A stretch of DNA of 64,000 nucleotides from Robiginitalea aurantiaca (GTDB lineage: Bacteria; Bacteroidota; Bacteroidia; Flavobacteriales; Flavobacteriaceae). Within the stretch, counting starts at the first letter, position 1; the number at the start of each line of letters is the position of its first letter. The stretch covers positions 124,001 through 188,000 of the forward strand of contig NZ_JAUDUY010000001.1 in assembly GCF_030380815.1 (NCBI RefSeq), read 5' to 3'. Position numbers and translations under genes: made by a program. The notes below the pieces were generated by a model that ran no database searches, was not told the DNA's origin, and worked only from the letters and a program-made list of their open reading frames with translations. Of this stretch, positions 1-64,000 are shown in pieces.

Positions 1-660
1 GCGGATGTTCGAAAGGTTGATAAAGTACTCATTGTTTCCATAAGCTCTAACCGGGGACTTTGTGGAGCCTTTAACTCGAATATCGTCAAACAAAGTGTTT
101 CGCTGGTTCAGGGGGAATACGGCAATAAGCAAGTAGACTTTGTAACTATTGGAAAAAAGGCAGATGATCTTTTAAGCAAGCGGCATACCGTTGTGTCTAA
201 CCACAACAAGGTATACGACAACCTCACTTTTGAAGAGGTTGCTCCGATTGCAGAGGACCTGATGGCGCATTTTACTGAGGGGCGCTACGATCGTATTCTA
301 CTGGTTTACAACAGGTTTAAAAATGCAGCCACACAGATTGTAATTACAGAGCAATTCCTGCCGATTCAGGCAGAGGTTGAATCTGAACAACAGGGATCTG
401 CCGATTATATTTATGAACCCTCCGAAGCCGAAATTGTAGAACAACTCATTCCAAAATCCCTGAAAACGCAATTGTTTAAGGCGATCAGGGATTCGTATGC
501 CGGCGAACACGGAGCCCGTATGACGGCAATGCACAAAGCGACGGATAACGCAGGAGATTTAAAAGACCAACTGACACTTACCTACAACAAGGCCCGTCAG
601 GCGGCTATTACAAATGAAATCCTGGAGATCGTTGGAGGCGCTGAGGCGCTTAACAATTAA
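1..660 (+). CDS. atpG: F1 ATP synthase gamma subunit, 5' end missing
   Basis: Central rotor shaft of the F1 part of ATP synthase, coupling proton flow through Fo to ATP synthesis on the cytoplasmic face of the inner membrane. The frame is open from the first base, so the gene starts outside the window; 219 codons of a family-typical 285-290 remain. The conserved SSNRGLCGAFN segment is near the left edge. The C-terminal rotor helix is recognisable from MTAMHKATDNA and NKARQAAITNEI. In this phylum atpG usually follows atpA, which would lie just upstream. A strong terminator follows, so this is the last gene of its transcript. No internal damage is visible. Confidence 0.97.
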   Translation, partial: ADVRKVDKVLIVSISSNRGLCGAFNSNIVKQSVSLVQGEYGNKQVDFVTIGKKADDLLSKRHTVVSNHNKVYDNLTFEEVAPIAEDLMAHFTEGRYDRILLVYNRFKNAATQIVITEQFLPIQAEVESEQQGSADYIYEPSEAEIVEQLIPKSLKTQLFKAIRDSYAGEHGARMTAMHKATDNAGDLKDQLTLTYNKARQAAITNEILEIVGGAEALNN

Positions 661-676
661 TGTGTCCTGGAATAAG

Positions 677-706
677 ATAAAAACCCTGGCGTCTTGCCGG
701 GGTTTT
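677..706 (+). terminator. Intrinsic terminator after atpG
   Basis: A 9-bp stem (AACCCTGGC with GCCGGGGTT, one G-U pair) and a 5-nt loop are followed by a run of six T. It lies 16 bases after the atpG stop and ends the ATP synthase transcript. Confidence 0.85.
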
Positions 707-766
707 TTATTTGCCCAAAGGTGATTGCATACCCCCCCGAGGAAACCGAAAGTGCAATTTCCATTT

Positions 767-795
767 TTGGCATCAAAATTGGAAAGGTATCTTTA
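767..795 (+). promoter_or_regulatory. Bacteroidota-type promoter for the lipoprotein gene
   Basis: TTGG at 767-770 and TATCTTTA at 788-795 are 17 nt apart, matching the TTG / TAnnTTTG pattern of Bacteroidota with one mismatch in the last base. The box ends 22 nt before the chosen ATG and lies just past the atpG terminator. Confidence 0.6.
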
Positions 796-817
796 CAATC
801 CTTCAGTATCGTTATTT

Positions 818-1336
818 ATGAGAATATCCGTCTGTTTTACCATCTTATTCACTGCGATAGGATTAATGAGTTGTAGCTCCCAAAAAAAACTGGAATCAGA
901 CCCCCCGTTTTCGATAGAACGCCCTACGGTATCGTATTGGGCCGGAGGACGTGAGGAAAGTGGGACCGGAATGCGGTTTCAAGCCCGCTGGAACCCGGCC
1001 GACCCTTCTTCAATCGATGTGGACTCTCTTTATTTCAGGGGGAGGATTCTAAAATTAAACCGTGAGGAAACGGAAACCGGATTCCTGATTACCGGAACGT
1101 ATTTGACCCCAAGTTTTGCAAATTCAGACCTTATTATGCATGCCGATTCTTTGCGAGAGGTTGGGAATCAACCTCCAAAGCCACTGCCCGAGGGGAGAGA
1201 TTTCCCATTTGAACTGGGTCCGGATGAAGCCGTAATGTCTTATTTTGTAAAGTCTTCAGAAAAAAAGCACTACTATAAGATCAGCGGGGTGGTGGAAAAA
1301 ACAGGACGGAATTACCCGGAGCGGACAAAGAACTGA
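818..1336 (+). CDS. Predicted lipoprotein of unknown function
   Basis: A 172-residue protein that I do not recognise. The start was set at the ATG giving MRISVCFTILFTAIGLMSC, a classical lipoprotein signal with the lipobox cysteine at residue 19. A longer frame upstream has no signal and would overlap the promoter. The mature part has no membrane segment. It contains alternating polar and hydrophobic stretches (VDSLYFRGRILKL, FLITGTYL, YYKISGVVEK) that suggest a beta-sandwich. It is transcribed alone, from its own promoter, between atpG and the envelope operon. Location is inferred as the periplasmic side of the inner or outer membrane. Confidence 0.75.
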   Translation: MRISVCFTILFTAIGLMSCSSQKKLESDPPFSIERPTVSYWAGGREESGTGMRFQARWNPADPSSIDVDSLYFRGRILKLNREETETGFLITGTYLTPSFANSDLIMHADSLREVGNQPPKPLPEGRDFPFELGPDEAVMSYFVKSSEKKHYYKISGVVEKTGRNYPERTKN

Positions 1337-1391
1337 CTTTGCCGGCTCTCCCTAAATGCCTAATTTAGATTAAGATCTAACCCACGCCTAG

Positions 1392-2852
1392 TTGAAGCTT
1401 TTCAGGAAACTATTCAAGCAGACGTTCATTTATGGCCTTGCCACGGTGCTGCCCAGAATGCTCTCTTTCCTATTGCTTCCACTGTATTCTTCGGTCATGC
1501 CTCCCGGACTCTATGGTGAGGTTTCACTTGTATTTGTATGGTTTGCGATCTTCAATGTCCTTCTCGCCTACGGCATGGAGACTGCTTTTTTTCGTTTTTA
1601 CAGCAGAGAACCCGACAAGGAACGGGTGCATACCACTGCCCTGATCTCCATAGCTGCTTCTACACTGCTATTTCTGTGCAGCTTTCTGTTGTTTAAGGAC
1701 ACCCTTTCGGACCTTCTGAATATCGATCCGAGGTACATGGGGTATTTCATTGCCATCTTATGTCTGGATGCCCTTGTGATAATTCCCTTTGCCCGGCTCA
1801 GAGCAATGGAGCGACCGGCAGTTTACGCCATAGTTAAAATCGCTAATATTTGCGTAAACATGGGTTTTAACCTGTTTTTTCTGCTCTTACTGCCAAAACT
1901 GGCAGCCAGCGAAAGCGGGGGGGTCTGGAAGGCCCTGTACCGGCCGGATTTTGAGGTTAATTACATCCTGATTTCAAATGTGATCGCCAGCGGGATCACA
2001 TTACTCATTCTGAGTGGGAATTACGTTAAGATGCGCTTTGAGTTTGACAAGGCATTATTTAAACGGATGCTCAAATACGGCATTCCCGTAATGATAGCCG
2101 GGATCGCCTTTACCATCAACGAGGTCTTCGATAAATATCTGCTGACGGAGCTTCTGCCAGAAGACATCGCAAAAACTGAGATGGGTAAATACGCCGCCTG
2201 TTATCGCCTTGCCATGTTTATGACGCTTTTTGCCACTGCCTTTCGACTTGGAATTGAGCCTTTTTTCTTCAGTCATTCCAATTCGGAAAACCCGAGAAAA
2301 GCATATGCCCAGATCACGAATTACTTCGTTGTCCTGGGAAGTGTCATCCTTTTGGGGGTGGTCGTTTTTGCGGATGTCCTTAAGGTATTATTTGTCCGCG
2401 ATGAAGCCTATTGGGAGGCGATGGCCATCGTGCCTATTATTTTGCTAGCCAGTTTTTTCCTGGGGATCTACCACAACCTGTCCGTTTGGTACAAAGTGAC
2501 CGACAGGACGCGCTTCGGGGCCATAATTTCCATAGTAGGGGCGGTCATTACCATTGCCATCAACTTTTTCTTTATTCCCAAATACAGTTATTACGCATCT
2601 GCCTGGGCAACCCTGGCGGCTTACGGGAGTATGGTGATCCTGTCTTTTTACCTGGGAAGAAAATATTATCCAATACCGTACAATCTCCGGAAGATCTTCT
2701 TCTACATGGCTATTTCAATTCTCTTTTCCGGGCTTTCTTTCTATGTATTTAACAGGAATCTCTTCTCTGGCCTGCTTTTACTTTTAGTATTTTTGGGGAT
2801 ATTATACAGACTTGAAAAAGAGGTTTTGACCAAATTAATACGCGGAAAATGA
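1392..2852 (+). CDS. Polysaccharide flippase (Wzx/MATE-fold lipid flippase family)
   Basis: A 486-residue integral membrane protein with about 14 hydrophobic segments, typical of the oligosaccharide flippase branch of the MOP superfamily. These move undecaprenyl-linked sugars across the inner membrane. The N-terminus ([18 protein letters not shown]) matches the family pattern in which the first helix begins right after a short basic stretch, so the TTG start is accepted; no ATG fits as well. The C-terminal helices end four codons before a basic tail. The stop overlaps the next start by 4 nt (ATGA), so it is translationally coupled to dut. Substrate cannot be told from sequence: O-antigen, exopolysaccharide or another lipid-linked precursor. 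Confidence 0.88.
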
Positions 2853-3283
2853 AAGTGAGAATCATAAACAAGTCGTCAAATGAGCTTCCCTCCTATCAGA
2901 CCGGAGCCTCAGCCGGAATGGACCTCAGGGCGCAACTCGAGGCGCCGGTACGCCTGGGGCCTCTTGAGCGGGCGGTAATCGGAACAGGGTTGTATATGGA
3001 ACTGCCTGTGGGTTATGAAGCTCAGGTAAGACCCAGAAGTGGTCTCGCCGCGAAAATGGGGATTACAGTGCTCAACAGCCCGGGAACCATAGATGCAGAT
3101 TACCGGGGAGAGATTGGCGTAATTCTTGTGAATGTATCCAATGAGCCCGTGACCATTGCGCATGGAGAGCGAATTGCTCAAATGGTAATTAGCCGCTTTG
3201 AACAGGCTGAGTGGGAAGCGGTGGAGGTCCTCACGGACACAGAACGCGGAAGCGGGGGCTTTGGAAGTACAGGGGTCGATTAA
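2849..3283 (+). CDS. dut: dUTP diphosphatase
   Basis: Hydrolyses dUTP to dUMP and pyrophosphate, keeping uracil out of DNA and feeding dTMP synthesis. The 144-residue length is normal for the homotrimeric all-beta family. All five family motifs are present in order: AGMDLRA (22-28), PRSGLA (62-67), [13 protein letters not shown] (79-91, with the catalytic Asp82), GERIAQMVI, and the C-terminal glycine-rich [10 protein letters not shown] that closes over the nucleotide. The start overlaps the flippase stop as ATGA. Its position inside a cell-envelope operon is a known arrangement in Flavobacteriaceae and does not imply an envelope role. Confidence 0.98.
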
Positions 3284-3302
3284 CGGAAAGCGAAATTCGA
3301 GG

Positions 3303-4217
3303 ATGAGATGTCAGGGGATATTGTGGATGTTTTTGCTACTACTGGGACCGGGTTTGGTCATCGGGCAGGAGGAAGGCAGTGCAGACTTATTCACTGAACC
3401 TTATACAGATGAATTTCAGGAAGCTTTTTTTGAATCCCTGAAACAAAAAGGTATTGAGAACTACGACCGGGCCGAAGCCCTGATGCTGGATGCTAAGAAG
3501 TACAGGCCAGATGATCCGGTGGTGGATTACGAACTCGCCAGAATTCTTATTCTGGCCAGGGCGTATAACAGGGCAGAGCCATTTGCCCTGGATGCTGTTC
3601 GGGCGGACCCTTCAGAATACTGGTATGTAGACTCCTTTATGCAAACCCTTAAACATCAGTCTAAGAATGTGGACGATTACAGGGCTGATTTGCCATTTGG
3701 CGCCCCCGAATTCAAATTGAACCTGGCCCGATGGTATCTTGCGGAAGGACGCTATCAAAAAGCGAGGGAGCAGTTGACGCCCCTGGCCGGTCAGGAGGAT
3801 GCAAAGCAATTGTTGCAGGAAGTAAATCGGTTGGAAGCCATACGCGCTCCTGCCACAGTCGAAAACAAGCCTGAAGCTTCAGGGCCTTCAGAAGATAGCC
3901 GTTCCATTGCCGCTTTTGAATCCCGACTGGACGTTCTACTAAAGGCCTCAGACTGGAAAGCTTTAGAAGAAGAAAGCAGCAGTGCCATAGAGCGTTTTCC
4001 CCTGCAACCTCGGTTCTACTACTGCAAGGGATTATCTTTGTTGCGACAGGATCGCGCAAAGCAAGCCGTATCTGTCCTTAAGGAAGGAGAGAGCTATCTT
4101 CTGGAACCATCAGAAGTCGGACAACAGATATACAGCGCCATGTCAGAGGCTTACATTATGCTGGGCGATACCGAAAAGGCAAAGAAGTATTCGGATAAAT
4201 TAAAAGCCGGATTGTGA
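3303..4217 (+). CDS. Exported TPR-repeat protein
   Basis: A 304-residue protein with an N-terminal signal peptide (MRCQGILWMFLLLLGPGLVIGQ) and several degenerate tetratricopeptide repeats. Repeat-like stretches are DDPVVDYELARILILARAYNRAE, split here as DPVVDYELARIL and RAYNRAEPFALDAV, plus RWYLAEGRYQKAREQL and FYYCKGLSLLRQDRAKQAV near the C-terminus. The chosen ATG starts 19 bp after the dut stop and gives the signal peptide; an upstream frame overlapping dut encodes nothing recognisable. It probably acts as a periplasmic protein-protein scaffold. The next gene overlaps by 4 nt (GTGA). The same neighbours (flippase, dut, DUF4292, EnvC-like) recur in Flavobacteriaceae, which suggests a joint role in envelope assembly. 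Confidence 0.85.
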   Translation: MRCQGILWMFLLLLGPGLVIGQEEGSADLFTEPYTDEFQEAFFESLKQKGIENYDRAEALMLDAKKYRPDDPVVDYELARILILARAYNRAEPFALDAVRADPSEYWYVDSFMQTLKHQSKNVDDYRADLPFGAPEFKLNLARWYLAEGRYQKAREQLTPLAGQEDAKQLLQEVNRLEAIRAPATVENKPEASGPSEDSRSIAAFESRLDVLLKASDWKALEEESSSAIERFPLQPRFYYCKGLSLLRQDRAKQAVSVLKEGESYLLEPSEVGQQIYSAMSEAYIMLGDTEKAKKYSDKLKAGL

Positions 4218-4987
4218 GAAAGAAATGGATTATACCGATTGTTTCGAGCACACTGCTTATCCTGAGTGCCTGTGGCTCTTCGCGGCTTGTCGGCGGTGCA
4301 GATGTAGATGAACGCCTTTCGGTTAAAAATGTTATTCGGAATCACGAGGCCGCAGAGGTAAAGTTCAGGACCTTGAGCGGAAGACTGGGAATCGATTACT
4401 CGGACGGTGAGGATTCTCAAAGTGTGACGGTTTCCCTGAGGATGAAAAAAGACGAGGTGATTTGGCTCAGCGCCCCACTGGGCGTAATAAAGGTTTTGAT
4501 TACTCCAGGACGTGTTTCCTTTTATAACAAACTGAACAATGAATATTTTGATGGAGATTACACCTATCTCAATCAGATATTAGGGTCTGAGGTGGATTTT
4601 GAAAAATTACAGAACCTTTTAATAGGGCAGTCCATGATGGAGCTGTCAGGACAAAATTACGAGCTGCGGTATTCACCAAAGGCTTACGAATTGCAGCCCA
4701 AAGCAGCTCTTGAGTTGTACAAATTCCTGTTGAAGATAGAGCCCCAGTACTTCCGAATAGCGTCCCAGGAGCTGGCGCAACCCGCACAGCGTCGGCTGAT
4801 GGAGGTGCGTTACACGAGTTATCAGGAGATACAGGGTCAGGTTTTACCCGACTATGTTCAAATTGACGCCGTCGAGGCAGATCAAAAGATTACGATAGGA
4901 ATCGACTATAAACAGGTAGAATTGGACAGGGAATTGCGTTTTCCCTATAAAATACCGAAAGGTTTTAATCCGGTGGCTCTAAAGTGA
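4214..4987 (+). CDS. DUF4292 family lipoprotein
   Basis: A 257-residue lipoprotein: GTG start, then RKKWIIPIVSSTLLILSAC with the lipobox Cys at residue 20. The body matches the DUF4292 pattern (VKFRTLSGRLGIDY, VTVSLRMKKDEVIWLSAPLG, GRVSFYNKLNNEYFDGDY). It resembles the LolA/LolB-type half-barrel fold used to carry lipoproteins, though that is a fold-level inference. The GTG start overlaps the previous TGA and its own stop overlaps the next GTG, so three consecutive genes are coupled by 4-nt overlaps. A role in outer-membrane lipid or lipoprotein handling is plausible but not shown. Confidence 0.85.
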   Translation: MRKKWIIPIVSSTLLILSACGSSRLVGGADVDERLSVKNVIRNHEAAEVKFRTLSGRLGIDYSDGEDSQSVTVSLRMKKDEVIWLSAPLGVIKVLITPGRVSFYNKLNNEYFDGDYTYLNQILGSEVDFEKLQNLLIGQSMMELSGQNYELRYSPKAYELQPKAALELYKFLLKIEPQYFRIASQELAQPAQRRLMEVRYTSYQEIQGQVLPDYVQIDAVEADQKITIGIDYKQVELDRELRFPYKIPKGFNPVALK

Positions 4988-6219
4988 GAATTGAAGGCAT
5001 CAATATCTTAACCCGCGTCCTTTTTATTGGCCTCTTGATTTATGGCCTGTCAGGGTATGCCCAGACCGGAGAACAGAAGGCGCTGGAGGCACGTAAGGAG
5101 CGCCTGGAGAATGAGATACGGGAGATCAACAGGTTGCTTTTGGTCCAAAAGGAACAGAGGGGGAGCGTCCTCGATCAGATGGACGCGCTGAATCAAAAGA
5201 TCAACAGGCAACAACAACTTATCCGGATCACCAATCAGCAGTCCAATTTACTCAACAGGCAGATTAATACGAATATCCGCCAAATCAGCAAATTGAGATC
5301 AGATCTGCAGGCCCTAAAGGAAGATTACGCCCAGATGATCCGTAAATCCTATGAAAACCGTTCACAACAGAACCGGTTATTGTTTTTGATGTCATCCACC
5401 AGTTTTTTTCAGGCCTTCAAGCGATTGCAATACATGAAGCAGTATACGCAGTTTCGAAAGAAACAAGGGGAAGAGATCCTTGTAAAAACTGAAGAACTCA
5501 GCACTTTAAACAATGATTTAACCCGGCAGCGCAAGGAAAAGGAACTTTTGATAGCCCAAAACCGGCGCGTGAAGAATGAACTGACCAATGAAGTGGAATC
5601 CCAACAGGCGCTTTTGAAGACAATTCGCCGCAACGAAAGTGCGTATGCGGCAGAGATAGATAAAAAACGGAAGGAAGCCCGGGCTATTGAACGACAGATC
5701 GAAAATATGATCCGATCTGCCATAGCCGCCTCGAACCGGGAGAGCGGAAAAACCACAACAAGTCCCGGTAAATTTGCACTAACCCCTGAGGCTACGCTCA
5801 TTGCCAATAATTTTTCAGCCAATAAAGGCCGGTTGATCTGGCCGGTCGAAAAAGGAGTCAAAAAACAGGGATACGGGGTCTATGCGGATGCGGTATATCC
5901 GGGAATTAAGCACCAGAGTAATGGAGTAATTATCGCAGCTGACGAAGGATCGGATGCACGGGCCGTCTTTGAAGGTGAAGTTATTGCGGTACTCGCGGTA
6001 CCCGGGGGCAATAAAGGGGTACAACTCAAACACGGGAACTTTATCAGCACATATTACAACCTGGCTGAGCTCTATGTGAAAAAGGGCGATAAAGTCAAGG
6101 TAAAGGACGCCCTTGGTAAAATATATACCAGTAAGTCCAGCGGTTTGACGCAACTAAAATTCTATCTCTATCGCGATGCGAACCGCCTGAATCCGGAAGA
6201 GTGGATATACCGATTGTGA
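4984..6219 (+). CDS. EnvC-like murein hydrolase activator with degenerate M23 domain
   Basis: A 411-residue exported protein: signal peptide ending at GYAQ, a long heptad-rich coiled coil (roughly residues 30-250), then a LytM/M23 domain at the C-terminus. Active M23 peptidases carry an HxxxD and an HxH zinc motif. Here the matching segments read KHQSNGVIIAADEG, STYYNLAEL and LKFYLYR, so most zinc ligands are missing. The domain is therefore probably non-catalytic, as in E. coli EnvC, which activates amidases at the division septum. The GTG start overlaps the upstream stop by 4 nt. It is the last gene of the operon, ending 10 bp from the convergent thioesterase gene. Confidence 0.9.
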   Translation: MRIEGINILTRVLFIGLLIYGLSGYAQTGEQKALEARKERLENEIREINRLLLVQKEQRGSVLDQMDALNQKINRQQQLIRITNQQSNLLNRQINTNIRQISKLRSDLQALKEDYAQMIRKSYENRSQQNRLLFLMSSTSFFQAFKRLQYMKQYTQFRKKQGEEILVKTEELSTLNNDLTRQRKEKELLIAQNRRVKNELTNEVESQQALLKTIRRNESAYAAEIDKKRKEARAIERQIENMIRSAIAASNRESGKTTTSPGKFALTPEATLIANNFSANKGRLIWPVEKGVKKQGYGVYADAVYPGIKHQSNGVIIAADEGSDARAVFEGEVIAVLAVPGGNKGVQLKHGNFISTYYNLAELYVKKGDKVKVKDALGKIYTSKSSGLTQLKFYLYRDANRLNPEEWIYRL

Positions 6220-6229
6220 TAAAAGGTTC

Positions 6230-6745
6230 TTAGTCCTCCTGAAATAAAGCCTTTAATTCCGTGGCATCGTGCGGATTCATTTTTCCCGCCAATACCAGAC
6301 TGAGTTGCTTGCGCCTCAGTGCAGCCTCAAAACGTAATTGCTCCAGTTCGGTTTCGGGAAGTACAGGAGGAACTTCTGTAGGGATTCCGATGTCATCCAC
6401 GGCTACAAAAGTATAGATAGCCTCATTAGCCTTCGTGCGTTCTCCGCTGAAGCGGTCCTCGGTCCACACATCAATAACTATTTCCATTGAGGTTCGGAAG
6501 GCCCTGGATATGCTCGCTTCAACCGTGACGACACTTCCAAGTGGAATGGAGCGGTTAAAAGCCACATGGTTTACGGAAGCAGTAACGGCTATCCGGCGAC
6601 TGTGTCTTCGGGCCGTAATGCTCGCTGCCCGGTCCATGCGGGCCAGCAGTTCTCCACCAAAAAGGTTGTTCAGGGGGTTGGTTTCACTAGGCAAAACCGT
6701 ATCGGTCATTGTGGTCCGGGACTCACTGGGACGTTTCGCTTCCAT
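6230..6745 (-). CDS. Acyl-CoA thioesterase (hotdog fold)
   Basis: Hydrolyses fatty acyl-CoA to free acid and CoA in the cytoplasm. The 171-residue single-hotdog protein resembles the YciA/BACH group: NPLNNLFGGELLARMDRAA (the hotdog helix with its conserved glycine pair and Asp), then VTASVNHVAFNRSIPLGSVV, and EAIYTFVAVDD. It is transcribed alone on the minus strand. A perfect -7 box lies 14 bp upstream of the ATG, and the 3' end converges on the EnvC-like gene. Chain-length preference cannot be inferred. Confidence 0.9.
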   Translation of the reverse strand: MEAKRPSESRTTMTDTVLPSETNPLNNLFGGELLARMDRAASITARRHSRRIAVTASVNHVAFNRSIPLGSVVTVEASISRAFRTSMEIVIDVWTEDRFSGERTKANEAIYTFVAVDDIGIPTEVPPVLPETELEQLRFEAALRRKQLSLVLAGKMNPHDATELKALFQED

Positions 6746-6759
6746 TGGGAAATTTTCGG

Positions 6760-6767
6760 CAAAGATA
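6760..6767 (-). promoter_or_regulatory. -7 box (TATCTTTG) for the thioesterase gene
   Basis: On the minus strand this reads TATCTTTG, an exact TAnnTTTG match. It ends 14 bp before the thioesterase ATG. No clear -33 TTTG was found, so confidence is moderate. Confidence 0.5.
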
Positions 6768-6805
6768 CGTCTTCCCTTTAGAAATTATCCCGGGTTTTGC
6801 ACGAA

Positions 6806-7750
6806 CTAATCCATCGAGAGGAGCCACGCATCTGCAGAATCTTCGCTCCTGACCTTTTTCAGGAATTCTAGGGCCTGGTTAGGATCCGCAAAACTGGCAT
6901 AAGTAACCTGATATAAGCCATACCGATTTTGGCCTAGATATCGGGCATCGTATCCGCGGGAAAGCAGTTGGGAAATCCGTTTGTCTGCATTTTCCCTGAT
7001 CCTGTAGGCCCCGGCGATAATGTGATGGGAGCGCTCAATTTTGGAATGCACATTGAGATTTATTGATGGCAGTTCCACCGGACGCGTGCTGAAAAAAGTG
7101 GCTTCCTGAATGCTTTTGGAGACCTCTTTCTGAGCCTTTTCGTATGCGATTGCCGTAGAATCAATTTTTTCCTGATAGAGGGAATATCCGCTCAGGGTGG
7201 TTGAAACAGCCAGCAAAACGACCGCTGCATATTTGTACAATGGCCTCAACCCCTTTACTTTACGCGCCTCTGGCGTAATTGTAAAGGGAATATTTGTCTC
7301 TATCTGACGTACTTCTTCTTTGAGAACTTCACGCGTAACACCATTTGCGATTACGGGACTTAGCCCGAATGAAGACATTAAATAGTTGACCCTTGTGGTC
7401 GGTTCGAAGGAAATTCGCCCTTCCTGATTCATCCTGAAGGAGCCCAGATCAGGGAAATCCAGTTGTTTTTCAGTCTTCAGGGTTTCACTCCAATCCTTAG
7501 CGGCCGAGAGTACATTTTCCAGTGTTTCCTCATAAGACTTCCCTTCTGCCTGAGCTATATGGGACACCAAAAGTCCATCGCTGGTTTGCAACTGTGAATT
7601 AAAAGACAATTCCTTGTAAGGAGGGAGGAATGTATTGCTTTCAACTTGCAGGGATGCAGATTTAATTTGGCACAAAAATGCCCCGAAACCCGGAACTACC
7701 ACACATTGGTACCGATATAGCAGGGATGAGATGTAATTTTCTAATTGCAT
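6806..7750 (-). CDS. HU-CCDC81 and SPOR domain protein
   Basis: A 314-residue protein combining two domain types. The N-terminal half matches the prokaryotic HU-CCDC81 repeat (QLENYISSLLYRYQCVVVPGF; second unit around residues 60-130). A transmembrane helix follows at about 173-191 (YAAVVLLAVSTTLSGYSLY). The C-terminal domain (about 241-311) is SPOR: HHIIAGAYRIRENADKRI, then RYGLYQVTYASF. SPOR domains bind septal peptidoglycan lacking stem peptides, so the protein probably sits in the inner membrane with SPOR outside and the HU-like part in the cytoplasm, linking division site and nucleoid. The start was moved to the ATG that begins the HU-like domain. It is divergent from dprA. Confidence 0.88.
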   Translation of the reverse strand: MQLENYISSLLYRYQCVVVPGFGAFLCQIKSASLQVESNTFLPPYKELSFNSQLQTSDGLLVSHIAQAEGKSYEETLENVLSAAKDWSETLKTEKQLDFPDLGSFRMNQEGRISFEPTTRVNYLMSSFGLSPVIANGVTREVLKEEVRQIETNIPFTITPEARKVKGLRPLYKYAAVVLLAVSTTLSGYSLYQEKIDSTAIAYEKAQKEVSKSIQEATFFSTRPVELPSINLNVHSKIERSHHIIAGAYRIRENADKRISQLLSRGYDARYLGQNRYGLYQVTYASFADPNQALEFLKKVRSEDSADAWLLSMD

Positions 7751-7846
7751 TAAAACAAAGATGGCAAAATTTAACAGTCTGGACAACAGGAAGGGCTTCC
7801 TTTTATTAACACGGGGCCATTCGCCTGTTGACAACACACCTTTTAA

Positions 7847-8977
7847 ATGACAGAAAATGAAGTACTTGCGTGGATCAGGTTACAAAGAGTCCAGGGGATA
7901 GGCCCTGTTCTCGGCCGTAAATTGGCAGCGCATTTCGGAGATGTACAGAAAATTTTCAGCCAATCTCAGAAGCAGTTGGTTCACATCCACGGAGTCGGAC
8001 CAAAAATGGCCGGTAACCTATTGAATTCCAAATACAGGGAGGAAGCGGAGCAGGAGTATTTAAAGGCGGAGTCCAGGGGCATTCAATGCCTGCCGTTGTC
8101 TGGCAGGGCCTACCCCACACTTCTCAAAGAATGTGCGGACGCCCCCCTGGTATTGTTTCAGAAAGGGCCACTAGAGTTTTCCGGTAACATCGCGTTAAGT
8201 GTTGTCGGAACCCGGAAGATGACTTCGTATGGACGGAGGTTTTGCGAACATCTTCTGGAAGAAATTAAACCCTTTAACCCGTTGATTATTAGTGGCCTCG
8301 CCTATGGAGTGGATATCTGTATACAAAGGATGGCTATTAAAATGGGCTTCAGGACAGTTTCCTGCATGGGGCACGGTCTGGATATGGTGTATCCCGGAGC
8401 ACACGTTAAATACATCTCTGAGATCCTGAAGGAAGGAGCCCTGCTCTCAGAGTTTTGGTTGGGGACGACTCCCCAGCCCATGAATTTTGTAAGGAGGAAT
8501 CGGATCATCGCAGGTTTAAGCCCGGCTACGGTGGTAGTGGAGTCGGGCCTGAAAGGTGGAAGCCTGATTACAGCCGACCTGGCGTTTGACTATAACAGGG
8601 AAGTCTTTGCAGTCCCTGGCAGAATTTCGGATGCCTACAGTGCCGGATGCAATTTACTGATAGATCAACAGAAGGCACACCTGCTGCAATCCGTCCAACA
8701 GTTAGCAGGGACACTCAACTGGGTTTCATCAGGGTACACACCAGGACAAAAAACCCAGAAAAAAATAGAGGCGTCCGCCCCTGAACTGAATTCGGAGGAG
8801 GCTCGAATTTGGAAATTTCTTTGTGAAAATGGAGTTCAAATCCTGGATGATATTGCGATATCCTGTGAACTCACAGTCCGGGAGGCCGTTGTGGTGTTAT
8901 TAGGGATGGAAATGAAAGACATTATTCGCCCGCTTCCCGGCAAAAAGTTTGAATTGACACCTAAATTTACCAACTAG
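7847..8977 (+). CDS. dprA: DNA processing protein DprA
   Basis: Loads RecA on incoming single-stranded DNA during natural transformation. The 376-residue protein has an N-terminal helix-hairpin-helix region (about 1-60) and a Rossmann-like core: VVGTRK at 119-124, SGLAYGVD at 149-156, GHGLDMVYP, NRIIAG, and ESGLKGGSLITA. A C-terminal winged-helix segment follows after about residue 310. Length and motifs are complete. It is divergent from the HU/SPOR gene with 96 bp between the starts. recA lies about 5 kb away on the other strand, not in the same operon. Confidence 0.96.
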   Translation: MTENEVLAWIRLQRVQGIGPVLGRKLAAHFGDVQKIFSQSQKQLVHIHGVGPKMAGNLLNSKYREEAEQEYLKAESRGIQCLPLSGRAYPTLLKECADAPLVLFQKGPLEFSGNIALSVVGTRKMTSYGRRFCEHLLEEIKPFNPLIISGLAYGVDICIQRMAIKMGFRTVSCMGHGLDMVYPGAHVKYISEILKEGALLSEFWLGTTPQPMNFVRRNRIIAGLSPATVVVESGLKGGSLITADLAFDYNREVFAVPGRISDAYSAGCNLLIDQQKAHLLQSVQQLAGTLNWVSSGYTPGQKTQKKIEASAPELNSEEARIWKFLCENGVQILDDIAISCELTVREAVVVLLGMEMKDIIRPLPGKKFELTPKFTN

Positions 8978-9088
8978 CGGGTCGGTTTTCGAGGGATTTG
9001 AGGTGTGGGAGGCTCAAAAAAGGTGTTCGGTCGAATCAAGTGACCGTTTATCCGGATTGCGCCCCGTTCACTTTTTCGCCTTCCAAAG

Positions 9089-9109
9089 TAAAACCGACTC
9101 CCCGGTCGG
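9089..9109 (-). terminator. Probable terminator of trpS
   Basis: Read on the minus strand: CCGAC, a 6-nt loop, GTCGG, then TTTTACTTT. The 5-bp GC-rich stem lies 12 bp after the trpS stop. The T run is imperfect. Confidence 0.5.
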
Positions 9110-9121
9110 AACAGCCAAATT

Positions 9122-10090
9122 TCAATACCCGAGTTTTCCACGAACCCTTTCAAGGACAGAATCAGCTACTTTCTGGGCTTTTTCCGCACCAATAAACAGG
9201 GCTTCATCAATTTCTTCCCGATGTGACATATAATAATGAAAACGTTCCCGGGCTTCTCCAAAATTTTCCAGGAGGCATTCGTAAAGCGCCTGTTTCGCAT
9301 GCCCGTAACCATAGTTTCCACCCGCGTAATTGGAGCGCATTTCTGCTATGGCTTGTTTCCCGGCCAGAATTTGATATAGGGCAAAAACGGTATCGGTATC
9401 CGGATCTTTGGGATCTTCAAGGGGCGTACTGTCTGTTATAATACCCATAATTTGCTTTCTCAGCGCCTTGTCTGACAGAAAAATATCGATGAGGTTCCCC
9501 TTGCTTTTACTCATTTTCTCTCCGTCGGTACCGGGGATATACATGGTTTCATCCTGTACTCTGGCTTCCGGGATCACAAAGGTTTCCCCCATCTGAGCAT
9601 GAAACCTGGAGGCGACATCCCGGGTCATTTCCAGATGTTGCAATTGATCTTTGCCCACCGGAACAAAATCGGCGTCATACAGCAGAATGTCGGCAGCCAT
9701 GAGCATAGGGTAGGTAAAAAGGCCTGCATTGACATCTTCCAGCCTGTCTGCCTTATCCTTAAAGGAATGGGCAAGGGTCAGGCGTTGATACGGAAAGAAA
9801 CAACTTAAATACCATGAGAGCTCGGTCACCTGGGGCACATCGCTTTGGCGATAGAACACCGTTTTATCGGGGTCAAGACCAAACGCAAGCCATGTGGCGG
9901 CTGTAGCATAGGTGTTTTCACTCAGGAGTTTCCCATCTTTGATTTGTGTAAGGGAGTGCATGTCTGCAATAAAGAGGAAGGAGTCATTTTCGGGTTTGGA
10001 CGCCATGTTGATGGCGGGGATGATGGCTCCTAAAATATTTCCCAAATGGGGAGTTCCGGTACTTTGAATCCCAGTTAAAATCCGTGGCAT
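9122..10090 (-). CDS. trpS: Tryptophanyl-tRNA synthetase
   Basis: Charges tRNA-Trp with tryptophan. It is a class I synthetase of 322 residues, the normal bacterial length. The HIGH-like motif is PHLGN (14-18) and the KMSKS loop is EKMSKSKGN (191-199). Other landmarks are MLMAADILLYDADFVPVGKDQ and LAHSFKDKADR. It has its own promoter, which overlaps the divergent promoter of the acyltransferase gene, and a probable terminator. No leader peptide or T-box-like structure is visible in the 74-bp intergenic stretch. Confidence 0.97.
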   Translation of the reverse strand: MPRILTGIQSTGTPHLGNILGAIIPAINMASKPENDSFLFIADMHSLTQIKDGKLLSENTYATAATWLAFGLDPDKTVFYRQSDVPQVTELSWYLSCFFPYQRLTLAHSFKDKADRLEDVNAGLFTYPMLMAADILLYDADFVPVGKDQLQHLEMTRDVASRFHAQMGETFVIPEARVQDETMYIPGTDGEKMSKSKGNLIDIFLSDKALRKQIMGIITDSTPLEDPKDPDTDTVFALYQILAGKQAIAEMRSNYAGGNYGYGHAKQALYECLLENFGEARERFHYYMSHREEIDEALFIGAEKAQKVADSVLERVRGKLGY

Positions 10091-10113
10091 GGGTTGAAAT
10101 TTGAATAGAAAAA

Positions 10114-10146
10114 CAAAAGTAACGCAATTACAAGAACCCTCCCAAA
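10114..10146 (-). promoter_or_regulatory. Promoter of trpS
   Basis: Minus strand: TTTG (10146-10143), 21 nt spacer, TACTTTTG (10121-10114). Both boxes match the Bacteroidota consensus exactly. The box ends 23 bp before the trpS ATG. Confidence 0.7.
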
Positions 10147-10151
10147 ATTCT

Positions 10152-10159
10152 TACATTTG
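10152..10159 (+). promoter_or_regulatory. -7 box (TACATTTG) of the acyltransferase gene, next to ATG
   Basis: An exact TAnnTTTG match with only 5 nt between its last base and the ATG of the acyltransferase gene. Transcription would begin at or within a few bases of the start codon, giving a leaderless mRNA. No good -33 TTTG was found. Confidence 0.5.
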
Positions 10160-10164
10160 ACCCT

Positions 10165-10926
10165 ATGCTGGCTTTTCTGAAAAAAGCAGGGCGGGCCCTG
10201 TATAGAGTCTGGTTTTATATTCTGGTTACCATACCAATCATTATATTTTCCCCTTTGCTCATCGCTTCCACCTTATCTGAGAAGACGTACCCTCAGTTTT
10301 TCTGGCTTGCCCGGAATCTATGGGCCCCGGTCATTCTTTATGGGATGGGGTGTCCTCCGAAAATAACGTATTGTGAACGCATGAAGCGCTCAGAAAGCTA
10401 TATGCTCGTAGCGAACCATACCAGTATGCTGGATATCATGTTAATGCTCAGGGTTAGTCGGAATCCTTTTGTGTTTGTGGGAAAAAAAGAGCTGGTTAAT
10501 ATTCCTGTTTTTGGATTTTTTTATAAACGGGTTTGTATTATGGTGGATCGGGAGGATAGTCGCAGCCGTTCGGCCGTCTACAGGCGTGCCCAAAGGCGTC
10601 TTGATGAAGGACTGAGTATTTGTATTTTCCCGGAGGGAGGTGTGCCGGATGAGTCAGTAGTCCTGGACGCATTCAAGGACGGAGCGTTCAAAATGGCGAT
10701 AGCCCACAAAATCCCGATAGTCCCTATAACGTTTTACGACAATAAAACCCGATTCCCTTTCCGGTTTTACAGCGGATCCCCAGGGCTTTTGAGAACACGG
10801 GTTCATCCGTTTTTTAACACAAAAAACTCAAATACGTCAGACACCCCAGTCTTGAGTAATGCTGTAAGGGAGGTTATTTTGGAAAGCCTGGTCGAAGGAC
10901 CGAATGTACCGTGTCACGGAACCTAG
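10165..10926 (+). CDS. Lysophospholipid acyltransferase (PlsC family)
   Basis: Transfers an acyl chain to lysophosphatidic acid or a related lysolipid at the inner membrane. The 253-residue protein has an N-terminal hydrophobic anchor (about 15-36), the catalytic NHTSMLD box (His85, Asp90), GKKELVNIPVFGFFYKR (acyl-acceptor region), FPEGG, and a VPITF block. These are the standard glycerolipid acyltransferase motifs. It is monocistronic, between the divergent trpS and the convergent beta-barrel gene. The start ATG directly follows a -7 box. A second plsC-like gene is not seen here, so it could be the main AGPAT or a specialised paralog such as an aminolipid O-acyltransferase. Confidence 0.88.
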   Translation: MLAFLKKAGRALYRVWFYILVTIPIIIFSPLLIASTLSEKTYPQFFWLARNLWAPVILYGMGCPPKITYCERMKRSESYMLVANHTSMLDIMLMLRVSRNPFVFVGKKELVNIPVFGFFYKRVCIMVDREDSRSRSAVYRRAQRRLDEGLSICIFPEGGVPDESVVLDAFKDGAFKMAIAHKIPIVPITFYDNKTRFPFRFYSGSPGLLRTRVHPFFNTKNSNTSDTPVLSNAVREVILESLVEGPNVPCHGT

Positions 10927-10988
10927 TGCCAGCCATTTAATATACTAAAAGGTATATATAAACATCGTGCCTGGCATGGTCACTAGAC

Positions 10989-12461
10989 TCAGAATCGGAA
11001 ACTAAGACCGCTGTATACACCCACGGAATAGGGTCTGAAACTTCCTTCTGTCTGAGAAAAAGTGTTGAGTTGGTATTTAAACATCGGTAGAAGGTTGAGT
11101 TCCAGTCGCGGATTTAGCCGATAGAATAAACCAAACCCGAGGTTGGTGCTGAAATTCAGCGAATTCATGTTATTGGACTCCCCAACTTCGGTTATAGTCC
11201 CGGAGGACTCGAGGCTAACGGAATTGTCCATCAGAAAAAGCGAACTCATGCCTCCGATCAGATTAAGCCCCCATTTTTTATCGATTAAGGTATACTGCAT
11301 TTCAACGGGAACTTCGAGATATCCGAATTCCTGAACCATCTGCCCTTGTCGGGCCGGGCTGGGTGCCGATATGTCGACAGCTGTCGGCTGCTGGGGCTCC
11401 CGGGCCCCGCCGGCCGTGCTGTGAACCACAAGGCTTTTGGAGTTTTCAGAGTAACTAATACTTCGGATAAGGGAACTCGGACGGGCCGAGGGAGAAGAGG
11501 TAAAACCTACTTCATTGGTGTTGTATCCGTAGTCAACCCTGTGAATTCCCGAACGAATACTAATCTTCGGGGATACTTTATAGGCTACCTGAAGTCCGTA
11601 ACTCATATTTACGGAGCCCGATTTGGAATTGTTCACAAAATTGGGCGATATCGGAGACCCGTTTCCAAATGAATCGAAATAGACGGGGGCAAGGCTGGGC
11701 CCTACCATCCATTTGCCACCTTTATCTGCCTGTTCTGCGACAGCATCCTCATCTTCTATGGCTTCAAAAATGGATTTTTTCCCATCTTCCTTTGATGCCA
11801 GAGCTTCAGCCTCCCTTTCATTCTTTTGGTCTGAATCCAATAAAGGCAAAGCATCATTTTCCGGCAGGGTCCCTTTGCTGTCCAATTCCGGATTCCCGGG
11901 TTTTTTCACAGCAGTTGCCAGATCCGCCTGTCCGTTAAATTGAAGGGAATTCGAGGCTTTTCCCTCCTCCTCACCGGGGGATTTTTGCATTTGGGACTCA
12001 GAGGCGAGCAAAGTCTTGACCTGTGGCGTATTTTCCTTTGTGGAAATCATTTCAGGCCGTGTCGACTTTTTTCCAGGAAGGTTTCCAGGCTTTCCCTCGG
12101 CTTTCCCGGGCTGCACATCTTCGGGATCCTTACCGGCCACTACCTCGGATGGAACCGGGGTAATAGGGGGTGTGTTCAAATCAGGGGTATCCCCTTTTTC
12201 CGGACTTCTGGCATCTTGATTAACCTCAGTACCCGTGACAGCAGGTATCCGGCTTTCGGAATCTTCCCATGGGTTTATTACAAAGAGCATTCCTGCCAGT
12301 ACTGCCGCCGCAGCACCCCAACGCCACCAAAGCGGGATAACCCGAGTGGGTTTTTTCTTGTCCAGGGAAGAGTGGATGCGATTCCAAACCCTGGGATCCG
12401 GGTTTTCCCGGTAATCCTCCAGTTGCTCCTGGAACAGTTTTTCCAATTCTCTATCGTCCAT
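10989..12461 (-). CDS. Anti-sigma-like membrane protein with C-terminal beta-barrel-like domain
   Basis: A 490-residue protein directly downstream of an ECF sigma gene. The N-terminus (DDRELEKLFQEQLEDYREN, then PDPRVWNRIHSSLDKKK) resembles the short cytoplasmic segments of Bacteroidota sigma partners. One transmembrane helix follows (about 44-63, WWRWGAAAAVLAGMLFVINP). A long low-complexity acidic/proline linker (about 65-245) leads to a C-terminal part built of amphipathic strands and ending in SVGVYSGLSFRF, the aromatic end expected of an outer-membrane barrel. A single protein with an inner-membrane helix and a barrel-like end is topologically odd; the linker could span the periplasm. It is probably transcribed with the sigma gene (10-bp gap). 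Confidence 0.75.
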   Translation of the reverse strand: MDDRELEKLFQEQLEDYRENPDPRVWNRIHSSLDKKKPTRVIPLWWRWGAAAAVLAGMLFVINPWEDSESRIPAVTGTEVNQDARSPEKGDTPDLNTPPITPVPSEVVAGKDPEDVQPGKAEGKPGNLPGKKSTRPEMISTKENTPQVKTLLASESQMQKSPGEEEGKASNSLQFNGQADLATAVKKPGNPELDSKGTLPENDALPLLDSDQKNEREAEALASKEDGKKSIFEAIEDEDAVAEQADKGGKWMVGPSLAPVYFDSFGNGSPISPNFVNNSKSGSVNMSYGLQVAYKVSPKISIRSGIHRVDYGYNTNEVGFTSSPSARPSSLIRSISYSENSKSLVVHSTAGGAREPQQPTAVDISAPSPARQGQMVQEFGYLEVPVEMQYTLIDKKWGLNLIGGMSSLFLMDNSVSLESSGTITEVGESNNMNSLNFSTNLGFGLFYRLNPRLELNLLPMFKYQLNTFSQTEGSFRPYSVGVYSGLSFRF

Positions 12462-12471
12462 TATTTGGATG

Positions 12472-13014
12472 TTAGGCTATCTGTTTTTTTTTTAAAATCT
12501 TTTCCTGCAGGATCATCCGTGCACGTGATAAATTCGACTTGGAAGTACCTTCCGAAGTACCAAGTGCCTCGCTGATCTCCTTGTGGCTATACCCGTCCAG
12601 AACGTACATGTTAAATGTAAGCCTGTACTTTTGGGGCAATTCCTGAATGTATTTCAGCAAGAGCGCCAATGAAATATCCGAGTCTTCGATTCCCTCGAGT
12701 TCTTCAGACTGATCGGGAACATCTGAAAGCAACTTCAAAGGTTCCTTTTTCCGGTATTTCTGCAGAACGGTGTTCACGGTGATTCGTTTTAACCAACCTT
12801 CGAAGGATCCTTTTGATTTATATTGATGGATCTTTTCGTAAATCGTCATAAAACTATCGTGCAGGTTGTCCTCTGCTTCCGTTCTGTTCCTGGAGTATTT
12901 TAGGCAAATTCCATAGAGCACAGGAGCGTGCTTCTGGTACAGTGCCTCCTGAGCGGCCCTGTTTCCCTTTACACACTTTTTAATAAGTTCCTGTTCTGTC
13001 AAAATGGAGGACAA
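12472..13014 (-). CDS. ECF-type RNA polymerase sigma factor
   Basis: A 180-residue sigma-70 family protein of the extracytoplasmic-function type. Region 2 is visible around residues 25-95 (ALYQKHAPVLYGICLKYSRN, then EAEDNLHDSFMTIYEKIHQY and GSFEGWLKRITVNTVL). Region 4 is visible at about 120-170 (LPQKYRLTFNMYVLDGYSHK, then EISEALGTSEGTSKSNLSRA). Regions 1 and 3 are absent, as expected. The gene is followed after 10 bp by its likely membrane partner, so the pair forms a signalling unit. Upstream is a small lipoprotein gene in the same direction, 22 bp away, which may share the transcript. Confidence 0.93.
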   Translation of the reverse strand: MSSILTEQELIKKCVKGNRAAQEALYQKHAPVLYGICLKYSRNRTEAEDNLHDSFMTIYEKIHQYKSKGSFEGWLKRITVNTVLQKYRKKEPLKLLSDVPDQSEELEGIEDSDISLALLLKYIQELPQKYRLTFNMYVLDGYSHKEISEALGTSEGTSKSNLSRARMILQEKILKKKQIA

Positions 13015-13036
13015 ATTTTATGCGGGATTCTGAAAA

Positions 13037-13462
13037 TCATGGGACGACTGGAACTTCGATTTCCATGAACTCATCCAGTCCGGCCTCGTTTTTCCCTGTC
13101 CAGAACCTAAAAACATAGGTTTCCTCGTAAAGACAAACGAATTCGAAACTGGTTTCCACCTCTTTCAGGGCTTCCGTGCAGGGCATGTCGTCCTGCTCTG
13201 TACCGATGGCCACAACGCGCCGTACCGTAGTCTCCTCGGGCAGAATGTCAAATCCCTCAAATTCGGTACACCCGTTTGGTTCGAGTACCGTAACCGCTAT
13301 CTCATAGGTCTCGTTCAGCCTGAATGTTTCAGGCATTTCCACGGCGACTGTAACAAGGCTTACAAAACGATAACTAACCTCGTCACTGCTGATATCACAG
13401 CCGTTAAACAGGACCAGGGATAGCAGAAAAAGCAGTCTGTTCCGAAGCGCTTTCATTGGCAT
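13037..13462 (-). CDS. Small predicted lipoprotein
   Basis: A 141-residue protein with a lipoprotein signal (NRLLFLLSLVLFNGC, lipobox Cys at residue 22 or 20 depending on start). Two ATGs are possible, six bases apart, and neither has a clear ribosome site. The mature part is acidic and beta-rich with three further cysteines (GCTEF, MPCTEA, FVCLY), perhaps disulfide-bonded in the periplasm. No family recognised. It lies between recA and the sigma factor on the same strand. A sensor or target role in that signalling unit is possible but is only inferred from position. Confidence 0.75.
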   Translation of the reverse strand: MPMKALRNRLLFLLSLVLFNGCDISSDEVSYRFVSLVTVAVEMPETFRLNETYEIAVTVLEPNGCTEFEGFDILPEETTVRRVVAIGTEQDDMPCTEALKEVETSFEFVCLYEETYVFRFWTGKNEAGLDEFMEIEVPVVP

Positions 13463-13543
13463 AAAATCCCTTAAACTCCACTGAGTAGATGAGGAGCTGT
13501 GCTAAAGGTTGCTTAAGACCTGTAGGAATGTCTGTGATGCAAC

Positions 13544-14551
13544 TCAGTCCTGGACGGCACTGATTGCATCCTTGATTTTTCCTTCGAGCTCATCCATCAG
13601 TTCAGGATTGTCATTGAGAAGGGTTTTAACCGCGTCCCTGCCCTGTCCTAACTTGGTATCTCCATAGCTGAACCAGGAGCCACTTTTTTTGATGATCTCA
13701 TATCCGACACCCAGATCCAGAATTTCCCCTACTTTGGAAATCCCCTCTCCGTACATGATGTCGAATTCAGCCATCTTAAAAGGAGGCGCAACCTTATTCT
13801 TGACCACTTTAACCCGGGTCTTATTTCCAAGAACCACCCCATCTGTATTTTTAATTTGGGTGGAACGGCGAATATCCAACCGGACAGAAGAGTAAAACTT
13901 CAGGGCATTACCGCCCGTGGTCGTTTCAGGGTTACCGAACATAACCCCGATTTTTTCCCGCAACTGGTTGATAAAAATAACCGTACTATGGGTCTTGCTT
14001 ATGGATCCTGTTAGTTTTCGCAGCGCCTGGGACATAAGGCGGGCGTGTAATCCCACTTTGGAATCTCCCATTTCCCCTTCGATTTCGCTTTTTGGGGTAA
14101 GTGCGGCGACGGAATCGATGATAACGATATCAATGGCACCGGAACGTATCAGGTTATCCGCAATCTCAAGGGCCTGCTCCCCATGATCGGGCTGGGAGAT
14201 GATCAGGTTGTCAATATCAACCCCGAGTTTTTCAGCATAGAACCTGTCAAAGGCGTGTTCAGCATCGATAAAAGCGGCAATACCCCCTGCTTTCTGAGCT
14301 TCTGCAATAGCGTGTAAGGTAAGCGTTGTTTTACCTGAGGATTCAGGGCCGTATATTTCGACAACCCTCCCTCTGGGATAACCTCCTACCCCGAGTGCGA
14401 GATCGAGGCCCAGCGAACCGGAGGAAATAACCTCAACATCCTCTATTACACCATCTCCCATCTTCATAACCGCACCTTTTCCATAGGTTTTATCCAGTTT
14501 ATCGAGAGTTAATTTAAGGGCTTTCAACTTCGCTTCTTTATCGCTGCTCAT
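13544..14551 (-). CDS. recA: Recombinase RecA
   Basis: ATP-dependent strand exchange protein for homologous recombination and SOS signalling. The ATG giving [14 protein letters not shown] was chosen, for 335 residues; an in-frame upstream extension is non-conserved. Walker A is [14 protein letters not shown], Walker B is [14 protein letters not shown], loop L2 region is [15 protein letters not shown], and the N-terminal helix contains [11 protein letters not shown]. The C-terminal tail is shorter and less acidic than in E. coli. No SOS box was recognised upstream; a weak TAATTTAG box lies about 35 bp before the ATG. Confidence 0.98.
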
Positions 14552-14649
14552 AGGTTTTTTTCTTAAGTGGATGGCTAAATTACCATTTCTTTTGGCATTA
14601 TCACAATGGCTAAAGCAACCTTTTAGGGGTTTGCGTATCTTTTTGAATA

Positions 14650-14772
14650 AGTGCCCGGAACAGCCCGCAATATACATCCGGAAACCGCAAATTCCCTGCG
14701 GTGAATTGCTATGAAAAAGAATGCATTTGCGGTCCCGGCAGAGCCCTGAAATACGATCAGGGCTCTTTTTTT
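14650..14772 (+). ncRNA. Candidate small structured RNA or attenuator between recA and trhO
   Basis: No known gene lies on the plus strand here, yet the stretch ends in a perfect intrinsic terminator. Upstream, TATCTTTT at 14636-14643 could be the promoter -7 box, giving a transcript of roughly 120 nt. ACCGCAAAT (14684-14692) can pair with ATTTGCGGT (14725-14733) over 9 bp. Its first six bases can instead pair with TGCGGT (14697-14702), so two exclusive folds exist. A 12-codon ORF ([12 protein letters not shown]) at 14711-14749 ends inside the terminator stem. It could be a leader controlling read-through into trhO or an independent sRNA. Not matched to a known RNA family. Confidence 0.4.
14741..14772 (+). 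terminator. Perfect intrinsic terminator upstream of trhO
   Basis: GAGCCCTGA (14741-14749) pairs perfectly with TCAGGGCTC (14757-14765) over 9 bp with a 7-nt loop, followed by seven T. It points along the plus strand. The only annotated gene upstream, recA, runs the other way, so the transcript it ends is not an annotated gene. Confidence 0.85.
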
Positions 14773-14796
14773 ACCCCTGATTTCCAACGGATTTCC

Positions 14797-14804
14797 TATT
14801 TTTG
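14797..14804 (+). promoter_or_regulatory. -7 box (TATTTTTG) for trhO
   Basis: An exact TAnnTTTG match 39 nt before the trhO ATG and 24 nt after the upstream terminator. There is no clear -33 TTTG. It suggests trhO can be transcribed independently of the leader region. Confidence 0.5.
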
Positions 14805-14843
14805 CCTCGATCAATTTCTTTTAACTTAAAACGTAGGTATAGC

Positions 14844-15902
14844 ATGCAACTGTACAATACGCTAAGTGCTGAAGAAAGGGAAGCGCTTATTGAAGCCGCC
14901 GGGAAGGAACGGCTGACGATCTCTTTCTACAAATATGCACATATCGGAAACCCAACCCTCTTCAGGGATTATTTATTCATTCATTGGAACGCCCTTGACG
15001 TCTTAGGTCGCATTTACGTAGCCAAAGAAGGAATTAATGCCCAGCTTTCTGTTCCCGCGGAAGACTTCGAAAGATTCAAGCAACATTTGGACAGCATTAG
15101 CTTTCTGGAGAATGTGCGCCTGAATATCGCCATTGAGCAGGACAATAAATCCTTTCTGAAACTAAAGATCAAAGTGCGTCACAAGATCGTGGCCGACGGG
15201 CTGGAGGATGGGAGTTTTGATGTTACCGATAAAGGGATACACGTAGGCGCTGAACAATTCAATGCGCTGGTGGAAGACCCGGATGCCATTGTGGTCGATA
15301 TGCGGAATCATTACGAGAGTGAAATAGGCCACTTTGAGAATGCGATTACCCCGGATGTGGATACCTTCAGGGATTCACTGGACATCATCGAGGACCAGCT
15401 GAAGGATGCCAAAGAGGATAAAAAGCTGGTTATGTACTGTACGGGGGGGATTCGCTGTGAAAAAGCCAGTGCCTATTACAGGCACAAGGGTTTTAAACAG
15501 GTTTATCAGCTAGAAGGCGGCATCATTGAATACACCCGTCAGGTTCGGGAAAAACAACTCGACAACAAGTTTAAGGGAAAAAATTTCGTTTTTGACCACC
15601 GCCGGGCTGAACGGATTTCAGAAGACATTATATCCAACTGCCATCAGTGCGGGGATCCCTGTGACTCCCATACCAATTGCGCGAACGAAGGCTGCCATCT
15701 CTTGTTTATACAGTGTGAGAAGTGCGCAGCTAAAATGAATTCCTGTTGCTCTGAAGCCTGTATGGATGTGATAGCCCTGCCGGTTGAAGAACAGAAAAAA
15801 CTGCGAAAGGGCAAAGCCCAGAGCAATCTCATCTTTAAAAAAGGAAGGTCTGAAGTGCTCAAGTATAAAAAATCTCCCGATGTCCATGTAGTTGTGGATT
15901 GA
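14844..15902 (+). CDS. trhO: tRNA U34 hydroxylase, rhodanese family
   Basis: Oxygen-dependent hydroxylation of uridine 34 in the wobble position of certain tRNAs. The 352-residue protein has the family's N-terminal acylphosphatase-like region (KEGINAQLSVPAEDFERF) and a rhodanese domain with active-site loop YCTGGIRCEK (Cys199, Cys205). A C-terminal cysteine-rich segment (CHQCGDPCDSHTNCANEGCH) probably binds metal. The ATG giving MQLYNTLSAEE was chosen over an upstream in-frame ATG because homologs begin there. A -7 box and a terminator-bearing leader lie upstream. Confidence 0.93.
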   Translation: MQLYNTLSAEEREALIEAAGKERLTISFYKYAHIGNPTLFRDYLFIHWNALDVLGRIYVAKEGINAQLSVPAEDFERFKQHLDSISFLENVRLNIAIEQDNKSFLKLKIKVRHKIVADGLEDGSFDVTDKGIHVGAEQFNALVEDPDAIVVDMRNHYESEIGHFENAITPDVDTFRDSLDIIEDQLKDAKEDKKLVMYCTGGIRCEKASAYYRHKGFKQVYQLEGGIIEYTRQVREKQLDNKFKGKNFVFDHRRAERISEDIISNCHQCGDPCDSHTNCANEGCHLLFIQCEKCAAKMNSCCSEACMDVIALPVEEQKKLRKGKAQSNLIFKKGRSEVLKYKKSPDVHVVVD

Positions 15903-16142
15903 TGGGGGGTGAGCCCAGAATTCTCCGGCTGTTTTTCTCTGGGATTTCACCCGTCTTCTTTGCGGGTAGCGGCACAGAACCCATGTATTTCGGGCAACAC
16001 CCTCAGTCCGAAATCTATGGTTTCGGATTCATGGGAGTTTTCATTTCCCCTTAAAATTATCCTATCTTTACACGAGTAAACGATTTATGAACCTGTTTCT
16101 ACTGTGTTTTTTACTTGAACCAGTGGAATTGAGATAAAAAAT

Positions 16143-17303
16143 ATGGGGTGTAGCAGTTGTTCAACCGGAAAGGGTGGACAGCCGCGCGGATGTAGGAACA
16201 ATGGGACCTGCGGCACGGATGGCTGTAATAAACTTACGGTTTTTGACTGGCTTTCCAACATGTCGCTGCCAGCTGGGCAGCAGGCGTTTGATGTAGTGGA
16301 AGTTCGGTTTAAAAACAGCAGAAAGGAATTCTACAGGAATGCAGAGGGACTTTCGCTTTCAATTGGGGATGTGGTTGCCACTCAGGCAAAATCAGGCCAC
16401 GATATTGGTATTGTCACGCTAACCGGAGAACTGGTAAAGGTTCAAATGCGGAAAAAAAAAGCGGGACAGGACGAGATGCTTCCGAAAATTTATCGAAAAG
16501 CGACACAACGCGATATCGATAAATGGGTTAAGGTGAGAGGGAAAGAGGAAGAGATCAAAAAGCGCTCCCGCGAAATGGCCATTATCCTGGGCCTTCAAAT
16601 GAAGATTTCCGACGTTGAATTTCAGGGGGATGGTTCAAAAGCCACATTTTACTATACCGCGGACGAGCGGATAGACTTTCGTCAATTAATCAAAGACATG
16701 GCCAAGGCATTTGGCATCCGTATCGATATGCGGCAAATTGGCCTGAGACAGGAGGCACAGCGCCTTGGGGGCATTGGCTCCTGTGGACGGGAACTCTGCT
16801 GTTCCACCTGGTTGACAGATTTCAGGTCTGTGAGTACCGCGGCAGCCCGATATCAACAATTATCCCTAAACCCCCAGAAACTGGCAGGGCAGTGCGGTAA
16901 ACTGAAGTGCTGCCTGAATTACGAACTGGATACCTACCTCGATGCCCTGAAGGGCTTCCCTTCATCCGACACCAAATTACAAACTGAAAAAGGAGTGGCA
17001 TTTTGCCAGAAGACGGATATTTTCAAAGGGATACTTTGGTTCTCATATAAGGATGATCCCTCCAACTGGCACTCCCTGAGCAGGGAGCAGGTCAATACGA
17101 TTCTCGAATTGAATCGGGAGAAGAAAAAGGCCCAGAGTCTGGAGCAATATGCCTCGGAGAACTTTTCCGACAAGGAAATTACCTTTGAGAACCCTGTAGG
17201 GCAGGATAGTCTCACGCGTTTTGACAGGCCAAAGTCGAAACGAAGGAGCAATAAGCGCCGAAACAAAGGGAATAATCGTAAAAGAACCTCTAAAAATGCT
17301 TAG
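16143..17303 (+). CDS. ricT: RicT/PSP1-domain protein
   Basis: A 386-residue protein of the PSP1 C-terminal family, called RicT in Bacillus, where it forms an Fe-S complex influencing RNA processing and development. The N-terminus is cysteine-rich (GCSSC, GCRNNGTCGTDGC). The PSP1 core follows with VVEVRFKNSRKEFYRN, RQIGLRQEAQRLGGIGSCGR and the cysteine cluster GRELCCSTW, then CGKLKCCLNYE. The tail is strongly basic and may touch nucleic acid. It overlaps gldH by 8 nt, a conserved Flavobacteriaceae pairing. A TATCTTTA -7-like box lies at 16063-16070, and a 16-codon ORF (16087-16137) ends five bases before the start. Confidence 0.92.
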   Translation: MGCSSCSTGKGGQPRGCRNNGTCGTDGCNKLTVFDWLSNMSLPAGQQAFDVVEVRFKNSRKEFYRNAEGLSLSIGDVVATQAKSGHDIGIVTLTGELVKVQMRKKKAGQDEMLPKIYRKATQRDIDKWVKVRGKEEEIKKRSREMAIILGLQMKISDVEFQGDGSKATFYYTADERIDFRQLIKDMAKAFGIRIDMRQIGLRQEAQRLGGIGSCGRELCCSTWLTDFRSVSTAAARYQQLSLNPQKLAGQCGKLKCCLNYELDTYLDALKGFPSSDTKLQTEKGVAFCQKTDIFKGILWFSYKDDPSNWHSLSREQVNTILELNREKKKAQSLEQYASENFSDKEITFENPVGQDSLTRFDRPKSKRRSNKRRNKGNNRKRTSKNA

Positions 17304-17778
17304 ATCCCTGTACATTTTTTGTGCCCTTGCACTCTGTTTTTCCTGTACGGATCACCTTGCCTATTCCACGTTTATATCCACTGAAAATGGTCAATGGGCA
17401 AAGGATCGGACAATGGAATTTACCTTTAGTGAAATGGATACGCTCCAGACTTACGACATGTTTATCACCCTTCGCAATGATCAGCAATATCCCTACAACA
17501 ACCTTTTTGTCATTGCGCAAATCACTGCCCCGGACGGCACATCGGAGCGGGATACGCTGGAATATCAGATGGCCGATGCCATGGGGAACTGGCTGGGCAC
17601 AGGTTTCGGAAGTGTGAAGGAAAACAAGTTTTGGTATAGAGAAAACATCGTTTTTCCGGATACTGGCGTATATACTGTTACTGTTTCCCACGCCATGAGG
17701 AAAAATGGCAGTGCGGAGGGACTGGATGTCTTACCAGGAGTCCTGGATATTGGCTTGCAGATCGAGAAGAACCCTTAG
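17296..17778 (+). CDS. gldH: Gliding motility lipoprotein GldH
   Basis: A 160-residue lipoprotein required for gliding in Flavobacterium johnsoniae, thought to support the gliding/type IX secretion envelope machinery. The signal is MLRSLYIFCALALCFSC with lipobox Cys17. The mature domain shows the GldH pattern: GQWAKDRTMEFTF, YDMFITLRNDQQYPYNNLFV, and DTLEYQMADAMGNWLGTGFG. The start ATG lies inside the end of ricT (8-nt overlap) and the stop is 3 bp before the penicillin-binding protein gene, so all three form one operon. The ricT-gldH-PBP1 order is a hallmark of the family. Confidence 0.95.
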   Translation: MLRSLYIFCALALCFSCTDHLAYSTFISTENGQWAKDRTMEFTFSEMDTLQTYDMFITLRNDQQYPYNNLFVIAQITAPDGTSERDTLEYQMADAMGNWLGTGFGSVKENKFWYRENIVFPDTGVYTVTVSHAMRKNGSAEGLDVLPGVLDIGLQIEKNP

Positions 17779-17781
17779 ACA

Positions 17782-20121
17782 ATGGCAAAGAAGAAAAAAA
17801 CGAAATCAAACCCTTTCAAGCCCTTTATTAAGGCATTCTGGATTCTTTTTTTGGGAGGAGTCCTTTCAATTGCCCTGATCTTCCTTTTGGCCTCCTGGGG
17901 GGTCTTTGGGGAAATGCCTACGTTTGAAAGGCTTGAGAACCCCCAGACCAACCTCGCCACCGAAATCATTTCCTCGGATGGGAAAACCCTCGGTAAATTC
18001 TTTTTGGAAGATAACCGGACCGATGTGCCTTATTCCGAGTTGCCCGAAAATCTGGTGCAGGCACTGATCGCCACCGAGGACGTCCGTTATTACGACCATT
18101 CCGGTGTCGATGCCCGGGGGACGTTGCGGGCCGTTATGTTTCTCGGACAACGAGGTGGAGCCAGCACTATTTCTCAGCAGTTAGCGCGTCAATTATTTGT
18201 AGGCGTCCGCTCAAAGAACGTCGTGGAAGCCGTATTGCAGAAAGTAAAAGAGTGGGTTATCGCTACCCGCCTCGAGCGCAATTACACAAAGGAGGAAATC
18301 ATTTCGATGTATTTGAACATCTACGATTTTGGATACAATGCAGATGGTATCCGGTCTGCCTCCCGGATCTACTTTGGTAAAGAACCAAGGGATCTGAAAA
18401 TCGAAGAATCGGCCCTGTTGGTGGGGATGTTGAAGAACTCCTCCCTCTACAATCCGATCCGAAGAGAAGAACTTACACTGGAACGCCGGAATACTGTTTT
18501 GGCTCAGATGGAGAAATATAATTATATCACGGAATCCGAGCGCGATTCGCTGATCGCTCAAAAAATGGACATCAACTTTAACCCGGAAAACCACCGGGAA
18601 GGGTTGGCGACGTATTTCAGGATGTACCTGCAGCGATGGCTTAAGAATTGGATTTCAGAAAATCCGAAACCCGCCATGGAAGGTGAGCGGGATACCTGGA
18701 ATATTTACCTGGACGGGCTGAAGGTGTATACGACGATCGATTCGAGGATGCAGGCAAATGCCGAAGCAGCCGTGCAGGATCACATGAAGCGGCTTCAAGC
18801 AGAATTCTTTCATCAGAACACCCCTGACCGTAACCCGACAACGCCATTTCTGGAGCTGACTTCAGATGAAATCCGGTCGATTATCAATCGGGCAATGAAG
18901 TCTTCCGAGCGCTGGAGAGCGATGTCCAGGCAGGGGAAATCCGAGGAGGAAATCCGGGATTCCTTCAACAAGCAGACGGAAATGACAGTTTTTGACTGGA
19001 ATGCCCCTACAAGAGAAAAGGACACTGTGATGACGCCTTTGGATTCCATACGGTATTACAAGACCTTCTTAAGGGCGGCCATGATGTCCATGGAACCTCA
19101 GACGGGGCACGTGAAGGCCTGGGTAGGCGGTATTAACTATCGCCATTTTCAATATGACAATGTAATACAGGGTTCACGGCAGGCAGGGTCTACATTCAAA
19201 CCGTTTGTCTATGCCGCAGCGATCGATCAGTTGCGCAAATCCCCCTGTGATGCCCTTCCCGACACCCAATACTGTATTGAGGCCAACAAGTACGGAAATC
19301 CTGAACCCTGGTGCCCTAAAAACGCAAATGGCAAGTATTCCGGACAGAGTTACACCCTGAAACGGGCACTGGCAAATTCAGTCAATACGGTAACCGCCCA
19401 GCTTATCGATGAGGTCGGGCCAAGGCCCGTGGTGAGTATCGTGAAAAACCTTGGCCTCACCCGGGAAATCCCGGAAGTCCCCTCAATAGCGCTGGGGACA
19501 CCGGAATTCAGTGTATATGAAATGGTAGGGGCTTTTGGGGCCTTTGCCAACCAGGGGGTATATGTAAAACCCGTAATGGTCACGCGTATTGAAGATAGAA
19601 ATGGCACCGTTCTTTATGAATACACCCCGGAGACCAAGGATGTGCTGAGTCGGGATGTGGCATACGCCATGGTGGACTTATTGAAAGGAGTAACCGAAGG
19701 AGGTTCAGGGACTCGTCTCAGACACACCGTTGCAAAGGAGAATCACGTCTATAAGGAAGTTGTCACGGGATACCCCTATGAATTTAGCAACCCGATCGCC
19801 GGAAAAACGGGGACGACCCAAAACCAGAGTGACGGATGGTTCATTGGGATGGTTCCAAACCTGGTCACAGGGGTATGGGTTGGCGGAGAGGAACGCGCCA
19901 CCCATTTTAGCAGAATTGATTATGGGCAGGGGGCTACAATGGCCCTGCCTATATGGGGCCTTTATATGAAGCAAAATTACGCCATGCCTGAACTTGAAAT
20001 CTCCCTGGCGGATTTTGAGGAACCGGAGGATTTATCCATACGCATTGACTGTAATAAACCTTTAGAAGAGGAAGAAGAAAATCAGGAACTGGAAGACGAT
20101 TTGGAGGAATTGGATTTCTGA
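17782..20121 (+). CDS. Bifunctional penicillin-binding protein 1A
   Basis: Polymerises and cross-links peptidoglycan at the outer face of the inner membrane. The 779-residue protein has a lysine-rich cytoplasmic start, one transmembrane helix (about 18-40), a GT51 transglycosylase domain with the catalytic TEDVRYYDHSG box (Glu99), and a transpeptidase domain. That domain carries SxxK as STFK (Ser470, Lys473), SxN as SVN (533-535) and KTGTTQ (675-680). The C-terminal tail is very acidic (EEEEENQELEDDLEEL), unusual in charge but common in this phylum. It follows gldH by 3 bp, suggesting co-expression of gliding and wall-synthesis functions. Confidence 0.97.
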   Translation: MAKKKKTKSNPFKPFIKAFWILFLGGVLSIALIFLLASWGVFGEMPTFERLENPQTNLATEIISSDGKTLGKFFLEDNRTDVPYSELPENLVQALIATEDVRYYDHSGVDARGTLRAVMFLGQRGGASTISQQLARQLFVGVRSKNVVEAVLQKVKEWVIATRLERNYTKEEIISMYLNIYDFGYNADGIRSASRIYFGKEPRDLKIEESALLVGMLKNSSLYNPIRREELTLERRNTVLAQMEKYNYITESERDSLIAQKMDINFNPENHREGLATYFRMYLQRWLKNWISENPKPAMEGERDTWNIYLDGLKVYTTIDSRMQANAEAAVQDHMKRLQAEFFHQNTPDRNPTTPFLELTSDEIRSIINRAMKSSERWRAMSRQGKSEEEIRDSFNKQTEMTVFDWNAPTREKDTVMTPLDSIRYYKTFLRAAMMSMEPQTGHVKAWVGGINYRHFQYDNVIQGSRQAGSTFKPFVYAAAIDQLRKSPCDALPDTQYCIEANKYGNPEPWCPKNANGKYSGQSYTLKRALANSVNTVTAQLIDEVGPRPVVSIVKNLGLTREIPEVPSIALGTPEFSVYEMVGAFGAFANQGVYVKPVMVTRIEDRNGTVLYEYTPETKDVLSRDVAYAMVDLLKGVTEGGSGTRLRHTVAKENHVYKEVVTGYPYEFSNPIAGKTGTTQNQSDGWFIGMVPNLVTGVWVGGEERATHFSRIDYGQGATMALPIWGLYMKQNYAMPELEISLADFEEPEDLSIRIDCNKPLEEEEENQELEDDLEELDF

Positions 20122-20168
20122 TTTAACTTTCAGAATATCTATTGATCGGATTCAAAACAATTGCCACG

Positions 20169-20867
20169 ATGATTCTTAAGACTGTTGCAAATGTCCGGGA
20201 GGCCCTGGATGGAATTGAGGATGAGATGACGCTGATGCTTGGCGGATTTGGTCTTTGTGGAATCCCCGAAAATGCCATAGCTGAACTCGTCAGACGAAAC
20301 GTCAAAGGCCTTACCTGTATCAGTAACAATGCCGGTGTAGATGATTTTGGCCTGGGTCTTTTACTGCAAAAACGCCAAATCCGGAAGATGATTTCTTCCT
20401 ACGTTGGTGAGAATGATGAATTCGAAAGACAAATGCTCAGTGGGGAACTCGAGGTTGAACTCACTCCTCAGGGGACTTTAGCAGAGAAATGCCGTGCCGC
20501 CCAGGCGGGGATCCCGGCGTTTTTCACACCCGCTGGTTATGGCACCGAGGTGGCAGAAGGAAAGGAAACCCGGGAGTTTCATGGGAAAATGTATGTCATG
20601 GAAAGGGCATATGAGGCGGATTTCGCCTTTGTAAAAGCCTGGAAAGGTGATGAGGCCGGAAATCTGATCTTCAGGGGTACTGCCCGGAATTTTAATCCAT
20701 GCATGTGTGGGGCCGCCAGAATCACAGTGGCTGAAGTGGAGGAATTGGTTCCGGCAGGTGAATTGCCTCCAAACCAGATTCATGTGCCAGGGATTTTTGT
20801 GAAACGAATATTCCAGGGATCGAATTATGAAAAGCGCATCGAACAACGAACCGTACGAACCAAATAG
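20169..20867 (+). CDS. scoA: 3-oxoacid CoA-transferase subunit A
   Basis: Alpha subunit of succinyl-CoA:3-ketoacid CoA-transferase, which activates acetoacetate with CoA from succinyl-CoA. The ATG giving [12 protein letters not shown] was chosen for 232 residues; a TTG nine codons earlier is possible but lies close to the previous stop. Family landmarks: [45 protein letters not shown]. The beta-subunit gene starts 2 bp after the stop, so the two are co-translated. The pair could use a related 3-oxoacid. Confidence 0.95.
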
Positions 20868-20869
20868 AG

Positions 20870-21523
20870 ATGCTGGATAAGAATGGTATAGCAAAGCGTA
20901 TCGCAAGGGAAGTCAGGGACGGGTATTACGTTAATCTGGGGATAGGAATCCCTACGCTGGTTGCCAATTTTGTGAGGGACGACATACAGGTGGAATTCCA
21001 GAGTGAAAATGGGGTTTTGGGGATGGGACCTTTCCCATTCGAAGGAGAGGAAGACGCCGATATTATCAACGCGGGAAAACAAACGATTACAACCCTCCCG
21101 GGAGCTTCTTTCTTTGATTCCGCCCTCAGTTTTGCCATGATCCGTGGACAACATGTAGACCTGACGATTCTCGGAGCCATGGAAGTCGCAGACAACGGAG
21201 ATATCGCAAACTGGAAAATCCCCGGAAAGATGGTCAAGGGAATGGGGGGTGCCATGGACCTGGTCGCTTCTGCGGACAATATCATTGTCGCTATGATGCA
21301 CACCAACAAGGCCGGCAAATCCAAACTGCTTAAATCTTGCACTTTGCCGCTTACCGGAGTGCAATGTGTTCGTAAAATTGTAACCAACCTGGCGGTAATG
21401 GAAGTTACCAAAGACGGATTTCTGCTTCTGGAACGCGCTCCAGGAGTAAGTGTAGATCAGATTCGGGAAGCTACGGAAGGAAGACTTGTCATACCCGATG
21501 AGGTGCCGGAAATGCCGATTTAA
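20870..21523 (+). CDS. scoB: 3-oxoacid CoA-transferase subunit B
   Basis: Beta subunit of the same enzyme. The 217-residue chain has the glutamate nucleophile in the conserved [10 protein letters not shown] motif (Glu46), which forms the covalent CoA thioester. [11 protein letters not shown] precedes it, and [20 protein letters not shown] and [20 protein letters not shown] follow. It is paired with subunit A at 2-bp spacing and followed immediately by an intrinsic terminator, so the operon ends here. Confidence 0.96.
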
Positions 21524-21527
21524 TTCC

Positions 21528-21557
21528 CGTCGATTTCTTTCATAAAATCGACGTTTT
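21528..21557 (+). terminator. Intrinsic terminator after scoB
   Basis: CGTCGATTT (21528-21536) pairs perfectly with AAATCGACG (21545-21553) over 9 bp with an 8-nt loop, followed by four T. It lies five bases after the scoB stop. Confidence 0.8.
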
Positions 21558-21668
21558 ACTACAATTTACCGACAGTTCACAACATTTGTGGAAATACCTC
21601 GTTCTAGGGACGTATTTTCAGTTGTGAAATTCAGAAACAACTCCAATTTTTAATTTAACCGAAGTGCT

Positions 21669-21776
21669 ATGGACCCCCAAATGAATCAAGTCTCTGAGCA
21701 GGAAGAGATTCAGGTTTACCGAAACGATTTCGTAAGCGGAATTCTCCTACTGACCAAAAAGTTATTTATGCTTTAG
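21669..21776 (+). CDS. Candidate 35-residue small protein
   Basis: An ATG-to-TAG frame of 35 codons: a polar acidic N-terminal half (DPQMNQVSEQEEIQVYRND) and a hydrophobic-basic end (SGILLLTKKLFML). It sits alone between two terminators: one closing scoB, and one beginning 19 bp after its stop. This fits an independent short transcript of about 200 nt. A weak TATTTTCA box lies at 21613-21620, with TTTG at 21585-21588 (24-nt spacing, rather long). No family recognised. It may be a true small protein, perhaps membrane-associated, or the transcript may be an sRNA with a chance frame. Confidence 0.5.
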   Translation: MDPQMNQVSEQEEIQVYRNDFVSGILLLTKKLFML

Positions 21777-21794
21777 CGCGGTTTAAAGTATAAG

Positions 21795-21830
21795 AAAAGT
21801 CCCCTGCCAATCAGCAGGGGACTTTTTTTT
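21795..21830 (+). terminator. Strong intrinsic terminator after the 35-residue ORF
   Basis: AGTCCCCTGC (21798-21807) pairs perfectly with GCAGGGGACT (21814-21823), extended by three A-T pairs, with a 6-nt loop and a T run to 21830. It is the strongest terminator in the window. Confidence 0.9.
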
Positions 21831-21863
21831 GCCGAAGTGCCATGAGATTTCAAAGGCTATTTA

Positions 21864-21871
21864 TACCTTTC
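21864..21871 (+). promoter_or_regulatory. -7-like box (TACCTTTC) next to the GNAT start
   Basis: One mismatch to TAnnTTTG, with 5 nt between it and the ATG of the acetyltransferase gene. This is the same geometry as at the acyltransferase and Ig-like genes. It would give a leaderless mRNA. No -33 box at proper spacing. Confidence 0.4.
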
Positions 21872-21876
21872 CCCTA

Positions 21877-22416
21877 ATGCAATCGCCTCGGCTCATACCT
21901 GTTGACATCAGCCATTTGGAGCTGTTGAAAGAAATCGGCATAGAAACATTTACAGATGCTTTCGCCAGTGCTAACAACCCGGACGACTTTCAGCGATATC
22001 TGGATAGTGCCTTTGACGAGAAGCAACTCAGTCTTGAAATCAACACTCCCGGGAGTCGTTTTTTCTTTCTTAATTTTGAGGATGAGATCGCCGGGTATTC
22101 AAAAATAAATACAGGCCAGGCGCAAACCGAGATCCGGGATGAAGAAGGGATGGAAATCGAGCGGATCTACGTCCGAAAGGACTTCAGGGGATCAGGTCTG
22201 GGATCCTGGATGCTCAGACGTTTTCAAAAGGTAGCCCGCGATGAGGGGAAGACCTACCTTTGGCTGGGGGTATGGGAAGAAAATCTCAATGCCATCCGAT
22301 TCTACAAACAACATGGATTTGTTACATTTGGGAAGCATCCATACTACGTGGGATCGGACCGTCAAATGGATTGGATGATGCGCCTGGAATTAACACCACA
22401 GCCGAATGAACCATAA
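21877..22416 (+). CDS. GNAT family N-acetyltransferase
   Basis: A 179-residue acetyl-CoA-dependent acyltransferase. The GNAT signature is clear: a beta-bulge segment ERIYVRKDFRGSGLGSWMLR, which carries the RxxGxG/A pyrophosphate-binding loop, followed by WLGVWEENLNAIRFYKQHGF. The N-terminal region (DISHLELLKEIGIETFTDAF) resembles members acting on small amines such as spermidine. That assignment is only suggestive. The ATG giving MQSPRLIPVD was chosen because it begins the domain. The stop is 16 bp before the serine hydrolase ATG, so the two are probably co-transcribed. Confidence 0.88.
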   Translation: MQSPRLIPVDISHLELLKEIGIETFTDAFASANNPDDFQRYLDSAFDEKQLSLEINTPGSRFFFLNFEDEIAGYSKINTGQAQTEIRDEEGMEIERIYVRKDFRGSGLGSWMLRRFQKVARDEGKTYLWLGVWEENLNAIRFYKQHGFVTFGKHPYYVGSDRQMDWMMRLELTPQPNEP

Positions 22417-22432
22417 ATTAATCCCTGACACT

Positions 22433-23590
22433 ATGTCTAAGAACGTATTTCTTTTAGCCCTTCTTACATTTTCACTTTTTACTGCAAGCGCCCAAAGCGA
22501 CCGCTATTTCCCGCCCCGAGGCGCGGATTGGATGCAAAAGGATCCCGTTGACTTAGGGATGAACACGGAGGAATTGGACCGCGCAGTCACCTATGCTCAA
22601 ACACATGAGTACAGCGGGGCAACAGATTTAAGACAAGCCATTTTAAAGGGGTTTGAACGGGAGCCTTATCACGAAATCCTCGGACCGGTTAAACGGAGGG
22701 GAGGACCCGCGGGAATGATTCTGAAGAATGGATATCTCGTAGCGTCCTGGGGGGATATTCAGCGTGTGGATATGACCTTTAGTGTCACTAAGAGCTTTCT
22801 TTCAACAACTGCCGGCCTGGCGAAAGACCGGGGTTTGTTGCGCTCTGAATCTGACTTAGTCGCTTCTTATATCTGGGATGGCACGTTTGACGGAGCCCAT
22901 AATGCCAAAGTTAAATGGTCCCATTTGCTGCAACAAAATTCTGACTGGTCGGGAAGTTTATGGGGCTTAAAGGACTGGGCGGACCGACCTCCCAGGGAAG
23001 GTGGGGTAGACGACTGGAAAAACCGCCCCCTTCGGGAACCGGGAACGGTAATGGAATACAACGATGTCCGGGTAAACGTTTTGTCGTATTCCCTGACCCA
23101 CTTATGGAGACAACCATTGCCTGAGGTCCTAAAAAACGAGTTGATGGATCCGATAGGGGCGTCTTCTACCTGGCGGTGGTATGGATATGACCACGCATGG
23201 ACCGTTATCGATGGCTATAAAATGCAGTCGGTTACCGGAGGAGGACATTCCGGGGGAGGTATTTTTATCAGCGCAGAAGATATGGCGAGATTTGGCCTGT
23301 TGTTCCTCGGAAGAGGTGTCTGGGACGGGGATAGAATACTCAGCGAGGGATGGATAGATGCCGCGACCACGCCTTCCAAACCAAACCCTAATTACGGGTA
23401 TATGTGGTGGTTAAACCAACCGGGGGACCGTCATTGGAAGGAGTTGCCGGATAGCATTTATTACGCAGCTGGTTTCGGGGGTAATTTTATTGTAATCGCC
23501 CCTGAGCAAGACCTGGTTATGGTGTTGCGCTGGCTGGAGCCTTCTGAAATTGAGGCGTTTGTAACGCAAGTGTTTAAGGCGCTCCCTTAA
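22433..23590 (+). CDS. Exported serine hydrolase (class C beta-lactamase fold)
   Basis: A 386-residue secreted protein: signal peptide MSKNVFLLALLTFSLFTASA, then a beta-lactamase/DD-peptidase fold. The catalytic SxxK is SVTK (Ser117, Lys120). The YxN-like motif is in VMEYNDVRVNVLSY. The third motif reads GGGHSGGGIF, an HxG-type variant of KTG common in esterases of this family. Substrate unknown: peptidoglycan peptides, esters or D-amino-acid amides are all possible. The gene converges with the aminotransferase gene and overlaps it by 4 bp. Confidence 0.88.
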   Translation: MSKNVFLLALLTFSLFTASAQSDRYFPPRGADWMQKDPVDLGMNTEELDRAVTYAQTHEYSGATDLRQAILKGFEREPYHEILGPVKRRGGPAGMILKNGYLVASWGDIQRVDMTFSVTKSFLSTTAGLAKDRGLLRSESDLVASYIWDGTFDGAHNAKVKWSHLLQQNSDWSGSLWGLKDWADRPPREGGVDDWKNRPLREPGTVMEYNDVRVNVLSYSLTHLWRQPLPEVLKNELMDPIGASSTWRWYGYDHAWTVIDGYKMQSVTGGGHSGGGIFISAEDMARFGLLFLGRGVWDGDRILSEGWIDAATTPSKPNPNYGYMWWLNQPGDRHWKELPDSIYYAAGFGGNFIVIAPEQDLVMVLRWLEPSEIEAFVTQVFKALP

Positions 23591-24732
23591 AGACGGCATA
23601 GGATATCACAGGCCCGTTTGAGGGTTTCAGATTTTTTTGCGAAACAGAACCGAAGTTGATGGTTGTCCTGGCGGTTCAGGTTGAAGACCGAGATAGGAAT
23701 CGCAGCAACGCCCTTATCGCGCAGCAGCCATTCTGCAAAATCCAGATCGCTTTGGGGACTTATTTCAGAATAATCCAGCAATTGAAAATAGGTGCCTTCG
23801 GCAGGGGTAAACGCAAATCTGGATCCCTGGATACCCCCCAGGAATAGATCCCTTTTTTCCTGGAATAGCGCGCGGAGGGCCTCATATCTGGAGGAATCCT
23901 TCATGTATTCTGCAATTGCCCGCTGGGCTGGGTGGTTAACAGAGAATACCACAAATTCGTGAATCTTTCGGAACTCCTTCATCAGGGCTTCCGGAGCCAT
24001 ACAATAGCCCATTTTCCACCCTGTAATATGGAATGTTTTCCCAAAGGAGGCACAGATAAAGGAGCGCTCTTTCAGGCCAGGGTATTTAGAAACACTTTGA
24101 TGGAGCCCGTTGTCGAAGACCAGGTGTTCATAAACTTCATCACTCAAGACCAATGTATCGGTGGGCTTCAGCAAGGCCTCAAGGGTTAGGAGGTCCGCGT
24201 CTTTCAGGATGGTCCCGCTCGGATTATGGGGTGTATTCAGGATCACCATTCGGGTTTTTGAATTCAGCGCTTTACGGAATGCCTCCCAGTCGATATGGAA
24301 ATCTGAATTCAGTTGAAGCAGGACCGGAATTCCCCCCTGGGCAATAACACTGGGCTCGTAGCAGTCATAAGCAGGTTTGAAGATGATAACTTCATCCCCC
24401 GGATAAATGGTGCTCGCAATGGCGGTATAAATGGCCTGCGTAGCCCCGGCGGTCAGTGTGATTTCATTTTCCGGGTGATAGGTCTGTCCATAGCAGCGTT
24501 CCGTTTTGGCCGCAATAGCTTCCCTGAGAGAATAGATTCCACCCATGGGCGCATACTGGTTGTAATTGCCATAGAGGGACTGCTGCATCAGGGAGATCAA
24601 TTCCGGATCTGCCTCGAAATCCGGAAATCCCTGGGAGAGGTTAATGGCCTTGTGTGCAACGGCCATCTGGCTCATTTTACTGAAGATCGATTGCTCGAGA
24701 TTAGGGAGTTTGGATTTCAGGTTCAGACTCAT
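23587..24732 (-). CDS. PLP-dependent methionine-type aminotransferase
   Basis: A 381-residue fold-type I aminotransferase of the YbdL group, which transaminates methionine and some aromatic amino acids. Visible: AINLSQGFPDFEADPEL at the N-terminus, YAPMGGIYSLREAIA, the substrate/PLP region NTPHNPSGTI, DEVYEHLVFD, and the PLP-lysine segment CASFGKTFHITGWKMGY. A related assignment is kynurenine aminotransferase. Its start lies about 25 bp downstream of the sdhB terminator, so it has a separate transcript or relies on read-through. Confidence 0.9.
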   Translation of the reverse strand: MSLNLKSKLPNLEQSIFSKMSQMAVAHKAINLSQGFPDFEADPELISLMQQSLYGNYNQYAPMGGIYSLREAIAAKTERCYGQTYHPENEITLTAGATQAIYTAIASTIYPGDEVIIFKPAYDCYEPSVIAQGGIPVLLQLNSDFHIDWEAFRKALNSKTRMVILNTPHNPSGTILKDADLLTLEALLKPTDTLVLSDEVYEHLVFDNGLHQSVSKYPGLKERSFICASFGKTFHITGWKMGYCMAPEALMKEFRKIHEFVVFSVNHPAQRAIAEYMKDSSRYEALRALFQEKRDLFLGGIQGSRFAFTPAEGTYFQLLDYSEISPQSDLDFAEWLLRDKGVAAIPISVFNLNRQDNHQLRFCFAKKSETLKRACDILCRL

Positions 24733-24755
24733 CGCAGTTGCTGTTTCTTAAAATT

Positions 24756-24788
24756 AAAAAATCCCGGTTCGCATTTGCGGCCGGGATT
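24756..24788 (-). terminator. Intrinsic terminator after sdhB
   Basis: On the minus strand AATCCCGG and CCGGGATT pair over 8 bp with an inner GCG/CGC helix and are followed by an A-interrupted T run. It lies 22 bp after the sdhB stop and ends the sdhCAB transcript. Confidence 0.8.
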
Positions 24789-24809
24789 CCAAATACATTG
24801 GTTAAAGCA

Positions 24810-25556
24810 TTATCCTTTGGCGGTTGCCATGAGATATTCCCGGTTCATTCTGGCAATGTTTTCCAAAGAGATCCCTTTTGGACATTCAACTTCACAAGCC
24901 CCGGTGTTTGTGCAATTCCCGAAGCCTTCTAAATCCATTTGGCGTACCATATTCTGGACCCGGTCCGTGGCTTCAACTTTCCCCTGAGGCAGGAGTGCGA
25001 ATTGAGAGACCTTAGCAGAGGTAAAGAGCATAGCACTTGCATTCTTACACGCTGCCACACAGGCACCGCATCCAATGCAGCTCGCTGCTTCAAAAGACTC
25101 ATCTGCTTTTGCTTTCTCAATGGGGATGGCATTGGCGTCAACCGTATTCCCAGAGGTATTTACCGATATATAACCTCCCGCCTGTTGAATGCGGTCAAAA
25201 GCTGTGCGATCTACCATCAAATCCCGGATAATCGGAAAGGCAGTTGCCCGAAAGGGTTCAATAACGATCGTATCCCCGTCATTAAAGCGCCGCATATGCA
25301 ACTGACAGGTCGTAATAAGGCGGTCCGGGCCATGAGGCTCGCCGTTGATCATCAGGGAACAGGAACCGCAAATTCCTTCACGGCAGTCATGGTCAAAAAC
25401 GACGGGTTCATCCCCTTTTTCAATCAGCTCCTGATTCAGGACATCGAGCATTTCAAGAAATGACATATCTCCTTCGATACCATCGATGGGGTAATCCACC
25501 AATTTCCCTTTTGAGCTGCCGTCCTTTTGGCGCCATATTTTCAAGAGTAGTTTCAT
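24810..25556 (-). CDS. sdhB: Succinate dehydrogenase/fumarate reductase iron-sulfur subunit
   Basis: Carries electrons from the flavoprotein to the membrane quinone site. The 248-residue chain holds all three clusters. The [2Fe-2S] ligands are in [10 protein letters not shown] plus TTCQL (Cys58, 63, 66, 84). The [4Fe-4S] motif is [11 protein letters not shown] (Cys160-170). The [3Fe-4S] region is [12 protein letters not shown] (Cys215, 221, 225). The sequence type is that of the Bacteroidota/epsilonproteobacterial three-subunit complex with a single cytochrome b subunit. It is the last gene of sdhCAB, 54 bp after sdhA. Confidence 0.97.
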
Positions 25557-25610
25557 AGCTTTTATTTTTTCAATAGCATTTACCCCGTGAAAAGGGCTTG
25601 TAATAACAAC

Positions 25611-27614
25611 CTATTTGTAGCTTCTCGTCTTGAGTTCTACGTTTTCAAATACAAGTTCTTCCTTGTGCAATACGGCATCTTTAGGTTCCCCCTTGTATTC
25701 CCAGGCTGAGACGTATTTGAAATTCTTGTCGTCCCGTAGCGCTTCCCCTTCAGGTGTCTGGTATTCCTCCCTGAAATGACCCCCGCAGGATTCGTTGCGC
25801 TGCAGTGCATCTTTTGCAAATAACTCACCGAGTTCGAGAAAATCAGCTACCCGTCCCGCTTTTTCAAGTTCCGGATTCATCTCATTGAGGCCTCCAGGGA
25901 TCTTCACGTTTTCGTAGAAGTCTTTCCGAAGCGCAGCGATTTCTTCAATAGCTTCTTTGAGCTCTTTTGCATTTCGGGACATACCACACTTATTCCACAT
26001 TATCTTCCCCAGTTTTTTGTGGTAGTAATCCACCGGGTGCTTTCCTTTAGCGTTTAGAAGACGCTGAAGGTGTTCCCTGATCTCAGTCTCCGCCTGCTCA
26101 AAAGCTTCGTGATCCGTGGAAATAGGACCGGTCCGGATATCGTCCGAGAGGTAGTCCCCAATGGTATAGGGAAGCACGAAATAGCCATCGGCCAGACCTT
26201 GCATCAGTGCAGAGGCACCAAGCCGGTTGGCCCCGTGATCGCTAAAATTCGCTTCTCCAGCACAATACAAGCCTGGGATGGTGGTTTGGAGGTTGTAATC
26301 TACCCAAACCCCACCCATGGTGTAGTGAACCGCAGGGTAGATCATCATGGGAGTTTTGTACGGATTCTGGTCTACAATCTTTTCGTACATCTGGAAGAGG
26401 TTTCCGTATTTTGCCGCAATTACCTCCTCGCCCAATTTTGTAATGGTCTCGGAATCCGGATTCTTAATCCCGGATGTCAATGCTTTTTCCGAACCGTATC
26501 TCTGGATAGCAGCGGCGAAATCCAGATAGACCGCCTCTCCTGTTTTATTGACCCCAAAGCCGGCATCACATCGCTCTTTGGCTGCCCGGGACGCTACGTC
26601 CCTTGGGACAAGGTTCCCAAAGGCTGGATATCTTCTTTCAAGGAAGTAATCCCGGTCTTCTTCTGCAATTTTTGTCGGCTTGAGTTTCCCCTCCCGTATT
26701 GCCTGGGCATCCTCTGCCTTGGCAGGCACCCAGATACGCCCGTCATTCCGAAGGGATTCAGACATCAGCGTGAGTTTGGACTGATGGTCTCCTGAAACGG
26801 GAATGCAGGTGGGGTGGATTTGTGTAAAACACGGATTTGCAAAAAAGGCCCCCCTCTTATGTACCCGCCATGCGGCGGTCACATTGCTTCCCATGGCATT
26901 GGTGGAGAGATAGAACACGTTGCCATATCCCCCGGATGCAATCACAACTGCGTGGGCCGAGTGTCTTTCGATTTCACCGCTGACCAAATCCCGTGCGATA
27001 ATCCCCCTTGCCTTTCCGTCCACAAGGACTACATCCAGCATTTCATGCCGGGTATAGGATTTGATTTTGCCCCGGTTGATTTGTCGGTTCATGGCCGCAT
27101 AAGCCCCGAGGAGGAGTTGTTGCCCGGTCTGACCTTTGGCGTAAAAGGTGCGTGAAACCAGAACACCCCCAAAAGAGCGGTTGTCCAGCAAGCCCCCGTA
27201 TTCCCTGGCAAAGGGAACGCCCTGAGCCACACACTGATCGATGATGTTTACCGATTCTTCCGCAAGGCGGTATACATTGGCCTCACGTGAGCGGTAATCC
27301 CCACCTTTGATGGTATCATAAAAAAGGCGGTATGGACTATCACCATCCCCCTGATAGTTCTTAGCGGCGTTAATTCCACCCTGGGCAGCAATACTGTGCG
27401 CCCGTCGTGGTGAGTCCTGATAACAGAATGTTTTGACGTTATATCCCAACTCCGCCATGGTTGCAGCGGCTGAAGCTCCTGCAAGACCCGTTCCCACAAT
27501 GATCACATCGATGTTCCGCTTATTTGCCGGGTTCACCAGGTTGATGTCGTTCTTGTGTTTTGTCCATTTTTCAGCCAGGGGCCCGGAAGGGACCTTTGAA
27601 TCAAGTATTCCCAT
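25611..27614 (-). CDS. sdhA: Succinate dehydrogenase/fumarate reductase flavoprotein subunit
   Basis: Oxidises succinate to fumarate in the TCA cycle on the cytoplasmic side of the inner membrane. The 667-residue chain has the FAD dinucleotide fold [19 protein letters not shown] (glycines 41, 43, 46) and the covalent FAD histidine in [15 protein letters not shown] (His73). [15 protein letters not shown] is a substrate-site segment, and [15 protein letters not shown] is the conserved C-terminal FAD contact. Length suits the long Bacteroidota form. The start is 2 bp after sdhC. Confidence 0.98.
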
Positions 27615-27616
27615 AA

Positions 27617-28285
27617 TTAATGCGTTATCGGGTTAAGATGATGATACAGCGCGATAAAGATGAATATCAGCGGTACTACAATTGCATACAGGCGGGTAAA
27701 ACTTCGTATGCCAGAACTGTATTTGTTGTTGATTCCCATGCTTTGAAAGGATGATGCAAACCCATGCCACAAGTGGAGGGAAAGCAAAACAAAGGAAATC
27801 ACATAGATTACAGTTCTCCAGATGGGCGCGAATTTTTCAACGGTTTCGGCGTAGTATCGCGTTGGGTCCTCCGGATTGGCCTGAACAAATTTATAGTTCA
27901 TTTCATGCAGCCAGAAATCGTAAAAATGAAGCCCCAGAAAAGCGAGGACGACAAGTCCGGTGATAATCATGTTCCGGGAAACCCAGGGTGCACTGGCCCC
28001 ACCGGCGAATTTTACGTATCGAACTGCACGGGCCTTCCTGTTCTGAATCTCGAGAACAATACCCATTACAAAGTGAACGATTACGCCTGCAATTAAAATG
28101 GGTTGCATCAGGAACTGCACCACGGGATTGTAGCCCATAAAATGCGACATGGTGTTAAAGGTGTCCGGGCTGATTACCGAAGTGAGGTTGATGGTAACGT
28201 GCAAAATCAGAAACAGCACGAGAAATAGCCCTGAAAGCGCCATAACTACTTTTCTGGCTACCGAAGTTTTAGCGAGTCCGCTCAT
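27617..28285 (-). CDS. sdhC: Succinate dehydrogenase cytochrome b subunit
   Basis: A 222-residue membrane anchor with five hydrophobic helices, the single-subunit di-heme type that reacts with menaquinone. Candidate heme-ligand histidines lie in [37 protein letters not shown] and [12 protein letters not shown]. There is no sdhD, as expected for this type. It is the first gene of the operon, with a well-formed promoter 24 bp upstream. Confidence 0.95.
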
Positions 28286-28309
28286 GAATAGTTGGTTTTA
28301 CAGCAGTTA

Positions 28310-28341
28310 CAAAAATACTTCACAGGCTTTGTAATAACAAA
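28310..28341 (-). promoter_or_regulatory. Promoter of sdhCAB
   Basis: Minus strand: TTTG (28341-28338), 20-nt spacer, TATTTTTG (28317-28310). Both boxes are exact Bacteroidota consensus. The -7 box ends 24 nt before the sdhC ATG. Confidence 0.75.
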
Positions 28342-28389
28342 CTTTGCCCACCTTTCTCCCTGGATTAAAAAGGTTCTAAATAAGGGGGC

Positions 28390-28803
28390 TCACCGGACCG
28401 GGTTTTTTGTATTCGCCCCGCCAATATCCGTGAGTTGAATTCCCAAAGCCCTGGTAGATAATTGAACTTCTATAAAACTCAGAACCAGTGATATGATCAA
28501 GCAAAACAAACTGAGGCCGAAAAACAGATTCGCCCAAAAACCCCACTGCAGGTAAATAAGGAGCATACAGAGTGCGCTGAATAAAAAACTCAGGATGGCG
28601 GCGGCTTGCATTTGCTTTATGATTTCCAGGCGTCTCTGGAGTTGCCTGACCTGTTTCCCAAGGTTGTCGGAGGCGTTTGCGCGGTATTGACGGTAAAGTT
28701 CGCGTATCAGGGCCGCAATCGCGAGATACCTTGCGTTATACGCCAGCATACTGAGCGATATGGCAGGAAATAGCAGGGCGGGAATACTTAAGGTAAGCTC
28801 CAT
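28390..28803 (-). CDS. DUF2721 family membrane protein
   Basis: A 137-residue inner-membrane protein with three hydrophobic stretches: SIPALLFPAISLSMLAYNAR near the N-terminus, and two helices after about residue 68 (ILSFLFSALCMLLIYLQWGF and LSLFCLIISLVLSFIEVQLS). Between them is a basic helical segment (QLQRRLEIIKQMQAAA). The pattern and length match DUF2721, whose function is unknown. It is probably monocistronic, 104 bp from sdhC on the same strand and 37 bp from the BNR-repeat gene downstream, which may be co-transcribed. Confidence 0.85.
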   Translation of the reverse strand: MELTLSIPALLFPAISLSMLAYNARYLAIAALIRELYRQYRANASDNLGKQVRQLQRRLEIIKQMQAAAILSFLFSALCMLLIYLQWGFWANLFFGLSLFCLIISLVLSFIEVQLSTRALGIQLTDIGGANTKNPVR

Positions 28804-28840
28804 TGTTAAAGGATTAATGTGAATTCAGGAAGGCAGGACC

Positions 28841-31696
28841 CTATTCAATTGTAAAGGCTTCGGACACCTCCTTTTGCTGATTTGTAAGAATGACTTTATA
28901 AGCGCCTTTGGGCAAATAGGTTTTACCATCTCCGGCCTCTATAAGCTTTGCCTTGTACTTGGAAAGATAGTTCTTCTTTCCTTTCTCCGAGAAGGCGACA
29001 TCGTAGGAAATGACATTGATTCCGGGATCGGCCATAAGCTCCGTTTCGCTCAGCACAATCCCATCTGCAGTCTGTATGCTCGCGGCTGTTTTTCCGCCTT
29101 TCTGACTGTAGAATACAATGTCAAGACCTGGGCTGCTGGGGGGTCTCCAGCTGGAATAGGAATTCCCCCATCTACCGGAATGCTTGAGTTTCGGAAGTTC
29201 AAAAACGATCAATGCATCGCTGAGGTCATCTGTTTTGAGTGTTTGCAGGGGGGCGATACTGGCCTTATAGATACTGCGCCCATGGGTGCCTACCAACAGA
29301 TCTTTTGATTCAGGTTGGATGACCAGATCGTGAACGGCCACATGGGGCATTCCATTTTGCATGGCGTTCCATATTTGCCCCCTGTTCATGGAGACATAAA
29401 GCCCGTTGTCTGTTCCGACAAACAACAGGTTTTCATTTACTGGATCCTCGACTATCGCGTTGACCGGGGAAGCGGGAATACCCGAGGCGATCGACTTCCA
29501 GGACTTCCCGTAATCCTCACTTACAAAAAGATAGGGGGTAAAATCGTCCCATCTGTAGCCATTCAGTGCGGCGTATACGCGTCCTTCTGAATGCGCTGAG
29601 GCCGCTACACGGCTCACCCAGAGTTTCTGTGGCAATTTATCGGAAATACGGTTCCAGGTGATTCCCCCGTCAGGACTTACCTGAAGGAAACCATCATCAC
29701 TTCCGGTATACAAGAGCCCAAAGCGCAATGGGGATTCCGAGATAGTTGTAAGGGTTCCATAGGATACATTCCCCCGTGTTCCTCCAGCGGACAAATCCCC
29801 TGAAATTGTCTGCCAGTCCGAGCCCTGATTCATGGATCTGTGGAGTTTGTTGCTGCCCAGATACAGAATGTCCTGGTTATGCGGGGATAATAGAATCGGA
29901 GTCTGCCAGTTAAAGCGATAGGGCGATTCTCCAAGTGTATGTTTTGGTTGTATCCTGGTTCGGGATCCGGAGGAAAGGTCGAGACGAAAGTAATTCCCGA
30001 ACTGGAAACCGGTATAGACAATATCCGGATTTCTGGAATCGATCTGGATTTGCATGCCATCACCCCCCATGATCGACTCCCAGGGATACTTGCCGGACTG
30101 ATGCCAGCGCATGGATTCCTCAGCGTTATGCGGGCCTTTCCACACGCCATTGTCCTGAAGTCCGCCATAAACGTTATAAGGTTTTTGATGGTCTATATTT
30201 ATAGCGTAGAACTGCCCAACGGTCGGGGTGTTGTTTTTTATCCAGTTTCCGCCGAAGTCATAGGAGATGTTTACACCCCCATCATTTCCGTTTACCAGGT
30301 GCCCTTTGAGGTCCGGGTTTACCCAAAGCGCGTGGTGGTCGGCATGAACGTTAGCCCCGTTAATAGAGGTAAAAGACGCCCCGCCATTATCTGAGCGCAG
30401 AATCGGGACGCCAACAATATAAATCTGGTCCGGGTCATATGGGGCGACGCGAATCTGGCCGAAAAAATAGCCATAGCTGTAATAGAGGTCCTCAATAAAA
30501 CCTTTATGCGTTTTGTTCCAGGCCCGGCCTCCATCTGTACTTTTATATACCTCGGCCCCGATCACCGGAGTATCAAAAAGGACGGAATTGGCATCTTCAA
30601 AATAGCTGATCAGGTCGTCCGGGCGAATGCTGCCATTGCGGACCATTTCTTTGACGGTATCTGCCCGGTATTCTTCCGGGAAACCATTTGACTTCAAAAA
30701 TGCATTCAATCTGGCATTGTCCAGCGCTGTGAAATCCGCAACAGAAATGTTTCTCAGATCTTCTTTCTGGAGTTCGGAAGGGTTCTTTTTATCGGAGGTA
30801 TCCGGACGCCTGTATTGATTGTCCAGGATCGCATAAACGGTATTGGAATCAAACGCTGCCAGGCCAATTCTTCCGACGCCCTCTCCAGTAGGGAATCCCG
30901 CCCCGGACTGCGTCATCAGGGCCCAGGTATCTCCTCCATCGGAACTTTTGTATATCCCGGAGCCCGGCCCACTGCCCTTGAAATTCCATGCTTTCCGATC
31001 GCGTTCCCAGGAAGCGGCAAACAGAACTTCAGGGTTATCCGGTGCGGCCACCAGGTCGATCATGCCCGTGTACTCATTGATATATAAGGTTCTGCTCCAT
31101 GTTTTCCCTCCATCGGTGGTCTTGAAAATCCCCCTTTCCTCATTCGGGGAATACAAGTGTCCAAGCACCGCCACCACGACATGATCCGGATTCCGCGGAT
31201 CAATCACAATACGTCCGATATGATGGGAATCCGGAAGTCCGGCATAAGACCAGGTTTTACCCTTGTCCGAAGACCTGAACATTCCCATGCCCGCATACGA
31301 TGAGCGGGAGGCATTGTTTTCACCTGTGCCAGCATAAATAGTACCACTGGGCCAATGCACGGCAATGTCACCCAGGTTTTGGGTTGGAGTCTTATCGAGG
31401 ACAGGCACAAAAGAGGTTCCATTATTCTCCGTATACCAAAGCCCCCCTGAGGCATAGGCTACAAAAAATTCCGTGGGCTTCTCAGGATTTACATCCAGGT
31501 CAACGACCCTTCCACTCATTATGGAAGGTCCAATATTTTCAAGCCTCAGGTTCTTAACCAGGGATGTGCTTTTCATTTTTTCCTGCAATTCCAGTGCTTC
31601 CTGAATTTGTGAAGGAGTTGTTGCGGGAGTCTGTGCTGTCAGCGGTAAAAAGGCACATATTCCGACAAAGGAAAGGAAGGCTTTAGGTAGTTTCAT
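28841..31696 (-). CDS. Exported BNR/sortilin-like repeat protein (paralog 1)
   Basis: A 951-residue secreted protein: signal peptide to FLPLTAQ, then repeated beta-propeller blades with the Asp-box-like pattern. Examples are SSDKGKTWSYAGL, TTDGGKTWSRTLY, SSDGGDTWALM, SPDGGITWNRI and SEDYGKSWKSI. Between blades are date-like segments such as VDPRNPDHVVVAVLGHLYSP. The family is annotated as VPS10/sortilin-like or glycosyl hydrolase BNR, but no catalytic residue set can be assigned, so binding or scaffolding is as likely as enzymatic action. The C-terminus (QQKEVSEAFTIE) shows no recognised type IX secretion domain. A larger paralog lies 1.9 kb away. Confidence 0.85.
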   Translation of the reverse strand: MKLPKAFLSFVGICAFLPLTAQTPATTPSQIQEALELQEKMKSTSLVKNLRLENIGPSIMSGRVVDLDVNPEKPTEFFVAYASGGLWYTENNGTSFVPVLDKTPTQNLGDIAVHWPSGTIYAGTGENNASRSSYAGMGMFRSSDKGKTWSYAGLPDSHHIGRIVIDPRNPDHVVVAVLGHLYSPNEERGIFKTTDGGKTWSRTLYINEYTGMIDLVAAPDNPEVLFAASWERDRKAWNFKGSGPGSGIYKSSDGGDTWALMTQSGAGFPTGEGVGRIGLAAFDSNTVYAILDNQYRRPDTSDKKNPSELQKEDLRNISVADFTALDNARLNAFLKSNGFPEEYRADTVKEMVRNGSIRPDDLISYFEDANSVLFDTPVIGAEVYKSTDGGRAWNKTHKGFIEDLYYSYGYFFGQIRVAPYDPDQIYIVGVPILRSDNGGASFTSINGANVHADHHALWVNPDLKGHLVNGNDGGVNISYDFGGNWIKNNTPTVGQFYAINIDHQKPYNVYGGLQDNGVWKGPHNAEESMRWHQSGKYPWESIMGGDGMQIQIDSRNPDIVYTGFQFGNYFRLDLSSGSRTRIQPKHTLGESPYRFNWQTPILLSPHNQDILYLGSNKLHRSMNQGSDWQTISGDLSAGGTRGNVSYGTLTTISESPLRFGLLYTGSDDGFLQVSPDGGITWNRISDKLPQKLWVSRVAASAHSEGRVYAALNGYRWDDFTPYLFVSEDYGKSWKSIASGIPASPVNAIVEDPVNENLLFVGTDNGLYVSMNRGQIWNAMQNGMPHVAVHDLVIQPESKDLLVGTHGRSIYKASIAPLQTLKTDDLSDALIVFELPKLKHSGRWGNSYSSWRPPSSPGLDIVFYSQKGGKTAASIQTADGIVLSETELMADPGINVISYDVAFSEKGKKNYLSKYKAKLIEAGDGKTYLPKGAYKVILTNQQKEVSEAFTIE

Positions 31697-31800
31697 AGTG
31701 GTTATGCTTGTAATTCAATGACTTGTAAATCCAAACCTCTTCTGCTGTGGCTTGATTTTTTTTGTAATTTAGGAAGGATTAACCAACAAAACTAACGATT

Positions 31801-32079
31801 ATGGAAGACTCCTTACCCTTGATTATTCAATTGATTTCAGGTGCAGTTGGCGGGAATGTGGCAGGAAAGCTGTTTAAAAATTTGTCTCTTGGAACTGTCG
31901 GGAATTCGATTGCCGGGATCCTAGGAGGGGGAATCGGCGGCTGGGTCCTCGGCTTTTTGGGGATGGACGGCGGAGCAAGCGGAATCTCCGGAATTCTTGG
32001 AAGCATAGGTGGTGGTGCTATCGGGGGAGCTGTGATTATGGCAATTTTCGGAGCGCTGAAGAAAGCTTTCGTTAAATAG
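31801..32079 (+). CDS. Small glycine-rich membrane protein
   Basis: A 92-residue protein of mainly Gly, Ile, Leu and Ala with GxxxG-type packing (GGNVAGKLF, AGILGGGIGGWVLGFLGM, SIGGGAIGGAVIMAIFGALK) and a basic end. Two or three short hydrophobic helices are likely. It resembles small glycine-zipper proteins of unknown role found in many bacteria. A clear terminator follows, and it is transcribed alone, divergent from the BNR paralog 1 gene. Function not assigned. Confidence 0.8.
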   Translation: MEDSLPLIIQLISGAVGGNVAGKLFKNLSLGTVGNSIAGILGGGIGGWVLGFLGMDGGASGISGILGSIGGGAIGGAVIMAIFGALKKAFVK

Positions 32080-32105
32080 GATGCACTGCCCAGGCAGTAA
32101 GATTT

Positions 32106-32132
32106 AAAGGGGCCTAATTGGGCCTCTTTTTT
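32106..32132 (+). terminator. Intrinsic terminator after the glycine-rich gene
   Basis: AGGGGCC and GGGCCTCT pair with one G-U across a 5-nt loop, followed by six T. The T run also overlaps the -33 box of the next promoter. Confidence 0.75.
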
Positions 32133-32157
32133 GTTCAGTGCCGGATATGTACCTTTG
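32130..32157 (+). promoter_or_regulatory. Promoter of the Xaa-Pro aminopeptidase gene
   Basis: TTTG (32130-32133), 16-nt spacer, TACCTTTG (32150-32157), the latter an exact TAnnTTTG. The -7 box ends 19 nt before the ATG. The spacer is at the short end of the usual range. Confidence 0.65.
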
Positions 32158-32176
32158 ACCTAAAGGGTTTTGATAT

Positions 32177-33469
32177 ATGAAATACCATCCAATAGATTCC
32201 AGTTTGTTTGTGCGTAACCGGCAGAAGTTCATGAAGGCCATGCGCCCGAAAAGCCTGTCTGTTTTTAATTCGAATGACGTTTATCCCGTTAGTGCAGACA
32301 GCACCATGCCGTTTGAACAGCATCGGGATATTTTCTATCTCAGTGGTGTCGATCAGGAAGAGAGTATACTTCTCCTTTTCCCGGACTCCCTGGACCCGGC
32401 TCGAAGGGAAGTGCTTTTTCTTCGGGAAACCAATGAGCACATTGCCGTATGGGAAGGCGAGAAGCTTACAAAACAAAGGGCCTTCGAAGTTTCCGGCATT
32501 CGGACCGTATATTGGCTGAAGGACTTTGACAAGGTGTTTTTTGATTTGATGACCGAGGCCGAAACGATATACTTCAACACCAATGAGCACTATCGTCAGG
32601 CTGTCGAAACCGAGACTCGGGAAGACCGGTTTATCAAGGCCTGTAAAACGAAGTTCCCTGCCCATAAGGTAGCCAAAAGCAATCCTATCCTTCAGAAAAT
32701 CAGAGGGGTAAAGGAATCAACCGAAATCGAGTTGATGAAAATAGCCTGCGGGATTACGGAAAAGGGATTTCGAAGAGTGCTGAGCTTTGTCAAACCCGGC
32801 GTATGGGAGTATGAGATTGAAGCGGAGTACCTGCACGAATTTATACGAAACCGCTCCAAGGGATTCGCGTACACGCCCATAATCGCTTCCGGTAATAACG
32901 CCAACGTCCTGCACTATATTGAAAACAATAAACAGTGCCAGGATGGAGATCTGATCCTGATGGATGTGGGGGCGGAATATGCAAACTATTCCAGCGACAT
33001 GACGCGAACCATCCCGGTAAATGGACGATTTACAAAACGTCAGCGGGAAGTATATCAGGCCGTCCTACAGGTTAAGAAGGAGGCTACAAAGATGCTGATA
33101 CCAGGCACCATCTGGGCAGCGTATCACAAAGAAGTGGGTAAAATTATGACTTCTGAGTTGCTTGGTCTCGGGCTTCTCGACAAAGCGGATGTACAAAATG
33201 AAAATCCGGAATGGCCGGCATACAAAAAGTATTTTATGCACGGGACCAGTCATCACATCGGTCTGGACACACATGATTACGGGGAATTAAAAACCCCGAT
33301 GAAACCGGACATGGTCTTTACGGTTGAGCCGGGTATCTATATCCCCGAAGAAGGGTTTGGAGTCCGACTGGAAGATGATGTTGTCATACAGGAATCCGGG
33401 GCTCCGGTAAACCTTATGTCTGAAATCCCGATTGAGGCGGATGAAATCGAAAGCCTGATGAATGCCTGA
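32177..33469 (+). CDS. pepP: Xaa-Pro aminopeptidase (M24B)
   Basis: Removes N-terminal residues preceding proline from peptides, using two metal ions. The 430-residue protein has an N-terminal creatinase-like domain (about 1-175) and a pita-bread catalytic domain. The five metal ligands are visible: Asp263 (LMDVGAEY), Asp274 (SSDMTRTIPV), His359 (HGTSHHIGLDTHD), Glu384 (TVEPGIYIP) and Glu399 (VRLEDD). No signal peptide, so it is cytoplasmic. Monocistronic, with its own promoter and a terminator shared with the convergent BNR paralog 2. Confidence 0.95.
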   Translation: MKYHPIDSSLFVRNRQKFMKAMRPKSLSVFNSNDVYPVSADSTMPFEQHRDIFYLSGVDQEESILLLFPDSLDPARREVLFLRETNEHIAVWEGEKLTKQRAFEVSGIRTVYWLKDFDKVFFDLMTEAETIYFNTNEHYRQAVETETREDRFIKACKTKFPAHKVAKSNPILQKIRGVKESTEIELMKIACGITEKGFRRVLSFVKPGVWEYEIEAEYLHEFIRNRSKGFAYTPIIASGNNANVLHYIENNKQCQDGDLILMDVGAEYANYSSDMTRTIPVNGRFTKRQREVYQAVLQVKKEATKMLIPGTIWAAYHKEVGKIMTSELLGLGLLDKADVQNENPEWPAYKKYFMHGTSHHIGLDTHDYGELKTPMKPDMVFTVEPGIYIPEEGFGVRLEDDVVIQESGAPVNLMSEIPIEADEIESLMNA

Positions 33470-33521
33470 GGACATGAAAGCGCAGATCTGCATCGGAAAG
33501 ATTTCGGCCCTCTGGTCAAAC

Positions 33522-33552
33522 AAAAAAAGCCCGGCTATTTAGGCCGGGCTTT
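33522..33552. terminator. Bidirectional terminator between pepP and BNR paralog 2
   Basis: AAAGCCCGGC (33526-33535) pairs perfectly with GCCGGGCTTT (33543-33552) across a 7-nt loop. The minus-strand product ends in a run of seven T; the plus-strand product has only TTTG. It serves mainly the minus-strand BNR gene. Confidence 0.85.
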
Positions 33553-33572
33553 GTATTGAAACACCGAAAAAT

Positions 33573-36500
33573 CTATTCCTCAATAAACAGATAATTCAGC
33601 TCAAGGTCATTGAACGCTTTATTGAAAGATGAAATCTCCTCATCTACCATACGATCAAAGGCGTTGAGTTGTTTGTTGATTTCCGCACTGAGCTCAGTCT
33701 TTACAGCAATGTCCTGAGCAGTTGGCGGGAAGTCATCCAGACTTACCAGGCTGTTCAAGTGCGCCAGTTTATTGGTGAGTCGTATTGGGAAGTTCAGTGG
33801 ATCCTGTCCACTCCGGTTTTGAGTCTGGTATAGGGCCTTCTCGATCTCCCCAAATCCTTCCTGCATTTTTTCCGCCCGCTCAACCAGGTCCGCTGTGGCA
33901 TCATTCCCCTTATACTGCTTGATAAATGCATCGAGCTGGGCGTTGACATTGCGAATTTTCTTAATGGATTGATGCGCCCTGTCGACCGTGCCGTTGACTT
34001 CGGTGATAAATTCGTACTGCTGCTGCATATCCGCCACACTAACTTCCGCCCTGGGATCCGGGATTATTTTGAACTCCTGCGTAAGGGTCTCCCCTGAGGT
34101 GTTTAAATGGACTTTGTAAGACCCGGGAACCGCTTTAGCCCCGCTGAGGTTTGCCCACCATAAAATCATACCGTCCAACCTTTCGGCCCCTTTACCCCGG
34201 GTATCCCAAACATGGGTATTGCCGCCCTTTTCAACCTTTAGCTTTTTATCCTTTTCCTTGGAATAGGTGCTGTAGTTCGCCAGGGTATCGCCAGCCATGG
34301 TGGTATACGTGATTGAAACGCTGTCCTTTTCAGAAAAATCCTTCATAAAGAAATGGGTCACCACACCATTGGGTGGGTTCTGGCCAGAAGTCAGGGATGG
34401 GGTACGGGCCGCACCTCCTTTAGTCCGGTACGAATCCTTGGGTTTATACAGGATGGCTGAGGCATTTTTACTGGCCTCTTCCAGTTGATGAAGCACGGTG
34501 AGATCATCCAGAATCCAGAGGCTCCGCCCCTGTGTAGCGACGATCAGATTGTCATCTTTAATTGTGAGGTCTGTTATTGGAACAATGGGCAAATTGAGTT
34601 GAAAGGGGTTCCAGGAGGCTCCATCGTCAAAAGAGATGTACATTCCGGTTTCCGTCCCCGCATATAACAAGCCTTTGCGTTTGGGATCTTCCCGAACTAC
34701 GCGGGTAAAATGCTCCTCGTCTATGCCATCGGTAATTTGCGTCCAGGTTTTCCCATAATCTGTAGTTTTATAGAGATAGGGCTTAAAATCTCCAAGTTTA
34801 TAGCGCGTGGCTGCTACATAACAAGTGCCTTCATCAAAGGCCGAAGGTTCAATGCTGTTTATCATGTTCCATTCAGGCATTCCTGAAGGCGTAACATTTT
34901 CCCAATTCTGACCTCCGTCCCGGGTCAAATGAATCAAGCCGTCATCGCTGCCAACCCACATCAGTCCTTCCTTAAGCGGGCTTTCATTAGCGGCAAATAT
35001 GGTACAGTAGTATTCCACACCTGTATTATCCTGGGTAATCGGGCCTCCGCTTGATACCAATTTATCCGGATCGTTTCGCGTGAGGTCGGGGGACAACAAT
35101 TCCCAACTCTGACCTTCATTGGTGCTCATGTGTACATGGTTTGAAAAGGTGTAGAGCTTTTTAGGGTTATGCCGGCTGAAAATGATCGGAAAATTCCATT
35201 GGAAACGATACTTCATCCCTTCTGCTCCATACCCCATAGGGTTATCAGGCCATACATTGATGGCACGTACGGTCCCGGTTTCGTGATTTACCCGCGTAAG
35301 AAAACCCCCATAACTGCCTCCATATACAATGTCGTTATTTTCAGGATCCACTGCAATATGGGCGCTTTCGCCTCCGGCTGTTTCTTCCCAATCCTCATCA
35401 CTGATACTCCTGCCATCGGACCTGTGGCGGATACGGATTGTAGAATTGTCCTGCTGGGCAACATAAATCCGATAAGGATGGGCATTGTCCGTAGTTACCC
35501 TGTAGAATTGAGCAGTTGGCTGATTGTAATAGGTGCTCCAGGTAGTTCCCCCGTCGTAGGACACCTGGGCCCCGCCATCGTCTCCAATGATCATCCGGTT
35601 CGGATCTTCCGGGGCGATCCATAAATCATGATGGTCCCCGTGGGGCGCATTGAAGGTATTGAAAGTCTTCCCTCCGTCGGTAGATTTGTGGTATCGTACA
35701 TTGAGTACGTAAACAACATCCTCATCGTGAGTGTCCGCATAAATTCGGGTATAGTACCACGCCCGTTGACGAAGTTTCCGCTCGCTATTGACCTGTGACC
35801 AGGTTTTCCCACCGTCTTCCGACCTGTATAGGCCGCCTTTGTCCTTGTTTTCAACAATAGCCCAAACCCGCTGAGAATTCACAGGGGATACCGTTACCCC
35901 AATGATTCCAAGAGTCCCTTCAGGAAATCCATCGTTGGTGGAGATTTCTTTCCAGGTTTCGCCGCTGTCGGTTGATTTCCATAGCGCGGAACCCTCCCCT
36001 CCGCTACTCAGGCTATAAGGGGTACGCTGCACCCTCCAGGTACTCGCATACAGGATACGGGGATTCGTAGGGTCGAGGGTGAGGTCGACAGCCCCTGCCT
36101 GGTCGTTTACATACAGGACCTTTCGCCAGCTTTTTCCACCATCCGTACTTTTATAAATACCCCGGTCTTCAGTAGGTTTATAAATGTTTCCGAGTACGGC
36201 CGCATATACGATATCGTGATTGTCCGGGTGAACCTTCAATCTCGGGATATGGCGGGTTTTCTCTAGTCCGGCCTGTTCCCATGTTTTACCCGCATCCACA
36301 CTTTTCCAAACGCCATAGCCGGAGGAGACGTTACCCCGAACGGTCTTTTCACCCCCGCCTACATAGAGGACATTGGGGTCGCTCTGAGCAACTTCAAGCG
36401 CTCCGATACTCCCTCCGAAATACCCGTCTGAGATATTCTCCCAAGCCCGGCCGCCATCAATCGTGCGCCATACACCGCCGCCTGCGCCCCCAAAGTAAAA

Positions 36501-36707
36501 AAGGTTGGGTTTGCCGGGCACCCCGGTAACGGCCGCAGACCGGCCACCTCTGAAAGGACCCACCAGGCGGTATTCCATGGAGGAGTACAGCGCTTCGGGA
36601 TAAGTGTTCGCGTTTTTTGTTTTCTTTCTTTTCTGGCCTTCCGCGGTTAGGGGCAAAAGACCCAGGATGAGCAGAAGAATTCCCGCTCTGAGAATGATTT
36701 TTTTCAT
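33573..36707 (-). CDS. Exported BNR/sortilin-like repeat protein (paralog 2)
   Basis: A 1044-residue secreted protein: signal peptide MKKIILRAGILLLILGLLPL, then RLVGPFRGGRSAAVTGVPG, the typical first blade of this Bacteroidota family. Many Asp-box-like blades follow (TIDGGRAWENI, STDGGKSWRKV, SEDGGKTWSQV, TRDGGQNWENV, TTDYGKTWTQI). After about residue 760 a helical C-terminal region appears (QQQYEFITEVNGTVDRAHQ, then VERAEKMQEGFGEIEKALYQ), absent from paralog 1 and perhaps a partner-binding stalk. No catalytic residues can be named. Two such large exported proteins within 8 kb suggest related roles in extracellular polymer or peptide handling. Its 5' side carries a 9-bp inverted repeat. Confidence 0.85.
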   Translation of the reverse strand: MKKIILRAGILLLILGLLPLTAEGQKRKKTKNANTYPEALYSSMEYRLVGPFRGGRSAAVTGVPGKPNLFYFGGAGGGVWRTIDGGRAWENISDGYFGGSIGALEVAQSDPNVLYVGGGEKTVRGNVSSGYGVWKSVDAGKTWEQAGLEKTRHIPRLKVHPDNHDIVYAAVLGNIYKPTEDRGIYKSTDGGKSWRKVLYVNDQAGAVDLTLDPTNPRILYASTWRVQRTPYSLSSGGEGSALWKSTDSGETWKEISTNDGFPEGTLGIIGVTVSPVNSQRVWAIVENKDKGGLYRSEDGGKTWSQVNSERKLRQRAWYYTRIYADTHDEDVVYVLNVRYHKSTDGGKTFNTFNAPHGDHHDLWIAPEDPNRMIIGDDGGAQVSYDGGTTWSTYYNQPTAQFYRVTTDNAHPYRIYVAQQDNSTIRIRHRSDGRSISDEDWEETAGGESAHIAVDPENNDIVYGGSYGGFLTRVNHETGTVRAINVWPDNPMGYGAEGMKYRFQWNFPIIFSRHNPKKLYTFSNHVHMSTNEGQSWELLSPDLTRNDPDKLVSSGGPITQDNTGVEYYCTIFAANESPLKEGLMWVGSDDGLIHLTRDGGQNWENVTPSGMPEWNMINSIEPSAFDEGTCYVAATRYKLGDFKPYLYKTTDYGKTWTQITDGIDEEHFTRVVREDPKRKGLLYAGTETGMYISFDDGASWNPFQLNLPIVPITDLTIKDDNLIVATQGRSLWILDDLTVLHQLEEASKNASAILYKPKDSYRTKGGAARTPSLTSGQNPPNGVVTHFFMKDFSEKDSVSITYTTMAGDTLANYSTYSKEKDKKLKVEKGGNTHVWDTRGKGAERLDGMILWWANLSGAKAVPGSYKVHLNTSGETLTQEFKIIPDPRAEVSVADMQQQYEFITEVNGTVDRAHQSIKKIRNVNAQLDAFIKQYKGNDATADLVERAEKMQEGFGEIEKALYQTQNRSGQDPLNFPIRLTNKLAHLNSLVSLDDFPPTAQDIAVKTELSAEINKQLNAFDRMVDEEISSFNKAFNDLELNYLFIEE

Positions 36708-36784
36708 TTTATTAGGATTCGAATTAGTCAGTGTTTGAAAGTACTAAATCTTTGAGAATTTTCTGAGCAAACCTTGGAGAGGTC

Positions 36785-36810
36785 ATTTGCATTTACGTCT
36801 GAATGCAAAT
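36785..36810. repeat. Inverted repeat in the divergent BNR2/Ig-like promoter region
   Basis: ATTTGCATT (36785-36793) and AATGCAAAT (36802-36810) are perfect inverted 9-mers separated by 8 nt. The centre lies about 90 bp from the BNR2 start and 116 bp from the Ig-like start. It could be an operator for a dimeric regulator; there is no T run to make it a terminator. Confidence 0.5.
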
Positions 36811-36900
36811 TGGGGGAGGCAAAAAAAGCTTTAAAAGGCTACTTGACTGCTATAAACCGGGTATTTACAACAAAAATTTACATCCCGGAAAAAGGGCCCC

Positions 36901-36908
36901 TATTTTTA
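36901..36908 (+). promoter_or_regulatory. -7-like box (TATTTTTA) next to the Ig-like protein start
   Basis: One mismatch to TAnnTTTG, 5 nt before the ATG. TTTA at 36877-36880 is a possible -33 box with 20-nt spacing. The geometry predicts a leaderless mRNA. Confidence 0.45.
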
Positions 36909-36913
36909 ACCTA

Positions 36914-37930
36914 ATGAGATTTGGGATAGTACATAGGACGAGAGCTTGCATAGGGCTCTGTTTTGCGATATTACTCTTGATTGGAATTCAGGAGGGCTAC
37001 GGGCAAAACAGTCCTCCGGTTGCAGCCGATGACGCCTATTCAACAGGGTTAAACACGGTTTTGAATATTGCCTCAGGGCCCGGCCTTCTCAATAATGATA
37101 CGGATCCGGATGCCCCGGCAGGACTTACCGTCAATCCCACGCCAGTATCCGGACCTGCCTCAGGGAGCGTCACCTTAAATTCAGATGGCAGTTTTAGTTA
37201 CACGCCAAACCCTGGCTTCGGCGGGACGGATAATTTCTCCTATCAGGTCTGTGATGATGGCACTCCGAACACTGTAGTTTCACGTTTTGACTTTGACACC
37301 TCGAATTTAGGCCTGGCGACTGTTGGCCCCAATGCCACTTCAGTAAACGCCCTGGCGGTTCAAACTGCCTGTGGGATTCGAATCGGTTCAGGGGCAGGGG
37401 GGAGTACAGGAATTGATGTAGTTGTTCCAAATACCGGTAACATCTTCGATTTCACAAGCTTTATTATTTCATTTGAGTACAGAGATCAGGAAAGCACGGC
37501 AGACATCGTAACTGCCGGTAATTTTCGAATTTGGCATATCAGCGGTAACAACCTGGGTGTTCAGGTCCAGGTAATCGATGGTAATACGGGCCTGCCCGCT
37601 ACCTACACTCAAAACCTCGGGGGGTTTCTTTCCGGAAACAATCCCTATACCATTGAATACGATGAATTAACCGGAGATATTATTTACACGGCCAATGGCT
37701 CCACAACTACCTTTAATCTGGCTCCGGCCTATTCACCTTTGAATACGGCACTGGCGTCTGGATTGATGATTGGAAGATTCATGGATAATGCGGGTTCCGG
37801 CCTGCCTTCTGTTTGTAGTATGGAATTTACGGATTCCAGCAAATTATGTGATACCGCCAACGTTTCCATCGTAATTCCGACATCCCTGATTACCAACCGC
37901 CGGATCACCTATCGCGTAAACGGCAATTAG
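36914..37930 (+). CDS. Exported Ig-like/cadherin-like protein with inserted domain
   Basis: A 338-residue exported protein: signal peptide to about residue 30, then a bacterial cadherin-like/Ig repeat beginning NSPPVAADDAYSTGLNTVL, with LLNNDTDPDAP and GSFSYTPNPGFGGTDNFSYQ. The repeat normally runs from CDDGTP directly into LCDTATVTI. Here about 190 residues (121-308) intervene before LCDTANVSIVIP resumes at 311. The insert is beta-rich (FTSFIISFEYRDQ, FRIWHISGNNLGVQVQVID), suggesting a LamG-like sandwich nested in the Ig-like domain. The end (SLITNRRITYRV) is basic; whether it is a sorting or anchoring signal is unknown. It is short for this class, which usually has many repeats. Confidence 0.75.
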   Translation: MRFGIVHRTRACIGLCFAILLLIGIQEGYGQNSPPVAADDAYSTGLNTVLNIASGPGLLNNDTDPDAPAGLTVNPTPVSGPASGSVTLNSDGSFSYTPNPGFGGTDNFSYQVCDDGTPNTVVSRFDFDTSNLGLATVGPNATSVNALAVQTACGIRIGSGAGGSTGIDVVVPNTGNIFDFTSFIISFEYRDQESTADIVTAGNFRIWHISGNNLGVQVQVIDGNTGLPATYTQNLGGFLSGNNPYTIEYDELTGDIIYTANGSTTTFNLAPAYSPLNTALASGLMIGRFMDNAGSGLPSVCSMEFTDSSKLCDTANVSIVIPTSLITNRRITYRVNGN

Positions 37931-38153
37931 TATTACCATCTGGCCTTATAGGCTTAACCCATTTTTTTGGAGTGCTGGTAGACACTTAATGTTATCGCAT
38001 ACAAACTGCGACCCCATAGACATTGAACAGAGTGAAATCAACTAACATGCGCCCTTGTTCAGGTCTTCAGGCATTCCTTATGGTGATAGGGTCTCCAATA
38101 CCCGGAAAATTGTATCTTTTCGGGATTGGAATACGACCCTAACCTCAAACCCG

Positions 38154-38624
38154 ATGAAAAACTTCTATCTCAGTATCCTGGCGCTCTTTTTTGCTGTTGC
38201 TTGTCAACAGGAAGCACCCAAACCGATTGAAAACCCGGAAGCCCGGAAGACTTTTGAAAAAGTGTATATAGATACCCACAACGGGTATTCGGAGGCTGTT
38301 TCAATAACCACAAGCACTCAGAAAACCATCTATATTTCCGGACAGATTGGGGAGGGAGCGGATCTGGAAGCCCAGATGCGGGATGCGCTTTCACAATTGG
38401 AGGCTGTTCTGCTGGAAGCAGGAGCCAACATGAAAGACGTTGTCAAAATGAACACTTATATCGTAGACTACGGACCGGAGTCTCTGGATATTTTCAGAGG
38501 TGTTCGAAAAGAGCTTCTTGGAGACTCAGACATGCCTGCAAGTACCTTGGTCGGGGTTGAAGCACTTGCGCTACCCGAATGGCTTATTGAAATTGAAGCG
38601 GTGGCTGTCGTTCCTGTTCGGTGA
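38154..38624 (+). CDS. RidA-like lipoprotein lacking the catalytic arginine
   Basis: A 156-residue member of the Rid/YjgF superfamily with a lipoprotein signal (MKNFYLSILALFFAVAC, Cys17). Rid enzymes hydrolyse reactive enamines/imines and are normally cytosolic. This one is predicted to be membrane-anchored in the periplasm. The fold motifs are present (IYISGQIGEGADLEAQMRDA, VVKMNTYIVDY, LIEIEAVAVV). At the position of E. coli RidA Arg105 (PARS), however, it reads PASTLVGV, with Ser130. The deaminase may therefore be inactive or altered. A TATCTTTT box lies at 38113-38120. Gene order suggests co-transcription with the next small membrane protein. Confidence 0.88.
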   Translation: MKNFYLSILALFFAVACQQEAPKPIENPEARKTFEKVYIDTHNGYSEAVSITTSTQKTIYISGQIGEGADLEAQMRDALSQLEAVLLEAGANMKDVVKMNTYIVDYGPESLDIFRGVRKELLGDSDMPASTLVGVEALALPEWLIEIEAVAVVPVR

Positions 38625-38653
38625 TCCCGTAACGATAAAAAAAATGTAGGAAT

Positions 38654-39013
38654 ATGGCAACGGAAATGACCCCTGGAACCTGGTTAAAAATTGGGTTTTA
38701 CACCGGACTCCTTCTTGTTTTACTCGGAGTATTAGAGCCTTTAAGGGGTGCGCTTTCGGTAGTTTTTGGAAGTTTTCTGATCGCCTCAGTAACCTATAGA
38801 TACAAGGACCCCCAGCATACCTATTACCTCATCGCTGCCCTGCTTATTTTTATCGGGGCTGCCGTATTATGGATCCGGTATTACTTTAGCGGAGTGGATT
38901 TGGAAACAGCCCTTTTAAAAAGTTGGGGAATCCTGATACTCGCCTATCCCATTGGATGGTTATTTATTTTGGTCCTGCTTTTTGTAAGGTTGTTTTGGAT
39001 GAAAAATTTTTAA
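38654..39013 (+). CDS. Small integral membrane protein
   Basis: A 119-residue protein with four predicted membrane helices: WLKIGFYTGLLLVLLGVLEP, GALSVVFGSFLIASVTY, YYLIAALLIFIGAAVLWIRY and WGILILAYPIGWLFILVLLF. A short polar loop (SGVDLETALLKS) lies between helices 3 and 4. No family recognised and no catalytic motif seen. It begins 29 bp after the RidA-like gene and probably shares its transcript. Confidence 0.75.
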   Translation: MATEMTPGTWLKIGFYTGLLLVLLGVLEPLRGALSVVFGSFLIASVTYRYKDPQHTYYLIAALLIFIGAAVLWIRYYFSGVDLETALLKSWGILILAYPIGWLFILVLLFVRLFWMKNF

Positions 39014-39150
39014 AGGGGCCTGCCCCACCCCACCCGGTTCCAAGTTAGCCGATAACCCTGCAACGCCATTTCAGATTCCCTTCCGAATGCGGGCGACCTC
39101 ATAGAAAACCCGTTGGGAATGACTATCTTTCTCATACAAATTCCATAGGG

Positions 39151-40263
39151 ATGAAAAGGATCTCAGGGCTTATTTTAATTGGGTTATTTATGACCTTACC
39201 AATACATAGTCAGCAAAAAAGAATCCGGGAAGCCGGAATTGAACTGGGGGTTTTGCCTACCGGAAAAATGAACGCGATTACAGATGTGCCGGGAGTTCAG
39301 GTGGGCCATACCACCCTTATCCTCGGCGATTCCGTGCGCACGGGCGTTACGGCCATCCTTCCGCATACCGGAAACCTCTTTCAGGACAAAGTGCCAGCGG
39401 CGATCCATATTGGAAACGGTTTTGGCAAACTCGCCGGATTTAGTCAGGTAGAAGAACTCGGGAATCTCGAAACCCCTATTATTCTCACCAACACGCTCAG
39501 TGTTCCTGTTGCCATGGATGCGCTTATAAGCTATACGCTTGAACAGCCGGGGAATGAAGAGGTTCGCTCTGTGAATCCGGTTGTCGGGGAGACCAATGAC
39601 GGTCGCCTCAATGATATAAGGGGCCGGCATGTGCGGAAAGAGCATGTGTTCGAAGCGATTTCCGGCGCCAACTCAGGCCCCGTATCCGAGGGTAATGTTG
39701 GGGCGGGAACGGGCACGGTGGCCTTCGGCTATAAGGGAGGGATCGGAACGGCCTCGCGCAGGGTCCCTGAAAAGGCAGGAGGCTATACAATTGGGGTTCT
39801 TGTGCAAGCGAATTTTGGTGGTATTCTGACGTTAAACGGGAAAAATCTTGCCCGGATGCTGGATCGGATCCCGGGAAGCTATAAGGAAGATACGGACGGA
39901 TCCTGCATGATCGTACTTGTTACAGATGCACCGCTCGACACCCGAAATTTAAAACGCCTCGCCAAGCGGTGTATGCTGGGCCTGGCCCGAACGGGGGGTA
40001 TTGCTTCAAATGGCAGCGGGGATTATGTCATAGCCGTTTCCACGGCTGAAGCGAATAAAGTACCTTATGAGGCTGAGAATGTTCTACTATCGAAAACCAG
40101 CATTCACAACGATTATCTGTCCCCTTTTTTCCTAGCGGCTATTGAGGCTACAGAGGAGGCGATTTGGAATGCTATGTTTGCAGCTGATTCCATGAAAGGA
40201 TTCAATGGACATCAAATTGATGCCCTACCAAAACAGAAAATTCTGGAATCCGTAAAAGAGTGA
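39151..40263 (+). CDS. Exported P1-family (DmpA-like) aminopeptidase
   Basis: A self-processing Ntn-hydrolase of the DmpA/BapA family, which cleaves L-amino-acid amides, D-esters or beta-peptides. The 370-residue protein has a signal peptide to about residue 20 (periplasmic). The autocleavage site is at Gly250/Ser251 in DTDGSCMIVLVTDAPL, Ser251 being the predicted N-terminal nucleophile of the small subunit. NGSGDYVIAVSTAE further on and GVQVGHTTL near the N-terminus are also conserved. Substrate cannot be predicted from sequence. A hairpin overlaps its stop codon region and may end the transcript. Confidence 0.92.
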   Translation: MKRISGLILIGLFMTLPIHSQQKRIREAGIELGVLPTGKMNAITDVPGVQVGHTTLILGDSVRTGVTAILPHTGNLFQDKVPAAIHIGNGFGKLAGFSQVEELGNLETPIILTNTLSVPVAMDALISYTLEQPGNEEVRSVNPVVGETNDGRLNDIRGRHVRKEHVFEAISGANSGPVSEGNVGAGTGTVAFGYKGGIGTASRRVPEKAGGYTIGVLVQANFGGILTLNGKNLARMLDRIPGSYKEDTDGSCMIVLVTDAPLDTRNLKRLAKRCMLGLARTGGIASNGSGDYVIAVSTAEANKVPYEAENVLLSKTSIHNDYLSPFFLAAIEATEEAIWNAMFAADSMKGFNGHQIDALPKQKILESVKE

Positions 40264-40299
40264 TCTGATATTGAGACGGGCATACTATTGTCTCCAGAT
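40263..40299. terminator. Possible terminator hairpin between convergent genes
   Basis: ATCTG/CAGAT outer and GAGAC/GTCTC inner helices are separated by a small internal loop. There is no T run, so it may be a weak or Rho-dependent stop between the P1 peptidase and MATE genes. Confidence 0.3.
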
Positions 40300-40314
40300 A
40301 AAGGCCTCTAGACC

Positions 40315-41700
40315 TCATAAAGACATCTTCAGCTCCCGATGTATTTCTCTTTTCAGGTAGTAACCGGTGACCACCGTTGCAAGAACATCTGCGATCGTAA
40401 AACTGATCCACACGCCCAGTTCCCCAAAATAGCCCGGAAGGATTAGGATCAGGGGAATAAAAAAGAAACCCTGTCGTGTAAGGGTTAGAATTAGCGCGGG
40501 GATGGCTTTCCCAATCGCCTGAAAGTAGGCGGCACCTATCAACTGCAAGGCGATGATCGGCGTTGCCGCAAAGACCCAGCGCATTGCCGAAGGAGTGTGC
40601 TCTAAAACAAAGGCATTGGTCGCCAGGGCCTCAGGTCCAAGGTCCGGATTATCACTCAGGAAGAGCCCGGCAATTTCTCCAGGGAAAACCATAAGAATAA
40701 CAAAGACGATTGTTGCGACCAGGGCGGCGTATTTTATTGCGGTATAGATGGATTCCTTTACCCTATCATATTTATGTGCCCCATAGTTATAACCAGCTAT
40801 CGGCAGGAATCCCTGGGTAACCCCGAATACGGGAAAGAGCGCAAACATCAGCATCCGTCCTATTATGGCATAAACTGCGACCATAGCTTCTCCACCCAAT
40901 TCAAATAGAATATTGTTCATCAGAAGGTAAGTCACCGAGGTTACAGCCTGCCGGGAGAGGGTTACAAAGCCCAGCCCTCCTATTTCCTTAAGCAGATAAC
41001 GGTTAAGACCGAAGTGATGCCAGTTGATTTTAAGTTCGGAATTAGGGGACAGGAAAAACCAAAAGATGTAGCCAAAGCAGAGTAGATATCCCCCGGTTGT
41101 GGCCCATGCCGCACCTTCCATCCCCCAATCGAAAACATAGATGAACAAATAATCCATGACCAGGTTGCCCACGGAAGGGATGATCATTGCGATCATTGCA
41201 AATCGAGGCTTGCCCTCAGCGCGGATTACGGTATTGCCCATCATGCAGAGTGCGAGAAACGGCACCCCGTAAAGCACGATTGTATAGTATATTTTGGCAG
41301 GTTCAAAAATTCCTCCTTTACCTCCAAAAGCAGGTATAAGCGAATCGACAAATAAAAGCCCTAGCCCGACCATGGAACAGGTAACCAGCAGGGTCAGGGT
41401 GATCTGATTCCCAAAGGTTTTTAGGGCTTTATCCTTTTGTGTTGCACCGAGGGCCCTGGAAATAATGCTGCTGCCGCCAATGCCAATGGCCATCCCGAGA
41501 GCGGCGATAAAAAAGGAGACCGGAAGTACGACGTTTATCGCGGCAATGGCAATGGGGCCGATCCAATTCCCTACAAAAATGGTGTCCACCAAAATATTCA
41601 AACTCATAACCAGGATCCCTATGGATGCTGGTACGGCTTGTTGAATAAGCAGTTTCCCAATGGGTTTTGAACCCAGGGCTTCTGAAGATACGCCTGGCAT
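40315..41700 (-). CDS. MATE family efflux transporter
   Basis: A 461-residue inner-membrane protein with twelve hydrophobic segments in two homologous halves, typical of Na+- or H+-driven multidrug and toxin extrusion. The N-terminal half starts KPIGKLLIQQAVPASIGILV, with GNWIGPIAIAAINVVLPV and GGSSIISRALG. The second half has a matching repeat (VVAVYAIIGRMLMFALFPVFG with GFLPIAGYNYGA). Substrate unknown. Monocistronic on the minus strand. Confidence 0.92.
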   Translation of the reverse strand: MPGVSSEALGSKPIGKLLIQQAVPASIGILVMSLNILVDTIFVGNWIGPIAIAAINVVLPVSFFIAALGMAIGIGGSSIISRALGATQKDKALKTFGNQITLTLLVTCSMVGLGLLFVDSLIPAFGGKGGIFEPAKIYYTIVLYGVPFLALCMMGNTVIRAEGKPRFAMIAMIIPSVGNLVMDYLFIYVFDWGMEGAAWATTGGYLLCFGYIFWFFLSPNSELKINWHHFGLNRYLLKEIGGLGFVTLSRQAVTSVTYLLMNNILFELGGEAMVAVYAIIGRMLMFALFPVFGVTQGFLPIAGYNYGAHKYDRVKESIYTAIKYAALVATIVFVILMVFPGEIAGLFLSDNPDLGPEALATNAFVLEHTPSAMRWVFAATPIIALQLIGAAYFQAIGKAIPALILTLTRQGFFFIPLILILPGYFGELGVWISFTIADVLATVVTGYYLKREIHRELKMSL

Positions 41701-41784
41701 GGACTAAGTGGGAATTAAAGACATTTATGCGAATGAATATGTTAGAACAGCTGACCTGAAATCATGTAATTACTGAGGGGAAAT

Positions 41785-43476
41785 TTAATATCCGGCGGCT
41801 TGTCCGTCTTTTCTGCTTTCTGAAGCTCCGTGATATACTTTTTGAACCGGGTCCCATAAAATGGCCTGATAGCCCCCGTAAACACCTCGCGCATAGCGAA
41901 CTTCATGTCCCCGGTCCATCAGGCCGCGTACGGTTTGGTACGGAATCCCAGACTCAATTCTCACAGCGCCAAGACCCGGGCCCTGGCCAGTTGGTGAGGA
42001 GCCGCCCGTATGATCCCACCGGGGCGCATCCCCGGCCTCCTGAAGGTTCATGCCAAAATCGATCAGGTTCATTACAATTTGAGTGTGTCCCTGTGGTTGA
42101 AAATCCCCACCCATCACACCGAAACTTACCCAGGGATTTCCATCTTTGGTAATAAATGCCGGAATGATGGTGTGAAAAGGTCGTTTCCCCGGCGCATAGG
42201 TATTGGCCTGGCCTTCCTTGAGACTGAAAAGTTCCCCCCTGTCCTGAAGCATAAACCCAAGGCCTGGCGGAACCATGCCCGATCCCATGCCACGGTAGTT
42301 GCTTTGAATCAGCGAAATCATATTGCCGTACTGGTCGGCAACGGTCATATAAATGGTTTCACCTGCGCTGATTTCACCCGCGTTATAGATCCCTGCCTTT
42401 TCACCAATGGCAGCCCTTCTTTTTGCTGCATAGGCATCCGAGAGGAGTGTTTCTGCAGGAATGTTCACAAAATCGGGATCTGCATAGTATTTTGCGCGGT
42501 CCTCAAAGGCCAGTTTCTTTGCTTCGGTAAACAGGTGGAGGTGTTCGGGACTCCCGAATTCAATTTCTGAAAAATCATATCCTTCCAAGATTTGCAGCAT
42601 CTGCAATGCGGCTATCCCCTGACCATTCGGAGGTAATTCCCAAACATCGTAGCCCCTGTAATTCACGGATAAGGGAGTTACCCATTGAGAAACATGTGAG
42701 TTCAGATCGGAGACGGAGAGATATCCTCCCTGCTCTTGAATAAAGGATGCAATTGTTTTGGCAACCTCGCCCTTGTAAAATGCCTCCCGTCCGCCTTCTG
42801 CAATCTTGCGATAGGTATTGGCGAGAAAAGGATTTTTGTAGATGCTTCCTTCCTGTGGAAGCTTCCCTCCATTTTGATCTATATAGGTTTCTTTGATATT
42901 GGGGAACTCGCGATTCTGGAAAAAAGGGATGGTGCGGTTCATATACCAGGCGACCAATTGCGTGAGGGGGAAGCCTTCCTCCGCATATCGAATAGAGGGG
43001 GCCAGGAGCTCCTTCATAGGTAGTTTTCCGAATTTTGAATGCAATTCGAACCAACCATCCACAGCACCGGGAACACTGACAGGCAAAGGGCCAAAAGATG
43101 GAATTTTATCCAGGCCTTTCGCCTTCAGGTCCTTCAGCCTAAGGTTTTTGGGAGATCTGCCACTCGCATTGAGCCCGTGTAGTTTTTTTGAATTTGCATC
43201 CCAGACAATGGCGAAGAGATCCCCTCCGATACCACTCCCGGTGGGCTCCATTAGCCCGAGTGCTGCATTGGCAGCAATTGCCGCATCTATAGCAGTGCCT
43301 CCTTTCTTCAGGATATCAAGGCCAATCTGAGTGGCCAGTGGATGGCTGGTGGCCACCATTCCCTTCTGGGCGAGTACTTCTGAGCGTGTGGCAAACAGGG
43401 CTCCTGAGATTCGATCCTGTGCTGAGACCGAAATGATGCCAGCTAAAAAGAGCAATAGCGTAAGATGAGATTTCAT
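41785..43476 (-). CDS. ggt: Gamma-glutamyltransferase
   Basis: Cleaves the gamma-glutamyl bond of glutathione and related peptides, transferring glutamate to water or an acceptor. It is a 563-residue self-cleaving periplasmic Ntn-hydrolase. Signal peptide to about residue 19 (GIISVSAQ); large subunit with GGTAIDAAIAANAALGLMEP and GSGIGGDLFAIVWD. The predicted nucleophile is Thr374 in GETIYMTVADQYGN, where classical enzymes read TTH; the variant resembles the YwrD branch. SGMVPPGLGFMLQDRG and FGVMGGDFQPQGHTQ complete the small subunit. Monocistronic. Confidence 0.93.
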   Translation of the reverse strand: MKSHLTLLLFLAGIISVSAQDRISGALFATRSEVLAQKGMVATSHPLATQIGLDILKKGGTAIDAAIAANAALGLMEPTGSGIGGDLFAIVWDANSKKLHGLNASGRSPKNLRLKDLKAKGLDKIPSFGPLPVSVPGAVDGWFELHSKFGKLPMKELLAPSIRYAEEGFPLTQLVAWYMNRTIPFFQNREFPNIKETYIDQNGGKLPQEGSIYKNPFLANTYRKIAEGGREAFYKGEVAKTIASFIQEQGGYLSVSDLNSHVSQWVTPLSVNYRGYDVWELPPNGQGIAALQMLQILEGYDFSEIEFGSPEHLHLFTEAKKLAFEDRAKYYADPDFVNIPAETLLSDAYAAKRRAAIGEKAGIYNAGEISAGETIYMTVADQYGNMISLIQSNYRGMGSGMVPPGLGFMLQDRGELFSLKEGQANTYAPGKRPFHTIIPAFITKDGNPWVSFGVMGGDFQPQGHTQIVMNLIDFGMNLQEAGDAPRWDHTGGSSPTGQGPGLGAVRIESGIPYQTVRGLMDRGHEVRYARGVYGGYQAILWDPVQKVYHGASESRKDGQAAGY

Positions 43477-43643
43477 GCTGTTTTGGTATTGATTAATCGT
43501 TAAACAAAAGTTTTTGGCTTGAAACGCATCGGGTTTTCAGTTTGAGCCATTCAAATGAATTTGGAGCAAAGGCCCCACCCTCCCGTTAATCAAGATAATT
43601 CTACCCCCTGCAAAAACAAATCAACGCAGCGAGATTGATCACA

Positions 43644-44675
43644 TCAGACCGGAAGGGAACCGGTTTTCTCCCATTGATCAATCCATTGCCCCATAAGGGC
43701 AACCCAATCGTCCCGATCGTTCAGACAAGGTATATGCATGTATGCTGTACCCCCTGCTTCCAGAAAATCCTCTTTTCCTTCCATGGCGATTTCCTCCAGG
43801 GTTTCCAGACAATCACTGACAAAGGCCGGGGTAATTACGGCAAGTCTTGTTTTGCCTTCTTCTGCTAGCCGCTTGAATTCATAATCTGTATAAGGTTTTA
43901 GCCACGGATCTCCGGCCAGGCGGCTTTGGAAGGAAGAGCTGACCTTGTCTTCGGGAAGTCCGAGGGCCTCCGTTATCAACGCCGTGGTATCGTAGCACTG
44001 ATGTCGGTAACACGTATGGTGTGCGACAGAATTCGTAGAACAACACTTCCCGTCGATTTTACAGTGAAAACGCGTAGGGTCGGATTTACGGATATGCCGC
44101 TCCGGGATCCCGTGATAGGAAAAGAGAATATGGTCGTATTCAAAATCCTTTAAATGGTCCTTAATGGAATCGGAAAGAACCTTAACATACCCTGGATTCC
44201 TGTAAAATGCAGGCAGGGTAGTGATTTGCATATCGGGGAATTTTTGTGCCTGTACCTCCAGGGCATCTACCACCACTGTCTCATAAGAGCTCATTGCGTA
44301 ATGCGGATACAGGGGCACAAGAAGGACTTCATCCACACCCTGAGCCCTGAGCTGTTCAAGACCTTCCTCGATAGAACCCGAGCCATATCTCATACCAAGG
44401 GCCACCGGTAATTCGGTTTGGGAACGAACCTTTTTGAGGAACCGTTCCGAAATTACGATCAGGGGCGAGCCGGAATCCCACCATATTTTTTGATAAGCCG
44501 CTGCGGACTTCTTCGGTCGTGTCTGCAGGATAATACCTCTAACCAAAATGGTCCTTAACCACTTGGGGGCATCGATTACCCGTCCGTCCATCAAAAATTC
44601 ATCCAGATAGGGTTTGACATCTTTAGGGGTAGGGCTGTCGGGAGATCCCAGGTTTACCAGTAATACACCTTTCAT
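43644..44675 (-). CDS. hemH: Ferrochelatase
   Basis: Inserts ferrous iron into protoporphyrin IX (or coproporphyrin III, depending on pathway) in the last steps of heme synthesis. 343 residues. Visible: VNLGSPDSPTPKDVKPYLDE at the start, the catalytic-His region FSYHGIPERHIRKSDP, and CYRHQCYDTTALI. The acidic pocket VITPAFVSDCLETLEEIAMEG carries the conserved glutamates. It is transcribed alone on the minus strand about 5 kb from the main hem operon, under a -7 box at 44717-44724. Confidence 0.96.
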   Translation of the reverse strand: MKGVLLVNLGSPDSPTPKDVKPYLDEFLMDGRVIDAPKWLRTILVRGIILQTRPKKSAAAYQKIWWDSGSPLIVISERFLKKVRSQTELPVALGMRYGSGSIEEGLEQLRAQGVDEVLLVPLYPHYAMSSYETVVVDALEVQAQKFPDMQITTLPAFYRNPGYVKVLSDSIKDHLKDFEYDHILFSYHGIPERHIRKSDPTRFHCKIDGKCCSTNSVAHHTCYRHQCYDTTALITEALGLPEDKVSSSFQSRLAGDPWLKPYTDYEFKRLAEEGKTRLAVITPAFVSDCLETLEEIAMEGKEDFLEAGGTAYMHIPCLNDRDDWVALMGQWIDQWEKTGSLPV

Positions 44676-44716
44676 GAAAGCGAAGTTCTTTTAGTGTTGG
44701 GTTGTTTGAAGCCTTA

Positions 44717-44724
44717 CAAAAATA
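44717..44724 (-). promoter_or_regulatory. -7 box (TATTTTTG) for hemH
   Basis: An exact TAnnTTTG on the minus strand, 41 nt before the hemH ATG. A TTG lies 15 nt further upstream, at a shorter than usual spacing. Confidence 0.5.
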
Positions 44725-44861
44725 CGGTTTCAAAGGGAACAATCCCATTGAAGCGGAAGGTCTTTCGGCTATAGAGCAATAAGAAATACTAATACTTAAG
44801 CCTTTGCTGCATTTCTTAAAATGCATAATTATTTGCTTAACTTCATCCGTAAAACAAGGGA

Positions 44862-45935
44862 ATGGATCAGTTGATTCAAAACTCAGATATCCGCGCGCTT
44901 TTTTATGTAAGCCTTACGCTTTTGGTCCTTATCGGAGTCTATGTGGGGGTGGCATCCCTGCTGAGGCGTTATGGCAAAAACCCCAGGTACTTACTGCCGG
45001 CAGGAACGGTACGCAAAGTAGCCTGGCCGCTTATTCTCATCCTTTTTTCGCTCTTGATTCGATTACCTGCGTTAAGAACCCTTGTCGGACTTGAAGATTA
45101 CGCTGCTACATTTCGGAAAAGCAGCAATCTGATTTTCATTTTTGGATTTACCTGGGCCCTAATCAAGCTGCTCAATGTGGTTAAATACATCCTGATTGCC
45201 AAGTATGACAAGGATGAGGCAGACAACCTCAAAGCGCGAAAAGTCTATACGCAATTCACCATCCTGGAGCGAATTGTTATTTTCTTGCTTGTACTCCTTG
45301 GGATGGGAGCTGCCCTGATGAGTTTTGAAAGCATTCGAGAGATCGGAGTAAGTATTTTTGCCTCAGCCGGTGTGGCGGGGATCATTATCGGGTTTTCCGC
45401 CCAGAAATTGATAGCTACCGTGATAGCCGGGGTGCAGATCGCCCTGTCCCAGCCGATCCGGATCGATGACGTGGTAATCATTGAGGGGGAGTGGGGCCGC
45501 GTCGAAGAAATCACGCTTACCTATGTGATCATTCGGATCTGGGATAAGCGTTGTCTGGTTTTGCCTACAACCTATTTCATTGAGAAGCCCTTTGAGAATT
45601 GGACTCGGTCGACGACAGATTTATTGGGGACTGTTTTTCTCTACACGGATTACAATGTTCCATTTCAGGCCCTGCGCGACGAGTTGCAACGGATTGTAAC
45701 CGAATCCGAACAATGGAACGGGGAAGTGGCCAATATTCAGGTCACGGATTCCCGTGCAAATTACGTTGAGGTGCGGGCTACGGTCAGTGCTGATAACTCC
45801 GGGAAGGCATGGGAACTACGCGTTTTGGTGCGGGAAAAACTCATTGCGTTTCTTCAGAAGAACTATCCGGAGAGCATTTCGCACACACGCCTTATGCTCA
45901 AAAATATGGGCGAGGACCTAAAAGCCGGGGAATAA
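44862..45935 (+). CDS. MscS-family mechanosensitive channel
   Basis: A 357-residue protein opening under membrane tension to release solutes. About four helices precede the conserved pore region: ISIFASAGVAGIIIGFSAQK is preceded by SFESIREIG and followed by LSQPIRIDDVVIIEGEWGRV, the start of the cytoplasmic beta domain. The C-terminal alpha/beta domain ends SISHTRLMLKNMGEDLK. The N-terminal helices match the small-to-medium MscS subtype common in Bacteroidota. A 16-bp gap separates it from the DUF1460 gene, so they may be co-transcribed. Confidence 0.92.
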   Translation: MDQLIQNSDIRALFYVSLTLLVLIGVYVGVASLLRRYGKNPRYLLPAGTVRKVAWPLILILFSLLIRLPALRTLVGLEDYAATFRKSSNLIFIFGFTWALIKLLNVVKYILIAKYDKDEADNLKARKVYTQFTILERIVIFLLVLLGMGAALMSFESIREIGVSIFASAGVAGIIIGFSAQKLIATVIAGVQIALSQPIRIDDVVIIEGEWGRVEEITLTYVIIRIWDKRCLVLPTTYFIEKPFENWTRSTTDLLGTVFLYTDYNVPFQALRDELQRIVTESEQWNGEVANIQVTDSRANYVEVRATVSADNSGKAWELRVLVREKLIAFLQKNYPESISHTRLMLKNMGEDLKAGE

Positions 45936-45951
45936 TTTTCAACTTAGACGG

Positions 45952-46842
45952 ATGAGATTTTGGTTTATGGGCAAGCAACAAACACTCTTGACGCTCCGGT
46001 TACTTCTAATTGGTTTTTTAGCCCATGGGATAGGGTGGTCCCAAACGGACAAAATTTCTTTTGAACCTGAAGACCAGGATATTTTCAAACAGATCATATA
46101 CGAACTTCCTCCTGAAGAATCGATAGAAATTGGGCAGGCTGTCGCGGCTACAGGAAAACTATTGTTGAATACGCCATATGAGGCCGGCACCCTGGAGATC
46201 GAAAATCAAGAAAGGCTCATTGTGAACCTGAGGGGGCTGGACTGTACGACTTTTGTGGAGAATGCCCTGGCCATTGGCGGGATGGCACGCAATGGACAAA
46301 AAGATTGGGACACCTATCTGAAGCACCTCGAGCAACTGAGATACCGGGATGGCATTCTCATGGGCTATCCTTCCCGCCTGCATTACTTTACGGATTGGAT
46401 TCGGAACAATTCAGAAAAGGGCCTCGTCCTGGATATTACTGAGGGCCTTGGAGGACTCCCGGTACAGAAGAAAATCAACTTTATGGGATCCCACCCGGAG
46501 TTGTACCCCGCCCTGGCATCAGAAAAAAACCTGGAGCGTATCCGGGAGCACGAAGCAGAGCTGAGTGCAGAAGATTTTTTTGTTTTGCCGGCGGAGTCCG
46601 TGTCCAAAGTTGAAGATCAGATTCGCGATGGAGATATTATCGCCCTTGCCACTTCGGTTGAGGGCCTGGATGTCACACATACCGGACTGGCATTGAGAAA
46701 GGCCGATGGACGGATCCATCTTTTACATGCCTCCACAAGAGGAGCTGTTGAAGTGTCCAAAGTTCCCTTGTCTGATTACCTGAAGGGCATTAAGGGAAAT
46801 ACGGGTATCATAGTCATTCGCCCCCTGGATTTTCAAGAGTAG
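45952..46842 (+). CDS. Exported DUF1460 amidase-like protein
   Basis: A 296-residue exported protein of the DUF1460 family, whose structures show an NlpC/P60-type cysteine peptidase fold able to act on peptidoglycan amides. Signal peptide to about GIGWSQ. The candidate nucleophile is in LRGLDCTTFVENALA, preceded by TPYEAGTLEIENQERLIVNL, a family signature. A histidine for catalysis may be in VTHTGLALRKADG. The C-terminus reads DYLKGIKGNTGIIVIRPL. It is between the channel and TauE/SafE genes in one direction; gaps are 16 and 21 bp. Confidence 0.88.
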   Translation: MRFWFMGKQQTLLTLRLLLIGFLAHGIGWSQTDKISFEPEDQDIFKQIIYELPPEESIEIGQAVAATGKLLLNTPYEAGTLEIENQERLIVNLRGLDCTTFVENALAIGGMARNGQKDWDTYLKHLEQLRYRDGILMGYPSRLHYFTDWIRNNSEKGLVLDITEGLGGLPVQKKINFMGSHPELYPALASEKNLERIREHEAELSAEDFFVLPAESVSKVEDQIRDGDIIALATSVEGLDVTHTGLALRKADGRIHLLHASTRGAVEVSKVPLSDYLKGIKGNTGIIVIRPLDFQE

Positions 46843-46863
46843 TTATGAAGTAAATTGCCGCTA

Positions 46864-47640
46864 ATGGAATGGTTCCAGACCATGATTTCAGAAACAGATC
46901 CGGGTATCCTGGCGATGTTGTTCGCCCTGGGGATTATCGGATTTGTTTTTTCCACCCTTGCCGGGGGAGGGGGAGCCCTTATTTTATTGCCATTGGTCAA
47001 TATCCTAATCGGTACCCAGCACACGGCTCCGGTACTGAACCTGGGAAACCTCATTGGCAGACCTTCGCGCCTGGTTTTGTATTGGAAACACATAAACTGG
47101 CGAATTTGCGGATATTATGTGCTTCCGGCCCTTCTGGGAGCCTGGGCAGGTGCCTGGATGTTCGGGACGCTGAAAATCGCATTTTTACAGCTAATAATCG
47201 GCGGGTTTCTGGTAAGCACCTTGTTTCAATATAAGTTCGGCAAACGAGCCCGCTCTTTTACTATGCCCATTGTGGGTTTTGCCCCCCTTGGCTTTGTTAT
47301 TTCTTTTCTGGGCACTTTGGTAGGGGCCATGGGTCCTGTCCTCAATCCATTTTATATGAATGCAGGACTTGAAAAGGAAGAACTCATAGGAACCAAGACG
47401 GCAAATTCCTTTTTTATGGGGCTTGGACAGCTCAGCGGATACACCTTCTTTGGGTTACTCGAAGGATCGTATTGGGGCTACGGGATTGCCCTGGGTGTCG
47501 GGGCGATCTTCGGTAATATTATCGGCAAGAAGATCCTTAGCCGAATCTCAATAGGGGGGTTCCGGATCTTACTTCTGTTGTTTATGCTGCTTTCCGGACT
47601 TATGCTGATATATTCGGCCCTGGGCAGTTTGTGGAAATAA
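46864..47640 (+). CDS. TauE/SafE family anion permease
   Basis: A 258-residue membrane protein with seven or eight helices of the TauE/SafE family, usually exporting sulfite or organosulfonates or carrying related anions. FSTLAGGGGALILLPLVNIL and LVGAMGPVLNPFYMNAGLEK are the two conserved repeat signatures. The ATG nine bases into the frame was preferred to an in-frame TTG because the first helix starts close behind. The 3' end is 3 bp from the convergent ThuA gene. Confidence 0.88.
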   Translation: MEWFQTMISETDPGILAMLFALGIIGFVFSTLAGGGGALILLPLVNILIGTQHTAPVLNLGNLIGRPSRLVLYWKHINWRICGYYVLPALLGAWAGAWMFGTLKIAFLQLIIGGFLVSTLFQYKFGKRARSFTMPIVGFAPLGFVISFLGTLVGAMGPVLNPFYMNAGLEKEELIGTKTANSFFMGLGQLSGYTFFGLLEGSYWGYGIALGVGAIFGNIIGKKILSRISIGGFRILLLLFMLLSGLMLIYSALGSLWK

Positions 47641-47643
47641 CCC

Positions 47644-48408
47644 TTAGTCCATGCCCAGGCAATAGCGAAGCCCCCCACGCAAATGTTCTATGAATAAAGG
47701 GTTTTTAAAGGTAGCCTCCGTGTGTCCCATGCCTGTGTAGAAAACCCTGCCCCCGGCGTTTTCATGATACCATGCGATGGGGTGATTTACCCCGTTCTTA
47801 CCCCCTTCATAGCTCGCCTCGTCGAGTCGGATCAGTACGTGGAGGTCGGGGTTGATATTTTTGAAGTTATACCATTCGTCATGGTGTTTCCAGGTTTTCG
47901 GCATATGTGCAGTAGCGGGATGTGTTCGGTCTTCGACATTTAAAACGGCCTCCTGCTGGTCCGGGTGACTTTCAAAATAGGCTCCGACCAATGCGCCGTA
48001 CCAGGGCCAATCGTATTCTGTGTCAGTTGCAGCGTGTATGCCCATAAAGGCTCCACCACCTTCAACAAAAGACCGGAAAGCCTTTTCCTGTTCTGCTGCA
48101 AGCACATCTCCTGTGGTACTGAGAAAAACGACCAATTGGTATTTTGAGAGGTTTTTTGAATTGAATTGAAGGGAATCCTCAGTGTGATCCATGAGCACCC
48201 CTTCCTGTTCCGCGAGCCTGCCCAGGGTCGCCAGGCCGAATTCAATGGAAGTATGCCGAAAACCATTGGTGTTTGTATAGACCAGTACCTCCGGTTTGGA
48301 GGCGGATGCAGTTCCTTCTGGCTGTTGTGCCAGACTCATTGCAGGAAACACGGCAGAGCAAAGTAAAAGGAGTAAAAAAGAGGTTACAGGTCTCAGGGAT
48401 GCGATCAT
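47644..48408 (-). CDS. Exported ThuA-domain protein
   Basis: A 254-residue protein with a signal peptide (to about MSLAQQ) and a class-I glutamine-amidotransferase-like ThuA fold. Motifs are VLVYTNTNGFRHTSIEFGLA, FMGIHAATDTEYDWPWYGAL and GRVFYTGMGHTEATFKN. ThuA proteins occur with trehalose or other sugar utilisation genes, and their exact reaction is unclear. No sugar genes are adjacent here. It ends 3 bp from the convergent permease gene. Confidence 0.88.
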   Translation of the reverse strand: MIASLRPVTSFLLLLLCSAVFPAMSLAQQPEGTASASKPEVLVYTNTNGFRHTSIEFGLATLGRLAEQEGVLMDHTEDSLQFNSKNLSKYQLVVFLSTTGDVLAAEQEKAFRSFVEGGGAFMGIHAATDTEYDWPWYGALVGAYFESHPDQQEAVLNVEDRTHPATAHMPKTWKHHDEWYNFKNINPDLHVLIRLDEASYEGGKNGVNHPIAWYHENAGGRVFYTGMGHTEATFKNPLFIEHLRGGLRYCLGMD

Positions 48409-48450
48409 AATGCCAAAATTTTGGGTTACAATTTACACCAAAAATCAGTT

Positions 48451-49365
48451 TTACGTCCGCTCCTGTGCCATGGATAACAAATATTGCTTGGGGGTCGTAT
48501 GATATTTCTTTTTGAAGGCAGCGATAAAGTGACTTGCCGTGCTATACCCGACTTTCAAACCCACCTCGTTTACATTGAATTTCCCGCTTTCAAGCATTTT
48601 ACGGGCGACCTCCATCTTATAATCAAACAAAAAGCTATACACAGAATCCCCATAGATTTGTTTGAAACCTTCTTTGAGTTTTTTAAGGCTTAACCCGATT
48701 TCTGCCGCCAACTCTTTCAGGCCGGGCGGCTCAGCCATTCGCTCAATAACAATTTCTTTTGCCTGGCGTATGCGCTGCACATTTTCTTCATCCATCAGGA
48801 AGGGGCACTGTTCGGCTGAGGTTTCAGTGTTGCGGTTAAAATAAAGGGATAGCAACTCATAAATTTTCCCTTTGCAGTAAAGCCCTTTTACCGATGGGTG
48901 TATTTGTTCATTCCACAGCTGACTGAGTATGATGGCCTGAGATGGGGATACGGGATTTTGTTTGTAGTATTTTTTGTCCCTGTTTTCGCTGCTCAAAAAA
49001 GGAATATAATCCGCTTCCGAAGTAAATAAGGCGTGGAATTTTCGAATGCTCATCAGAATCGAAATCATGGAGCTGCCCGGACTGAGAACAGTATGCAAAG
49101 GGAGTTCTGTCTCGGGGTTATACAACAAAAGAGATTGGTTTTCAGGCAATTCCAGCACGTAATGTCCTTTGTGATACACGAACTGGGCATGCCCTTTCAG
49201 ATTGAAATGGAATTGGATAAACCGCTGATCTACCTCCCGCTGAAGACGAGCGGGAAAAGCCTCTTCATTGATGGCTTTTAGCAGCACAAAATCCGGTGAA
49301 ATCTGTAATTCATCGAACGAACCGCTGGCGACATTTTTTTGATCTTCAGACATGCTAAAATTCAA
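48451..49365 (-). CDS. AraC-family transcriptional regulator divergent from hemA
   Basis: A 304-residue regulator with an N-terminal sensor-like part (about 1-200) and a C-terminal double helix-turn-helix. First HTH: GLKELAAEIGLSLKKLKEGF; second: FNVNEVGLKVGYSTASHFIA followed by AFKKKYHTTPKQYL. The ligand is unknown. It is divergently arranged with the hem operon, a repeated arrangement in Flavobacteriaceae, and a TTTAGAA inverted repeat lies just upstream of its ATG. Regulation of heme genes by it is inference from position. Confidence 0.9.
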   Translation of the reverse strand: MNFSMSEDQKNVASGSFDELQISPDFVLLKAINEEAFPARLQREVDQRFIQFHFNLKGHAQFVYHKGHYVLELPENQSLLLYNPETELPLHTVLSPGSSMISILMSIRKFHALFTSEADYIPFLSSENRDKKYYKQNPVSPSQAIILSQLWNEQIHPSVKGLYCKGKIYELLSLYFNRNTETSAEQCPFLMDEENVQRIRQAKEIVIERMAEPPGLKELAAEIGLSLKKLKEGFKQIYGDSVYSFLFDYKMEVARKMLESGKFNVNEVGLKVGYSTASHFIAAFKKKYHTTPKQYLLSMAQERT

Positions 49366-49371
49366 TTATTA

Positions 49372-49388
49372 TTTAGAATCTTTCTAAA
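49372..49388. promoter_or_regulatory. Inverted repeat upstream of the AraC gene
   Basis: TTTAGAA-TCT-TTCTAAA, perfect 7-bp arms. It lies between the AraC ATG and its -7 box, where it could be an autoregulatory operator, or shape the 5' end of the mRNA. Binding protein unknown. Confidence 0.4.
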
Positions 49389-49418
49389 CTGTTGTACCGC
49401 AAAAGGCCATTGATTCGA

Positions 49419-49426
49419 CAAAAATA
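49419..49426 (-). promoter_or_regulatory. -7 box (TATTTTTG) for the AraC gene
   Basis: An exact TAnnTTTG on the minus strand, 53 nt before the AraC ATG. No TTTG at -33. Confidence 0.45.
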
Positions 49427-49521
49427 TGGATTTTGACTGTATAACCCCAGAATGGGCCTACTTTAATCCCGTAACGGTATTTTATGACCTTATAGCGTTA
49501 TTTTTGTCGAACTATTCCTTA

Positions 49522-49529
49522 TATTTTTG
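49522..49529 (+). promoter_or_regulatory. -7 box (TATTTTTG) for the hem operon
   Basis: An exact TAnnTTTG ending 10 nt before the hemA ATG, giving a very short leader. TTTG at 49503-49506 is 15 nt upstream, slightly short of the usual spacing. Confidence 0.55.
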
Positions 49530-49539
49530 CCTCAGAATT

Positions 49540-50796
49540 ATGAAGAAGTATCATATTTCAAGGCACCACCGCTTTATTGCAGTAGGGCTGAACTTCCAAA
49601 AAGCGGATGCGTTTCTAAGGGGAAAATTTTCTTTGGACACCTCTGCTGTGGAAGCGCTTCTGCAACAAGCCAGTGAAGAGGGGATCGACGGGATGCTGGT
49701 TACCAGTACGTGTAACCGAACAGAGCTTTATGGTTTTGCATCTACACCTCAGCATTTGATCCGTCTTCTTTGTCATCACAGTGAGGGTACGGAAAAGGAA
49801 TTTGAGGAAGTGGGATATGTCTATGAAAACCAAGATGCTATTTCCCATCTTTTCAGAGTCGGTGCTGGCCTCGAGAGTCAGATCCTAGGGGACTTCGAAA
49901 TCATCAGCCAACTTAAAAGTGCTTTTAAAGTTTCCCGAAAACACGGCTTGGGAAATCCATTTTTAGAGCGGCTCTGCAATTCAGTGATACAGGCGAGTAA
50001 GCGGATCAAGAATGAAACGGGTATTAGCTCTGGGGCAACATCGGTGGCATTTGCTGCGGTGCAATACCTTTTGGCCAGGGTTCCCGAAATCAAGAGTCGC
50101 AGTATTCTCCTTTTCGGAACCGGGAAGATCGGCAGAAATACCTGTGAGAACCTTATTAAGCATACCCATAACCCGAATATCACCCTTATTAACCGTACCT
50201 GGGAGAAAGCCGAAGCTGTGGGCGGAAAATTCAACCTGAAAGTCCATCCAATTGATGACTTGTCGGAGGCTATAGAGGTCGCTGATATTATTATTGTGGC
50301 CACAGGTGCCAATGCTCCTACCATTACCCCGGAATTGATACCGGAGGGCCGTGAGCGCTGGGTACTCGATTTGTCGGTGCCGATTAACGTCAGTCCGGAA
50401 GTTGCCCAATGCCCGGAAACGACCCTTGTGCATATGGACCAGTTTTCCCAGATTACCGACAGTACTTTGGAAACCCGTAAAAAGCACATTCCAACAGCTG
50501 AAGCCATTCTAAAGGAAGTGCATGCGGATTTCAACCAGTGGTTGGAAAGCCGCAGATACGCTCCGGTAATCAGGGCGTTAAAACAAAAATTGGAACACCT
50601 CAAGGAAGAAGAGCTCGATTTTCAATCCCGGAAAATCGTTGATTTCAATAAGGGTCAGGCGGAGGCCGTTTCCGATCGGATTATCCATAAAATCACACGG
50701 CAGTTTGCCAACCACTTAAAGGATTCGGAAATTGACACGGATGAAAGCCTTGAACTGATCCGGAAAGTCTTTCAGCTAGAAATCGAAAATACATGA
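49540..50796 (+). CDS. hemA: Glutamyl-tRNA reductase
   Basis: First committed step of C5-pathway heme synthesis: NADPH reduction of glutamyl-tRNA to glutamate-1-semialdehyde. The ATG giving MKKYHISRHHRF was chosen (418 residues) because it follows the promoter and matches homologs; a 38-codon in-frame extension includes the promoter. The catalytic Cys58 lies in VTSTCNRTELYGF. Other landmarks are VGAGLESQILGDFEI, SSGATSVAFAAVQYL and ILLFGTGKIGRNTCENL (NADPH fold). It is the first gene of a heme operon; the stop overlaps hemC as ATGA. hemL, the next enzyme, is not in the window. Confidence 0.97.
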   Translation: MKKYHISRHHRFIAVGLNFQKADAFLRGKFSLDTSAVEALLQQASEEGIDGMLVTSTCNRTELYGFASTPQHLIRLLCHHSEGTEKEFEEVGYVYENQDAISHLFRVGAGLESQILGDFEIISQLKSAFKVSRKHGLGNPFLERLCNSVIQASKRIKNETGISSGATSVAFAAVQYLLARVPEIKSRSILLFGTGKIGRNTCENLIKHTHNPNITLINRTWEKAEAVGGKFNLKVHPIDDLSEAIEVADIIIVATGANAPTITPELIPEGRERWVLDLSVPINVSPEVAQCPETTLVHMDQFSQITDSTLETRKKHIPTAEAILKEVHADFNQWLESRRYAPVIRALKQKLEHLKEEELDFQSRKIVDFNKGQAEAVSDRIIHKITRQFANHLKDSEIDTDESLELIRKVFQLEIENT

Positions 50797-51707
50797 GCAA
50801 AGTGCTCCGAATAGGTACGCGTGATAGCGAACTGGCACTCTGGCAAGCTCAGACGGTCCTCGATTTTTTGACACGAGCCGGACATCGGGCTGAATTAGTA
50901 CCGGTCAAATCCACGGGTGACCTGGTGCTCGATAAGCCACTTTACGAACTTGGTATCACCGGCATTTTTACCAAAACGCTGGACATCGCACTTTTAAAGT
51001 CAGAAGTAGACCTGGTCGTGCATTCTATGAAGGATGTGCCTACAGCCCTGCCCGATGGGATTGTACAGGCTGCTGTCCCTGAGCGCGCGAATCCAATGGA
51101 CATCGTTGTTCATAAAGGACTCGACTTTCTACAGGCAGAAGGTGTAGTGGCTACCGGAAGTCTCAGGCGAAAGGCACAATGGCTCAACAGGTATCCCCAA
51201 CACCAAATTGTGGACCTGAGAGGAAATGTGAATTCCCGCCTGCGTAAATTGAACGAAAATCCCTGGAATGCGGCCATTTTTGCCGCAGCAGGGCTTCAGC
51301 GCATCGGACTCCTGCCCAATGCGCATGCAACACTGGACTGGATGCTTCCAGCCCCTGCCCAGGGAGCCATGTTGGTTGTGGCGCGGAAAGGAGATGCCCA
51401 CGCCCTTGAGGCCTCCCGGGAATTGAATCACAGCACAAGCGCACTCTGCACCTCGGTGGAGCGCGAATTTCTCAGGACCCTGGAGGGAGGATGTACGGCT
51501 CCAATAGGGGCTCTGGCCACCCCGGAGGGAGGAAAGGTCAATTTCAGAGGCGGTGTCTTTTCTCTGGATGGCAGAGAAAAGGTAATCCTGGAAAAGGAAG
51601 TGGATTTGGCGCAAATCGAAGGGTTTGGATCGCAATGTGCACTGGAAATTCTCGGGTCAGGAGGACGGCAGATCACGGAGGCTATCCGCAATACGCATTC
51701 CGGATGA
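50793..51707 (+). CDS. hemC: Hydroxymethylbilane synthase
   Basis: Joins four porphobilinogen units into hydroxymethylbilane. 304 residues. The dipyrromethane cofactor attaches to Cys234 in EGGCTAPIGA. The substrate-binding arginines are in GSLRRKAQWL and DLRGNVNSRLRKL, and VKSTGDLVLDKPLYELG and HSMKDVPT are further conserved blocks. Both ends overlap its neighbours by 4 nt (ATGA), giving strong translational coupling with hemA and hemD. Confidence 0.98.
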   Translation: MSKVLRIGTRDSELALWQAQTVLDFLTRAGHRAELVPVKSTGDLVLDKPLYELGITGIFTKTLDIALLKSEVDLVVHSMKDVPTALPDGIVQAAVPERANPMDIVVHKGLDFLQAEGVVATGSLRRKAQWLNRYPQHQIVDLRGNVNSRLRKLNENPWNAAIFAAAGLQRIGLLPNAHATLDWMLPAPAQGAMLVVARKGDAHALEASRELNHSTSALCTSVEREFLRTLEGGCTAPIGALATPEGGKVNFRGGVFSLDGREKVILEKEVDLAQIEGFGSQCALEILGSGGRQITEAIRNTHSG

Positions 51708-52372
51708 GACACTTGTTGTCCACCAAAGTGCTATCAAAGGAGCAGGTTGAGCAATTGGAATCTGCCGGCTGGATGGTGGTCCAATACGATGCAATTTCCA
51801 TAGAGATGCAGCAGACGCCCATAGAACCCGGGGATCAGACACTTATATTCACAAGTAAAAATGCGGTAAAGGCATTTTTACGCAGCTTCCCGAAGGAAGA
51901 TTTTTCGGGAATCCGATGCCTCTGCGTAGGAAGTCGTGCCGTGGGGATGCTCAGGGAGCGAGGCTGTACTGTTCTCGAAGAAGCCCCGACAGCGGAATAC
52001 CTGGCCAGATTGATTCAGAAAGGGTATGCAAAGGACTCCTTTATTTATTACTGCGGCGACAGAAGACTGGATCGGATTCCAGATGCCCTGGATCGCCTGG
52101 GGGTTCAATGGAAGGAAGCCATCAACTACAAGACAATCCTAAACCAAAAGGCGTTCAACCGCGAATTTGAGGCGGTCCTCTTTTTTAGCCCGAGCGGTGT
52201 GGAGAGTTTTACCAGAAATAACAACATTCAAGGTGCCATGGGCTACTGTATCGGAGAGACCACGGCTGAGGCACTTCGGAAACATACCAATCGGATTATA
52301 ATAGCTAAAACCCCTACTATCGAAGGTTTGATAGCGGAGGTTGTTGCTGAAACAAACCTTTTAAATCATTAA
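51704..52372 (+). CDS. hemD: Uroporphyrinogen-III synthase
   Basis: Cyclises hydroxymethylbilane with D-ring inversion. The family is poorly conserved; this 222-residue protein is identified by position and by IFTSKNAVKAFLRSF, CVGSRAVGMLRERG, DSFIYYCGDRRLDRIPDAL and LFFSPSGVESFTRNN, the standard two-domain pattern. The ATG overlaps the hemC TGA. Longer in-frame upstream starts lie inside hemC and are rejected. hemE begins 7 bp later. Confidence 0.92.
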   Translation: MRHLLSTKVLSKEQVEQLESAGWMVVQYDAISIEMQQTPIEPGDQTLIFTSKNAVKAFLRSFPKEDFSGIRCLCVGSRAVGMLRERGCTVLEEAPTAEYLARLIQKGYAKDSFIYYCGDRRLDRIPDALDRLGVQWKEAINYKTILNQKAFNREFEAVLFFSPSGVESFTRNNNIQGAMGYCIGETTAEALRKHTNRIIIAKTPTIEGLIAEVVAETNLLNH

Positions 52373-52378
52373 AATACC

Positions 52379-53413
52379 ATGCCGGAAGTTTTAAAAAATG
52401 ATCTTTTCTTAAGGGCGCTCAAAGGTGAGACCGTAACACGGCCCCCGGTTTGGATGATGCGCCAGGCAGGCAGATACCTTCCCGAGTTCATAAAGATCCG
52501 AGAAAAGTACGATTTCTTTACAAGGTGTCAGACTCCTGAACTCGCTTCGGAAATAACCGTTCAGCCCATCCGCAGATTCGGGATGGATGCAGCAATCCTG
52601 TTTTCGGATATTCTCGTGGTCCCACAGGCCATGGGGATTCCTTTTGAGATGAAACCCGGGGTGGGGCCATGGCTTGAAGACCCAATCCGCAAGGGGTCAG
52701 ATGTTGAAAAGGTATTTGTGCCCAATGTGGAGGATTCCCTCAAGTATGTGATGGATGCTATTGAAATGACAAATGAAAAATTGGTCGGGGAAGTGCCTTT
52801 GATCGGGTTTGCCGGATCTCCCTGGACTATTTTCTGTTATTGTGTGCAGGGGCAGGGCAGCAAGAATTTCGATCAGGCAAAGGCCTTCTGCTTTACCGAC
52901 CCTGAGGCAGCGCACGTCCTGCTGCAGAAAATAACCGATACCACCATCGCTTACCTCAGGGCAAAGGTAGCCGCCGGAGTCCACGCGGTACAGCTATTTG
53001 ATTCCTGGGGAGGCATGCTATCTCCAGAGGACTATACCGAGTTCTCCTGGAAGTACCTGCAGCAAATTGTTACCGCTTTAAAACCCGAGGCCCCGGTCAT
53101 CGTATTTGGAAAAGGATGTTGGTTTGCCTTGGATACCATGGCGAAAAGTGGGGCTTCAGCCCTGGGTGTAGACTGGACATGTGCCCCGGAAGTGGCACGG
53201 AAATTAAGTGGGGGTAAAATTACGTTGCAGGGAAATTTTGATCCGTCCCGCCTGTTGTCCCCGCCTGATACCATACGGAAAATGGTCCATGAAATGATCC
53301 GGGCCTTTGGGAAAGATCGCTATATTGTCAATCTGGGTCATGGGATTCTCCCAAATATTCCGGTTGCACATGCTGGCGCCTTTATCGAGGCTGTGAAAGG
53401 GTATTCCCAGTAA
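52379..53413 (+). CDS. hemE: Uroporphyrinogen decarboxylase
   Basis: Removes four acetate carboxyls from uroporphyrinogen III to give coproporphyrinogen III. 344 residues, normal length. Signature [13 protein letters not shown] (Arg28, Arg32), then [12 protein letters not shown] with the essential Asp, [20 protein letters not shown], and [14 protein letters not shown]. The C-terminal [12 protein letters not shown] supplies the active-site His. It sits mid-operon; an 81-bp gap precedes the DUF4421 gene. Confidence 0.98.
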
Positions 53414-53494
53414 GTCCCGGCAGGCACTGGTAAGAAGATCGGCAAAATGCCGACTTGTGCCAGGTTCTGGAACCCCAATAGTTGTAAAAAAAGA

Positions 53495-54499
53495 ATGCAG
53501 TTAAGGGCGCTTATTTATGTGTGTTTGTTAGGGCTCACCTCCTTGCAGGGCCAGCTAGCGGGGGAGAAAGCCTTGCCGAAGGATACACTCCCGGCAGTGA
53601 TCAGGTATCCTGATAAACTGACTACACGTACCCAGCTGACCTACATTGGGAATAGTTTTCTCATACGAAACTACAGTGAAGACCGGTTTCCACTACCCGG
53701 TGTTGATGAAGGTACCCGACTCCGGCTCGACCCGGTGTACAGTGCCCACCTTGCTTTTGTGGCCCAGTTTCGCATCTTGGAAATTGGCTTTGGATTCACC
53801 CCCAATTTCCTCAACGATAAGGATGCTGAAAAAGCCCGGCAATTCAACCTGCAGATCAAGCTATATCCTGGGAGATGGGCGTATGAATTCAGTTTCCTGG
53901 ATCAGCGCGGTTTTAATACTTCCCTGGGAGAGGAGGAGATCTATTTTCCCGGGGTCTCCACCTCCAAATTCCAGAACGTGCTGGGCTATGTCTTCAATCC
54001 GGATTTTTCCCTTCGGGCGCTACAATCGCCCAACGAATGGCAGTCGCGGAGTGCAGGAAGTTTTATCCCCAGGGGCATTTTTTCGTACACCCGCTATCGA
54101 TTTGAAGGGGACGGAACGAAAAACACCATGAATTCCTATGACCTTGGCCTTGCCCCCGGGTATTTCTATACCTGGGTTCTGGGCAGTCGCTTTTTGCTCT
54201 CGGCAGGCAATAATACAGGCCTTGGGATCAACATACTCAACCAGGATGGGGAAACGGATGCTTACCTGTTGCTGGAAACGGTTTTTCAGGCCTCCATCGG
54301 GTATAATGACCAGCGGTTTTTTGCTGGGATCAATGGGACATATAGTTTTATGGAACACGGGGCCGGTAACGAGATACAGGTTTTTGACCGCGTATATTTT
54401 GCGCGTTTCTTTGTGGGATATCGTTTTGATGCACCCAAAAAATGGATCGAAAAAGCAGAGCGGGTCAATCGGAAGTATGGCTGGGGCCCCTCTAATTAA
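53495..54499 (+). CDS. DUF4421 family outer-membrane-like protein
   Basis: A 334-residue protein with a signal peptide (MQLRALIYVCLLGLTSLQGQ) and repeated amphipathic strands of a putative beta-barrel. DUF4421 features: RYPDKLTTRTQLTYIGNSF, LEIGFGFTPNFLND, FNLQIKLYPGRWAYEFSF and FQASIGYNDQRFFAGINGTY. It has no known function. Its position between hemE and hemF is interesting but may be accidental: hemF starts 5 bp after its stop, so it shares the heme operon. The ATG at the signal peptide was preferred to an earlier in-frame start. Confidence 0.85.
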   Translation: MQLRALIYVCLLGLTSLQGQLAGEKALPKDTLPAVIRYPDKLTTRTQLTYIGNSFLIRNYSEDRFPLPGVDEGTRLRLDPVYSAHLAFVAQFRILEIGFGFTPNFLNDKDAEKARQFNLQIKLYPGRWAYEFSFLDQRGFNTSLGEEEIYFPGVSTSKFQNVLGYVFNPDFSLRALQSPNEWQSRSAGSFIPRGIFSYTRYRFEGDGTKNTMNSYDLGLAPGYFYTWVLGSRFLLSAGNNTGLGINILNQDGETDAYLLLETVFQASIGYNDQRFFAGINGTYSFMEHGAGNEIQVFDRVYFARFFVGYRFDAPKKWIEKAERVNRKYGWGPSN

Positions 54500-54503
54500 T
54501 ACC

Positions 54504-55421
54504 ATGACCAATATGGAGGTTAAAGAACGTTTTTACAAGTATATACAGGATTTACAGGATCAGATAACAGGCGCGTTGGAGGCCGAGGACGGAGTAGCCC
54601 GGTTCCGTGAGGACTTGTGGCAGCGCCCTGAAGGGGGTGGAGGTCGGACACGCGTCATCGAAAATGGAAGCGTCTTCGAAAAAGGCGGAGTAAACATCTC
54701 CGCTGTTCACGGACCATTGCCAGAGAGCATGCAACAGTACTTCAAGGTAGGAAACGTTGATTTTTTTGCCTGTGGCCTGAGTTTGGTGTTGCACCCGAAT
54801 AACCCGATGGTGCCCACGGTCCATGCCAACTGGAGGTATTTTGAGATGTATGACAAGGGCGGACAGATTGTTGACCAGTGGTTCGGTGGCGGGCAGGACC
54901 TTACCCCTTATTACCTGTTCGAGGAAGATGCCATCCACTTTCACAAGGTGTGCAAGGATGCCTGTGATGCCCATCACCCCTCTTTTTACCCGGCATACAA
55001 GCAGAAATGTGATGCATATTTCTGGAACCATCACAGGGAAGAGGCGAGGGGTATCGGGGGCTTGTTTTTTGATTATTTAAAGGCAGGCCCTGAACGGACC
55101 ATTGAACAATGGGAGGCATTTGTCACTGGAGTTGGGGATTCCTTCCTGCAGGCGTACCTTCCCATTGTACAGCGGCGGAAAGGCCTTTCGTACACAGAAG
55201 ATCAAAGGGAATGGCAGGAAATACGCAGGGGGCGCTATGTGGAATTCAACCTGGTACACGATAAAGGGACGCTGTTCGGGTTGAAGACCAACGGGCGTAT
55301 TGAGAGCATCCTGATGAGTCTGCCCCCGTTCGTGCAATGGCGTTATGACCACCACCCTGCTGAAGGGAGTGCTGAAGCGGGGCTTGTCGAGGTCCTGAGG
55401 GCACCCAGGGAATGGGTATAG
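54504..55421 (+). CDS. hemF: Oxygen-dependent coproporphyrinogen III oxidase
   Basis: Oxidatively decarboxylates coproporphyrinogen III to protoporphyrinogen IX using O2. 305 residues. Family motifs are dense: REDLWQRPEGGGGRTRVIEN, VFEKGGVNISAVHG, HPNNPMVPTVHANWRYFE, WFGGGQDLTPYYLF and GIGGLFFDYLKAG, then LIYDKGT-like LVHDKGTLFGLKTNGRIESI. An alternative ATG three codons later is equally possible, with no ribosome site to decide. The enzyme is aerobic-only; no hemN was seen in the window. Confidence 0.97.
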   Translation: MTNMEVKERFYKYIQDLQDQITGALEAEDGVARFREDLWQRPEGGGGRTRVIENGSVFEKGGVNISAVHGPLPESMQQYFKVGNVDFFACGLSLVLHPNNPMVPTVHANWRYFEMYDKGGQIVDQWFGGGQDLTPYYLFEEDAIHFHKVCKDACDAHHPSFYPAYKQKCDAYFWNHHREEARGIGGLFFDYLKAGPERTIEQWEAFVTGVGDSFLQAYLPIVQRRKGLSYTEDQREWQEIRRGRYVEFNLVHDKGTLFGLKTNGRIESILMSLPPFVQWRYDHHPAEGSAEAGLVEVLRAPREWV

Positions 55422-55491
55422 GGATCGAACACCTATGCTTTCTATGGCGCTGCAAAAGCAAGCCATTTTAACGAAATTAGATGCATAAGAG

Positions 55492-56295
55492 ATGAAAAAA
55501 CAAATAATGTATCAGGTGGATGCGTTCGCCTCCGAATTGTTTGCCGGAAATCCGGCAGCTGTTTGTATTCTCGATGCCTGGTTGCCCGAGGATCTGATGC
55601 AGGCCATCGCCTCTGAAAACAATCTTTCGGAAACCGCATTTGCCTTACCGGTGGATGCCGGGTATGAAATCCGGTGGTTTACCCCTGAGAATGAAGTGGC
55701 CCTTTGCGGTCACGCTACCCTGGCAACGGCCCACGTCCTCTTTGAAACCGGAAAAGTCAATGAGGACAGAATCCAGTTTTTGAGCCGTGAACGCGGTTTG
55801 CTACATGTCAGCCGGGAGAAGGACCAACTGGTCCTGAATTTTCCCTTGGACCCTCCTGAGGCCGTAGTCCTTCCGGAAGGACTGGCCGGGGCCATGGGGG
55901 CCCATCCGCAAGCCTGCTACCGGGGGCAGACGGACTACCTGCTTATTTATGCTAAACAGGGGGATGTCGAGGCCCTGAACCCGGACTATTCCCTGTTACA
56001 GCGGATCGATTGCAGGGGGATCATCGCCTCAGCCCCGGGGGATGGTGTGGATTTTGTTTCGCGTTTTTTCGCACCCGGGTGCGGGGTTCCTGAGGACCCT
56101 GTAACAGGCTCCGCCCATACCCTGCTGATTCCTTACTGGCACAACCGGTTATCGAAAACCAAAATGATAGCCCAGCAACGCTCACCTAGGGGAGGTGAGC
56201 TGCAATGTGAGTACCTGGGAGATCGTGTTCGTATCGGGGGCCGCGCTGTAACCTATATGAAGGCAGAACTGTACCTGCCACTCACTAATTTTTAA
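55492..56295 (+). CDS. PhzF-family isomerase
   Basis: A 267-residue two-domain diaminopimelate-epimerase-fold protein. The catalytic glutamate is in SENNLSETAF (Glu47), and VDAFASELFAGNPAAVCIL, NEVALCGHATLATAHVLF and CGVPEDPVTGSAHTLLIPYW are conserved family segments. Members isomerise phenazine precursors, but most genomic copies have unknown substrates; no phenazine genes are present. It lies between hemF and hemB with 70-bp and 12-bp gaps, apparently in the heme operon. Confidence 0.92.
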   Translation: MKKQIMYQVDAFASELFAGNPAAVCILDAWLPEDLMQAIASENNLSETAFALPVDAGYEIRWFTPENEVALCGHATLATAHVLFETGKVNEDRIQFLSRERGLLHVSREKDQLVLNFPLDPPEAVVLPEGLAGAMGAHPQACYRGQTDYLLIYAKQGDVEALNPDYSLLQRIDCRGIIASAPGDGVDFVSRFFAPGCGVPEDPVTGSAHTLLIPYWHNRLSKTKMIAQQRSPRGGELQCEYLGDRVRIGGRAVTYMKAELYLPLTNF

Positions 56296-56307
56296 CTAAC
56301 AAAAGCC

Positions 56308-57300
56308 ATGGATCTACTTAGAAGGAACCGAAGATTGCGACAGAACCCTGCCATCCGCGCTTTGGTAAGGGAAACCAGCCTAACCCCCGACGATTTTTTA
56401 ACACCACTTTTTGTGGTTGAGGGTAAGGGAATCAAAGAGGAGATCCCCTCCATGCCGGGATATTTCAGATTAAGCCTTGATAATTTGCGCAAAGAAGCCA
56501 CAGAATTATGGGATTTGGGGTTAAAAGCAGTATTACTTTTTGTAAAAGTCCCCGATGCGCTTAAGGATAATACAGGCAAAGAGGCCCTGAATCCGGAAGG
56601 GTTGATGCAGCGGGCGATCCAAACGGTAAAGGATGCCTGTCCCCAGATGCTGGTTATGACAGATGTCGCTTTGGACCCCTTCTCCAGTTACGGACATGAC
56701 GGGATCGCTCATAGGGGGCAGATTCTGAACGATGCGACTGTGGAGGTGCTCTGCGCCATGAGTGTTTCACATGCTCAGGCAGGGGCGGATATGGTAGCCC
56801 CCAGTGATATGATGGATGGCCGTATTCTTGGAATCCGGCAAGCCCTTGACTCTGAGGGTTTTGAAAACACCGGGATAATGAGTTATAGCGCAAAATACGC
56901 CAGTGCTTTTTACGGACCGTTCCGCGACGCCCTGGATTCGGCCCCATCCAGTAGCGAAGATGCTCCGACGGATAAGAAATCGTATCAGATGGATCCCGGG
57001 AATCGTCGTGAAGCCTTTTTGGAAACAGCTGCCGATATTGAAGAAGGCGCTGATATTGTTATGGTCAAGCCGGGATTGTGCTATCTGGATATTGTCAGGG
57101 ATTTGCGCGAAGCGTTTGATGTTCCGATCGCCGTATATCAGGTGTCGGGAGAATACGCCATGTTGAAAGCAGCCGCAGACCGCGGATGGCTGGATCACGA
57201 CAGTGTAATGCTGGAACAGTTGACTGCTATAAAAAGAGCCGGTGCAGACCTTATCGCATCGTACTTCGCAAAGGAAGTGGCCGGGCTTCTGAGAGGTTAA
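56308..57300 (+). CDS. hemB: Porphobilinogen synthase
   Basis: Condenses two 5-aminolevulinate molecules to porphobilinogen. 330 residues. Active-site lysines are Lys196 in IMSYSAKYASAFYGPF and Lys254 in IVMVKPGLCYLD. The metal-binding loop reads DVALDPFSSYGHDG (119-132), with aspartates instead of the three cysteines of zinc enzymes; it should therefore use Mg2+ (and possibly K+), the common form in many bacteria. It is the last heme gene of the operon, 12 bp after the PhzF gene. Confidence 0.98.
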   Translation: MDLLRRNRRLRQNPAIRALVRETSLTPDDFLTPLFVVEGKGIKEEIPSMPGYFRLSLDNLRKEATELWDLGLKAVLLFVKVPDALKDNTGKEALNPEGLMQRAIQTVKDACPQMLVMTDVALDPFSSYGHDGIAHRGQILNDATVEVLCAMSVSHAQAGADMVAPSDMMDGRILGIRQALDSEGFENTGIMSYSAKYASAFYGPFRDALDSAPSSSEDAPTDKKSYQMDPGNRREAFLETAADIEEGADIVMVKPGLCYLDIVRDLREAFDVPIAVYQVSGEYAMLKAAADRGWLDHDSVMLEQLTAIKRAGADLIASYFAKEVAGLLRG

Positions 57301-57498
57301 AGCCTATGTAGTTCAGAAACCACAGTTTTAAAAATACTAAACGGTATATAAAACGAGGCTTGAGGGATCCAGATCCGCGCTACCAGCTGGGTACAGCAGG
57401 AAAGAGGAATTATTCGGATTTCTTTGATGACAACCCAACAGGGTGAATGTCCTGGAATTAGTGTATTAATTGTATCTTCGGAGGTATAAGAAACCACT

Positions 57499-58599
57499 AT
57501 GGGATTACTGCTGCTCTACGCATTTGTTTCTGTCTTTTTCTCCTTTTTGTGCTCCATCCTGGAGGCTGTTCTGTTGAGTATCACCCCTACGTTTATCAAC
57601 ATCAAAAAAAAGGAAGGTAAGCAGTATGCGAAAACCCTTGAGGATCTCAAAAAGGACGTGGACCAGCCACTGATTGCCATTCTTACCCTAAATACCATTG
57701 CGCATACCGTCGGTGCCATTCTCGTTGGTGTGCAGGCTAAGGTCGCCTATGCCGAACTATATGGGCAGGCCGAACGCACGATCCTTGGAGTAAAGGTCAC
57801 TGAGGACCTGATGGTGGGGATTGTCTCCACTGCAATGACAATGCTAATCCTGATTGCTTCCGAAATCATTCCAAAGACCATCGGGGCAACGTACTGGAAG
57901 CAGCTCGCCCATTTTTCGGCCGTCGTCCTCAAATGGATGGTATGGCTGCTTAAGATTACCGGGTTGATGTGGCTGCTGCAACTCTTTACCCGATTGATCG
58001 GTAAAAGCCACCATGGGAGTGTACTGAGCAGGGAAGACTTCTCTGCTATGGCCGAAATTGCCCATGAAGAGGGAGTTTTTGAGGAATCTGAGTCCAAGGT
58101 GATTAAAAACCTGCTGCAATTCGAAGAAGTATTGGTCAAAGATGTGATGACCCCGCGGACCGTGATGAAAATAGCTCCTGAAAAACAGACCATCGAGGCA
58201 TTTTTCAAAGAGAACCCCAGGCTCCGGTTCTCCAGGATCCCTGTCTATGGCGAGCGGGAAGATATTATCACGGGTTTTGTCCTGAAGGACAACGTGCTCG
58301 AAGCGATCATCGAACAAAACGGGCACAAACCCCTTTCGGACCTCAAAAGGAACTTGCTGGTTACGGACCGGGAGACGCCCATTCCCCAACTTTTTGAAAT
58401 TTTTATCCGCAAACGCGAACATATCGCCCTGGCAGTAGACGAATACGGTACGGTTAGCGGACTCGTGACCATGGAAGATGTGATAGAGACCTTACTCGGG
58501 CTCGAAATCATGGATGAGAGTGATAATGTGGAGGACCTGCAACTGCTGGCCAGGCGTAAATGGGAAGAGCGCGCGAAGCGATCCGGGATAATTGAATAG
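57499..58599 (+). CDS. CNNM (DUF21) and CBS-pair membrane protein
   Basis: A 366-residue inner-membrane protein: an N-terminal CNNM/DUF21 domain with several helices (about 1-175; FLCSILEAVLLSITPTFINI, TLNTIAHTVGAILVG, IPKTIGATYWKQLAHFSAVV). A pair of CBS domains follows (about 200-330; VKDVMTPRTVMKIAPE, ALAVDEYGTVSGLVTMEDVI). The usual CorC/HlyC C-terminal domain is absent; the chain stops soon after the CBS pair. Relatives transport Mg2+ or are annotated hemolysins; transport of divalent cations is the better inference. It is 198 bp downstream of hemB and 6 bp before ogt. Confidence 0.9.
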   Translation: MGLLLLYAFVSVFFSFLCSILEAVLLSITPTFINIKKKEGKQYAKTLEDLKKDVDQPLIAILTLNTIAHTVGAILVGVQAKVAYAELYGQAERTILGVKVTEDLMVGIVSTAMTMLILIASEIIPKTIGATYWKQLAHFSAVVLKWMVWLLKITGLMWLLQLFTRLIGKSHHGSVLSREDFSAMAEIAHEEGVFEESESKVIKNLLQFEEVLVKDVMTPRTVMKIAPEKQTIEAFFKENPRLRFSRIPVYGEREDIITGFVLKDNVLEAIIEQNGHKPLSDLKRNLLVTDRETPIPQLFEIFIRKREHIALAVDEYGTVSGLVTMEDVIETLLGLEIMDESDNVEDLQLLARRKWEERAKRSGIIE

Positions 58600-58605
58600 A
58601 AGCTG

Positions 58606-59079
58606 ATGCTCGAGGCTACAATACCCACACCTTTAGGGACTGCCCGTATCATTGGGGATCACAAAGGAATCACTGAAATAAGTGTTACTGATGATGCGAT
58701 CGCAAATCATGTGGTTCCAGCTGCCCTCGAACCAGCCTGCAGGCAGCTTCGGGAGTATTTTGAGGGATCTCGTGAAACCTTTGATATCCCACTACATCCG
58801 GAGGGTACCCCATTTCAGCGCAAAGTTTGGGCTGCCCTTTTGGAAATTCCTTTTGGACAGAGAATTTCCTATCTGGAACTGGCAAAACGATTGGGCGATC
58901 CTAAATCGGTTCGGGCTGTGGCTGGAGCCAATGCCAAAAACCCTGTTTGGATCCTGATTCCCTGCCATAGGGTCATTGGAACTGATGGCTCACTAACCGG
59001 TTATGCCGGAGGTCTTTATCGGAAAAAATGGCTTTTGAACCATGAGAGTCCTTCCAGGCAGACTGTTTTATTTAGTTGA
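58606..59079 (+). CDS. ogt: Methylated-DNA-protein cysteine methyltransferase
   Basis: Repairs O6-methylguanine by moving the methyl group to its own cysteine. A 157-residue protein with the PCHRVIG active site (Cys120), preceded by FQRKVWAALLEIPFGQRISY (DNA-binding helix with the arginine finger) and VRAVAGANAKNPVWILIPC. The C-terminal GYAGGLYRKKWLLNHE is typical. It is translated 6 bp after the CNNM/CBS gene. A short hairpin follows immediately. Confidence 0.96.
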   Translation: MLEATIPTPLGTARIIGDHKGITEISVTDDAIANHVVPAALEPACRQLREYFEGSRETFDIPLHPEGTPFQRKVWAALLEIPFGQRISYLELAKRLGDPKSVRAVAGANAKNPVWILIPCHRVIGTDGSLTGYAGGLYRKKWLLNHESPSRQTVLFS

Positions 59080-59081
59080 AT

Positions 59082-59104
59082 AACAAACTGAGGAGTTTGT
59101 TTTC
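59082..59104 (+). terminator. Hairpin after ogt, possible terminator
   Basis: AACAAACT (59082-59089) pairs with AGTTTGTT (59094-59101) across a 4-nt loop, then only TTC. A moderate stem with a weak T run. Confidence 0.5.
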
Positions 59105-59165
59105 TGATTTATCAGGTGTCCTGTTGGGATAATATAGCAGATTAGCGCAAAAAGCTTCCGCTATA

Positions 59166-59257
59166 TCTGAGATTCTTCTCTCAGAAATCCAAAATGGGTT
59201 TGAAATACCGACCAGGGGGTCGGAAACCCCAATTTTGACCTGATACGGCCATTTTGG
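59166..59257 (+). other. Structured intergenic region upstream of the exonuclease gene
   Basis: Three helices can be drawn: TCTGAGA/TCTCAGA (59166-59172 with 59179-59185); CCGACC/GGTCGG (59208-59213 with 59218-59223); and CCAAAATGG (59189-59197) with CCATTTTGG (59249-59257). The outer 9-mer can also pair partly with ACCCCAATTTTG just inside it, so the folds compete. It lies in the 250-bp gap before the exonuclease gene and could be its 5' leader or a regulatory RNA. No known motif recognised. Confidence 0.4.
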
Positions 59258-59329
59258 CAGGAAAGCGCACCTTTAAACGAAGTATAAATTCAGTTTTAGA
59301 AGATACCTTCAACCCTTTATCCGACACCT

Positions 59330-60043
59330 ATGATCTCGAGGATTCCTTTAGGCGATATTCTTTTTTTAGATATAGAAACGGTCCCCCTGGCATCTGATTT
59401 TGGGATGCTTCCCGAAGAGGCTCAGGAACTTTGGGCACTAAAGACGCAATATCAGCGCAAGGAGGAATACACTCCGGAAGCGTTCTATGAAAGGGCAGGT
59501 ATCTGGGCGGAATTCGGAAAAATAGTATGCATCTCTGTAGGCTTCTTTCTGCATACCCAGGACGGGCGAACTTTCAGGGTTCGCAGTTTTACGGGTGAAG
59601 AAAAAACACTGCTCGTGGAGTTCAGTGCATTATTGGAATCTCATTTCGGGGGCAGGCAACATCTTTTGTGTGCGCACAATGGAAAGGAATTTGATTTTCC
59701 GTATTTGGCGCGCCGCATGATCATTCTCGGCATTGAATTGCCTCAGAAGCTGTCTATGTTTGGGAAAAAACCTTGGGAGATCCCGCATCTCGACACCATG
59801 GAATTGTGGCGGTTTGGGGATTTCAAACATTACACCTCCCTGAAATTACTGGCCCATGTATTGGGAGTGCCTTCTCCCAAAGAAGACATCGATGGCAGCA
59901 TGGTCAGAGATGTGTACTATGAAGAGAAGGACCTGGAGCGCATCGTAGAGTATTGCGAAAGGGATGTAGTTACGGTGGCGCAGGTTTTCCTGAGATTGCG
60001 GAATGAGGGGTTGTTGAGGGAAGATCAAATCGTCAATGTTTAG
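59330..60043 (+). CDS. DEDD-type 3'-5' exonuclease (PolB exonuclease-like)
   Basis: A 237-residue predicted 3'-5' exonuclease related to the proofreading domain of DNA polymerase B. Acidic motifs: Exo I LFLDIETVPL (Asp14, Glu16), Exo II CAHNGKEFDFPYLARR (Asp122), and Exo III YCERDVVTVAQ (Asp212). HYTSLKLLAHVLGVPSPKED is the conserved C-terminal part. The gene appears complete. Two detached copies of its C-terminal coding region (residues 160-237, and about 197-237) occur 1.8 and 3.6 kb downstream, diverged by roughly a quarter to a half at the protein level. DNA repair or RNA processing is inferred. Confidence 0.92.
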   Translation: MISRIPLGDILFLDIETVPLASDFGMLPEEAQELWALKTQYQRKEEYTPEAFYERAGIWAEFGKIVCISVGFFLHTQDGRTFRVRSFTGEEKTLLVEFSALLESHFGGRQHLLCAHNGKEFDFPYLARRMIILGIELPQKLSMFGKKPWEIPHLDTMELWRFGDFKHYTSLKLLAHVLGVPSPKEDIDGSMVRDVYYEEKDLERIVEYCERDVVTVAQVFLRLRNEGLLREDQIVNV

Positions 60044-60124
60044 GAATTTTCGTCTTCCCCTTGAGTTATTATTCATGACAGATATGGTTATTAACTACAT
60101 TCAATTATGGAATTCTATTAACCC

Positions 60125-61066
60125 ATGAAAATCGACATTTCTATATCCGATAATGTTAATCGTCAGTTCAAAGACAAGATGGGGGGTCAAGAACTTAAGA
60201 ATGGATTCATAATTGATCCTGATATTGGCACCAATAATGCCAAATGCATTTATATCGAGTTCCCGGGTTGTTTAGAACTGTATCATTTCGGATCAACTCA
60301 ATTTAAAGAGCCTATAGAAATGCACACAACCAATCCGATAGATTCTGACTGGTTGTTGATACATATTAATCTTTCCAAATTTAGCCAGCAAAAAAAAGTT
60401 GGTGATGACACTATATCCTTTCAGCGAAACCTGCCCATCGGTATTTTATTCTGTGGACCAGGCTTAGAAATGAATACGTTAATTCCTCCTGGAATTGAGA
60501 CAGAAGTACTTTCGATCCGATTTAATAAAGAGTTTATAATATCATATTTGGCTGATACAAGGAAATCAATTGATATAAACCGGCATATAGCCTATGAAGA
60601 TATAGATGATGTATTGAGCACAGCACTAGTTCATATTCTGAATACCATGAATAATAAGCTTTCCTGTCATGCCCACCTCCTGAATTTCCTGGATCATTTT
60701 TTCGATAAAATATCTAAGCATCAAAGACCACGTGGCATTGATAAACTTCATCCTGAAGATCTCCAGCGCATTATGGAGGTTTCTTCATTGTTGAGGAATC
60801 CTCTTGACGATAATACTCCCTCTTTGGAAGAATTATCAAAGCAAGCGCATATGGGTATAACCAAGTTTAAGGAATCATTCAAATTGGTCTTTGGACTGGC
60901 TCCTCTGCAATATCGAAAGCGGATTAGAATGGAGTATGCCCGGGAAGAGCTAATGAAAAATAAAAATTCGGTAACTGAATTGAGTTATAAACTTGGTTAT
61001 TCTCATCCTTCAAATTTTACCGCAGCGTTTAAGCGGTTTTTTGGGAGGCTGCCTTCTTCTTTTTGA
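60125..61066 (+). CDS. AraC-family regulator in AT-rich accessory segment
   Basis: A 313-residue regulator with an N-terminal sensor part (GCLELYHFGSTQFKEPIEMH, then PIGILFCGPGLEMNTLIPPG) and a C-terminal double HTH: SLEELSKQAHMGITKFKESF and NSVTELSYKLGYSHPSNFTA, then AFKRFFGRLPSSF. Base composition is clearly different from the core: for example 20 of 60 bases G or C at 60541-60600 against 31 of 60 at 58141-58200. This suggests recent acquisition. It is the first gene after the intact exonuclease; the likely target is the adjacent SnoaL-like gene, by position only. Confidence 0.88.
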   Translation: MKIDISISDNVNRQFKDKMGGQELKNGFIIDPDIGTNNAKCIYIEFPGCLELYHFGSTQFKEPIEMHTTNPIDSDWLLIHINLSKFSQQKKVGDDTISFQRNLPIGILFCGPGLEMNTLIPPGIETEVLSIRFNKEFIISYLADTRKSIDINRHIAYEDIDDVLSTALVHILNTMNNKLSCHAHLLNFLDHFFDKISKHQRPRGIDKLHPEDLQRIMEVSSLLRNPLDDNTPSLEELSKQAHMGITKFKESFKLVFGLAPLQYRKRIRMEYAREELMKNKNSVTELSYKLGYSHPSNFTAAFKRFFGRLPSSF

Positions 61067-61080
61067 AATCCGGCTTTTTG

Positions 61081-61095
61081 CACTGGGAATTCGAC
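61081..61095 (+). repeat. Direct near-repeat, left copy
   Basis: CACTGGGAATTCGAC, 14 of 15 identical to CACTGGAAATTCGAC at 61850-61864. It starts 14 bp after the AraC stop. In the matching frame it reads HWEFD, like HWKFD at the head of the second exonuclease fragment. With its partner it bounds the SnoaL-like gene. Confidence 0.45.
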
Positions 61096-61159
61096 TTTTT
61101 TCATTAGCCAGATAACCTTTACCTGAGGCATCTTTGGGTTAATTTAAAATTCAAAGATC

Positions 61160-61735
61160 ATGTATAAAAAAGTCTTCATCCTTTTTTCTTGTCTATCTAT
61201 TAATGCCGTAGCAATTAGTCAGGATCCGCTGGCCGGGCAAACTGAGATCAACAAAGAAATTGCCGGGAATTTTTACAAGGACCTTTGGTTCAGCAATAAT
61301 ACCGATAAGTACATTAAATATGTCGCTGACACTTACACAGTTCACGATATAGGGGACCGAAAGGGTGTCACAGAGCCCGCTGTCGAACAAAAGAATATCG
61401 CCGATTTTTTCTGGGCCAATGGGGATCTTAAACCCAAGTTTGACTTTCAAATCGCAGAGGGAGATTTAGTGGCTACCCGCTGGATTGCCAGTTATGAACC
61501 CAAAACCCTCACAGGAAAAATATTTATCGGGTCAAAACCTATCCCGATCATCAATGTCCTGCGGTTTGAGAACGGCAAAATCGTGGAATTTTGGAACCAC
61601 AGGCATGACATTGATACAAATCAAACCATGAAGTATGTTTTAAAAGGCCTGTTGATAGGTTTGTTGATTGCTCTAGTGCCCTCAATTTATGCCTTCAGAT
61701 TAAGAAGAAAATTTAGAAAAATGATGCAACAATAG
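61160..61735 (+). CDS. Exported SnoaL-like/ester-cyclase-fold protein with C-terminal membrane helix
   Basis: A 191-residue protein: signal peptide (MYKKVFILFSCLSINAVAIS), a SnoaL/NTF2-like domain with the family pattern FYKDLWFSNNTDKYIKYVAD, then FWANGDLKPKFDFQIAEGDL, VATRWIASY and NVLRFENGKIVEFWNHRHD, and a C-terminal helix (YVLKGLLIGLLIALVPSIYA) followed by basic RRKFRKMMQQ. The anchor with a positive inside tail suggests the domain faces the periplasm. Polyketide-type chemistry cannot be assumed. It follows the AraC gene by 93 bp and lies between the two direct near-repeats. Confidence 0.85.
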   Translation: MYKKVFILFSCLSINAVAISQDPLAGQTEINKEIAGNFYKDLWFSNNTDKYIKYVADTYTVHDIGDRKGVTEPAVEQKNIADFFWANGDLKPKFDFQIAEGDLVATRWIASYEPKTLTGKIFIGSKPIPIINVLRFENGKIVEFWNHRHDIDTNQTMKYVLKGLLIGLLIALVPSIYAFRLRRKFRKMMQQ

Positions 61736-61849
61736 GAAACACAGAAATGTAACTATGCCAATAGTGTTTTAGGTGCAAACCTGAGCCGATAGATGCAAAC
61801 ATACCTCCACAAATAAATCTGTCGATTGTTTATATTTTAGAAATTATAC

Positions 61850-61864
61850 CACTGGAAATTCGAC
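61850..61864 (+). repeat. Direct near-repeat, right copy, at the fragment boundary
   Basis: CACTGGAAATTCGAC, 14 of 15 identical to the element at 61081-61095. Its TGG is the first codon of the second exonuclease fragment, so the repeat and the breakpoint coincide. Confidence 0.45.
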
Positions 61865-62089
61865 GATTTTAAGCACTACACCTCGCTAAAACTCATGGCT
61901 TACGTGCTGGGAATACCCTCCCCAAAAGAAGATATTGACGGGAGCATGGTAAGAGATGTTTACTATGAAGAGAAGAACCTGGAACGCATCGTCCATTACT
62001 GCGAAAGGGATGTGGTCACCGTGGCCCAGATCATTTTAAGGCTGCGAAATGAGCCATTATTGACTGAAGACCAAATCATTCATGTTTAG
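61853..62089 (+). pseudogene. Detached C-terminal fragment of the 3'-5' exonuclease (copy 2)
   Basis: Encodes WKFDDFKHYTSLKLMAYVLG through to DQIIHV and the stop: 78 codons colinear without gaps with residues 160-237 of the intact gene, including the Exo III YCERDVVTVAQ. It has no start or N-terminal domain, so it cannot make an active enzyme; an internal ATG at 61895 is fortuitous. DNA differs from the intact gene at many third positions, so it is not a fresh duplication. Sequence before codon 160 and after the stop is unrelated to the intact gene's flanks. Confidence 0.85.
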
Positions 62090-62094
62090 AGGCT

Positions 62095-62223
62095 TTAAGC
62101 CAGCCGGTGCTGCCCATCGTCCACCCTGTAGAGAGTAAAGGGAATACAGTGTAACACTTCATACAACTCCTTGTCTTTTATCATAGGCAGGGCATGAATA
62201 TCCAATACCCGTTTCAACCCTCC
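62095..62223 (-). pseudogene. Possible tail of a lost gene, minus strand
   Basis: A 42-codon open stretch ending in TAA with protein-like composition: LKRVLDIHALPMIKDKELYE, then VLHCIPFTLYRVDDGQHRLA. No start codon with a plausible ribosome site; upstream in frame there is a stop. It converges on exonuclease fragment 2 with 5 bp between the two stops. It may be the C-terminus of a gene that once flanked that exonuclease copy. Protein family not recognised. Confidence 0.35.
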
Positions 62224-62289
62224 TCAATCGTTATATCGTCAGCATTAGAACTAAAGGACTCTATAAACCTTAAATGAGAAACCTTTTAG

Positions 62290-62439
62290 CTTAAGCTTTG
62301 TTTGTTTTGGGATAGCCTTGCCGATAGGTTTCTTGTGAATGAAAATAAGATCGAAGCCATAAGAATATGTCAAGCCATTTTTAAATTAGATTGTTATCAC
62401 GCCAATGTCAAACAAATGCTGGATAAAATAAAAATATAA
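62290..62439 (+). pseudogene. C-terminal TPR remnant
   Basis: An open frame of 49 codons after a stop: LADRFLVNENKIEAIRICQA, then IFKLDCYHANVKQMLDKIKI and TAA. The pattern matches the last TPR of Bacteroidota hydrolases and TPR proteins (WDSLAD, KIEAIRICQAIFKLD, NVKQMLDKIK). No N-terminal part is left. It ends 4 bp before the S41 peptidase ATG, suggesting these two were once neighbours in a donor genome. Decayed or truncated gene. Confidence 0.55.
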
Positions 62440-62443
62440 GATT

Positions 62444-63544
62444 ATGAGTGCCAATTACACTAAGATTAAACTACTCCTTGTAGTTTTCATTTTTGCAGCA
62501 GTTAATGCCTGTAAGGACAAATCTCCCGAAAAACCACTTAAGCCACTAAACGCAGACTTAATAGAAGTAGCAGATAGTATTTCTGTATTAATGAACACTT
62601 TTCATTATAACCCCAAAGAGTTAACCACAGATAAATACCTGCAATTAGAAAAAGAGGTGAAAAACCTTGCAGAAACTGCTCAAACTAAAGAAGAGTTTAT
62701 TAGGGAGTATAATTTGTTATGGCAAAATGGTCCTTTCTCGCATGTGCGTCTGGATAACATGAAACAGCCAGCTCAGGAAATAGCAAAATTCATTGATACC
62801 CTGAGAGTGGGCGATCAAAGCGTGTCGTTGGAATGGATGGAGAATACGGCCATTTTGACGGTAAATACGATGATGGGTGTGGATACGAAAGAAAGGGTGG
62901 AAGACGCCTATAAAGAGATTGACAAGAGGGACATTGAATATCTCATTGTAGACCTGAGAAATAACGATGGGGGAACTTTTGCCGGGATCCCACTTATAGC
63001 CCATCTGATCTCGGATCCACTGGAAATAGGCGTATTTGTTTCACAGAAATGGTGGAACAGTAACTCAAACCCTCCAATTAAGGAGAATACCCTGGGCCTC
63101 ACACCATGGCAGGGATGGTCGATTCAAACTTTCTGGAATGACGCACAAGAGAATCCGCTTACCCGGCTCCAAATCCAGCCGATGGCTCCACGTTTCGATG
63201 GGCAGGTGTATGTTTTGATCAGTGATAACGCCTTTAGTGCGGCCGAGTTAACATCCGATGGCTTGGCCAATATAGAGAATGTATCGCTTATAGGAGAAAC
63301 CACTGGCGGGGAAGTACTTTCCCAAAAGATGTATGATCTGCCAATGGATATGCAACTATCAATTCCTATTGCCGATTACTATTCTTTTCGAATAGGCAGA
63401 ATCGAAGGCCAGGGAGTGAGTCCCGATATAGAAATAGATCCTCGGGTGGCAAAGGATCTCGCGATATCTTTAACAAACGGAGTGAATCTGGAAGATGCCG
63501 TAACAAAAGCTAAAGACGATCTAAAAAATATGTCAAAAAATTAA
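62444..63544 (+). CDS. S41-family serine peptidase, lipoprotein
   Basis: A 366-residue predicted lipoprotein (LLVVFIFAAVNAC, Cys23) of the S41 (C-terminal processing/tricorn-core) peptidase family. Catalytic-region motifs: YLIVDLRNNDGGTFAGIPLI, VYVLISDNAFSAAELTSDGL with the nucleophile Ser265, and LIGETTGGEVLSQK. The lysine or glutamate partner is not certain. No PDZ domain is visible; the N-terminal helical part (about 35-110) is typical of the short Bacteroidota type. It lies between exonuclease fragments 2 and 3, downstream of a TPR remnant. Confidence 0.9.
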   Translation: MSANYTKIKLLLVVFIFAAVNACKDKSPEKPLKPLNADLIEVADSISVLMNTFHYNPKELTTDKYLQLEKEVKNLAETAQTKEEFIREYNLLWQNGPFSHVRLDNMKQPAQEIAKFIDTLRVGDQSVSLEWMENTAILTVNTMMGVDTKERVEDAYKEIDKRDIEYLIVDLRNNDGGTFAGIPLIAHLISDPLEIGVFVSQKWWNSNSNPPIKENTLGLTPWQGWSIQTFWNDAQENPLTRLQIQPMAPRFDGQVYVLISDNAFSAAELTSDGLANIENVSLIGETTGGEVLSQKMYDLPMDMQLSIPIADYYSFRIGRIEGQGVSPDIEIDPRVAKDLAISLTNGVNLEDAVTKAKDDLKNMSKN

Positions 63545-63651
63545 GTTTTTAAGCGAGTAAAACATAATTAGGTTTAGGACAGCTACATTCTTGTTATCTA
63601 CCCTGACAAGGCAATCTTATTCAGATAGAATTTGCCGCCCTGCAATTTGTT

Positions 63652-63776
63652 TATGAAAAAAAGGCCTGGATCGCATTATTCAATACTGCGAACAGGATGT
63701 GATTACCGTGGCCCAGATCATTTTAAGGCTGCGGAATGAGGAATTGTGGACGGAAGCCGAAATAGTCTATATTTAG
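63652..63776 (+). pseudogene. Detached C-terminal fragment of the 3'-5' exonuclease (copy 3)
   Basis: GLDRIIQYCEQDVITVAQII, then LRLRNEELWTEAEIVYI and TAG: 37 codons colinear with residues 201-237 of the intact gene. Upstream, TATGAAAAA fits YEEK if one base is missing from the A run (63656-63662), a frameshift. It shares CCGTGGCCCAGATCATTTTA with copy 2, so copies 2 and 3 are closer to each other than to copy 1 in that stretch. Non-functional alone. Confidence 0.8.
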
Positions 63777-64000
63777 AAGTATTCCACCAGACCGTGAATT
63801 GTTCTTCACAAATAAATCATCAATTACTACAATATAAAAAGAGATCTGAGGTCTAAATGAATCGAGCAAGTCTGTAACATTGCTCCCCGTTAAACGTCAT
63901 AACTTAAAACCAACTATAAAGTCAAACAAGATTGAGTACAAAAAGCTCCAGGCCTAAATCATTGACGGATTACAGAATCAACATAAAAATCAAACTAGCC
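63777..64000. other. AT-rich stretch without recognised genes
   Basis: 224 bp to the window edge with no frame of convincing length or motif on either strand. It contains CACAAATAAATC (63807-63818), also found at 61808-61819 before copy 2; this could be chance. Nothing further supported. Confidence 0.6.

Follow-up and report, generated by a model that had tools for sequence, protein, structure and literature searches.

A tandem array of detached exoN 3' ends in Robiginitalea aurantiaca points to serial insertion at one fixed site by a serine recombinase

Introduction

What leaves an intact chromosomal gene followed by detached copies of its own 3' end, with unrelated genes in between? The question is raised by the exonuclease gene exoN in a 64,000-nucleotide stretch of Robiginitalea aurantiaca (Flavobacteriaceae), hereafter the window. 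The original prediction, made from the letters alone, read the locus as serial insertion or recombination at this gene, suggested that copy 1 may owe its 3' end to the last insert, and left room for a new mechanism. Here we compare the locus with its counterparts in related genomes.

Results and Discussion

exoN comprises 237 codons and matches Pfam DNA_pol_B_exo2 at 2e-17 (Table 1). It is indeed followed in the window by two detached 3' ends that share its stop position, the first aligning gap-free over codons 160-237 (76% DNA identity) and the second, which has lost its half-site, over codons 199-237 (59% protein identity). Chance origin of these copies is excluded, since they match in register over 225 bp (76%) and over 132 bp (70% and 77%). 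Pfam bore out the accessory genes predicted between the copies, AraC and SnoaL in the first insert and an S41 peptidase, preceded by a 45-aa ORF, in the second. The AT-richness claimed for the first insert also holds, its cargo having 37.6% GC versus 47-48% in exoN and the endonuclease-HflX flank. Cassette 1 measures 2,046 bp and is the most recent by position; its leader motif ends 22 bp ahead of the AraC start codon.

Table 1. Features of the exoN array and their coordinates (window positions, unless assigned to L031).
Feature	Position	Strand	Basis or remark
exoN, intact DEDD/PolB-type 3'-5' exonuclease	59330..60043	+	Pfam; gene-part trees; change point
TG core in codon 160, insertion site (predicted attB centre)	59807..59808	+	start of detached ends; D16 element splits gene here
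Cassette 1: exoN 3' end, short leader, AraC, SnoaL, right-end half-site	59807..61852	+	
Leader motif TATGGTTATTAACTACATTC, palindrome-like	60083..60102	+	3 mismatches; resembles E. adriatica cassette leader
Cargo 1a, AraC-type regulator (HTH_18)	60125..61066	+	Pfam
Cargo 1b, SnoaL-like protein	61160..61735	+	Pfam
Right-end half-site of cassette 1, TTTATATTTTAGAAATTATACCAC	61829..61852	+	TTAGAAA-N9-TG, 1 mismatch to consensus
Displaced exoN 3' end, copy 2: codons 160-237 + stop	61853..62089	+	gap-free alignment to exoN
Cargo 2, S41 family peptidase	62444..63544	+	Pfam
Displaced exoN 3' end, copy 3, truncated: codons 199-237 + stop	63657..63776	+	
Detached exoN end	L031 6745-6990		same contig, outside window
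Detached exoN end, truncated	L031 8226-8306		same contig, outside window
Detached exoN end	L031 9370-9612		same contig, outside window
Detached exoN end, with stops	L031 11772-11975		same contig, outside window

Downstream of the window the same contig carries four further detached ends. The whole array thus consists of the intact gene and six detached 3' ends across 10.4 kb, with cargos of one or two genes between them, and is closed by a conserved flank of endonuclease, HflX, porin and SUF genes. Cassettes measure 0.6-5.8 kb from TG to TG. Defence cargo was ruled out for this array, as none of its eight cargo proteins gave a PADLOC match.

Junctions

The TGG of codon 160 opens 23 of the 25 tabulated detached ends, and TTAAAAA is found at positions -16 to -10 (at most one mismatch) in 21 of them, giving a half-site of the form TTAAAAA-N9; ends truncated at the left edge within codons 160-237 are left out of all junction counts. 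In a narrower scoring set of 21 junctions (the 25 minus the degenerate G0_f7, G421_f1, G421_f3 and G5_f, of which G421_f1 alone passes the half-site criterion) the motif is present in 20; across the 200 upstream bp its rate is 1.9% per position. The consensus of the right-end half-site is TTAgataTTAAAAAttanAnnTc. It is missing from copies 3 and 7 of the window's own genome (G000) and from copy 3 of G421; the G432 junction passes with one mismatch and that of G435 fails with two. Since G419-G422 were found by a pattern scan demanding the half-site, each is bound to have it at one junction or more. Among the junctions known from the protein search alone, before that scan, 8 of 10 show the motif when one mismatch is allowed.

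Across 23 aligned junctions the final 24 bases are similar, and farther upstream the sequences fall into unrelated groups. Where two cassettes have a common right end (11 pairs), their similarity stops exactly at the TG: the 60 bp ahead of it are 86% identical versus a background of 42% (133 pairs), and positions +3 to +62 are 76% identical versus a background of 77%. A conserved element-end motif adjoins the displaced gene ends, and the inserts enter exoN at a single fixed position in its 3' part.

Chimeric genes

The gene-half comparison proposed with the original prediction revealed discordance: the 5' part of exoN agrees with the genus tree and the 3' part does not. For the 3' part, AU tests reject the genus clade (p 0.004) and a grouping of G000 with its sister genome G001 (p 0.008), on 234 bp and in a tree with two long branches meeting and uneven base make-up. 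A single clade of the four scorable G000 copies (intact gene, f2, f4 and f6) is rejected at p 0.037, weak on its own. Copy 2 has its nearest relative outside its own genome in the present 3' end of exoN in G001 (87%). Six genes of the genus and six of the Eudoraea group are 64.0% alike in the 5' part and 79.2% in the 3' part, an excess of +15.2 versus +0.5 (s.d. 6.1) in 465 pairs of other genes, the six own-genus genes having been grouped after their 3' type was seen and 11 of the 43 supplied loci having given no gene under the motif rule. The excess is +4.5 for three native-type genes against the Eudoraea group and +4.3 for the six own-genus genes against other genera. The change point falls at codon 162, with an equally strong one in 2 of 1000 permutations; codon 185 is nearly equal (residual 5.318 versus 5.315). 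The target gene exoN is chimeric, its 5' part native and its 3' part probably borne by a cassette, and the discordant trees together with the TG-exact boundaries favour the suggested origin of the intact copy's 3' end from a later insert.

Homologous recombination alone might produce such chimeras if a first unit of exoN end, cargo and exoN end had arisen and array fragments, taken up by transformation, had then spread through ordinary recombination within the repeated 3' ends. Homologous flanks are available in all arrays, the leader and the 3' end seem to have been reassorted, and two of the six genes individually favour a change point at codons 185-187, close to the overall runner-up. We nevertheless consider this scenario quite improbable, as the right-end-sharing pairs break at the TG without spilling into the 3' end, unrelated junctions have exoN ends whose mean similarity is only 77% over the first 60 bp and 67% over the 138 bp that follow, poor substrates for RecA, and a fixed half-site beside the TG in otherwise unrelated right ends is left unexplained.

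Empty sites and shared cargo

In G434 and G436, from the genus of E. adriatica, and in G006 of the window's own genus, exoN directly adjoins the endonuclease gene. G432 carries a single insert of 2,160 bp, with the native flank still on the displaced exoN end; compared with the empty sites in G434 and G436, the gene end has been restored by the cassette and the displaced end forms its far boundary. Empty sites and a single insert in relatives contradict an old tandem duplication of the exoN 3' end followed by insertion or decay in the stretches that separate the copies. All copies are in direct orientation, both in-window copies end at the exoN stop position, and f2 and f6 of G000 are 91% alike, as duplication would have it. 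Against it also stand the rejected clade of G000 copies and three cargos that are 81-89% alike across genera where exoN reaches 67-68%, so that we regard duplication as very improbable. Serial insertion at the 3' part of exoN, as originally proposed, is favoured by the empty sites, the single-insert stage, the TG-exact boundaries and the discordant gene-part trees.

The comparison of sister genomes, named at the outset as a possible refutation, yielded none in which fragments and cargo follow in this series. Part of the cargo is shared: behind exoN, G007 encodes an AraC protein 80% and a SnoaL protein 77% identical to cargo 1, and G002, G004 and G009 have DUF4386 (two of them also DUF6326) in common with the array at 67-77%. 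No detached exoN ends were found next to the common cargo in these four genomes. The exoN array of Eudoraea G421 contains an S41 protein 57-59% identical to cargo 2. A search of 199 family genomes returned more than one match in only two, one being the window's own genome.

The simplest cassette model predicts linkage between 3' end and cargo. This was tested in three cross-genus cargo pairs and found absent; their 3' ends are at background similarity, so end and cargo do not stay together. The leader profile matches behind exoN copies in several genomes. The leader palindrome was ruled out as a genome-wide repeat, because its six matches among 16 genomes (in two of them) all lie at exoN arrays; its folding is not exceptional (z -1.74).

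Serine recombinases

In strain D16 (G150) a 5,873-bp element splits exoN at the codon-160 TG. It encodes a 508-aa Resolvase+Recombinase+Zn-ribbon protein, a 224-aa serine recombinase and a SinI-type restriction-modification system, whose methylase and restriction enzyme match PADLOC. Its ends, TTAAAAA-N9-TG and TG-N9-TTTTTAA, together form a predicted palindromic attachment site. The element holds no exoN 3' end and is therefore not an autonomous version of the cassettes; the gene stays split, its end not restored. At 1e-30 the D16-type recombinase occurs in two of 397 family genomes, D16 itself included.

Apart from the D16 element, the exoN arrays of 14 genomes contain no PF00239 serine recombinase. 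Nine of these genomes (G001, G127, G420 and G432 included) lack PF00239 altogether, and the recombinase is thus not resident in most carriers. The observation that no integrase is visible accordingly holds for the array. Contigs C44 and C49 of G000 contain its PF07508 and PF00239 matches, away from the array, which rules out a resident array recombinase; the large serine recombinase of this genome adjoins an apparently split gene, which we take to be comM-like. In CSMAG_121 (G422) a C-terminal match of 24% (pairwise E 2e-5), located where a contig ends, makes a candidate second split exoN; this assembly has no PF00239 or PF07508 match. Plasmid or phage carriage of the 3' end was ruled out: plasmids gave no match, and 15 phage records reached at most 44.7% identity, the annotated ones being the phages' own exonucleases. 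Viral contigs contained neither the half-site pattern nor, by a search able to find close relatives only, relatives of the D16 recombinase.

The main rival follows from the D16 state. A D16-like element would split exoN, and transformation with related DNA would later make the gene whole again, exchanging the left side of the element along with its recombinase while cargo, right half-site and old 3' end stay; repeats would build the array. The split stage is seen in D16 and possibly in CSMAG_121, recombinases are missing from all cassettes and from the nine genomes, and one 357-aa cassette has cargo and right half-site alike in two genera with an unlike exoN 3' end ahead. We still judge insertion followed by healing unlikely. 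The leader looks cassette-specific, with no match in the empty sites G434 and G436; four E. adriatica copies end at the same place, before different cargos, unlike random joints; and a search of the arrays with both D16 recombinases found no convincing remnant.

Proposed mechanism

Boundary, half-site, empty sites and single-insert stage, chimeric genes and cargo sharing across genera, all read from sequence, make it probable in our view that cassettes were inserted serially and site-specifically at exoN by a serine recombinase supplied from outside them. exoN would hold the attachment site, with the TG of codon 160 as crossover dinucleotide, and short cassettes would integrate there one by one. 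From the left, each would begin with TG and its own version of exoN codons 160-237, stop included; a leader would follow, then the cargo (one gene to a few) and finally the right-end half-site. In a putative circular intermediate the half-site would meet the exoN 3' end across the TG. Crossover at the resident TG would then join the exoN 5' part to the cassette 3' end, leaving the gene intact and chimeric and the resident 3' end stranded behind the new cassette. Repeated insertion would create the array, its older ends decaying. Catalysis would presumably occur in trans by a D16-type large serine recombinase, perhaps on a visiting element. Serine integrases are described as pairing attP only with attB (PMC3783163); the cassette circle would be attR-like, which on that description counts against the model. 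Also weighing against it are the lack of a resident enzyme in most carriers, the unlinked ends and cargo, the near-equal change point at codon 185, the copies devoid of a half-site and the rarity of multiple matches among the 199 family genomes.

More tentatively, and with rather more doubt than belief, the arrays may represent a gene-capture system that uses a serine-recombinase site where an integron uses its own, with minimal cassettes, free of recombinase genes, drawn from a common pool and moved in trans across Flavobacteriaceae genera.

Comparison with known systems

Integrons are arrays of one- and two-gene cassettes behind one insertion point, with the recombinase outside the cassettes, and the exoN array is like them in each respect. 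It differs in its serine-type TG core within a host gene, in the third of that gene borne by each cassette, and in G000 by the nearest PF00589 tyrosine integrase match lying ~100 kb off on the contig with none at the locus, which rules out an integron or tyrosine recombinase there.

The closest resemblances are to the Dehalococcoides ssrA islands and staphylococcal SCC. The ssrA islands (DsiB/DsiA) are described as tandem, downstream of one gene and bounded by copies of its 3' end, each copy being directly preceded by a conserved motif not alignable with the gene itself, with a large and a small serine recombinase, variable cargo, and no integration module in 15 of 31 islands (PMC3146451). Tandem order, gene-end bounds, upstream motif, variable cargo and units devoid of an integration module recur at exoN, and a large and a small recombinase in the D16 element. 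By the same account their target is tmRNA with a 20-bp repeat, in contrast to a protein gene and 78 codons here, and the recombinase module is kept in 16 islands, whereas no exoN cassette read keeps one. SCC and the Enterococcus cassette chromosome (ECC) at rlmH, as characterised in PMC6222049, likewise combine large serine recombinases and variable genes with an attB located toward the 3' end of a conserved gene. ECC is credited there with direct repeats of ~50 bp and ccrAB on the element, unlike the exoN system; the D16 protein was ruled out as a Ccr recombinase proper, scoring 51.8 and 49.5 bits on the NCBIfam CcrB/CcrC equivalogs versus a cut-off of 900. CIMEs are presented as decayed elements that lack integration genes, keep attL and attR and accrete in tandem (PMC5704250). 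The exoN cassettes may be similar, with no serine recombinase found (part of the cargo ORFs being Pfam-checked), ends kept and tandem build-up. They differ from CIMEs as described in that the same cassette ends flank different cargo in several genera, a sign that an outside enzyme may still move them.

The novelty originally suspected for the mechanism therefore stands only in part: a D16 large serine recombinase element uses the same site, and comparable tandem islands have been described at other genes. New are the host group, the target gene, the exchanged 78-codon end that makes chimeric enzymes, and the recombinase-free cassettes.

Conclusions

Our analysis extends serine-recombinase tandem islands to marine Flavobacteriaceae and offers an exact predicted attachment site, TTAAAAA-N9-TG-N9-TTTTTAA, against exoN codon 160. 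Recombinase-free cassettes with conserved ends, in genomes often without a serine recombinase, pose the question of what moves them. Should the gene-capture system exist, each cassette would land by the C-terminal third of a host nuclease and be moved by a visiting enzyme, and cargo uptake and nuclease remodelling would be a single event. The C-terminal third of a chromosomal enzyme appears to have been swapped repeatedly between genera, and trees of such target genes will mislead unless 5' and 3' parts are handled separately.

Results

The original prediction of an intact exoN gene (237 codons, encoding a DEDD/PolB-type 3'-5' exonuclease) followed by two detached copies of its 3' end was borne out in the window (see table). 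Four further detached ends lie past the window on the same contig, so seven successive copies of the exoN 3' end span about 11 kb. The cargo genes of this array encode AraC and SnoaL proteins, an S41 peptidase, DUF6326 and DUF4386 proteins, a 357-aa protein that matches no Pfam family, a DUF805 protein and an alkyl-sulfatase-type metallo-beta-lactamase-fold protein; their GC content is 33-42% versus 47-48% in exoN. Among relatives, the same arrays occur in Flavobacteriaceae classified under Eudoraea and Robiginitalea.

Intact exoN and its detached 3' ends in the window
Feature	Position
exoN, intact exonuclease gene	59330-60043
Detached exoN 3' end, codons 160-237	61853-62089
Detached exoN 3' end, codons 199-237	63657-63776

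Detached ends that have kept their left edge start at codon 160, with TGG first in 23 of 25 tabulated cases. Upstream of them lies a short AT-rich motif that does not belong to exoN: in 23 aligned junctions the final 24 bases before the detached end are similar, and farther upstream several unrelated groups appear. The best-kept part of this half-site, TTAAAAA at -16 to -10, has no more than one mismatch in 21 of 25 junctions, and in 20 of 21 once four degenerate junctions are left out (1.9% expected per position). In 11 junction pairs with a common right end, similarity is high until the TG and at background level straight after, most clearly for the 357-aa cassette of the window's genome and Eudoraea adriatica (98% in the 60 bp before TG, 72% in the 60 bp after).

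Empty sites, in which exoN is directly followed by an endonuclease gene and then HflX, were found in two genomes of E. adriatica's genus (G434 and G436) and, in the same order, in G006 of the window's genus. Genome G432 carries a single insert of 2,160 bp, in which an exoN 3' end is joined by a leader, a single TPR-like/S41 protein and a half-site that has one mismatch; its displaced exoN end continues into the native flank known from the empty sites, and other sequence stands behind the intact gene. The leader measures about 175-190 bp and contains a palindrome in E. adriatica; it lies behind exoN copies of several genomes yet is missing from both Eudoraea-genus empty sites, and thus probably belongs to the cassettes. 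At three E. adriatica loci (L119, L120, L121) the palindrome TATAGTTATTAACTATATCC and then ATTGTTGGCAACAAT-like sequence form the leader's end just upstream of the cargo start codons. Among 16 genomes searched, the palindrome matched only at exoN array loci; it may be a promoter, an operator or a second recombination site.

In strain D16, a 5,873-bp insert separates codon 159 of exoN from codon 160. It encodes a 508-aa protein in which Resolvase, Recombinase and zinc-ribbon domains are combined, together with a serine recombinase of 224 aa and a restriction-modification pair resembling SinI. At its right end the insert has the half-site of the cassettes, and at its left end this is mirrored as TG-N9-TTTTTAA. 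The attP of a serine integrase is expected to be palindromic in layout; the two ends together have this layout, with TG as the dinucleotide they share. Few genomes carry the D16 recombinase: at 1e-30 it was found in 2 of 397 from the family. In CSMAG_121, exoN likewise ends at the codon 159/160 point; the left contig stops within an ORF weakly similar to the D16 recombinase C-terminus (24% identity, pairwise E 2e-5). A separate contig has the right end, with half-site. Since the rest of that assembly yielded no recombinase domain, this is only a possible second exoN split by a recombinase element. At another locus of the window's genome (L126, contig C49) a 587-aa large serine recombinase (619-2382, minus strand) lies beside an apparently shortened ATPase gene, which we take to be comM/YifB-like; this is perhaps another serine-recombinase insertion at a different gene.

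Several points are not yet accounted for by cassette insertion. The cassettes are without a serine recombinase: the domain is absent from 9 of 14 genomes searched, and among these 14 none but D16 has it inside the array. Also, the junction of a cassette circle would be attR-like, which does not yet fit the substrates of well-studied serine integrases, for which such a junction is described as no normal substrate (PMC3783163), although the ssrA islands of Dehalococcoides, where a motif stands next to a gene-end repeat, seem to be built alike. Finally, in three cases of shared cargo the preceding exoN 3' ends do not show matching similarity. The main rival, in which a recombinase element splits exoN and transformation later restores the gene, leaving the cargo and the old 3' end behind, accounts better for these unmatched ends; under cassette insertion, we infer that the active gene end recombined afterwards.

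The exoN genes themselves are chimeric. In the tree of the 5' part, the window's genus forms one clade (100/100) with G000, the window's genome, and G001 as sisters (100/99). Three groupings are rejected by the 3' part: the genus as one clade (p 0.004), G000 with G001 (p 0.008) and the four scorable G000 copies as a clade of their own (p 0.037); the active 3' end of G001 groups with the detached G000 copies f2 and f6 (100/99), and its outermost copy with native-type ends of G003, G006 and G007 (97/96). Between six window-genus genes, picked after their 3' type had been seen, and six Eudoraea-group genes, the 3' part is more alike than the 5' part by 15.2 points. In the controls this difference was +0.5 (s.d. 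6.1) across 465 pairings of other genes, +4.3 when the same six genes were set against other genera, and +4.5 when three native-type genes were compared with the Eudoraea group. An unconstrained change-point search put codon 162 best and 185 nearly equal; gene by gene, the point fell at 160-166 in four of six and at 185-187 in two.

Of 199 family genomes, for the most part a single one from each genus and with the window's own among them, 2 showed more than one exoN 3' end; so did 2 of 10 genomes of the window's genus (plus a remnant in G005), 6 of 10 of E. adriatica's genus, 1 of 2 of the genus of G127 and 1 of 9 of another genus, namely assembly Ww469. This MAG (G420/G427; L122 and L123) may mix two strains, because it holds two different intact exoN genes on separate contigs. 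At L083 (G126; 7260-7622 of the reverse complement) exoN may be broken or frameshifted, as the match begins only at residue 113. The match of an MGMT gene beside exoN (L035 of G009, 1638-2107) falls into two pieces that overlap, pointing to a frameshift.

Cargo proteins common to different genera are 78-90% identical, and full-length exoN at most 74% in the same comparison table. Behind exoN ends, three genomes that belong to different genera (L082, L081, L125) have a flavin amine-oxidoreductase-family protein and a second, presumably FMN-reductase-like, protein at 78-90% identity; two of the three also have a presumably flavodoxin-like protein.

Discussion

Tandem islands with gene-end repeats and a motif upstream of each repeat are described at ssrA of Dehalococcoides, with CcrB-like and small serine recombinases and with the integration module missing in 15 of 31 (PMC3146451). 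Further precedents are SCC and ECC at rlmH (PMC6222049) and CIME accretion (PMC5704250). Literature searches aimed at the locus or host group found no account of this system among the papers listed. Given these precedents, tandem gene-end islands are a general kind already described, and the variant at exoN in this host group is new.
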